Shown piece after piece: positions 1 through 32,060 of a stretch of 32,060 nucleotides of DNA. The position numbers and the translations under genes were made by a program. Under the pieces are notes generated by a model. The model worked only from the letters and a program-made list of their open reading frames with translations. It did not search any database and was not told the DNA's origin. This DNA is from Roseimaritima sediminicola. Lineage in GTDB: Bacteria; Planctomycetota; Planctomycetia; Pirellulales; Pirellulaceae. The stretch covers positions 1 through 32,060 of the forward strand of contig NZ_WIAD01000060.1 in assembly GCF_009618275.1 (NCBI RefSeq). Reading direction: 5' to 3'. Positions within the stretch are counted from its first letter, which is position 1, and the number at the start of each line of letters is the position of its first letter.

Positions 1-8
1 ACCGTGGG

Positions 9-977
9 CTAGCGCCCGGCGGCGGATTGGGTGGCGGCCTTGGTGAACGCGAGCGCTTGGTTGCTGCCGGGCAGCTGGAGGTCGAACCCTTGGGCGTCGC
101 GGCGGCGAATCGTACCGCTCAGCTGCGTGCCGTCGTCGCCGTTGAGCTGCAGCGTTTGGCCCTGCAGCGTGAACGTGCCCTGCGAACGACTGGTCTGATC
201 TCCTTTGGCAATCGCCAGAGCGAATTTGTTTGACGTGTCAAACTGCAACGCGATGGCTTCGTTCTTGCCACGGTCGGCCGCCCAGACGCCGCGGAGGAAT
301 CCGGTGGTGACCGCGCCGCCGGAGGGCGTCTTGGAATCGCTGTTGGGCGAAGGCTTCTGCGTCCCGCTCGGCTTCGCCTTGTGCGACAGGTTCCAAGCCG
401 GTTCTTTTTCGACGGCGATCTCGGCCAGCTCCTCGAGCCAGCGGCGCAGCCGCTCCGGCGTCACGCTGCGGTTGTCGGTTCGTCGCCGCAGTTCGATGCG
501 TTTGATGCTGGCGTCGTAAGCGAAGAAGGCGGGGGCGAAGTTGCGGTTGGCCGCCATCAGTTCCAGTACCTTGTCGACCGGGACCTGCGTTTCCGGCAGG
601 TTCTTGCCCAGCGTTTTCAGCAACAGCGAGAACTCCAGTTGGTCCTCGTCGATGAACACGGTCACGCGCACCGGAATCGTCCACTTGCCCCGTTTGATCT
701 CCGTCGCCACGACGCGGGTGTCCAGCGATTTGGTTTCGAAGCCGGCTGCTCGCAGGGCCGTTTCCAAGGACGACGCGCCGCTGATGCGGCTGCCTTCGGG
801 CGGGCTGGGAATCGCCGAAGACCGCGGCGCCGGTTCGGCTTCGCCGGCGAAGGGCGTGTCGATGGAAACGGTCGAGAACAAGTCGTCGCCGGCCTGGACC
901 GGCGGCATGCTGCGCAGCGAGACCAGCAGGCCGGTGACCAAGACCCATCGCAGGGGTGCGGGAGCGGAGGGAAGCAT
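9..977 (-). CDS. secreted hypothetical protein
   Basis: Predicted exported protein of about 322 residues, with no recognised enzymatic family. The N-terminus has a hydrophobic segment (WVLVTGLLVSL) followed by a plausible signal-peptidase site near VQAGDD. The middle (about 60-190) looks like a compact alpha/beta domain with the pattern TEIKRGKWTIPVRV. A Ser/Pro/Lys-rich linker (about 200-225) leads to a C-terminal segment that reads as alternating beta strands (ALQFD, FALAIA, TLQLNG), resembling a small lipocalin-like barrel. I prefer the ATG at 977 over the in-frame GTG at 986 because AGGTGA lies six bases upstream of the ATG. It is the last gene of a run of minus-strand genes, and its stop lies at the window edge. 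Function unknown; localisation fairly likely. Confidence 0.75.
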   Translation of the reverse strand: MLPSAPAPLRWVLVTGLLVSLRSMPPVQAGDDLFSTVSIDTPFAGEAEPAPRSSAIPSPPEGSRISGASSLETALRAAGFETKSLDTRVVATEIKRGKWTIPVRVTVFIDEDQLEFSLLLKTLGKNLPETQVPVDKVLELMAANRNFAPAFFAYDASIKRIELRRRTDNRSVTPERLRRWLEELAEIAVEKEPAWNLSHKAKPSGTQKPSPNSDSKTPSGGAVTTGFLRGVWAADRGKNEAIALQFDTSNKFALAIAKGDQTSRSQGTFTLQGQTLQLNGDDGTQLSGTIRRRDAQGFDLQLPGSNQALAFTKAATQSAAGR

Positions 978-1113
978 CGTTTTCACCTGTCAAGCGAACG
1001 GGACAAAGCAGCATCGCAACCGATGCCACAAGATGAAAAGCGTGCTCGCGGTCCAGGTGTTACCGAGAAACCGGCGAATTATTCTCGCCGCGGTGATCCC
1101 CGTCGCTGGAGGG

Positions 1114-1635
1114 TTACGCCGGCGGCATGCCCATCATACGCCGCCACGCGCTCAACTGGCCCATGTGGATCATCATGTGTCCACCCAGATAAAAGTTATG
1201 CATCGAGGCCATGGTGGTGAAGCGCTCGCGCATCGCTTCGTTCGGATTCTCCACCGCGTAGGCCGCATCCTCCACCTGCCGCACCGCTTCCAAAGCCGCT
1301 TGATAACCGCTGAAGAAACGCTCGGTGATCGTTTCCATCGCGGGGTAGATCGTGCCGTCGGGATCGTCCTGGCAGACGGCGTCCTTGTCGAACAGGCGGA
1401 CCAACTCCTCGCTGGGCTCGAGGGCCGGGTCGCTGTGGCCCAGGTCGCTGAGGATACGCGGGGCGTACAGACCCAGGTGTCCGACGATAAAGGCGGGATG
1501 GTTCGAATGCACACGGCCGTCGGCGCCGGGGGCCAGACGGGCAAATTGATCGGAGGAGACGCCGCGGAGCAGCCGTTCGATATAGAACATCGAAATGTTC
1601 GCGGAATCGATGATGACGTTGGCGATCGGTGACAT
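1114..1635 (-). CDS. DinB-family protein (putative metal-dependent four-helix protein)
   Basis: A 173-residue protein with the hallmarks of the DinB/YfiT superfamily, metal-binding four-helix bundles that often act as thiol-dependent transferases or hydrolases. The family's three histidines appear to be present: H53 in VGHLGLY, then H153 and H157 in GGHMMIHMGQL near the C-terminus. The length is normal for the family. It starts at an ATG without an obvious Shine-Dalgarno sequence. A short tandem repeat separates it from the upstream SMI1/KNR4-like gene on the same strand. The substrate cannot be inferred; in planctomycetes such proteins are usually annotated only as DinB-family or DUF1569-like. 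The family call is fairly secure, the activity is not. Confidence 0.82.
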   Translation of the reverse strand: MSPIANVIIDSANISMFYIERLLRGVSSDQFARLAPGADGRVHSNHPAFIVGHLGLYAPRILSDLGHSDPALEPSEELVRLFDKDAVCQDDPDGTIYPAMETITERFFSGYQAALEAVRQVEDAAYAVENPNEAMRERFTTMASMHNFYLGGHMMIHMGQLSAWRRMMGMPPA

Positions 1636-1681
1636 AGCAGATCACGGGGGCAAGAGTGACAGGGTGAGAGTGACAGCGTGC

Positions 1682-1750
1682 GGGCAGGCTTCAGCTGGGA
1701 AAGCTTCAGCTGGGAAAGCTTCAGCCGGGCAGGCTTCAGCCGGGAAAGCG
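1682..1750. repeat. 15-bp tandem repeat array, about 4.6 units
   Basis: Four full 15-bp units and a partial one, alternating between GGGCAGGCTTCAGCY and GGGAAAGCTTCAGCY. The array lies between the DinB gene and the SMI1/KNR4-like gene. On the minus strand the last three codons and the TGA stop of the SMI1/KNR4-like gene fall inside it, so the gene's present 3' end is set by the repeat. Confidence 0.85.
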
Positions 1751-3085
1751 TTGCTGGAGGCACTGCAGGTGGGTCGTGGCGACGGCGGCCCGAGCGGCGT
1801 AGCCGGCGTGCTGGGCCGCGGCGACGATTTGCTGCAGCAGCGGCACGTAATCGACCAGCGACGGCAGGCCCAGGTCCCAGCCCTGCGCCACCAGGGCATG
1901 GTAGGCCGCCGGCCAGTCGCCCTCGGCCGCGGCCTGGTCGGCTTGCCCAGCCCAGTAGGCGGCGACGGCAGCCGGACGCTCCGCCGGCGAGCTCTTCGAC
2001 CAGCACTGCCAGTAATCGCGGTGGTGGCAGGCGGCTTGATCGTGGTCCAGCAAGTTTGGTTCGGCGGCCAGCAGGCTTTCCAGTCGTTCGCCGGCAAACT
2101 TGTCCTGTTCGTGACCGTGGATCCGAAAACGCACGCTTTGATCGGCGAAGGCCGAGGCCGGCAGCACGCGGCAGTAGGCTGCCGCCGCGGCCGCGCGATC
2201 GCCGCGTCGCTCCTCAGCCCAGCCCACGATCGATCCCGCCCAGGCCAGGTCGCAGCGCATCGCCGCGACGCGCCGGGCCAGTCGCTCGGCGCGGTCCCAG
2301 TCCTGGCGATTCAGCGCTTCGGCGGGAAGGTCCAGCAGCCCCGCCACGGCCTCGCGTTGTGACTCGGGAATCAGGTCGGCATCGAACCGCCACAGCCGGG
2401 CCTCGGTTTCCCAGTCGACCGGCAGGCCTGCCAGCAGGGTTCGGTTTGCATTGCGAAGCGGCGTCTCGAGCGCGCGCAGGATCGCTTCGGCATGCAGGGG
2501 AACGACCGCGACGTCGGTGGCCAACAAGGCGTCCAAACTCGCTTTCGCATCGCTGCCGCTGGCCGCCGCATCCAGTTCATCGATGCGGGTGGTCACCATG
2601 GCGGGCAGGTGCTGGCGGGCCCAGGCAAACAGCGGGTCGTCGGCTGCCGAGCGGCGGACGATTTCGGCCGGGTCGCTGTGCCGGTACTCGGGGCCGGACA
2701 GACGATCGCGAATCTGCTGGAAGGCGATCGCTTCGGCCAGCGTGCGGCCCCAGGGGATCCAATCGCCGCCGCCGTGGTACCAGTGCAGGATTTCGGCGAC
2801 GCGGTCGTCGGCGCCCAGCCGCAGACACAACCAATCGCCGTAGCGATTTCCCAGCACCGGCAGGACATCCGGCGGCATCATCCCCGGCCAGATCGCCGCC
2901 GGACAGGGTTCCAGCAAGGACGCCGGAGAGCACGGTTCGCAGAACTCGCCGCTGCCCTGCCCCTGCCACTGCCGGCCGTTAAACCAGTCGACCAGCGTCG
3001 CGTCGAATGCGACGCGATAGCGATCGGCAAGACGGTCTGCCCAATCGCGTTGTCGAGCAGTCGAAGCGGCGGCGGAGTCACTCAA
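1736..3085 (-). CDS. SMI1/KNR4 (SUKH-like) domain protein
   Basis: A protein of about 449 residues whose N-terminal part matches the SMI1/KNR4 (SUKH) fold: an LPVLGNRYGDWLCLRL strand pair followed by VAEILHWYHGGGDWIPWG, the family's usual core. The remainder is helical and rich in Ala, Arg and Leu, with TPR-like spacing around LARRVAAMRCDLAWAGSIVG. SUKH proteins include immunity proteins against contact-dependent toxins and regulatory scaffolds; no toxin gene lies nearby, so a housekeeping role is equally possible. The start is uncertain. The open frame runs to a TTG at 3157, but its first 24 residues look non-coding, so I chose the TTG at 3085. The stop codon lies in a tandem repeat. It follows the epimerase-like gene on the same strand and may be cotranscribed with it. 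Confidence 0.65.
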   Translation of the reverse strand: MSDSAAASTARQRDWADRLADRYRVAFDATLVDWFNGRQWQGQGSGEFCEPCSPASLLEPCPAAIWPGMMPPDVLPVLGNRYGDWLCLRLGADDRVAEILHWYHGGGDWIPWGRTLAEAIAFQQIRDRLSGPEYRHSDPAEIVRRSAADDPLFAWARQHLPAMVTTRIDELDAAASGSDAKASLDALLATDVAVVPLHAEAILRALETPLRNANRTLLAGLPVDWETEARLWRFDADLIPESQREAVAGLLDLPAEALNRQDWDRAERLARRVAAMRCDLAWAGSIVGWAEERRGDRAAAAAAYCRVLPASAFADQSVRFRIHGHEQDKFAGERLESLLAAEPNLLDHDQAACHHRDYWQCWSKSSPAERPAAVAAYWAGQADQAAAEGDWPAAYHALVAQGWDLGLPSLVDYVPLLQQIVAAAQHAGYAARAAVATTHLQCLQQRFPG

Positions 3086-3161
3086 TGAAACGCAAGCAGT
3101 AGATGAGTAGGCAGAGTGGGACCTACCAGCGTACCCAGGGCAGCGCCGGAAAAGCAATGGC

Positions 3162-4010
3162 TTAGGTGGTGCGTTTGGCGATCTGGTCCCGCATGAAGCG
3201 CAGCCCTTCGGTGGCCAGCGTCATCTCGTCCTTGTACATCCGCCGCCAGATTTTCGTCGCCGCGGCGATCTCCGGCAGGGCCAGGCCGAAGGCTTCGATC
3301 ACCAGCCAACCGTCGTAGCCGCAGCCGACGATGGCGTCGAAGTTCTCTTCCCAGCGGATCAGGCCTTCGCCCGGCGTGCTGCGGTCGTTCTCGCTGATGT
3401 GGATGTGAAACAATTTGTCGCCGCCGGCGCGGACCGCCGCGGCAATGTCCTTCTCTTCGATGTTCGAGTGGAAGGTGTCGTACATGATGCCGCAAGCCGG
3501 ATTGTCGACGTCGCGAGCGAAACGGGCCGAATCGGCGTGGGTATTCAGGAAATAGCATTCGAAGCGGTTCAGCGCTTCGACGCCCAGCTTCACGCCCACT
3601 TCCTGAGCGTACTCGGCCGTCTTCTGCATGCTCTCCACGCCCCACTTCCACTCATCCTCGCTGGGGCCGGCGCCGGAGAAGTGGCCGATGGCCGAATGGT
3701 AGGGACCGACCAGGGTCTCGACGCCGGCGGCCGCACAGCAGTCGAGTGTCTTCTTGTTCAGCTCTACGCCCTTGGCTCGGACCGAGGCTTCGGGCGAGAT
3801 CGGGTTGTCCTCCAGGTTGCGGATCGTCACGGCCGTCCGCTCCAGGCCGACCTCGTCCAGCTTCTTGCCCAGGGCCGCGTAATCGAGGTCCAGGTTGAAC
3901 ATCGGCAGTTCGACACCGTCGAAGCCGGCCGCCTTCAAGTGCTCGATCGTCGGGTAGAGGTCCTCGGTGACTTCGCCGGACCACAGCAACAGATTCATTC
4001 CGTATTTCAT
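3162..4010 (-). CDS. sugar phosphate isomerase/epimerase family TIM barrel
   Basis: A 282-residue protein of the xylose-isomerase-like TIM-barrel family (AP endonuclease family 2 fold), closest in appearance to D-tagatose/D-psicose 3-epimerases and hydroxypyruvate isomerase-like proteins. It begins MKYGMNLLLWSGEV, and the metal-binding acidic and histidine residues typical of the family appear in order: the glutamate in GVEALNRFE, the aspartate and histidine in MYDTFHSNIEE, the histidines in LFHIHISENDR, and the late glutamate in WLVIEAFG. The ATG at 4010 is preferred over an upstream in-frame ATG because homologous sequence starts here. The likely reaction is aldose-ketose isomerisation or C3 epimerisation with a divalent metal in the cytoplasm; the sugar is not predictable. 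Confidence 0.88.
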   Translation of the reverse strand: MKYGMNLLLWSGEVTEDLYPTIEHLKAAGFDGVELPMFNLDLDYAALGKKLDEVGLERTAVTIRNLEDNPISPEASVRAKGVELNKKTLDCCAAAGVETLVGPYHSAIGHFSGAGPSEDEWKWGVESMQKTAEYAQEVGVKLGVEALNRFECYFLNTHADSARFARDVDNPACGIMYDTFHSNIEEKDIAAAVRAGGDKLFHIHISENDRSTPGEGLIRWEENFDAIVGCGYDGWLVIEAFGLALPEIAAATKIWRRMYKDEMTLATEGLRFMRDQIAKRTT

Positions 4011-4162
4011 TGCAAACGCTTGGCTGGAGGAAAGGGGGCAGGAAACCATTCGCCGTTTGGGCGTTCGCCCCGGCGCAGTCGAGCAACCGTCGGGAACACC
4101 AAAACGGCCGATAGGCCGCAAAGCCGCAAAGCAAAAAAGCCGAAAAACTCCTCTTCATGCGT

Positions 4163-4822
4163 TTAGGAGGGCTCGGCTGCGGATGATAATAACCGCTGGC
4201 GGGCCTCAGAGACACGGTGCCGAGCGGTTTGCAGCCAGACGGTCAGGCTGGCCGGCAGCCGCGGCAGGCCCACCCGCCGCATCACCTGATTCAACCGGAA
4301 CAGCAAACGGTCGTTGTCCAGATAGTCGTACAGGAAACGCTCGTCGATGAACCGCGGGATGAAGGGTTCGAGAAACTCGGTGCGGCGGGCGGCAATCCGA
4401 TTGACGGCCGCCTGCACGACGGCGCCGTCGACCCGTTCGAGCGTGGCGTAGTAGCGGTCGGCTCGGCCGCGGTCCTCGGCGATCAGGTCCGCGTCGAGCA
4501 GCAGTTCGATCAGAATGTGCCCGAGAAAACTGGGCCGAAAACCATCGTCGCCGGGCAGGTGGTCCCGCAGTTCCACGGCGAACTGCAGATTCATCTCCAC
4601 GAAACAACGGGTTTGATGAAACCAGCGGTCGTCCTCGTGGTGGCGGATAATGCCGGCGACCAAATCGCGGACTCGGGGGTCGGGATCGTCGGCCAATTCC
4701 GCGGCCGCCCCGCTGCGGACTCGTACCCGCCGATCGACCACCGAAAGCCAGTCGGGCGTCGCCAAACCTGCTACAAAGTACGGACGGTCCAAGTGCTCGG
4801 CGGCATGGGTCAAGTAATTCAT
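4163..4822 (-). CDS. hypothetical protein, possibly acyl-carrier-protein phosphodiesterase-like
   Basis: A 219-residue protein beginning MNYLTHAAEHLD. The opening, the YFVAGLATPDWLS stretch and the later GIIRHHEDDRWFH motif resemble the layout of the AcpH (DUF479) family, where an early histidine and a GI...H...D..FH motif bind metal for removal of the 4'-phosphopantetheine arm. The similarity is by eye and weak. A longer frame opens at 4861, but the ATG at 4822 fits the conserved MNYLTH start. It is transcribed divergently from the small membrane protein whose ATG lies only 18 bp away. No Shine-Dalgarno sequence is visible. If not AcpH-like, it is an HD-like all-helical planctomycete protein of unknown role. 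Confidence 0.7.
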   Translation of the reverse strand: MNYLTHAAEHLDRPYFVAGLATPDWLSVVDRRVRVRSGAAAELADDPDPRVRDLVAGIIRHHEDDRWFHQTRCFVEMNLQFAVELRDHLPGDDGFRPSFLGHILIELLLDADLIAEDRGRADRYYATLERVDGAVVQAAVNRIAARRTEFLEPFIPRFIDERFLYDYLDNDRLLFRLNQVMRRVGLPRLPASLTVWLQTARHRVSEARQRLLSSAAEPS

Positions 4823-4840
4823 GCCGATAGTGTACCCATT

Positions 4841-5278
4841 ATGACCACGAACCCTTACCAACCCCCGCAGGCGTCCGCTCCGCTGCGCAAAGTGGCCACG
4901 CGTTCTCCGTCCAAGCCCCCGCGCCGGATCGCGATCCTGCTGGGCCTGATTGGAATCGTGCCCTACTGGGGGTTTGTGGCGATCCTGCTGGAAGCCGGCG
5001 GACAGGATCGCATGGGCGGCTTGATCCTGGCCCCCAACGGCGTCCTGTTCATCGTGCTAGGCTCGTTAGAGATCATCCGCTTCCGCGGCATTTGGCGCAG
5101 CTACGGCGTATTAATCGTCGGACAAGGCGTGATTACCGCCGGGATGTTGGTCGTCGGCTTCGGGAGCGTCGAGCCCGTATTAACGATCAACGCAGTGATC
5201 ATCACCCTCGCATTGTTCCTCGCAGGCTTCGCGTTCGGTTCGGAGCGTCGGCAGCTCCGTCGCCGGACGCATCCGTAG
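4841..5278 (+). CDS. small integral membrane protein with NPYQPP N-terminus
   Basis: A 145-residue membrane protein. It starts MTTNPYQPPQ, a proline-rich leader seen at the N-terminus of many small planctomycete membrane proteins of unknown function. A basic segment (SKPPRRI) precedes four predicted membrane helices, approximately residues 30-50, 62-78, 88-105 and 112-130. The C-terminus is strongly basic (SERRQLRRRTHP), suggesting cytoplasmic ends. The open frame extends far upstream, but only as a shadow of the opposite gene; the ATG at 4841 is chosen because the typical motif begins there. An 8-bp hairpin overlaps the stop codon. Function unknown. Confidence 0.8.
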   Translation: MTTNPYQPPQASAPLRKVATRSPSKPPRRIAILLGLIGIVPYWGFVAILLEAGGQDRMGGLILAPNGVLFIVLGSLEIIRFRGIWRSYGVLIVGQGVITAGMLVVGFGSVEPVLTINAVIITLALFLAGFAFGSERRQLRRRTHP

Positions 5279-5350
5279 CTGGATGCGTTCGAGTCTAGCC
5301 TTCCGGCGATTTCGTTTTTTGCGCTTCCGGCTCGGCTAAAGCCTAGACTC
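5267..5350. terminator. hairpin-rich convergent intergenic DNA
   Basis: Two inverted repeats lie between convergent genes: ACGCATCC at 5267-5274 pairs with 5281-5288 across the stop codon, and GAGTCTAG at 5291-5298 pairs with 5343-5350. A run of six T lies between the arms at about 5312-5317. This could end transcription from one or both sides, but it is not a canonical stem plus T-tract. Confidence 0.35.
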
Positions 5351-5394
5351 CAGCGGCGGGGTTTCGGCGAGCTGGCGCGAAAGGGGGACGCGGC

Positions 5395-5418
5395 CCAAAG
5401 TCTGGCGAGTTCGGCTAC
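5395..5418 (+). repeat. 24-bp dispersed repeat CCAAASTCTGGCGAGTTCGGCTAC
   Basis: One copy of a 24-bp sequence that recurs at 28261-28284, 28301-28324 and inverted at 31576-31599, with a related inverted form at 13763-13782. This copy lies just downstream of the 65-codon gene's stop. Confidence 0.7.
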
Positions 5419-5435
5419 GGGATCTTCCCCGCCCC

Positions 5436-5633
5436 TTACGCGGCGTAGTTGTCGCGTTGAAGGACGTCCAGGAGTTTTTCGAAGCGCTCGTTGGCGATTC
5501 GGCGGCGCTGCATGCGTTCGCGAACATCCCAGCTGGAACGGATGGCCAGGACGCGGGAAGCGATCTCGGCATCGGTCGGCAGAGTCTCATTGTGAGAAGC
5601 GGTGTTCGACATTGCGACGGTTGAAGTAGTCAT
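5436..5633 (-). CDS. small protein of 65 residues under a sigma-54 promoter
   Basis: A 65-residue polar protein, MTTSTVAMSNTASHNE at the start, with a basic amphipathic helix around EIASRVLAIRSSWDVRERMQ and a second helix RIANERFEKLLDVLQ. It has no signal peptide, membrane helix or cysteine. The reading frame extends upstream to 5765, but the ATG at 5633 is strongly favoured: a perfect AGGAGG lies at 5644-5649, ten bases upstream. A near-perfect sigma-54 promoter sits about 105 bp upstream of the start codon. The sequence resembles small planctomycete proteins annotated as hypothetical, from memory and unverified. A role as a small regulator or adaptor is a guess; no family is recognised with confidence. 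Confidence 0.8.
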   Translation of the reverse strand: MTTSTVAMSNTASHNETLPTDAEIASRVLAIRSSWDVRERMQRRRIANERFEKLLDVLQRDNYAA

Positions 5634-5748
5634 GATCAGTTTTCCTCCTGAAGGCGAATGCATGTGTCCGCACTGGACGGGAGAATCGTTTCCAGCCCTC
5701 TCCGATAGGCTCTGCCGGCAACCTCTTGGCCAGCGAAGGAACGGTAAA

Positions 5749-5765
5749 AGCAAGTGCCGTGCCAA
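5749..5765 (-). promoter_or_regulatory. sigma-54 (RpoN) -24/-12 promoter
   Basis: On the minus strand the sequence reads TTGGCACGGCACTTGCT, matching the sigma-54 consensus YTGGCACG-N4-TTGCW at every defined position, with the correct 10 bp between the GG and GC elements. Transcription would start near 5738 and give a leader of about 105 nt before the 65-codon gene. A TATAAT sequence lies just upstream (5768-5773), but the -24/-12 match is the stronger signal. Confidence 0.8.
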
Positions 5766-5807
5766 TCATTATAATCGACACGATCCGGCGGCGAATTGTT
5801 CGCGCGA

Positions 5808-5867
5808 TTCACACCGAAATGGGGAAAGTAACACGCCCTTTTGGACATCGTTTGCGGGCGGTGTGAA
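5808..5867. promoter_or_regulatory. candidate enhancer-binding-protein site (9-bp inverted repeat)
   Basis: TTCACACCG at 5808-5816 and its exact inverse CGGTGTGAA at 5859-5867 lie 45 to 104 bp upstream of the -24 element. The half-sites are centred 51 bp apart, about five helical turns. Spacing and position fit an upstream activating site for a sigma-54 activator. It could instead be a hairpin of unrelated function. The remaining DNA up to 6065 shows no convincing gene. Confidence 0.45.
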
Positions 5868-6065
5868 AGGCGTCTCGCCGGGCCGGCGTGGGGCGGCCGG
5901 CGGGCGGTCAAAGCGAGCGAGAAACGCGGGATTGCTTTGAAATTGCGGATCCGACGACGCTGAGAGCCGCGTCATGAGGGCGGCGAACAGGCGGTCCCGC
6001 GGCGGTCCCGGTCAACGGGATTAGGGCGGATAAAGCGGCCGGAGATCGGTGGGGGATCGAGCGGA

Positions 6066-6449
6066 TTAAAATTTCTCCGTGGCCGGCCCCTGGCTGACCT
6101 CCGGCCACATCGCCGTGCGGAATGTGTGTAAACCTTGCAACCGGCCTCCGGGCAGCTGGGTGACGCGGTAATCGCGGTGTCCCGGGGCGAGGTGGTCGAG
6201 GAACCGCTGGAAATCCTCCCAGCCGCAGCGGCCCTGCAGATGAACGTATTGCAAACGGTCGCCATCGTCGTACAGCATGCCGGCCAACTGCCGGCCTTCC
6301 TGCGCGTCGATCATCCAGAGAAAATGCCCGTCGGGCTCGAGGTCCACGCGGTCGATACCAGTCAGTCTCTCCGCGGCGTCCTCGAATCCCACCGGCAGCG
6401 CCGCGCCGCCGGGCCCGGACAAATGGATCTCGAATTTCGCTACGTTCAC
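6066..6449 (-). CDS. hypothetical protein, 127 residues
   Basis: A soluble 127-residue protein starting at GTG with GGGAG eight bases upstream. It is rich in aromatic and charged residues, with segments such as GHFLWMIDAQEGRQLAGMLYDDGDRLQYVHLQG suggesting an antiparallel beta sheet. There is no signal peptide or membrane helix. I do not recognise the family. It is divergent from nth with 13 bp between the start codons; its ribosome binding site abuts the nth start codon, so the two genes probably share regulatory DNA. A link to DNA repair is possible from context only. Confidence 0.65.
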   Translation of the reverse strand: MNVAKFEIHLSGPGGAALPVGFEDAAERLTGIDRVDLEPDGHFLWMIDAQEGRQLAGMLYDDGDRLQYVHLQGRCGWEDFQRFLDHLAPGHRDYRVTQLPGGRLQGLHTFRTAMWPEVSQGPATEKF

Positions 6450-6462
6450 TCAACCGGCTCCC

Positions 6463-7116
6463 ATGAGAAAACACGAAAGGGCACGTCACGTCCAACAGCG
6501 GCTGATGGAGCTGTACCCCGACCCGCCCATCCCGCTGGATCATACCGACTCGTTCACCCTGTTGGTGGCGGTCCTGCTGAGCGCCCAGTGTACGGATAAA
6601 AAGGTCAATGAAGTCACCCCCGACCTGTTTCGCGTCGGCGGGTCGCCCGCATCGATGGCGTCCATGGGCGTGGAGGCGATCCTGGAGATCATCCGGCCGC
6701 TGGGACTCGCACCCCAAAAAGCTCGGGCACTCGATGGGTTGAGCAAGCAATTGCTCGAGCGCTTCGACGGCCGTGTGCCCGAGACGTTCGAAGGGCTGGA
6801 GTCCTTGCCGGGCGTGGGACACAAGACGGCCAGCGTGGTCATGGCCCAGGCCTTCGATCACCCGGCCTTTCCGGTCGATACGCACATCCACCGGCTGGCC
6901 CAACGCTGGGGCCTGACCGATGGCAGCAGCGTAAAGCGGACCGAGGAGGATCTGAAACGGCTGTTTCCCGAGGACAGCTGGAATCGGCTGCACCTGCAAA
7001 TCATCTATTATGGAAGGGAGCACTGTTCGGCTCGCGGGTGTGACGGCACCAAGTGCCTGCTGTGCCGCGAGCTGTACCCGCGGCGCCGCAAGCCGGTCAT
7101 GCACCGCAAGGCGTGA
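6463..7116 (+). CDS. nth: endonuclease III (DNA glycosylase/AP lyase)
   Basis: A 217-residue base-excision-repair enzyme that removes oxidised pyrimidines and cleaves the abasic site. The helix-hairpin-helix motif LPGVGHKTA (115-123) carries the catalytic lysine K121, and the catalytic aspartate D139 is in FPVDTHIHR. The early LLSAQCTDKKVNEVTPDLF block is also typical. The C-terminal iron-sulfur loop has four cysteines (C188, C193, C198, C201), but the spacing C-x4-C-x4-C-x2-C differs from the classical C-x6-C-x2-C-x5-C. I set the start at the ATG at 6463 because homology begins about there; upstream codons in the same frame overlap the divergent gene. No Shine-Dalgarno sequence is visible. 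The stop is followed immediately by a palindromic repeat. Confidence 0.95.
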   Translation: MRKHERARHVQQRLMELYPDPPIPLDHTDSFTLLVAVLLSAQCTDKKVNEVTPDLFRVGGSPASMASMGVEAILEIIRPLGLAPQKARALDGLSKQLLERFDGRVPETFEGLESLPGVGHKTASVVMAQAFDHPAFPVDTHIHRLAQRWGLTDGSSVKRTEEDLKRLFPEDSWNRLHLQIIYYGREHCSARGCDGTKCLLCRELYPRRRKPVMHRKA

Positions 7117-7121
7117 GCAAG

Positions 7122-7256
7122 ATCACCCTCCCCCTGGGAGGGTCGCGAGGAACGAGCGGGGAGGGTTTAACGTAACTTCACCCCCGTTTTAACACCACGT
7201 GCAAACTAGAGCCCTCCCCGGTCCTGAGAGACCGACCCTCCCAGGGGGAGGGTGAT
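7122..7256. repeat. palindromic MITE-like element, copy 1
   Basis: Perfect terminal inverted repeats of 24 bp (starting ATCACCCTCCCCCTGGGAGG) enclose about 87 bp, with a second internal inverted pair CGGGGAGGG/CCCTCCCCG. A close copy lies at 11091-11224. It has no coding capacity, sits between the nth stop and the ABC permease start, and could act as a terminator hairpin. Confidence 0.85.
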
Positions 7257-7292
7257 TCGATATCACTCCTAACTATCAGGAATTGCCCCCTC

Positions 7293-10200
7293 GTGTCCGA
7301 ATCTGTGTTGACGCCCACTCGGATCGCTCGCCGCAGCGTGCAGTTCCACTGGCGGATCGCCCTTTCGATCGCTGCCGGCGTGGCGGTGGCCACCGCCGTG
7401 ATCACCGGCGCCCTGCTGGTGGGCGATTCGATGCGGGGCAGCTTGCGCGCGCTGTCCCAGCAGCGGCTGGGCAAAATCGATTACGCGGTTTTTCCCGGCG
7501 GTTTCTTCGACCCGCAGCACCTGTTCGCTGCGACCGATTCGGCTCCGCACGACGAGCAGGAGAAGGCGGCCGAGCAGCCGCAGGCCCGGGGCGGCGCGTC
7601 CGGCGTGGGCGAGCCGATCGTGTATTTCTCGCGAGGCGTCCTGGAGACCACCGTCACGCTGCCCGCTGCAGCCGCCCTGCTGGAAGAATCCGCCCGAGAT
7701 CCGGGCGCTGCGGCAGCGGCGAACGATGGCGAAGAGACCGAACGTCAGGTGGTGCGCCGCGCGGGATCGGTGCAGATCCTGGCCACCGATCCCTCGTTTT
7801 GGCAGCTGGATACCAGCGGCGTGCGGCCGGCGGTGATGCCCGGGCCGGACAGCGTGGTCCTGAACGCGGCTGCCGCGGCGGAGCTGGGTGTGGGCGTCGG
7901 CGACACGGTGACGGTCCGCCTGCCCAAATCGCAGGCGGTGCCGGCGGACAGCCCCCTGGGACGCAACGAAGCGGAGAGCGAGGGATTGCCGCGGATGGAA
8001 GTCGTCGACGTGATCCCCACTCGCGGGCTGGGTCGCTTTGCGCTTTCGCCCAGTCAGGTCGAACCGCTGAACGTGTACCTATCGCGCGAGCTGGTGACCG
8101 ACGTGCTGGCTCGGCCGGGACAGGCCAACGTGTTACTGATCGCCGAGTCCGACAAGGCCCGATCGCTGGATAAGGCTCGATCGCTGGAGGCGGCACGGCG
8201 GCGGGCGGAGCAACTGGAGCGTCGGATGCGGCCGAGCCTCGCCGATTATGGCCTCCAGCTGAACCGGATCCAGCAATCCTTCGAAGACCAGGACATCATC
8301 GATTACTACAGCCTCAGCAGCGACCGGCTGCTGATTCCCGATCGGGTCGTCACCGCGCTTCGCGAGGAGTTGGGCGACGAGAGCGTGCATCCGGTGATGA
8401 CGTACTTGGCCAATAAGATCCAGCGGCTGGACGCTCGAGGCCAGCCGACCGGATTGGTCGTGCCCTACAGCACGCTGGCCGCGGTCGATTCGCTGCCCAA
8501 CCTGCCTTTGGATTATGGGCTTATGGATCATGGGCCTTTGGATTATGGCCGGGGAGAAGAGGAACCGGCGAAAGCGGAACCGGGTGCCGAGCCGGCTCCC
8601 CAGGACGCGGCTCCCCAGGACGCCGCGGCGGAACCGATCCCGTTGGTGCTGAACAGCTGGGCGGCGGAGCGTTTGTCGGTCGAGCCTGAAGATCGCGTTC
8701 AGGTCACCTACTTCGAACCGGAGACCCGCGACGGCCAAGAGGTGCCGCGCCGGTTCGTCGCCCGCGTCACGGACATCGTGCCGATCACCCAACCCAGCCG
8801 GCCCTACCGACGGTCCCGGCCGGCCGTCTTCGATGCCGCGCCCACGGTGTACAACGACCCGGACCTGACGCCGCGCGTGCCGGGTGTGACCGACCAGGAA
8901 TCGATCCGCAGTTGGAACCTGCCGTTTCAGCTGGAGGACGGTCTGGTCCAAGGCCCCGACGACGATTACTGGAACGACCATCGGCTGACGCCCAAGGCAT
9001 TCATCCCGCTGGCCGCAGGCCGCGAGCTGTTCGGCAGCCGTTTTGGCGACACGACCAGTCTGCGTCTCGACGCCGATCTCGCAGCGGACACTGCGGAATT
9101 GGCCGCGCAGATCGAACGGGCACTGAAGCCGTATCGCGGCGAACTGGGGTTCACCGTCCAGCCGATCGCCGCCCAGCAGTTGGCCGCCTCGGCCGGTACA
9201 ACGCCTTTCGACGTCCTGTTTCTGCTGCTCAGCACGTTCGTGATCGCCGCGGCGTTGATGCTGATCGCCCTGCTGGTGCGGCTGGGGCTGGTGGCCCGGG
9301 CGACCGAGTACGGCACGCTGTTGGCCACCGGTTGGTCGCCCGCGGCGGCGGCCGCGCTGGCCACGCGGGAAGGATTGTGGGCGGCCGTCCCCGGGGCGGC
9401 GGCCGGCGTCGCCCTGGGGATGGGCTACGCGTACTTGGTGCTGTGGGCTCTGCGAACCTGGTGGGTCGGGGCGGTCACGGTGCCCTTTCTGCAGTTCCAC
9501 GCCTCGTGGTGGAGCATGCCAGCGGGGTTGGTGATCGGGATCGCGATGGCTTGGGCGACGATTCGCTTCACCACGCGGCAATTGCGAAAAACGTCGCCTC
9601 GGTCGCTGTTGGCCGGCCAGTTCGGCGAAGCGACTTCGGAGCACCGCATCGGGCCGGCACCCCGGCGGTGGCTCAAGCCGATTGCCGCGGTCTTGGTGGG
9701 GGTCAGTTTGATCTTGGGAATCGTGGCAACTCAGTTGGGCGGACAGGGGCAAGCCGGCGCCTTTGTCGGCGGCGGGATGCTGCTGCTGGTCGCAACGTTG
9801 CTGTGGATGTATGCCCGGCTGCGGCAGACGGTGCGCAGCCGTCCTGCCAGCTCGGCCCTGTCGGCGGCAAACACGACCGATTCGCTGTGGAGTCTGGCCG
9901 TGGGCAACGCGCGGCGAAATCCGCTGCGCAGCACGCTGACGATCGGCTTGATGGCGTCGGCCTGTTTCCTGATCCTCTCGATGAGTGCGTTTCAGATGTC
10001 TCCGACCGACGCTGGTGTGGGCGGATTCGATTTGATCGGACAGACCGCCCAGCCCTACTTTCGACCGCTGGCCGATCCGCTGGTTCAAGAGGAGGTGTTC
10101 GGCGACCAGGCCGATCAGCTGAGCGGGACGACGACCGTGGGGCTGCGGATGAATCTTGGACAGGACGCCAGCTGCAATAATTTGTACAAAGCCATGCAGC

Positions 10201-11072
10201 CGACCGTGCTGGGCGTTCCGGAGCGGTTGGCGACGCTGTACGAATCGGACCGGCTGACGCCGTTTACGTGGGCGGCGACCGGTGACGTGCCGGCGGAGCA
10301 ATCGCCGTGGCGGGCGCTAGAGCGACCGGCAAGGGGTACGGCCGACGACCCCCTGCCGATGGTCCTGGATCAAGCCACCGCGATGTGGGCTTTGCAGATC
10401 TACGGCGGCGTCGGCGCTCGGCAAGCGTTTGAATTTGATGACGGAACCACGCGGCACTTCGAGGTGGTCGGGTTGCTGTCCAATTCGGTGCTGCAGGGGA
10501 TGGTGATGATCGGCGAGCAGAACTTCAAGCACGCTTTCCCCGAGATCAGCGGCACGCAGTACTTTCTGATCAGCACGCCGCCGGAGCGAGCCGAAGCGGT
10601 TGCGCAGTTGATGGAGGATCGACTGGGCGACGTCGGCATGGACGTCACGGCCAGCCGGACAGTGCTGGCCCGCTTGTTGGCCGTGCAGAACACGTACCTG
10701 CGAACCTTCCAGAGCCTCGGGGCGCTGGGGTTGTTGCTGGGAACGATCGGGTTGGCCGTCGCCCAGCTGCGCAGCGTCCTGGAGCGGCGGGGCGAATTGG
10801 CCGTGATGCGAGCCATCGGGTTCACGCGCTTTCGGCTGGCGCAGAGCGTGCTGATGGAGCACGCGGCGCTGTTGCTGGCGGGGATTGGCTGCGGGGTGTT
10901 CGCGGCTCTGTTGGCCGTGATCCCCTATGCGTACCTGGGCCGTGCCCACGTTCCCTTGGCCGAACCCTTGGCCTGGATGGCGGTGGTGTTGGTCGTCGGC
11001 CTGCTGGCCGGCACCGTGGTGCTGGCCCGCGTGATTCGCATGCCCCTGATCGCGTCGCTGCGGTCGCTTTGA
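7293..11072 (+). CDS. FtsX-type ABC transporter permease, large form
   Basis: A 1259-residue inner-membrane protein of the MacB/LolC/FtsX permease type. An N-terminal helix (about 22-45, IALSIAAGVAVATAVITGALLVG) is followed by a large periplasmic region to about 635. A first FtsX block of three helices (about 640-770) ends with the TSPRSLLAG coupling region. More helices span about 790-850, then SLAVGNARRNPLRSTLTIGLMAS (about 870-900) begins a second half with another periplasmic domain. The final three-helix FtsX block (about 1140-1255) contains ELAVMRAIGFTRFRLAQ. Such permeases pair with an ATPase that exports lipids, lipoproteins or peptides, but no ATPase gene lies in the window. The start is GTG with a weak CAGGA upstream. 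Short in-frame tandem duplications occur in the periplasmic domain (8151-8186, 8507-8551, 8594-8624). Confidence 0.88.
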   Translation: MSESVLTPTRIARRSVQFHWRIALSIAAGVAVATAVITGALLVGDSMRGSLRALSQQRLGKIDYAVFPGGFFDPQHLFAATDSAPHDEQEKAAEQPQARGGASGVGEPIVYFSRGVLETTVTLPAAAALLEESARDPGAAAAANDGEETERQVVRRAGSVQILATDPSFWQLDTSGVRPAVMPGPDSVVLNAAAAAELGVGVGDTVTVRLPKSQAVPADSPLGRNEAESEGLPRMEVVDVIPTRGLGRFALSPSQVEPLNVYLSRELVTDVLARPGQANVLLIAESDKARSLDKARSLEAARRRAEQLERRMRPSLADYGLQLNRIQQSFEDQDIIDYYSLSSDRLLIPDRVVTALREELGDESVHPVMTYLANKIQRLDARGQPTGLVVPYSTLAAVDSLPNLPLDYGLMDHGPLDYGRGEEEPAKAEPGAEPAPQDAAPQDAAAEPIPLVLNSWAAERLSVEPEDRVQVTYFEPETRDGQEVPRRFVARVTDIVPITQPSRPYRRSRPAVFDAAPTVYNDPDLTPRVPGVTDQESIRSWNLPFQLEDGLVQGPDDDYWNDHRLTPKAFIPLAAGRELFGSRFGDTTSLRLDADLAADTAELAAQIERALKPYRGELGFTVQPIAAQQLAASAGTTPFDVLFLLLSTFVIAAALMLIALLVRLGLVARATEYGTLLATGWSPAAAAALATREGLWAAVPGAAAGVALGMGYAYLVLWALRTWWVGAVTVPFLQFHASWWSMPAGLVIGIAMAWATIRFTTRQLRKTSPRSLLAGQFGEATSEHRIGPAPRRWLKPIAAVLVGVSLILGIVATQLGGQGQAGAFVGGGMLLLVATLLWMYARLRQTVRSRPASSALSAANTTDSLWSLAVGNARRNPLRSTLTIGLMASACFLILSMSAFQMSPTDAGVGGFDLIGQTAQPYFRPLADPLVQEEVFGDQADQLSGTTTVGLRMNLGQDASCNNLYKAMQPTVLGVPERLATLYESDRLTPFTWAATGDVPAEQSPWRALERPARGTADDPLPMVLDQATAMWALQIYGGVGARQAFEFDDGTTRHFEVVGLLSNSVLQGMVMIGEQNFKHAFPEISGTQYFLISTPPERAEAVAQLMEDRLGDVGMDVTASRTVLARLLAVQNTYLRTFQSLGALGLLLGTIGLAVAQLRSVLERRGELAVMRAIGFTRFRLAQSVLMEHAALLLAGIGCGVFAALLAVIPYAYLGRAHVPLAEPLAWMAVVLVVGLLAGTVVLARVIRMPLIASLRSL

Positions 11073-11090
11073 GCACGTTAGCGCGAATAA

Positions 11091-11224
11091 CACCCTCCCC
11101 CTGGGAATGTCGCGAGGAACCAGCGGGGAGGGTTTCTCCGGGTGGTTCCACCCTGTTTTGGTACCACGCTTAACCTTGGTACCCTCCCCGGTCCTGAGAG
11201 ACCGACCCTCCCAGGGGGAGGGTG
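11091..11224. repeat. palindromic MITE-like element, copy 2
   Basis: A second copy of the element at 7122-7256, 134 bp, with 22-bp terminal inverted repeats carrying two mismatches on the left arm. The subterminal CAGCGGGGAGGGTT and the right-hand CCGGTCCTGAGAGACCGACC block are shared with copy 1, but the centre differs. It lies between the permease stop and the convergent DUF1559 gene. Confidence 0.85.
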
Positions 11225-11276
11225 AGGAGATGTGTAGACACCAACGCCCAGAGGGAGGGTGAAGGGCGACTTGCTC

Positions 11277-12209
11277 TTAAAAGTCGCTCGCCTGGACGAC
11301 TTCGCCGTTGTTGCGCGTCGCTAGGGCTTGGAACACCCGCAGGTCGACCGTGTCGGCGAGGAACCGCACCGAGCCGTCGAGCAGCGCGAAATTGACGCCG
11401 CCCGGATGCTGGCTGCTGAAGTCTTCGAAGTGACCGATCGGATCATTGGGCGCATGGTCGGCAACGCCCACGATGCGCGCTTCGGCCGCGTTGGCTTCGT
11501 GGATCACGCCCTGCCACAACGACCCGCCCAACCGACTGCTCCGCTCGCCGATCAACAGGGTCGAACTGGTTCCGTCGATGGCATCGCGAAACCGCAGGGC
11601 GCTGTTGCCGTAGAACATGCCGTCGCCGGCGTAGGGGGCGTCGTGCAGATCGAACGTGCCGAACACGCCCACGTAATTGCTTTTGGCGACCATGTACATG
11701 CCATGCGTGTCATCGACGTTTTCATCGCCATGAGCGTGATCGTGGTCGTCGTGTCCATGACCGTGTCCGTCGCCTTCGGCTTCGCCCAGCAGGAACTGAT
11801 CCGGGCCAGGGTCGGTGGGGCAGATCATGACGTCCAGAACATGGTCACGCAGCGGCACGTGAACCGGCGCGTCGACGGCCTGCGTGAAATCGATGCGGTC
11901 GTGGACGGGCGTCTGTTCCAATTGATTGAGGATCGCCGCCGCCCAGCCCCAGCCGGGTTCACCGCTGCGATTGGGCGATTCCCAGCCCGCGGGAAGGCGA
12001 TTGAATGTGTCGTGGTAGTTGTGGGTGGCCAGCACGATCTGGTGCAACTGATTCTTGCAGCTGATTCGCCGCACCGCTTCCCGGGCCGCTTGGACCGCCG
12101 GAAGCAGTAAACCGACCAGGACACCGATGATCGCGATCACGACCAATAATTCCACCAACGTAAAACCAGAAGGGCGCAGCCGTGCCGCACGCGTTTGCTC
12201 GAAGCGCAT
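11277..12209 (-). CDS. DUF1559 pseudopilin-like protein with histidine-rich insert
   Basis: A 310-residue member of the DUF1559 family that is greatly expanded in planctomycetes. It has a type IV prepilin-like N-terminus, SGFTLVELLVVIAIIGVLVG (14-33), with the glycine cleavage point and the glutamate at +5. The DUF1559 core follows (CKNQLHQIVLATHNYHDTF), and the family's C-terminal H...G..F.LLDGSVRFL signature is at 268-284. Unusually, residues 149-169 form a histidine/aspartate-rich loop with seven histidines (H149, 151, 153, 156, 158, 160, 169), like the metal-capture loops of periplasmic zinc-binding proteins. It lies 41 bp downstream of the His/Cys-rich gene and probably in the same operon. 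It is expected in the cell envelope; metal binding is inference. Confidence 0.9.
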   Translation of the reverse strand: MRFEQTRAARLRPSGFTLVELLVVIAIIGVLVGLLLPAVQAAREAVRRISCKNQLHQIVLATHNYHDTFNRLPAGWESPNRSGEPGWGWAAAILNQLEQTPVHDRIDFTQAVDAPVHVPLRDHVLDVMICPTDPGPDQFLLGEAEGDGHGHGHDDHDHAHGDENVDDTHGMYMVAKSNYVGVFGTFDLHDAPYAGDGMFYGNSALRFRDAIDGTSSTLLIGERSSRLGGSLWQGVIHEANAAEARIVGVADHAPNDPIGHFEDFSSQHPGGVNFALLDGSVRFLADTVDLRVFQALATRNNGEVVQASDF

Positions 12210-12250
12210 TGAAAAAAACCTGCTAAAAAAATGGATTGGAAAGGACTCTT

Positions 12251-12754
12251 CTAGACCAATCCAGCAGGTGGGCCGCGGGGGCCTTCGACGGACAGACGCA
12301 GCGAACGAGCGGCGGGACGCTCGGGAAGGCGTGCCAGACGCGCCGCAGCGGCTTTCTCAGACGCTTCGCAGCGAGGCACACAGACCGAGAGCAATCGCGT
12401 GGACAGCTGGCACAGCACGCACAGCCCGCCGGCGACCAGGCCGGGATCCTGAGCGAGGTGCGGTGAAGACGACGCCGGCTCTTGTTTCTTGTGCCCGGAA
12501 ACCTTGCGCCCGGAAACTTTGTCCGGTTCTGAGGTTCCGGTCGCCGCCGAGTCGCTGTGCTGGTCGTGACAGCAGCAGTCTTGTCCGCTGCCGGCCGACG
12601 CTTCACTGCCCGGTGTCGCGGTGGCGACGACAGTGTGGACGTGTCCGCAAGCGTCGCCCGAATGCGCAGCGTGATCGTGAGTCGCTGGCAGTAGCCAACC
12701 ACCCAGCAGATAGCCCAACAGGGCGATCGAGGCGATCAAGCGGCGGGAATTCAT
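12251..12754 (-). CDS. His/Cys-rich secreted protein, putative metal binder
   Basis: A 167-residue exported protein. The N-terminus MNSRRLIASIALLGYLLGGW is a clear signal peptide or anchor. The mature part has clustered metal-ligand residues: THDHAAHSGDACGHVH (about 25-40), DCCCHDQH (about 59-66) and GGLCVLCQL (about 109-117), plus a further cysteine pair in CVPRCE (about 125-130). The C-terminus is proline- and arginine-rich. The start codon overlaps the stop of the upstream Lnb-like gene as ATGA, indicating translational coupling. No enzymatic family is recognised. With the His-rich DUF1559 protein downstream, it suggests envelope handling of zinc or copper; this is inferred from composition and context. 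Confidence 0.75.
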   Translation of the reverse strand: MNSRRLIASIALLGYLLGGWLLPATHDHAAHSGDACGHVHTVVATATPGSEASAGSGQDCCCHDQHSDSAATGTSEPDKVSGRKVSGHKKQEPASSSPHLAQDPGLVAGGLCVLCQLSTRLLSVCVPRCEASEKAAAARLARLPERPAARSLRLSVEGPRGPPAGLV

Positions 12755-13704
12755 AGGGCGATGGCCGATTCAGGCAGGGACGCGGCGACGTGCGGCTGTC
12801 GTATCTTCCGAGAAAAATCGGGATCGTTCAAGTGTTGCCGGATCCGCATCGACACGTTAGCACGTTTGCGAGCTTCGGCGAAAGGCAGATCCGTTTGCAG
12901 CAAACCCAAGTCGTAAGCCATCGAATCGCTGTGCCCCGGCAGCAGGTTCCGGAGCGTGCTGGGCACCGCCTCGGGGGCCAGGTGATTGATGTGCTCGATC
13001 AGGTTCGTGGTGCAGTTGTTGGCGAGCGAGTCGTAGAACTCGGGGTGAGCGGCCAGTTGATTGGTCCTACGCAGGACGTGTCGTAACAGTTCGGCGGATT
13101 GTGCGGGCGTGGCGATCGATCGGTACAAATAGATCGCTTCATCCCGGCGATGCTCGGCGCGCAGCCCCAGCAGATCGGTTTCGTCGCCCAGCACGTACAT
13201 CAATTCGAACTGACGCACCGAACCGGCCACCGCACCGAACGATTCACCCCGCTGCAGCCGGGCTTCGATCGAAGCGACCAGGTGCCGCCCGTCGGCCAGT
13301 TCGAAGCTGAGCATCGTGTGGGCCAGCGACGGTGTGTTGGGAAACGGGACGACGATAAAATCGACCGCCCGCACATCGTCCCAAGCCACCTTCCAGTCGC
13401 TGTGCTTGACGATCGCATCGCTGTCCGACCGCCAGCGGCAGTGGCGGACATTGCGGATCGTCGCCCCTCGGGCGTCCATTTCGGCGTAGGCCAGCACGGC
13501 TTGGTGGGGTACCCAGTCGCGGTTCTGGCGCGGCGTGTCGGCGACCACTTCGGGCAGACTGCGCAGCACCCGCTCGGTCGACCGCAACGGACCACAGCCG
13601 CCGCACAGCATCGCCACCGGGGCCAGCACGACCGCGGCCAAAGCGAGCCGCCCGAGGCGGACCGGAGCCGAGCGGAAACGTTGATGAGCGGCGAGAGGAT
13701 CCAT
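12751..13704 (-). CDS. DUF4105 / Lnb N-terminal-domain protein
   Basis: A 317-residue envelope protein. A hydrophobic N-terminus (18-36) ends at a non-canonical lipobox-like LCGGC. The DUF4105 domain (Lnb_N, PF13387 by recollection) covers about 110-260: FIVVPFPNTPSLAHTMLSFE contains H129, and YDSLANNCTTNLIEHIN contains C231, the His/Cys pair expected of this thiol-dependent fold. Members include Lnb, the lipoprotein N-acyltransferase of Bacteroides, so N-acylation of lipoproteins or a related acyl or amide transfer is the natural hypothesis, without direct proof. The ATG at 13704 is preceded by GAGGGA; the longer frame upstream overlaps sdhB. Its stop overlaps the next start (ATGA), making it the first gene of a three-gene operon. 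Confidence 0.8.
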   Translation of the reverse strand: MDPLAAHQRFRSAPVRLGRLALAAVVLAPVAMLCGGCGPLRSTERVLRSLPEVVADTPRQNRDWVPHQAVLAYAEMDARGATIRNVRHCRWRSDSDAIVKHSDWKVAWDDVRAVDFIVVPFPNTPSLAHTMLSFELADGRHLVASIEARLQRGESFGAVAGSVRQFELMYVLGDETDLLGLRAEHRRDEAIYLYRSIATPAQSAELLRHVLRRTNQLAAHPEFYDSLANNCTTNLIEHINHLAPEAVPSTLRNLLPGHSDSMAYDLGLLQTDLPFAEARKRANVSMRIRQHLNDPDFSRKIRQPHVAASLPESAIAL

Positions 13705-13762
13705 AGCGATTCCCTCGCAAGAAACCCCCTTTGCAAGCAAGACCAGTTTTTGACGCCCCCCG

Positions 13763-13834
13763 GTAGCCGAAGTCGCCAGAGTAGCTCGGCTGTCCCAGCC
13801 GAGAGCTGCGCGGTCTACGGCTGGGACAGCCGTG
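13763..13834. repeat. dispersed palindromic repeat between sdhB and the Lnb-like gene
   Basis: An inverted form of the 24-bp dispersed repeat (13763-13782) runs into a hairpin whose arms are GTAGCTCGGCTGTCCCAGCC (13781-13800) and its near inverse at 13818-13834. The hairpin family recurs at 28206-28250 and 30743-30802. Placed 14 bp past the sdhB stop, it may serve as a transcription terminator. Confidence 0.75.
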
Positions 13835-13847
13835 CTTCTATCGTCGC

Positions 13848-14720
13848 CTAGCGTTCGAAGAACTTCTTCAGCTGGTACAGCGTGGTCGAACGGCCGGCCC
13901 GGGCGATCGAGCGGGTCAGGGGGATTTCCTTGGGGCAGACCGCGACGCAGTTCTGGGCGTTGCCGCAGACCTGGATGCCGCCGGCACTGCTCAGTTCCTC
14001 GTTCCGCTGGTCGGCCAAGGTCTTGCCCACCGGGTGGTTGTTGAACAGCATCGCCTGCGAGATCGCGTGGGCGCCGATGAACCCCTTGTCGTAGGCGGCC
14101 GCTTGCCGCGCCGCGAAGGCTTCGTCCGACTCGCCGTCTTCCTGTTCCAGTTCGATCTTCAAGTACTGCGGGCAGGCATCCAGACAGCACCCACAGCTCA
14201 TGCACTGGCTGAGCGGGTAGTTCTGTTCCTGCTGCTGTCGCGATTGCCGTTCACCCGGTCCCATGTCGTAGTAGCCGTCGACCGGCACCCAGCCCTTGAC
14301 TCGCTCGAGCGCGTGGAACAGGCGGCCGCGGTCGACCAACAGGTCGCGGATGACCGGGAACTTTCGCATCGGTTCCAGCACGATCTCGTCGGGCTGGTCC
14401 TCGACCAATTTGTCGACCAACGCCGTACAGCTCTGCCGCACTTTGCCGTTGATGACCATCGTGCACGAGCCGCATACCTCTTCCAGGCAGCCGCAATCCC
14501 AGGCGACCGGCGCCACTTTCTTGCCGTCGACCGTTTCGCTGATCGCAGCGATTCGCTGCAGGACACTGATCACGTTCATGTCCGGCTCGCGAGGCACGTC
14601 GAACAGTTGCCAGTAGGGCTCCTGCCCGGGGCCGTCTTGGCGGAGCACGCGAACTTTCAACATCTGGGCTTGGCGAGCGCCCGCGGCGGACGAGGTCGGA
14701 TTGGATTCTGGAGCAATCAT
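13848..14720 (-). CDS. sdhB: succinate dehydrogenase iron-sulfur subunit
   Basis: A 290-residue electron-transfer subunit of complex II that passes electrons from the SdhA flavin to the quinone site at SdhC. The N-terminal [2Fe-2S] ligands are in CGCLEEVCGSCTMVINGK and the following QSC. The C-terminal ferredoxin-like half has the CMSCGCCLDACPQ [4Fe-4S] motif and the CGNAQNCVAVCPKEIP motif for [3Fe-4S]. I chose the ATG at 14720, 13 bp after the sdhA stop; an alternative ATG at 14747 would overlap sdhA by 14 bp. It is the last gene of the sdhCAB operon. An insertion around DGYYDMGPGERQSRQQQEQN between the domains resembles the longer type found outside proteobacteria. Confidence 0.95.
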   Translation of the reverse strand: MIAPESNPTSSAAGARQAQMLKVRVLRQDGPGQEPYWQLFDVPREPDMNVISVLQRIAAISETVDGKKVAPVAWDCGCLEEVCGSCTMVINGKVRQSCTALVDKLVEDQPDEIVLEPMRKFPVIRDLLVDRGRLFHALERVKGWVPVDGYYDMGPGERQSRQQQEQNYPLSQCMSCGCCLDACPQYLKIELEQEDGESDEAFAARQAAAYDKGFIGAHAISQAMLFNNHPVGKTLADQRNEELSSAGGIQVCGNAQNCVAVCPKEIPLTRSIARAGRSTTLYQLKKFFER

Positions 14721-14733
14721 ACTTTCGTGCTTT

Positions 14734-16740
14734 CTATACCTTGGCATCCGAGCTGGATGAAGTGGACGGTTGCGTGTCGGAAGCTTCGGACTGGCGCCGG
14801 GCGGCGCGTTCGGACCAGACCTCTTCGATCACCTCCGCGCCGACCAACCCGTACAGGCGCGGGCGGGGCGGGATCAGCGAGGTGTCGACGTCCTCGTAGC
14901 TGAGCTGGGGTTGGTCGGAGGAGGCGTCCCACTTGGCGACGGTGGTCTTGAGGTACTTGCGGTTGTTCTCTTCAAACGCGTCGCACCACTGTTCGGCTTG
15001 ACGGCGACGTTCGGCCGGATCCTCGGCGGTCAAGCTGGGTTTGGTAAAGTCCGGTTTGAAGTGGGCCCCGCGGCATTCGTCACGCTGCAGGGCACCTTTC
15101 AAGATGCACTTGGCCAAGGGGAACATGTCCTGAAGGGCTTTGGCGAAGATCACGTTCTGGTTGGTCCACGAGCCGCTGTCCGACAGGTGCACCCGCTTGG
15201 CTCGCTGGTGCAGCTCGTCGACCGTCTCGATCGCCGACTGCAGTTGATCGTTGCGGCGGACGACCGTGGCGCTGCGGGTCATGACGTCGCCGAGTTCCTG
15301 GTGGATCAGGTAGGGGTTCTCGTCACCGGTGCCCTTGAGCAGTTCGTCGTGGCGAGTTTGTTGAGCCTTGACGGCCGACTCGAGCAGCGAAGCCGGGACG
15401 TCGCGGTAGGAGCCGCCGGCGCTCTGGGCGTAGGAGATCAGCGAGGGGCTGGCGAACAAGCCGGTGAAGATGCACGAGAGCAGCGAATTGGCCCCCAGGC
15501 GATTGGCGCCGTGGTAGTGATAATCGCACTCGCCCATCGCATACAGGCCCGGGATCCGCGTCATCTGATTCTGCGGGGCACCCGGCTCGAGGCCGCCGTC
15601 GGCCGAGCGAGCGTAGTCGGCCCACAGGCCGCCCATGCTGTAGTGCACCGCCGGGAAGATTTTCATGGGCACGTCGCGGGGGTCGACGCCCTGGAACTTT
15701 TCGTAGATCTCCAGGATCCCGCCCAGCTTGCGGTCCAGCTCGCGGCGTTCGATGTGCGTCAGGTCCAGGTACACGCACATCCGGTCCGGTTCGACGCTCA
15801 GGCCTTCATTGACGCACACGTCGAAGATTTCGCGGGTCGCGATGTCGCGCGGCACCAGGTTGCCGTATTCCGGGAAGTGCTCTTCCAGGAAGTAGAAGCG
15901 GTCCGAATCGGGGATGTCCTTGGGGGCCCGCGCGTCCTGGGGCTTGCGCGGCACCCACACGCGTCCGCCCTCACCCCGCGCCGACTCGCTCATCAGTCGC
16001 AGCTTGTCCGAACCCGGGATGGCCGTGGGGTGGACCTGGATAAATTCGCCGTTGGCATAATCCGCTCCGGCCTGAAAGCAGCGGCTGGCGGCGCTGCCGT
16101 TACAGAACACGCTCATCGTGCTGCGGCCGTAGACCAGGCCGCATCCGCCCGAGGCGACGATCACCGCGTCGGCGGGAAAGGCCCGGATCTCCATGCTGCT
16201 CATGTCCTGGGCCACGACGCCCCGGCACCGGCCGCTGTCGTCCTGGATCGGGGCCAGGAAGTCCCAGAACTCGAATTTGCGAACCAGCCCTTCGCTCTCG
16301 CGGCGCCGCACCTGTTCGTCCAGGGCGTACAGCAACTGCTGGCCCGTGGTAGCGCCGGCAAACGCCGTTCGCTTGTACAGCGTGCCGCCGAAGCGACGGC
16401 GGTCGATGAAGCCCTCGCCGGTGCGGTTAAAGGGCACGCCCAAGCGGTCCATCAGATCGATGACCTTGGGTGCCCAGTAGGCCATTTCCTTGACCGGCGG
16501 CTGGTGATTGAGGAAGTCGCCACCATAGACCGTGTCGTCGAAGTGTTTCCACTCGTTATCGCCCAGCTGGCGGGTCTGGTCGTTGCAGGCGTTGATACCG
16601 CCCTGGGCGCACACGCTGTGCGAACGTTTGACCGGCGTCAGGCTGATCAGGTCGACCGCCACGCCCAGTTCGGCCAGCTTCATGGTCGCCGACAACCCGG
16701 CCAGGCCGCCACCGACAACAACAACGCGATGAGCACTCAT
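14734..16740 (-). CDS. sdhA: succinate dehydrogenase flavoprotein subunit
   Basis: A 668-residue catalytic subunit oxidising succinate to fumarate on the cytoplasmic face. The Rossmann FAD motif VVVVGGGLAGLSA is at the N-terminus, and HSVCAQGGINA contains H41, the expected covalent FAD attachment histidine. The capping and active-site region includes GEFIQVHPTAIPG and the late HYHGANRLGANSLLSC. The length and the single-gene membrane anchor upstream match type B (fumarate-reductase-like) complexes as in Bacteroidetes, epsilonproteobacteria and Bacillus. The ATG at 16740 is 84 bp downstream of sdhC. A 674-codon open frame on the opposite strand is a GC-driven shadow. Confidence 0.96.
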   Translation of the reverse strand: MSAHRVVVVGGGLAGLSATMKLAELGVAVDLISLTPVKRSHSVCAQGGINACNDQTRQLGDNEWKHFDDTVYGGDFLNHQPPVKEMAYWAPKVIDLMDRLGVPFNRTGEGFIDRRRFGGTLYKRTAFAGATTGQQLLYALDEQVRRRESEGLVRKFEFWDFLAPIQDDSGRCRGVVAQDMSSMEIRAFPADAVIVASGGCGLVYGRSTMSVFCNGSAASRCFQAGADYANGEFIQVHPTAIPGSDKLRLMSESARGEGGRVWVPRKPQDARAPKDIPDSDRFYFLEEHFPEYGNLVPRDIATREIFDVCVNEGLSVEPDRMCVYLDLTHIERRELDRKLGGILEIYEKFQGVDPRDVPMKIFPAVHYSMGGLWADYARSADGGLEPGAPQNQMTRIPGLYAMGECDYHYHGANRLGANSLLSCIFTGLFASPSLISYAQSAGGSYRDVPASLLESAVKAQQTRHDELLKGTGDENPYLIHQELGDVMTRSATVVRRNDQLQSAIETVDELHQRAKRVHLSDSGSWTNQNVIFAKALQDMFPLAKCILKGALQRDECRGAHFKPDFTKPSLTAEDPAERRRQAEQWCDAFEENNRKYLKTTVAKWDASSDQPQLSYEDVDTSLIPPRPRLYGLVGAEVIEEVWSERAARRQSEASDTQPSTSSSSDAKV

Positions 16741-16824
16741 GGTGGGACTTTCCCCTCGAGGGGCAAAAAATGCGAATGGATCAGAATGAGTTAGATGGAG
16801 GTCTTGACGCCCTGGGGTGGCGTC

Positions 16825-17688
16825 CTAGGGGGTCGCCACCGGAGCGTCCGCCGCCGGAGCCGGGTCGACCGCGCCGAGAGGATGGTCCTGCATGGTGACG
16901 TCGGGTTGCGTGCGTTTTTCGACGGACAACGGTACCGCGCCGCTCTGGACGGCCGCCGGATACATGCGGTTTTCGATCGCTTCGGCGGCCTCCGGATCGA
17001 TCGAGATCGAAGCCCACCAGGCGGCCATTCCGACCAGTGCCAAGCCGATGCCAAACGCGGTGCAGATCTTGGTCGCGCGTTCCTGCGCGGCGGCCGATAT
17101 CCACAATCCCCAGGTGATCCCCGCGGTCCACAGCCCGTTGGCCAGATGGTAAACGCAGGCCAATACCCCGATCAGATAGAACACCCACCAGGGCCAGCTG
17201 CCCATGGCACGAGCCAGGCTCGAGGCGGCGTTGTAGGGCCGAAAGTTGGCCATCCCCAAGGGGTGCGCGACCACGTCCAGCCAGATGTGAAAATGGAACC
17301 AGCCGTGCAGGTGAAACACGTGGACCAACAAGAAGACCAAGGCGATCACGCCGGTCCACCGCTGCCACTTGTAGCGGCGGTTGTTGACGTACGGGTAGTG
17401 GCTGGTGTTGCTGCGGCCGTTCTTGATCAACCACACGCCCAGCAAGCCGTGAAACAACAGGGGCAGGAAGATGAAACCCCACTCGATCACCGGCAGGGCC
17501 AGCCCGAGGGAGTGGATCCGGTACACGGCCCCCTGAAAGCTTTCCACGCTGTCCAGCAAACTGGCGTTGGTCAGCAGGTGGACCACCATGTAGGCGCCCA
17601 GCGGCACCAGCCCAGCCAGCGAATGGAGACGGCGGATGGCGAATTCATGACGCCAATAAAAGGAGTCCTGAGGGGAAGGCTCGGCCAC
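16825..17688 (-). CDS. sdhC: succinate dehydrogenase cytochrome b558 subunit (five-helix type B anchor)
   Basis: A 287-residue membrane anchor that binds two haems b and the quinone. Five membrane helices are visible near 22-45, 68-92, 110-132, 160-185 and 205-228. Candidate haem-ligand histidines occur early (RRLHSLAG, MVVHLL), in LLFHGLLG, in LLVHVFHLHGWFHFH and in CVYHLANGLW. A polar Pro/Ala-rich C-terminal tail of about 55 residues is unusual for the family. The start codon is GTG. It is the first gene of the sdhCAB operon, divergent from the response regulator gene. A single large SdhC with no SdhD supports the type B complex. Confidence 0.92.
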   Translation of the reverse strand: MAEPSPQDSFYWRHEFAIRRLHSLAGLVPLGAYMVVHLLTNASLLDSVESFQGAVYRIHSLGLALPVIEWGFIFLPLLFHGLLGVWLIKNGRSNTSHYPYVNNRRYKWQRWTGVIALVFLLVHVFHLHGWFHFHIWLDVVAHPLGMANFRPYNAASSLARAMGSWPWWVFYLIGVLACVYHLANGLWTAGITWGLWISAAAQERATKICTAFGIGLALVGMAAWWASISIDPEAAEAIENRMYPAAVQSGAVPLSVEKRTQPDVTMQDHPLGAVDPAPAADAPVATP

Positions 17689-17869
17689 GCGACTTCAACC
17701 GGTAGGGGGATCGATTTATCGTGTTCGAGGGGGCACCGCGACGAGGTTTCCTCCCTCTTGTTTGTTTCTGCACATTAATCCTAGGTACTCCGCAGGGCTT
17801 CGCAAGCCGGCCAAACCGGCCGAAATTGTCGCACCACCGCAGTTCCCGTCCGCTGGGCGTGAGCTAATT

Positions 17870-17898
17870 TAAACTGCGGCATCGAAGTTGCTTATAAT
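17870..17898 (+). promoter_or_regulatory. predicted sigma-70-type promoter of the response regulator gene
   Basis: A perfect -10 hexamer TATAAT lies at 17893-17898. Seventeen bases upstream is a weak -35 (TAAACT, three of six matches). The reading frame starts about 80 bp downstream. The leader contains a direct repeat of TTGCCAGGTTT around 17951-17972. Confidence 0.5.
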
Positions 17899-17978
17899 AG
17901 GTCCTGTGATTTGGAAGCCTGCCAATCCGGCAGCGCACTTGGACATCGGTTTGCCAGGTTTTTGCCAGGTTTGCGCTC

Positions 17979-18359
17979 GTGATCCCGAATTTGCTTATTA
18001 CCGACGACGACGAAGCCCTGCGGCTGTCCCTGGGCGAAGCTTTCGAGCGACGGGGGTTTCAGGTCACGTTGGCAGCCGATGGCCAGGAAGCCCTGGACGT
18101 GGTGCACAGCGCCACGATTCATATGGCCTTGGTCGATGTGCACATGCCCCGCGTCTCGGGCCTGCAGCTGATTGAGCGGTTGCGAGGGGACGAGCTGGAG
18201 GTGCCCTGCATTTTGATGTCGGCGGCCCTGGACGAGTCGATCCGTCACGAGGCGGAGTCGATGCACGTGTTTCGGATCCTGGATAAACCCTTTCGGTTGG
18301 CCGATGTGGCCAGCACCGTCCGGCAAGGCTTGGCCGAACACTACGGCTGGGCGGGGTGA
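17979..18359 (+). CDS. stand-alone response regulator receiver protein
   Basis: A 126-residue CheY-like receiver domain with no output domain. It has the acidic triad D9-D11 (ITDDDEA), phosphoacceptor D53 in LVDVHMPR, S81 in the ILMSA switch position and K103 in ILDKPF. The start is GTG, with a TATAAT promoter about 80 bp upstream. No histidine kinase is adjacent; it sits between the divergent sdhC and the downstream E2 gene. It would transmit phosphorylation to an unknown partner by protein-protein contact. The domain call is secure; the pathway is unknown. Confidence 0.92.
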   Translation: MIPNLLITDDDEALRLSLGEAFERRGFQVTLAADGQEALDVVHSATIHMALVDVHMPRVSGLQLIERLRGDELEVPCILMSAALDESIRHEAESMHVFRILDKPFRLADVASTVRQGLAEHYGWAG

Positions 18360-18506
18360 GGATTTCAATTTTCGCCGAAGTCAGCCGCGAACGATAAAAA
18401 GGTTTTGGGGGCCGATTCCCACGTGGTGCCGCCACGCGTTATCCTCATGAGGCGCAGTCGCGTCAGAAAACTCCCTTGCCCCATCCAGCTGCCAGAGCGT
18501 GTCCAC

Positions 18507-19838
18507 GTGATAGATGTCAAAGTTCCCACCGTCGGCGAATCGATCAGCGAGGTTCAAATCGGCCAGTGGCTTAAAGCCGAAGGCCAATGGGTTGACAAGG
18601 ACGAGGACTTAGTGGAGATCGAAACCGAAAAAGCTTCGGTTCAAGTTCCCTCGCCCGAAGCCGGATACCTGCGAAATATCAGCAAGCAGGAAGAGGAATT
18701 TGCTTCGGTCGGCGACGTGATCGCCGCTATCGAACCGGCGGCGGCTCCGGCCGAAGGTGGTGGAGCCGGCGGTGGCGAGAGTGGCGGTTCGGCGGCGTCG
18801 GACAAGGGCAATCAAACCGCTGCCGCGGTCGCTTCACCCGCCGAGTCCTCCGGTCCAAGTGCAGCGGGGCTGCCGGCCAGCGATGCACGCGGTGGCGGCG
18901 ATGCCACGGTGATGCCCGCCGCCCAGCGGTTGCTCGACGACCTGGGACTCAAAGCCGGCGATGTGCGAGCGACAGGTCCCGGGGGCCGGTTGCTGAAAGA
19001 AGACGTCCTGGCGCACGTCCAGCGGTCTGCTGCTTCCACCCCATCGGCTCCGGCCAGCAGCCCATCGGCGCCCGCCGGCGATGCCTCGGCTCGCCAGCCC
19101 GCCGTGGGCACGTCCCTGGTGACCGGCGCCAGCGGCCACCGCGGCGAAGAGGTCAAGCCGCTGTCGATGATTCGCCGCACGATCGCCAACCGCTTGGTCG
19201 AAGCCCAGCAGACGGCTGCCCTGCTGACGACGTTCAACGAAATTAATATGCAGCCGGTGATGGAGCTGCGTAAAAAGTATCGCGACGCGTTTGTCGACAA
19301 GCACGGCGTCAAACTGGGATTCATGTCGTTCTTCGCCAAGGCCTCGGTCGAGGCGCTGCGGCGTTTCCCGGCGGTCAACTCCGAGGTCCGCGGCAACAAC
19401 ATCGTCTTCCGCCAGTACTACGACATCGGGATCGCCATCGGTGGCGGCAAGGGGCTGGTCGTGCCGGTGCTGCGCAACGTCGAAGACATGAGTTTCGCGA
19501 CGATCGAACGCAGCATCGCCGAATTCGCCGAGTTGGCCGGCTCGAACCAGTTACAGCCGCAGGATCTGGAAGGCGGAACGTTTACGATCAGCAACGGCGG
19601 GATCTACGGTTCGCTGCTGTCCACGCCGATCGTCAACCCGCCGCAGAGCGGGATCCTGGGCCTGCACTCGATTCAGGAACGCCCCGTGGCCGAACGCGGC
19701 CAGGTGGTGATTCGGCCGATGATGTACATCGCGCTGACCTACGATCACCGCGTGGTCGACGGCCGCGAAGCGGTCACGTTCTTGAAAACCATCAAGGAAG
19801 TGCTCGAGGACCCGGCACGGCTGTTCCTGGAAGTCTGA
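18507..19838 (+). CDS. sucB: dihydrolipoyllysine-residue succinyltransferase (2-oxoglutarate dehydrogenase E2)
   Basis: A 443-residue E2 core of the 2-oxoglutarate dehydrogenase complex, transferring succinyl groups from lipoamide to CoA. The lipoyl domain (1-75) carries K42 in [13 protein letters not shown] Gly/Ala/Ser linker follows, then the peripheral subunit-binding domain ([14 protein letters not shown]...[11 protein letters not shown], about 135-170), another Ala/Pro linker, and the catalytic domain from about 215. The active-site H414 and D418 are in [12 protein letters not shown]. The ordinary GTG at 18507 begins right before the conserved [10 protein letters not shown]. The frame is open to 18405, but that would add a non-homologous leader. 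The E1 gene is not adjacent, an uncommon arrangement. Acetyltransferase E2 is the alternative; the DGREAV ending and single lipoyl domain favour SucB. Confidence 0.92.
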
Positions 19839-19857
19839 ACGCTTTGAAGCAGATTTC

Positions 19858-20069
19858 CTGGCTCCAGCGGTTTCTATGTGCCGGAACGAACGTTCCCGAA
19901 TCGCGGAGCGATGGCATGTGGTAGCCCCGGGCGCGAGCCCGGGGAAACGGAATAAATACGAGCGAAAGCCCTGGAAGGGCGACATAAAGGTTCGCATGGG
20001 ATCTCATGCCGTCCCTCCGGGACTCGCATCGGGTGTGAGGGCCCCGGCACCCCGGGTTGGCACCCGGGG
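19858..20069. repeat. GC-rich dispersed repeat block (gcgagcccgggg type), copy 1
   Basis: Intergenic DNA containing CGTTCCCGAATCGCGGAGCG, the complementary-arm segment CCCCGGGCGCGAGCCCGGGG, the string GAAAGCCCTGGAAGGGCGAC and GTCCCTCCGGGACT. The same order of elements recurs at 31862-32060. Several hairpins form, and it probably lies between convergent transcripts (sucB and the hydrolase gene). No protein is supported here. Confidence 0.75.
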
Positions 20070-20822
20070 CTACCGCATGTCGCCACTCCGTGGCTGCTGT
20101 ACCGGTAAGGCTGCGGCATCGCTCACGGCCCTGCCGATCCGCTCACACCACGACCGCTGGGTGGTCGTGGCCAGCCGAGCGAAGCGGTTGTTGATCTCCA
20201 GTTCGATCCCCGCGTAACGCGTGTCGTCAAAGCGGCCGCGGAGCGTGGTGGTCAGCCCGTCGTCACAGCCGTGGTAGGGCCGGTTGGCGACCGCGTGCAG
20301 GCCGGCCCTGTTGAGCTGGTCGAGCAGACGCGTGGCCAGCTGCCGTTCCCAGGGCCGGTCGGGATCGAACAACACGCCCACGTCGAACCGCCGCTGCGTG
20401 CCGCGGTACCGGGGCGTAAAAGTGTGGATCGAAAGGTGCAGCACCCCACCGTTGGCTGCCCGCCGCCTGATTGCCGAGGTGACTCGCCGGCGATACGGCC
20501 GATAATAGGTTTGCAGGATGTGTTGCCGCCGAGCCGCAGCGCAGGAGCCGGTGAAACGCGAAAACAATTCCGGCGAGTCCTTGCTGCGGTTCAAATCGAC
20601 GACCAGCCGCGACACGGTGCTCAGCCACAGTGGGCAGGCGAGGTACGCGGCCAGAGCACGTGCAACGGTGAGCGCTCCCGGGTCGTATCCGCGATGGCTG
20701 CGCAGGGCCCGAGCCGCTCCGGCGGTGGCAAAACAGTCGCTCAACTCGTCCGGGACTTCGCATCCACCGTGTTCGCAGCTGAGGATGCACGTCGTGCCGA
20801 GCTGAGAATCGATCCGCGTCAT
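20070..20822 (-). CDS. N-formylglutamate amidohydrolase-like hydrolase
   Basis: A 250-residue metal-dependent hydrolase of the N-formylglutamate amidohydrolase (FGase/HutG) family, which cleaves N-acyl or amide bonds of acidic amino-acid derivatives. Family blocks appear in order: CILSCEHGGCEVPDEL (metal and substrate pocket), HRGYDPGAL, SRLVVDLNRS, LHLSIHTFTPRYRG with two histidines, and GIELEINNRFA near the end. The ATG at 20822 overlaps the stop of the GCS2-like gene as ATGA, so translation is coupled. No histidine-degradation genes are present, so a hut role is unlikely. The context suggests trimming or editing of an amide-linked product made by the two upstream ligases. Confidence 0.85.
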   Translation of the reverse strand: MTRIDSQLGTTCILSCEHGGCEVPDELSDCFATAGAARALRSHRGYDPGALTVARALAAYLACPLWLSTVSRLVVDLNRSKDSPELFSRFTGSCAAARRQHILQTYYRPYRRRVTSAIRRRAANGGVLHLSIHTFTPRYRGTQRRFDVGVLFDPDRPWERQLATRLLDQLNRAGLHAVANRPYHGCDDGLTTTLRGRFDDTRYAGIELEINNRFARLATTTQRSWCERIGRAVSDAAALPVQQPRSGDMR

Positions 20823-22078
20823 GGCAGCAACGGTTGGTCGTGCACCAGGCAATCGCCCAGCCGACGGTAGACCTCACGCAGCTTTTCCCGTGTCGGTTCG
20901 GCACCCAGGGCGTAGCGGATGCGGGTGGCCAGCGAACCGTGGTGGAGGATGATCTGCAGGGGGCTGATCAGCGCCTCGAGCGTCGCGTCTTGCTTTCGCA
21001 GTCGGCCCAGAAGTTCCGCCCACAAGTCGGCGGCGGTGATTTCCGGTTGGGTGATGCCGAAGAGGTTCAGGAACGCCGCATCGTCGATGACCGCCGCTTC
21101 GGCTTCCGTGGTGGTCTGGTCGAGCAACCGGCGCAGCGAAGCGGTCGAGGCGGCTTGCTGGGCGGCCGTGTCGCTCCATCGCTGGTCACATAACGCGCGG
21201 GCCGTGGCGGCGGCGGCGGCGCACAGGGCTAGGTCGGCCGAGGGGTATTCCTGGACGTCCATCACGCGGATTTCGATCGAGCCGCGGTCGAAGCGGGCAA
21301 TGGCTCCGCGGGCGTTGGCGAATTCCACTTGCAGCACTTCCTGGGGATCTCGCAGGCGGAGCGCAGCGGCGATCGGGCCGAGGATTTCGGCTTCATAGCG
21401 TGCTTGGTCGAAGATCGCTTCGGGGATCACTTGACCGGTCAGCGACGGGACTTCGCGGCAGTGATCGGCGTACAGCCGCATGCGAGTGTCGGCGGTGCTG
21501 CGAACGCGGCCTTCCAGGACGGGGCTGCTGGCCGCCAGGGCCGGCAGCAACGGCAACAGGATGCGCACCGCCGCGTGAAGGCGTGCGAACTGGTCGTCGC
21601 CGCGAAAGGGCAGATTCAAATGCACGCTCTGGACGTTGCTCCAGCCCGGAGTGTGGCAATTGAAGATGCGGTCGTAAGCTCGATAGATGTCGTGGCCGGC
21701 GTGGGGCCACAGGCAGGTTTCTCGGGCCGCATCCATCCAAGGATGCATGGCCGTGGGCAGCAGTTGCAGCTGGTACTGGTCGAGGATGGGCTGGAGATTG
21801 CCCAGGGCTTCGCGGAACCAAGGTCCGACCGAGCGTAGATCCTTGGCCGGATCGGTGGTCTTGCATTCCAGCACATGGGCGGCCAGTTCGTTGGACCAGG
21901 TGACCGGACCGCAAACGGCGTCGCACGCCCCGTCGCCGGCCAACTGCTCGAGCACGCGGTCCGCCCAGGGACGCACGTCCAGAGACTGGCGGTCGACCAG
22001 CATGTATTCCAGTTCCACGCCATGGACGTCGAACAGAGCGTAAGCCGATGGATCGCAATACGTGTCAGAGGATGGCAT
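20819..22078 (-). CDS. GCS2-type carboxylate-amine ligase (COG2170-like)
   Basis: A 419-residue member of the glutamate-cysteine ligase 2 family (YbdK-like). These enzymes use ATP and magnesium to activate a carboxylate and form an amide with an amine. The signature GVELEYMLVD is near residue 20, ELAAHVLECKT supplies acidic residues, SVHLNLPF matches the family's Q-x-H-x-x metal-site block, and GSIEIRVMDVQEYPSADLAL is the late conserved segment. The only ATG that fits is at 22078; no Shine-Dalgarno sequence is seen. About 215 bp with a hairpin repeat separates it from the upstream ATP-grasp gene, and its stop overlaps the next start. The substrate is unknown. Confidence 0.85.
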   Translation of the reverse strand: MPSSDTYCDPSAYALFDVHGVELEYMLVDRQSLDVRPWADRVLEQLAGDGACDAVCGPVTWSNELAAHVLECKTTDPAKDLRSVGPWFREALGNLQPILDQYQLQLLPTAMHPWMDAARETCLWPHAGHDIYRAYDRIFNCHTPGWSNVQSVHLNLPFRGDDQFARLHAAVRILLPLLPALAASSPVLEGRVRSTADTRMRLYADHCREVPSLTGQVIPEAIFDQARYEAEILGPIAAALRLRDPQEVLQVEFANARGAIARFDRGSIEIRVMDVQEYPSADLALCAAAAATARALCDQRWSDTAAQQAASTASLRRLLDQTTTEAEAAVIDDAAFLNLFGITQPEITAADLWAELLGRLRKQDATLEALISPLQIILHHGSLATRIRYALGAEPTREKLREVYRRLGDCLVHDQPLLP

Positions 22079-22094
22079 GTTCAAAAAGAAATCA

Positions 22095-22175
22095 TTTTCT
22101 CCCCTCTCCCCTGAATCCTGGCGAGCCTAAGCGAGTCAGGATTCGGGGGGAGAGGGGCCGGGGGTGAGGGGGATT
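22095..22175. repeat. hairpin repeat with core AATCCTGGCGAGCCTAAGCG
   Basis: Long imperfect hairpin: pyrimidine-rich TCTCCCCTCTCCCCTGAATCC pairs with GGATTCGGGGGGAGAGGGG across a loop that reads CTGGCGAGCCTAAGCGAGTCAG-like sequence. The same element lies inverted at 31760-31851. It sits inside the amide-ligase cassette, between the ATP-grasp and GCS2 genes, and could attenuate or stabilise the transcript. The rest of the gap to 22293 shows nothing else. Confidence 0.8.
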
Positions 22176-22293
22176 GCCGCGTGGCGCCTTCGTCTTTGTG
22201 TTCTGCTGAGTGATACGGGATACGTCAAATCTACACGGAGCGTGCGTTACATGCAGTTGCGCCGGAGGCCTCTCTCGCCGCCCAGCAGCTGGG

Positions 22294-23769
22294 TCAGTTT
22301 CGATTCGCCAGCACCTTGCTGGCTTCGATGCGGCGGACGAAGGATTCCATGATCCGGCGATACAGTTCTTCGCGCAGCACGGCGTCCTCCACGCCCGAGT
22401 CGAGGTTCGGGTTGTCGTTGACTTCGATGATGTAGAACTGGCCGGCGGATTCTTTCACGTCGACGCCGTACAGTCCGCTGCCGATCAGGTTGGCTGCTTT
22501 CAACGCCAGCGCGACGGCTTTGCGCGGCGCGGTTTCCACAGGCATGGTCTCGCAGCGACCGAAGCGGGGTTGGGTGCCGTCGCCGGAGTGTTTGGCGATC
22601 TGCCAATGGCCGCGAGCCATGTGGTACTTGCAGGCGAACAGCGGGCGTTGGTCGAGGATGCCGATCCGCCAATCGAAATCCGTCGGCATGAATTCCTGCG
22701 CGATCACCAGTTCGGAGTCGGCCAGCAGGTCGTCCAGAACGGACCGCAGCTCGTCGGCATCGTTGGCTTTCAGCACGCCCTGCGAAAACGCGCTGTCGGG
22801 TTTTTTCAGGACGCAGGGAAAGGCCGCGGTGGCGGCGAGCGCTTCGGCGTTGTGGCGGTGCACAACGGTGGTCCGCGGAGTCGGGACTTTGGCCCGGGCC
22901 AACAGTTCCGCCAGATAGACTTTATTGGTGCAGCGAAGGATCGACAGCGGGTCGTCGATCACGACCAATCCCGCCGCTTCGGCTCGCCGAGCAAGGTTGT
23001 AGGTGTGGTGGTTGACGGCCGTGGTTTCACGCATGAACAGCGCGTCGAATTCCAGCAACCGTCCGCTGTCTTCGTGGGTGATCAACTCCGCGGCGATGCC
23101 TTCCGCCGCGGCGGCCTTGACCAGTCGCTTCAGGGCGACCTCGTCCGACGGCGCCAATTGACCTTCGGCCGGGTTGTGAAGGATGGCCAGGTCGTAGCGA
23201 GTGGCGGGACGTTTCAAACGGATGGCCGACCGCGCCGCAAAATGCCGCTGGGCCGCGGCCGCGACGAATTCCCGGTGGGGCCCCGGCACCTCCTGCAGGG
23301 CAATGGCCGTGACGTTGCGCAGCCGCCACTTGCTGCGGTGCGAGAACGTAAATCGCAGTAGCGGAGCTTGGAACAGGCCGTACAGCGCGGTGGCCAAGCG
23401 GTCGTGTTTCTTGGCGAGGTTCTTGCCAAAGTAAACGCTCAGGGTGAACTCGGCCGATGTCAACGATCGAAAAGATTTTTGAATTAATTCGTCCAGAGAC
23501 TGCGGCACCAAACCGACGCCAGCCTCGGCCCGCAAGTCCTGGATCGTCATCACATCGGGGATCGGTCGCTGGCCGCGAGCTTCGGCCAACAGCGACACGT
23601 AGTACCCCAGGCTTTGGTAATCGTAAGATCGGCACAGGTTGTACACGCGCGTGCGCCGCCGAGTGGTTCCCGGCGACCCGGCCAGGTACTCCTCCGGCGA
23701 CAGCTTGCGCACGTCGTCGAAATCGCCCAGCCAATCGTCCTCGGATTCCGCGACCAGGATGTTTTTCAT
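22294..23769 (-). CDS. RLAN-domain RimK-like ATP-grasp ligase
   Basis: A 491-residue two-domain enzyme. Residues 1 to about 155 match the RimK-like ATP-grasp N-terminal (RLAN) domain, with YNLCRSYDYQSLGYYVSLLAEARG and TLSVYFGKN segments. Residues about 190-480 form the ATP-grasp ligase: DALFMRETT, the NKVYLAELLARAKVPTP entry, lysines in FPCVLKKPDSAFSQGV that contact ATP, the VIAQEFMPTDFDWRIGI block, and the metal-binding IIEVNDNPNLDSGVED (447-462). RimK relatives add amino acids to carboxylates as peptide or isopeptide bonds. The ATG at 23769 overlaps the C39-like gene's stop (ATGA), showing coupled translation. Confidence 0.9.
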   Translation of the reverse strand: MKNILVAESEDDWLGDFDDVRKLSPEEYLAGSPGTTRRRTRVYNLCRSYDYQSLGYYVSLLAEARGQRPIPDVMTIQDLRAEAGVGLVPQSLDELIQKSFRSLTSAEFTLSVYFGKNLAKKHDRLATALYGLFQAPLLRFTFSHRSKWRLRNVTAIALQEVPGPHREFVAAAAQRHFAARSAIRLKRPATRYDLAILHNPAEGQLAPSDEVALKRLVKAAAAEGIAAELITHEDSGRLLEFDALFMRETTAVNHHTYNLARRAEAAGLVVIDDPLSILRCTNKVYLAELLARAKVPTPRTTVVHRHNAEALAATAAFPCVLKKPDSAFSQGVLKANDADELRSVLDDLLADSELVIAQEFMPTDFDWRIGILDQRPLFACKYHMARGHWQIAKHSGDGTQPRFGRCETMPVETAPRKAVALALKAANLIGSGLYGVDVKESAGQFYIIEVNDNPNLDSGVEDAVLREELYRRIMESFVRRIEASKVLANRN

Positions 23770-24566
23770 CGGCGTGGTGCCGCCCGAGGTGTGTTTGTGG
23801 CTTCGGTGGCTTCGCCGGAAGGGGTGAGCGCCAGCAGGTTGGCGTCGTAGGTGAGGATGCCCAAATGGATCGAGGCGGCCACCTGCGACAGGGGTGCGGC
23901 GTACTTGCCGGTCGGAGCCAAGGGATTGGGGTGCAGCGGGTCGGCGATGAAGACCTGGCCGCTGTGATGGTCGTAACCGTGCAGGACCACAAAATGGCCC
24001 GTGGGTTCGCCCGCGATGTCGTCCTGAGTGCTGCTGATGCCGTGCCGATCGACCGCGTGGCTGCGTTCGCGGCATTCTTGATACAGGTACGTCGCACTCA
24101 AACCGCACAGCAGCGGGATGCCCTGCGTCAGCGACTGGACGATCAGTTGTTCATCCAGGGGCCGCATTTGAACTTGGCCGCCGAGCGACAGGAAACGCAG
24201 GTAGGATTGCGTCGACACCCGCAGACGATCCTGATCCAAATCGGTTCGCTGGCCCTTGGAGACCAGTTGTTGGCGAAGCTTGGCGGCCAGCAAATCCGAC
24301 TCGGCGGTTCCCGTCGCGGCGAACCAGGTGGGGTCGAACAGCTGGAGGTTATAGGTGTTGATGACCGCCCGGTAACCGCGGCTAAGCCCGTGGCAAGCCA
24401 ACTGTACGGCCATCGTCCCGCCACTGCCCAGCCGGCCGACCTCCTCGATCAAGTCGTTCAGCTCGACCGGGTCGTTCCAGTACTGATAGACGGCGGCCAA
24501 ACAGGTAGGGCCACAGCTGGAGTCGGTGGGTTGGGGCTGGATCTCCAGCTCCAGAGCGTGCCTCAT
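23766..24566 (-). CDS. C39-like cysteine peptidase / transglutaminase-fold protein
   Basis: A 266-residue papain-fold protein of the peptidase C39-like type. The N-terminal QPTDSSCGPTCLAAVYQYW carries C18, GHFVVLHGYDHHSGQVFIADP gives H191 and D209, completing the Cys-His-Asp triad. It has no transporter domains and no signal peptide from the chosen ATG at 24566, so it is probably cytoplasmic, unlike bacteriocin-exporting C39 proteases. A longer frame opens upstream, but its residues look non-coding. It is the first gene of the four-gene cassette, isolated from the upstream gene by a strong terminator, and its stop overlaps the ATP-grasp start. It may hydrolyse or transfer amide bonds on the cassette's product. 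Confidence 0.85.
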   Translation of the reverse strand: MRHALELEIQPQPTDSSCGPTCLAAVYQYWNDPVELNDLIEEVGRLGSGGTMAVQLACHGLSRGYRAVINTYNLQLFDPTWFAATGTAESDLLAAKLRQQLVSKGQRTDLDQDRLRVSTQSYLRFLSLGGQVQMRPLDEQLIVQSLTQGIPLLCGLSATYLYQECRERSHAVDRHGISSTQDDIAGEPTGHFVVLHGYDHHSGQVFIADPLHPNPLAPTGKYAAPLSQVAASIHLGILTYDANLLALTPSGEATEATNTPRAAPRR

Positions 24567-24691
24567 CGGCGTATTCGATGCAACGGTGACCAAGCCTGAA
24601 CAGACGCGACAGCCGCACAAACAACAGGTTGCTCCCAGTGGGAGCGGCGGAATTGTAGTCCGGCGACAAGTCCGCAAGTAGTCATAAAACG

Positions 24692-24724
24692 AAAAGATTC
24701 GGTTCCGAGGGAACCGAATCTTTT
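24692..24724 (-). terminator. strong intrinsic terminator, probably bidirectional
   Basis: A perfect 15-bp stem, AAAAGATTCGGTTCC at 24692-24706 pairing with 24710-24724, and a 3-nt GAG loop. The stem's A/T ends provide a short U-tract in either direction. It lies downstream of the Ala/Gln-rich gene (minus strand) and upstream of the C39-like gene, so it marks the boundary between the two transcription units. Confidence 0.85.
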
Positions 24725-24781
24725 CACACCTGTTCCAGCGTGGTTCACAAATTCGCCCGCCGTTGGGCGTACGCCTCTGCC

Positions 24782-26125
24782 TTAGCGAGCTGATCCGCTG
24801 GCTTTGCCCGCGGCGTTGCCTTGAGCGCGAGCGGCCGTCTGAGCCGCCGGCTGAGCGGCCGAACCGGCTTCGGCGCTGCCGCCGAACTGAGCTTGAGCTT
24901 GAGCTCGTGCTCGGGCCTGCGCTTGGGCTTGGGCTTGGGTCTGGCCGGCGGCTTGCATGGCGGCTTCGCCTTGACCCTGCACGCGGTTCTGAGCGCTGGC
25001 ACCGAACTGCGCGGCGGCGCTACCGGCCTGTTGAGCTTGCGCCGCAGCGGCGTTGGCCCCGGCCTGGCCGGCCGCGACGGCTCGTCCGCGGGCGTTCAGG
25101 GCGGCGGCACCGGCTGCGTTCGCTTGAGCGCCGGCCTGGGCTCGCAGCGATGCTTGCAGTTGGCTTTGCGCGTTGGCAAACGCGTCCAGACGCTGCTCCA
25201 GCTGGTCGGCTCGCAGCAGCAGTTCCGCACTGCCCCGCTCGATCGCTTCGTCACGCATCTGCGAGATTTCGGCCCGGCGTTGGCTCGCGGCGATTCGGAT
25301 TCGCGTCGCCAGATCCAGTTGACCGCTGAGCGTGGCGTTCTGGTTGGCGCCGCCCGACAGCACGGTGTTGAGACTGGACGATGCGGTACCGGCAGACTGG
25401 GCCGCGTCGTCCTGTTCTGGCGAAGCTGCAGTCGGTTGCGACTTTTCGGGAGCGGGGGCCGTGGGAGCCGCGTTGCTCGCTTGCTCGCCCGCGGTGGGCT
25501 GAGTGTCCTGACCGGCCTGAGCGTCCTGACCGGGGCGAGCGGCTTCCTGACGTAGCGGATTGAAGCGACCGAAGATGTTGTCGTACACCGCCACGTCGGC
25601 TTCGGTGATGCCTGGCGGAAGTCCGACCTGAGCGTTGGCACGAAGGTTCGCATTGGCTCCGGCGCCACCGCGAGCACCGCCCGCCGGACCGTGGGTTTGG
25701 CCGCCTGCACGAGCTCCGGCCGCTACGTTGGCTCCGACACCCAGCCGCAGGCCTCCGGCGGTTCGCAGGCCGCTGTCGCCGGCTTGTTGGGCGGCGCGAG
25801 CACTGCGCTGCGCGGCTTGGGCGGCGCGCTGGGCGACGGCCGCCGCGCGGCGCGCTTCGGCTTGCACGCGGGCTTGAACCTGACCCTGAATCTGGCTTTG
25901 GATCTGGTTCTGCACGCGGGCCTGGACTTGGGCTTGAGCCCGAGCCTGCACGCGCTGCTGCACTTGGGACTGGACGCGATCGGCCTGGGCGGCGGCTTGG
26001 GCGCGGCCTGCGGCACCGCCGGCGGCACTGCCTAAACCGCCCAGCCCCTGGGCGGCGACCGGTGCGGTGGGCAGGCACCAGGGCAACGCGCCCAACAACG
26101 CGGCCAGAATCGTTTTCTTCTTCAT
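24782..26125 (-). CDS. secreted Ala/Gln/Arg-rich low-complexity protein
   Basis: A 447-residue exported protein. The signal peptide MKKKTILAALLGALPWCLP ends near PVAAQG. Residues about 40-110 are built from RVQxQVQxR-type repeats (Gln/Ala/Arg), predicted as a long amphipathic coiled coil. A central ordered patch, LPPGITEADVAVYDNIFGRFNPLR (about 185-210), is followed by a Gln/Pro/Ala linker and a helical segment LDLATRIRIAASQRRAEISQMRDEA (about 280-310). The C-terminal third is again Ala/Gln/Gly repeats. GGAG lies eight bases upstream of the ATG at 26125. It is divergent from the TPR/beta-barrel gene and ends before a strong terminator. No enzymatic motif is present; a structural envelope or extracellular-matrix role is a guess. 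Confidence 0.8.
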   Translation of the reverse strand: MKKKTILAALLGALPWCLPTAPVAAQGLGGLGSAAGGAAGRAQAAAQADRVQSQVQQRVQARAQAQVQARVQNQIQSQIQGQVQARVQAEARRAAAVAQRAAQAAQRSARAAQQAGDSGLRTAGGLRLGVGANVAAGARAGGQTHGPAGGARGGAGANANLRANAQVGLPPGITEADVAVYDNIFGRFNPLRQEAARPGQDAQAGQDTQPTAGEQASNAAPTAPAPEKSQPTAASPEQDDAAQSAGTASSSLNTVLSGGANQNATLSGQLDLATRIRIAASQRRAEISQMRDEAIERGSAELLLRADQLEQRLDAFANAQSQLQASLRAQAGAQANAAGAAALNARGRAVAAGQAGANAAAAQAQQAGSAAAQFGASAQNRVQGQGEAAMQAAGQTQAQAQAQARARAQAQAQFGGSAEAGSAAQPAAQTAARAQGNAAGKASGSAR

Positions 26126-26307
26126 GCTCAAACTCCGTTTCGGGGGCATCCGTGTCGACAGCGAAGGCGTTTGCCGGTGCATCCTAACCTTCGGTGTTTC
26201 AGAGGATTCGGGATGGATTCGCCGTCCGAAATTTTGGTACTGGTCGGCTTCCACCTTGCGAACCTCACGGTGGTCTATACCGAATCGCCCGGGGCGAACG
26301 AAAGACG

Positions 26308-26313
26308 AAGGAG
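26308..26313 (+). promoter_or_regulatory. Shine-Dalgarno sequence that sets a TTG start
   Basis: AAGGAG six bases before the TTG at 26320. It is the best ribosome binding site in front of the TPR/beta-barrel frame and argues against the upstream ATG at 26194. Confidence 0.7.
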
Positions 26314-26319
26314 CCCATT

Positions 26320-27864
26320 TTGTTTGCATTTCGAGCCACGGCATCCATCTTCGCGCTCGTTCGGGTGGGGGAACCCGTTGGTTTGCGGGAACCGGTGCCA
26401 GCCCGAAGGCGGGCCTTCGTGGTCGGCCTGCTCGGCCAGTTGACGATGCTCGGCATGACCGCAGTCGCAAACGCCCAGCCCGCGCCAGCACCGCCGCCGG
26501 CCTCATCTACCGACCCGATGCTCTCGATGCTGTACGAGCGAGTCCAGCGGGACCCGACCCACGCCGACTCGTGGCGCCTGATCGGCAAGCTGCAGGCTCG
26601 CGGCGGCAACCCGACGGCGGCCACCGATGCGTTGATGCGGGCGCTGGAAATCGATTCCCACAGCGCCGCGACGCATTTTGATTTGGGGCAACTGCTGTGG
26701 GACGCCGGCGACACGGCCAGCGCTCAAACCCATTTCCAGCGCTGCGTGGCCATCGCTCCGCACAGCGACTACGCTCGGCGGCTGCGCGAGGCGGGCCGGG
26801 CCCCGCCGCTGGAGAACGGTGCCGCCGCGACGCCGGTCGCCGTCAGCTCCGACGTGGCGTATGCCTTGGCCGAACGATCGGCCGGAGCCACCGAGGACGA
26901 ACCGCTGAAGCCGGTCGGCTATGAGATTCAAACCTTTGATGGTGCCGATGACCTGGACCGCCGCCTGGATCTGCTGCGCAGCGACGCCGATCCGACGCTG
27001 AAACGGCTGCGCGTGTTTCTCGAAACCGGCATGCTGTACAACTCCAACGTCAGCCTGACGCCGATCAGCCGCGAGTTGGCCGACGCGGACGCGGAAAGTT
27101 TTCAGGGCTTTCTGAACCCGGAACTGGAATACGTTGCTTTCCGTCGCGAGGTCTGGCGCGGTGGCGGGTTGCTGCGCGGCTACTTCAGCGTCAACGAGTC
27201 GTCGCAGAGCGAGTTTGATCTGGCCAGTTTCCAGCCCGGGGCGTTCCTCGAACGCGACTTCCAGGTGGGCAGCAGCGAATGGATCGGACGCCTGGAACAC
27301 GTCTACTCGCTGGACCTGCTGGGCGGAGATCGTTTTGGCGATCGCCACAGCGTGACCGCCTCGATGATCATGATCCGGCCCGACCTGGACGTGATCTACA
27401 CGTACTTTACCGCGGCGTTTTCGCAGTTCGACCAGGACGGCATCGATCCACAGGTCAACTCGCTGGACGGCCAGTCGTACACGGGCGGGATCAGCCGATT
27501 CTTTCAAACGGGCAATGACTGGTTGCCGACCTACAGTCTGGGCATGGACCTGGAGGCGGCCGACACCGAGGGCAGCGATTATCGCTACTGGGCCGCGAGC
27601 GCGCACGGCGATGTGACCTGTCAGCTGGCCGAGCGATGGAGTTTGATCACCACGGTCGGCGTCGGCCATCGCGACTACTACGACTTCACCGGCCCGGTCA
27701 GCCGCGATGAGTTGACGTGGCGCGTGCACACCAAGCTGCGCTGGCAAGTGTCCGACGCCTGGTCGTGGGCGTTGGTAGCGGGCCACGACCGCTTCGCCTC
27801 GGACAACGAAGATTTCGACGCCGAAAGAACCGAAGGCGGCATTCTGGCGACGCTGAATTACTGA
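26320..27864 (+). CDS. TPR plus outer-membrane beta-barrel protein
   Basis: A 514-residue envelope protein starting at TTG behind a good AAGGAG. After a basic leader, a hydrophobic segment AFVVGLLGQLTMLGMTAVANA (about 32-52) forms a signal peptide with cleavage near ANA-Q. Residues about 80-155 hold two TPR units (DSWRLIGKLQARGGNPTAAT and HFDLGQLLWDAGDTASAQTH). From about 225 the sequence alternates hydrophobic and polar residues with many aromatics, as in amphipathic barrel strands, and ends in a terminal aromatic (ATLNY), typical for beta-barrel assembly machinery substrates. The architecture resembles TPR-barrel exporters such as Slam-type (DUF560) or PgaA-like proteins; orthology is unproven. 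It is divergent from the Ala/Gln-rich secreted protein, a possible client. A 26-bp-stem hairpin follows the stop. Confidence 0.83.
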   Translation: MFAFRATASIFALVRVGEPVGLREPVPARRRAFVVGLLGQLTMLGMTAVANAQPAPAPPPASSTDPMLSMLYERVQRDPTHADSWRLIGKLQARGGNPTAATDALMRALEIDSHSAATHFDLGQLLWDAGDTASAQTHFQRCVAIAPHSDYARRLREAGRAPPLENGAAATPVAVSSDVAYALAERSAGATEDEPLKPVGYEIQTFDGADDLDRRLDLLRSDADPTLKRLRVFLETGMLYNSNVSLTPISRELADADAESFQGFLNPELEYVAFRREVWRGGGLLRGYFSVNESSQSEFDLASFQPGAFLERDFQVGSSEWIGRLEHVYSLDLLGGDRFGDRHSVTASMIMIRPDLDVIYTYFTAAFSQFDQDGIDPQVNSLDGQSYTGGISRFFQTGNDWLPTYSLGMDLEAADTEGSDYRYWAASAHGDVTCQLAERWSLITTVGVGHRDYYDFTGPVSRDELTWRVHTKLRWQVSDAWSWALVAGHDRFASDNEDFDAERTEGGILATLNY

Positions 27865-27871
27865 GTGAAGG

Positions 27872-27935
27872 CAGTGGCATAGGCTTCCAGCCTGTGAGGA
27901 GAAATGCCTTCACAGGCTAGAAGCCTATGCCACTG
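27872..27935. repeat. inverted pair of the 26-bp CAGTGGCATAGGCTTCCAGC repeat
   Basis: The 26-bp unit at 27872-27897 and its inverse at 27910-27935 (one mismatch) form a large hairpin with a 12-nt loop, starting 8 bp after the TPR/barrel stop. It probably ends that transcript. The same unit occurs at 28338-28363 and in four tandem copies at 30839-30957. Confidence 0.85.
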
Positions 27936-27989
27936 ATCCCGTAACTGAACCGCGCCAGACTTTGGACCGGTTCGCCACCATGCTCTTCT

Positions 27990-28200
27990 TAGCCCGCAGG
28001 GCGGCACAGCCCCTGCCGGGGACGTGAGTCCCCGGGATATCCAGGAAAAAATGCGCGCAGCCCGAAGGGCGGCACAGGGTGTGCGCATCTCTGTCGCCCC
28101 TCCGGGGCTTTTGTTTGTTTGGGGGGGTGCGGACCGGCGGTTGACACCGCCGGCAGGGGCTGTGTCGCCCTCCGGGCTGTTGCGCGCGTGTTGTTCTCCT
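27990..28200. repeat. GC-rich dispersed repeat block
   Basis: Repeated strings such as AGCCCGNAGGGCGGCACAG (twice), a CCGGGGACGTGAGTCCCCGG hairpin and TGTCGCCCCTCCGGGGCT. They resemble but do not duplicate the blocks at 19858 and 31862. The 500-bp stretch 27865-28364 consists almost wholly of such elements; no gene is supported. Confidence 0.65.
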
Positions 28201-28205
28201 CCATA

Positions 28206-28250
28206 GTAGCTCGGCTGTCCCAGCCGAGGGCGATGTGGTCCACGGTTGGG
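28206..28250. repeat. GTAGCTCGGCTGTCCCAGCC repeat, degenerate copy
   Basis: The left arm is intact; the right arm (ACGGTTGGGACGCTTCT) has diverged from the inverse. It is the same family as 13781-13834 and 30743-30802. Confidence 0.7.
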
Positions 28251-28260
28251 ACGCTTCTGT

Positions 28261-28324
28261 CCAAACTCTGGCGAGCTCGGCTACCACCCGTCCGCCCCGT
28301 CCAAACTCTAGCGAGTTCGGCTAC
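28261..28324. repeat. two direct copies of the 24-bp CCAAACTCTGGCGAGTTCGG repeat
   Basis: The copies at 28261-28284 and 28301-28324 differ from each other at two positions and are separated by 16 bp. Others lie at 5395-5418 and, inverted, 31576-31599. Confidence 0.75.
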
Positions 28325-28337
28325 GAGGCTGGGGACT

Positions 28338-28363
28338 TCACAGGCTGGAAGCCTTGGCCACTG
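28338..28363. repeat. single 26-bp TCACAGGCTGGAAGCCTNGG repeat next to the kinase stop
   Basis: One unit of the family at 27872 and 30839, ending one base before the stop codon of the kinase gene (minus strand). Confidence 0.75.
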
Positions 28364-28364
28364 C

Positions 28365-30629
<2,265 letters not shown>

Positions 30630-30742
30630 CGGAGGCTCCTCAGTCGAGTTATCATTAGCATAAGTGCCCGCGACGGACGGGACCAATCGCAGGGTGCCTG
30701 ATAAGATGAACGCAGGAGCCTGACAGGAAAAAAGAAAAGAAA

Positions 30743-30802
30743 AGTAGCTCGGCTGTCCCAGCCGTAGAGGGAAGGATTCTCGGCTGGGACAGCCGAGCTA
30801 CT
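30743..30802. repeat. perfect palindromic repeat in the kinase/ECF divergent region
   Basis: A perfect 22-bp inverted repeat (AGTAGCTCGGCTGTCCCAGC and on) with a 16-nt spacer. It is the best-preserved member of the family at 13781 and 28206, and it lies between the divergent starts of the kinase and sigma factor genes. Confidence 0.85.
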
Positions 30803-30838
30803 ATGGGACAGTTGTGGTGGTGTGGGGTGTAGAGGACG

Positions 30839-30957
30839 TTTTCACAGGCTGGAAGCCTATGCCACTGGTTTTCACAGGCTGGAAGCCTATGCCACTGGTT
30901 TTCACAGGCTGGAAGCCTATGCCACTGTTTTCACAGGCTGGAAGCCTATGCCACTGG
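30839..30957. repeat. four tandem 29-30 bp units upstream of the ECF sigma gene
   Basis: Four head-to-tail copies of TTTTCACAGGCTGGAAGCCT plus ATGCCACTGG (30839-30868, 30869-30898, 30899-30927, 30928-30957), with no unique spacers. Each unit contains AGGCT-GGA-AGCCT, able to form a small hairpin. The array ends about 18 bp before the ECF start codon and could shape its leader RNA or promoter. Confidence 0.9.
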
Positions 30958-30975
30958 TTTTTTGGATTTGGATTG

Positions 30976-31560
30976 ATGACGGCTGAGCATCCCACTCTAT
31001 CGACGATGTGGCTCGGTGGCGTGCGGGCGATGGATGCGGACAGCTGGAGCCGGTTGGTCAGCACGTTCGGGCCGATTGTGTATCGCTGGTGCCGCACCGC
31101 CGGGGTGGCCGAGGCCGACGCGCCGGACGTGGTCCAAGAAGTTTTTACCGCGGTGGTGCGAGCCATCGTGCGGTTCGAACGCGAGAAGACCGAGGGCAGC
31201 TTCCGCAGTTGGTTGGCCACGATCACGCGCAACAAGGTGCGCGATTATTTTCGCCGGCGGCAGGATCACGCCCGCGCCGCCGGCGGGACCGAACCGCTGG
31301 TCCGGCTCGAGCAGATGGCCGAGGACCTGGATTCGACGATCACGCCGGCCAGCGGCTTCAGTCCGCTGGTGCAGCGGCTGGTCCAGCAGGTGCAGAGCGA
31401 GTTCGAGCCGGCCACCTGGCAAGCGTTCTGGCGAACCACCGTCGGCCAACAACCGGCCCGCGACGTCGCCGACGAGCTGGAGATGTCGGTCGCCAGCGTG
31501 TATCAAGCCAAGAGCCGCGTGCTCCGCCGGTTAAGGCAACGCATGGCGGAGTATTCGTAG
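30976..31560 (+). CDS. ECF-family RNA polymerase sigma factor
   Basis: A 194-residue sigma-70 family regulator. Region 2 (about 20-85) has SRLVSTFGPIVYRWCRTAGV, the DVVQEVFTAVVRAI core helix and the SFRSWLATITRNKVRDYFRRR -10-binding helix. Region 4 (about 145-190) has WQAFWRTTVGQQPARDVADEL and the recognition helix MSVASVYQAKSRVLRRLRQR. The sequence follows the planctomycete ECF type linked to Ser/Thr kinases. The frame is open upstream through the tandem repeats, but I chose the ATG at 30976 because the repeats (which would read as FTGWKPMPLV units) are not plausible protein; the ATG at 31006 is an alternative. Its divergent partner is the zinc-finger/kinase/DUF1559 protein. Confidence 0.92.
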   Translation: MTAEHPTLSTMWLGGVRAMDADSWSRLVSTFGPIVYRWCRTAGVAEADAPDVVQEVFTAVVRAIVRFEREKTEGSFRSWLATITRNKVRDYFRRRQDHARAAGGTEPLVRLEQMAEDLDSTITPASGFSPLVQRLVQQVQSEFEPATWQAFWRTTVGQQPARDVADELEMSVASVYQAKSRVLRRLRQRMAEYS

Positions 31561-31575
31561 AGCGGGTTGGTTGTC

Positions 31576-31599
31576 GTAGCTGAACTCGCCAGAGTTTGG
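31576..31599 (-). repeat. inverted copy of the 24-bp CCAAACTCTGGCGAGTTCGG repeat
   Basis: Found 15 bp after the ECF stop codon; one mismatch to the consensus of the copies at 28261 and 28301. Confidence 0.7.
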
Positions 31600-31601
31600 G
31601 C

Positions 31602-31714
<113 letters not shown>

Positions 31715-31759
31715 ATTTGAGATTTGCCGACTCTCACGGAAACCATGTACGAATAGAAT

Positions 31760-31851
31760 CGTTTTCTCCCCTCACCCCCGCCCCTCTCCCCCAAATCCTG
31801 ACTCGCTTAGGCTCGCCAGGATTTGGGGGAGAGGGGAGAAAACGATTTTTT
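31760..31851. repeat. hairpin repeat, inverted second copy, followed by T-run
   Basis: The inverse of the element at 22095-22175. GCCCCTCTCCCCCAAATCC pairs with GGATTTGGGGGAGAGGGG, enclosing CTGACTCGCTTAGGCTCGCC. TTTTCTCCCCTC at the left end also pairs with GAGGGGAGAAAA at the right. A run of six T follows, so it could terminate plus-strand transcription. Confidence 0.8.
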
Positions 31852-31861
31852 CAGACAATCT

Positions 31862-32060
31862 CCTGACTCCAATGGAATCTATGTGCGGGACCGGACGTTC
31901 CCGAATCGCGGAGCGATTGTCTGTGGTAGCCCCAAAGCGCGAGCCCGGGAAAACGTAACGGGCGCGAACGAAAGCCCTGGAAGGGCGACAGGAAGGTTGG
32001 CACCGGAATTCATGTCGTCCCTCCGGGACTGGCGCGCGAGTGTGGGGTGCCGGCACCCCG
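31862..32060. repeat. GC-rich dispersed repeat block, copy 2 (runs off the window)
   Basis: It repeats the order of elements at 19858-20069: CGTTCCCGAATCGCGGAGCG, the GCGAGCCCGGG string, GAAAGCCCTGGAAGGGCGAC, GTCCCTCCGGGACT and GGCACCCCG. It is not identical but clearly the same family. No gene is supported between 31561 and the window end. Confidence 0.75.

Follow-up and report, generated by a model that had tools for sequence, protein, structure and literature searches.

Four genes on the minus strand of Roseimaritima sediminicola belong together. In the window, by which we mean the whole 32,060-nucleotide stretch of DNA that was analyzed, they occupy positions 20070-24566 and encode a C39-like cysteine enzyme, an RLAN/RimK ATP-grasp ligase, a GCS2-type ligase and an FGase-type hydrolase. 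The core of this cassette consists of the C39, RLAN and GCS2 proteins, and the FGase-type enzyme is an optional member. The four genes form a conserved pathway module whose location is probably cytosolic.

The four genes and their products

The preliminary description of the window had assigned these families to four consecutive minus-strand genes, and the Pfam matches bore this out. The ATGA overlaps that it reported between genes 1 and 2 and between genes 3 and 4 were both read in the sequence. The features of the cassette are:

23766..24566, minus strand: candidate C39-like papain-fold cysteine amidase/transpeptidase, 266 aa (Pfam Peptidase_C39_2, E 3.4e-12)
23766..23769, minus strand: ATGA stop/start overlap of the C39 and RLAN genes (read in the sequence)
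22294..23769, minus strand: RLAN + RimK-type ATP-grasp carboxylate-amine ligase, 491 aa (Pfam RLAN, 5e-46; RimK, 4e-12)
20819..22078, minus strand: divergent GCS2-type (glutamine-synthetase fold) carboxylate-amine ligase (Pfam GCS2, 4.2e-25)
20819..20822, minus strand: ATGA stop/start overlap of the GCS2 and FGase genes (read in the sequence)
20070..20822, minus strand: candidate FGase-type amidohydrolase, accessory cassette member (Pfam FGase, 1.9e-27)

Judging from the alignments, all cassette enzymes retain the expected catalytic residues. In the C39 protein, Q12, C18, H191 and D209 were kept in 89-90 of 90 aligned members. Its structural model (pLDDT 88.8) matched papain-type folds. One of these was the endoisopeptidase PeiR; a weaker match was to the phytochelatin synthase Alr0975, an enzyme that acts on glutathione. 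The Cys-His-Asp triad and the modeled papain-type fold together point to a C39-like papain-fold enzyme. The CGP active-site motif is likewise common to the cassette C39, phytochelatin synthase and the C39 peptidases; however, the cassette protein has neither a transporter fusion nor a conserved precursor, and the Pfam Phytochelatin model matched only 1 of 33 cassette C39 members, weakly.

In the RLAN protein, K322, D437, E449 and N451 were present in 112 of 112 aligned members. The protein passed the gathering scores of both PF14401 (156.5 bits; threshold 25) and PF08443 (46.6 bits; threshold 21). From about residue 230 onward it aligned with the RimK and LysX/ArgX ligases, and its model (pLDDT 88.2) matched RimK, ArgX/LysX and Ddl, which suggests the same fold; the ATP-grasp residues are conserved. 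Since the 50 best fold matches were solely ATP-grasp ligases of the RimK, ArgX/LysX, Ddl and DcsG kinds, the fold search was uninformative on the RLAN domain. Unlike RimK and LysX/ArgX, the cassette ligase carries this N-terminal domain and scored below both family cut-offs (79.2 versus 143.4 bits for RimK, TIGR00768; LysX was the second best NCBIfam match), and no S6 or LysW gene was seen in the cassette.

The GCS2 gene ends with a stop at 20819; the ATG at 22078 is its likely start and the TTG at 22084 a possible alternative. The G-x-E-x-E signature (G21, E23 and E25, numbered from the codon at 22081) was found in 91 of 93 members, with gaps in the other two. The protein shares this signature and the GCS2 family with the YbdK enzymes, and E. 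coli YbdK (1r8g) was its only PDB relative by profile. Nevertheless, it reached only 50 of the 176 bits required for YbdK (TIGR02050) and 38 of the 249 required for cyanobacterial GshA (TIGR02048). A separate, better-scoring GCS2 copy was present in 13 of the 20 cassette genomes tested.

The FGase protein scored 97 bits against the PF05013 gathering score of 28.9, and its best PDB relative was 2odf (Atu2144). E17, H18, H43, D47, H129, H133, R144 and E209 were found in 50 of 50 members and form a putative active site, which we take to bind zinc. The protein fell below the HutG cut-off (22.3 versus 278.75 bits, TIGR02017).

Recurrence across phyla and genomes

The preliminary description had proposed a comparison of RLAN gene neighborhoods across genomes. 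GTDB genomes contained at least 585 RLAN relatives; in the best 80, those nearest to the query, we found that the cassette recurs. The C39, RLAN and GCS2 genes occurred at 61 of these 80 loci and all four genes at 40, each time in one order and strand; RLAN stood without the other three at 7. Because several of the loci stop at a contig end, the gene absences are upper bounds. In gene order, the median spacings between profile matches at the 80 loci were about 26, 29 and 17 nt. The shared order and strand exceed chance by far.

Three-gene loci were found in at least 13 phyla and four-gene loci in at least 10. Members of the planctomycetes, Bacteroidota, Pseudomonadota, Nitrospirota and Spirochaetota carry the set of three or four enzymes in the same order, and named isolates with cassette genes include Blastopirellula marina, Pontibacter and Thiobacillus thioparus. 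With planctomycetes merged under one label, and 12 of the 112 RLAN rows (all planctomycete near relatives) omitted, the RLAN proteins showed 27 phylum changes. Rows that contained stops, or that covered less than about 76% of the length of the window protein, were dropped before the four protein trees were compared; their distance matrices correlated with r of 0.58-0.76, and 0 of 999 permutations gave values as high.

We then analyzed 148 genomes of the organism's own class. RLAN was found in 32 of them. Cassette-type GCS2 (>500 bits) in 31 genomes and C39 (>300 bits) in 30 all fell inside those 32 (Fisher, 4e-31 for GCS2-RLAN and 2e-29 for C39-RLAN with kinship ignored; 1e-18 for GCS2 at the genus level). 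FGase (>190 bits) was present in 19 of the 31 genomes with RLAN and GCS2. These bit-score limits were set for this analysis; with E 0.001 as the limit, the profiles pick up other genes as well and match in 44 (GCS2), 30 (C39) and 24 (FGase) genomes. Co-occurrence also held where the genes lie apart: one genome (G128) has the C39, RLAN and GCS2 genes on three separate contigs, and three others (G136, G146 and G120) keep a distant GCS2. The earlier concern that the four genes might rarely co-occur is thus answered by strong synteny and by these class genomes, and co-occurrence supports the earlier reading of one functional unit of two amide-forming ligases and hydrolase-type enzymes.

Exceptions bear on how strict this unit is. 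Among ten genomes with an RLAN locus without GCS2, eight had no cassette-type GCS2 anywhere, and seven of these eight also had no C39. The RLAN ligase may therefore also work alone, or the assemblies may be incomplete; nearly all these GCS2-less genomes are metagenome-assembled. A function of the RLAN ligase without the other members, which may exist, counts against a strict unit. Nine genomes had linked RLAN and GCS2 without a linked C39: seven of them lacked C39 altogether, one had it elsewhere, and one had only a fragment. The earlier idea that both hydrolases edit the product was not supported, since FGase is optional and C39 is missing from those seven genomes.

Possible products of the module

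Because the gene order is kept across phyla and the genes are retained even when apart, the module must do something worth keeping. A literature search returned no described product and no paper recognizable as describing this gene association. Iyer et al. in 2009 (Mol Biosyst) reportedly surveyed ATP-grasp, GS-fold and GNAT amidoligases with peptidases and may already list it; that work is not known to give an experimental product for the amidoligase neighborhoods.

We tentatively favor, at somewhat short of even chances, a two-ligase module that makes a small gamma-glutamyl-type compound by a glutathione-like logic, together with a papain-fold amidase/transpeptidase. The GCS2-type ligase would activate a carboxylate, with glutamate's gamma-carboxyl as the likeliest candidate, and couple it to an amine. 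The RLAN ligase, as in RimK or LysX/ArgX, would then append a further amino acid via another acyl-phosphate, so that the product would be a small amide, dipeptide or tripeptide of gamma-glutamyl type. The order would be by analogy that of glutathione, a GS-fold ligase followed by an ATP-grasp ligase. The C39-like enzyme may cut or transpeptidize the iso-amide bond of the product, and the FGase-type enzyme, where present, could strip an N-acyl or glutamyl group, either in recycling or as the last deprotection step. This reading draws on the conserved gene order, the co-occurrence in class genomes even without linkage, the correlated protein trees, the fold matches of the ATP-grasp part and of the C39 model, and the small-ORF clustering described below; the genomes that have RLAN without GCS2 or C39 speak against it.

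Glutathione biosynthesis (GshA/GshB) likewise pairs a glutamine-synthetase-fold ligase with an ATP-grasp ligase. The cassette differs in the extra RLAN domain, the dedicated C39-like enzyme and the optional FGase, and both its ligases are far below the glutathione-family cut-offs. We consider it unlikely that the product is an undescribed, widely used small cofactor of gamma-glutamyl type that serves, in at least 13 phyla, as a functional counterpart of glutathione. In Planctomycetes, Verrucomicrobia and Spirochaetes such a cofactor might even be a thiol; PMC6282198 gives a low-molecular-weight thiol as neither documented nor predicted for these three groups.

Neighboring genes offered no named metabolite. 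When neighbor ORFs of at least 90 aa were clustered (120 loci contributing), no fifth conserved gene emerged. The largest cluster was a GNAT enzyme at 10 of the 120 loci. At eight of these (L061, L064, L066, L111 and L149-L152) it lay immediately upstream and shared the strand, whereas it was on the opposite strand in L065 and just downstream in L134. A GNAT-nitrilase fusion lay near five loci; in L033, L067 and L108 it is downstream and shares the strand, and in L133 and L052 it is on the opposite strand. RLAN also has a second context, with GNAT alongside and no GCS2, which counts against the favored reading. In Azospirillum and Tistrella, an RLAN ligase adjoins a GNAT-DUF3335 protein; the triad of the C39-like domain DUF3335 is collinear with that of the cassette C39, with a weak profile match (E 0.001, probability 22). 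In contrast to the cassette, a GNAT domain is present in these pairs, and the stretch examined around them holds neither GCS2 nor FGase. The idea that GCS2 and GNAT substitute for each other is weak: DUF3335 was found in 2 of the 22 genomes or records tested, namely, the Azospirillum and Tistrella plasmids, and in 0 of 7 genomes having neither GCS2 nor C39.

Modification of a protein has a modest chance of being the correct explanation: the RLAN ligase would add an amino acid to a cellular protein, the GCS2-type enzyme would extend or attach it, and the C39-like and FGase enzymes would remove it. RimK adds an amino acid to ribosomal protein S6, and the structural matches of the cassette ligase include RimK and the RimK-RpsF complex (5zk6). 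RLAN also occurs alone or beside GNAT enzymes, and ATP-grasp relatives without RLAN, preceded by GNAT, were found on viral contigs. PMC2588565 places the Pup ligase PafA within the superfamily that contains GCS2. However, neighbor and small-ORF clustering gave no conserved tag or target gene near the cassette loci, and around scattered single-gene copies no common protein or other partner was seen in the listed ORFs by eye, with family searches on a few of them.

The small ORFs themselves were clustered near 111 loci, where the eight largest clusters spanned at most five loci, all of one genus; at most of the 80 loci nearest to the query the intergenic gaps were too short for a small ORF. The absence of an obvious precursor peptide, stated earlier for the window, thus extends to these 111 loci as the absence of any widely conserved small ORF. 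A graspetide or other RiPP cluster was rejected, with no dedicated precursor gene conserved near the 111 loci. The marks of a C39 bacteriocin peptidase were likewise absent: the 266-aa protein stands alone, without fusion to an ABC transporter, and near the same loci no small ORF was widely conserved that could be a double-glycine precursor. Anti-phage defense was rejected, as the four proteins had no PADLOC match at E 0.01.

Protective glutamylation is unlikely. In this scheme a gamma-glutamyl or aminoacyl cap, joined through an amide bond by the ligases, would mask an amine that is toxic or reactive, or an amino-acid intermediate, until the two hydrolases take it off, as in the PuuA/PuuD putrescine route and the LysX/ArgX carrier route. 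The pairing of two ligases with two amidohydrolase-type enzymes is consistent with this, as are the close structural matches to ArgX and LysX. GNAT, an N-acylating family, joins RLAN without GCS2 at some loci, once (L111) with the pair between genes resembling, by eye, argG and lysA/dapA; L111 is, however, a single case. Moreover, no further gene family exceeded 10 of the 120 clustered loci, so no conserved enzyme for a capped intermediate was found, and no small LysW-like ORF was conserved in the neighborhoods.

That the genes serve ordinary glutathione or histidine metabolism had been named earlier as the competing role; GCS2 would then be GshA, and FGase would be HutG. This role is suggested by the family names and by a glutathione-synthetase-like ATP-grasp gene on another contig of the genome (209.7 bits; cut-off 272), yet we reject it as very improbable given the sub-cut-off scores against YbdK, GshA and HutG (50 versus 176 and 22 versus 279 bits for YbdK and HutG), a separate, much better GCS2 match elsewhere in the genome (194 versus 90 bits) and the rarity of gshB, which exceeded its cut-off in one of the 148 class genomes and in none of the 32 with RLAN.

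For the favored gamma-glutamyl-type product as for protein modification, the answer would be new, either a common metabolite or a modification. With two amide ligases to work with, and with the genes present in named isolates, the question can be put to a direct test.

Elements around and between the genes

Two non-coding elements accompany the cassette:

24691..24725, minus strand: perfect 16-nt inverted repeat with a 3-nt loop, probable terminator of the upstream gene (read in the sequence)
22101..22147, minus strand: dispersed palindromic repeat between the RLAN and GCS2 genes (pattern matches across the organism's own genome)

The inverted repeat, with arms at 24691-24706 and 24710-24725 separated by 3 nt, lies upstream of the cassette. 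It had been described as a perfect 15-bp-stem terminator; the repeat is indeed perfect, but the arms are 16 nt long, and a consensus terminator scan did not list it. Since the scan omitted it and the region was not enriched (2 sites versus 4.7 expected from shuffles), its role as a terminator is plausible only. The palindromic repeat gave 131 pattern matches in the genome with at most three mismatches (68 forward and 63 reverse, some places being counted on both strands), and the reversed control gave 0. It sits in the gap of about 215 nt between the RLAN and GCS2 genes, whereas among the 80 best-ranked of at least 585 relatives the corresponding profile matches lie a median of 29 nt apart.

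Organization of the cassette and conserved residues of its enzymes

The preliminary description had listed four consecutive minus-strand genes of these families, and they were present as follows.

Cassette and repeat elements in the window
24566 down to 20070, minus strand: four-gene cassette
Gene 1, minus strand: C39-like protein, 266 aa
Gene 2, minus strand: RLAN + RimK ATP-grasp protein, 491 aa
Gene 3, minus strand: GCS2-type ligase, about 419 aa
Gene 4, minus strand: FGase-type protein, 250 aa
22101-22147 (between the RLAN and GCS2 genes) and 31790-31836 (near the window end): 47-bp palindromic repeat, core GAATCCTG...CAGGATTC

The ATGA overlaps described at the gene 1/2 and gene 3/4 junctions could be read in the sequence. 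The upstream terminator described earlier is plausible: a 16-nt perfect inverted repeat lies at 24691-24725, but a consensus terminator scan did not include it among its sites. The RLAN and GCS2 genes are about 215 nt apart, and the palindromic repeat between them, whose pattern had 131 matches genome-wide (68 forward and 63 reverse, with some sites on both strands) and 0 matches when reversed as a control in the same genome, may account for this long gap in the window copy. The product of the gene upstream of the cassette (24782-26284) has a very high content of Ala, Gln, and Arg and no Pfam match. At 12751-16740, an Lnb_N-domain open frame adjoins succinate dehydrogenase/fumarate reductase-type iron-sulphur and flavoprotein subunits, and a sucB-type gene occupies 18405-19838 on the other strand.

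In the C39 alignment, Gln12, Cys18, His191, and Asp209 were conserved in 89 to 90 of 90 members. The predicted C39 model (pLDDT 88.8) matched the folds of pseudomurein endoisopeptidase PeiR, a C39-like peptidase, PCAT peptidase domains, and, with an E value of 1.4e-3, phytochelatin synthase Alr0975; the query TM-scores of these matches were moderate (0.37-0.48). The RLAN protein retained K322, D437, E449, and N451 in all 112 members; its model (pLDDT 88.2) matched RimK, ArgX, LysX, and D-Ala-D-Ala ligases, and by sequence the ligase similarity spans the residues from about 230 on. In the FGase protein, with 2odf as the best PDB relative, eight putative active-site residues were kept in 50/50 members. 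By family analogy, we take these ATP-grasp and FGase residues to be catalytic or metal binding. The G-x-E-x-E signature of the GCS2 protein, whose sole PDB relative found was YbdK (1r8g), occurred in 91 of 93 members, the other two having gaps; PMC2588565 describes the motif as belonging to the Mg/ATP site.

None of the four proteins reached an NCBIfam cut-off, and a PADLOC search with them gave no match. Literature searches, which did not reach Iyer et al. 2009, returned no recognisable description of this gene association; that paper is reportedly where an earlier computational account of it would most likely be found.

Linkage and genome-wide co-occurrence

RLAN was present in 32 of the 148 genomes of the window's class. 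The surroundings of the remaining 31 class RLAN genes were compared over about 16 kb each, or less at three loci shortened by contig ends (L040, L049, and L053): a C39 relative was found upstream in 28/31, a GCS2 relative downstream in 26/31, and an FGase relative nearby in 12/31. The neighbourhood comparison proposed in the preliminary description found co-occurrence to be frequent. GTDB genomes hold at least 585 relatives of RLAN; among the loci of the best 80, several of which stop at a contig end, all four genes were found at 40 loci, C39, RLAN, and GCS2 at 21, RLAN and GCS2 at 7, RLAN only at 7, C39 and RLAN at 3, and RLAN, GCS2, and FGase at 2. Every cassette match at these best 80 loci lay on the same strand, with median spacings between successive profile matches of about 26, 29, and 17 nt. 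Loci with C39, RLAN, and GCS2 came from at least 13 phyla, and four-gene loci from at least 10. A Legionella adelaidensis plasmid record carries RLAN-GCS2-FGase, its RLAN match opening at the record start and missing roughly the first 46 query residues. The gene association exceeds chance.

We then searched the 148 class genomes with profiles built from cassette members. Cassette-type GCS2 (565-639 bits) was cleanly split from other class GCS2 genes (at most 43 bits), as was cassette-type C39 (308-384 bits) from other class matches (23 bits). Cassette-type GCS2 occurred in 31/148 genomes and C39 in 30/148, all inside the 32 RLAN genomes; G029, whose RLAN is divergent, lacked both, and G023 lacked C39. 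Fisher tests without kinship correction gave 4e-31 for RLAN versus GCS2 and 2e-29 for RLAN versus C39 (148 genomes); at genus level, RLAN versus GCS2 gave 1e-18. One genome (G128) kept C39, RLAN, and GCS2 on three separate contigs, and three others (G136, G146, and G120) kept GCS2 away from RLAN. Of the 31 genomes that have both RLAN and GCS2, 19 contain the FGase type (> 190 bits; 13 linked, 6 elsewhere), as does one class genome without RLAN (G075). These counts show that C39, RLAN, and GCS2 form the core and that FGase is accessory.

Departures from the unit and descent

Ten of the best 80 RLAN loci had no GCS2; a cassette-type GCS2 was elsewhere in two of these genomes and absent from eight, seven of which also missed C39. 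Among nine GCS2-bearing loci without C39, C39 was elsewhere in one, a fragment in one, and absent from the genome in seven; the genomes missing GCS2 or C39 were nearly all MAGs with completeness not given, and L096, from Nitrosomonas sp. Nm166, was titled an isolate.

An RLAN tree was built by a quick method from 100 of the 112 rows, and one-third of its inner branches are weak. On it, the loci that lack a linked GCS2 (15, four of them from class genomes with GCS2 elsewhere) were scattered over 13 changes, which fits repeated loss or separation of GCS2 better than one older lineage. Phylum labels required 27 changes against a minimum of 14 and were far more clustered than shuffled labels; the changes fit some horizontal transfer. 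Distance matrices of the four proteins correlated at r 0.58-0.76, higher than all 999 permutations, which shows shared descent, not function. The nearest RLAN relatives of the window protein were in Rhodopirellula (L067) and Rubripirellula (L070), which places the window's genome among the planctomycetes.

Proposed function and related arrangements

GS-fold and ATP-grasp ligases form an acyl-phosphate first and then an amide, and glutathione is the product of such a ligase pair. A small-molecule pathway is the simplest model for the cassette, with ligase order, substrates, and product as we infer them. GCS2 would form a gamma-glutamyl-type amide, the RLAN ligase would append a further unit, the C39-like enzyme would cut or transfer an iso-amide, and FGase, optionally, would finish or recycle the product. 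The proteins are probably cytosolic, as no obvious signal peptide was seen by eye. The main rival is that the cassette may tag proteins in a manner analogous to RimK and PafA. As the preliminary description had noted for the window, no obvious precursor peptide was seen, and no precursor peptide gene recurred near 111 loci; every other neighbouring gene family was limited to at most 10 of 120 loci. PMC6282198 states that Planctomycetes, Verrucomicrobia, and Spirochaetes lack any documented or predicted low-molecular-weight thiol; the cassette was found in all three. Since the cassette occurs in only about one-fifth of the class genomes examined and also in glutathione- or bacillithiol-containing phyla, a thiol product is a bold reading only.

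On Tistrella and Azospirillum plasmids, a DUF3335 protein, another C39-like domain, is encoded by the gene before RLAN. The Tistrella protein is a fusion with GNAT by family search; the Azospirillum protein groups with it in clustering, and its open frame also contains the DUF3335 match. The DUF3335 motif residues are collinear with those of the cassette C39. The profile match is weak (E 0.001, probability 22), and the DUF3335 model was touched by 6 of 33 cassette C39 members. In a verrucomicrobial MAG (L111, 738-6270), GNAT and RLAN are flanked by argG-like and lysA/dapA-like genes, named by eye. Viral contigs L147-L152 carry an ATP-grasp relative without RLAN, directly preceded by a GNAT-like gene in L149-L152. 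The DUF3335, L111, and viral GNAT arrangements suggest, as a lead, that RLAN and a C39-like protein form a pair that can be reused with various amide-forming partners. In L147, a terminase-like gene, by eye, precedes the ATP-grasp relative.

A GNAT and carbon-nitrogen hydrolase (nitrilase) fusion lies downstream of the cassette on its strand at three loci (L067, 9901-11517; L033, 10912-12513; L108, 9751-11337) and on the opposite strand at L133 and L052. The window's own genome also holds, on another contig (L166, G000:C88, 1753-5524), another FGase gene with two neighbours, one of MATCAP/DUF1704 type and one for a glutathione-synthetase-like ATP-grasp protein; this is a separate amidoligase-like cluster.
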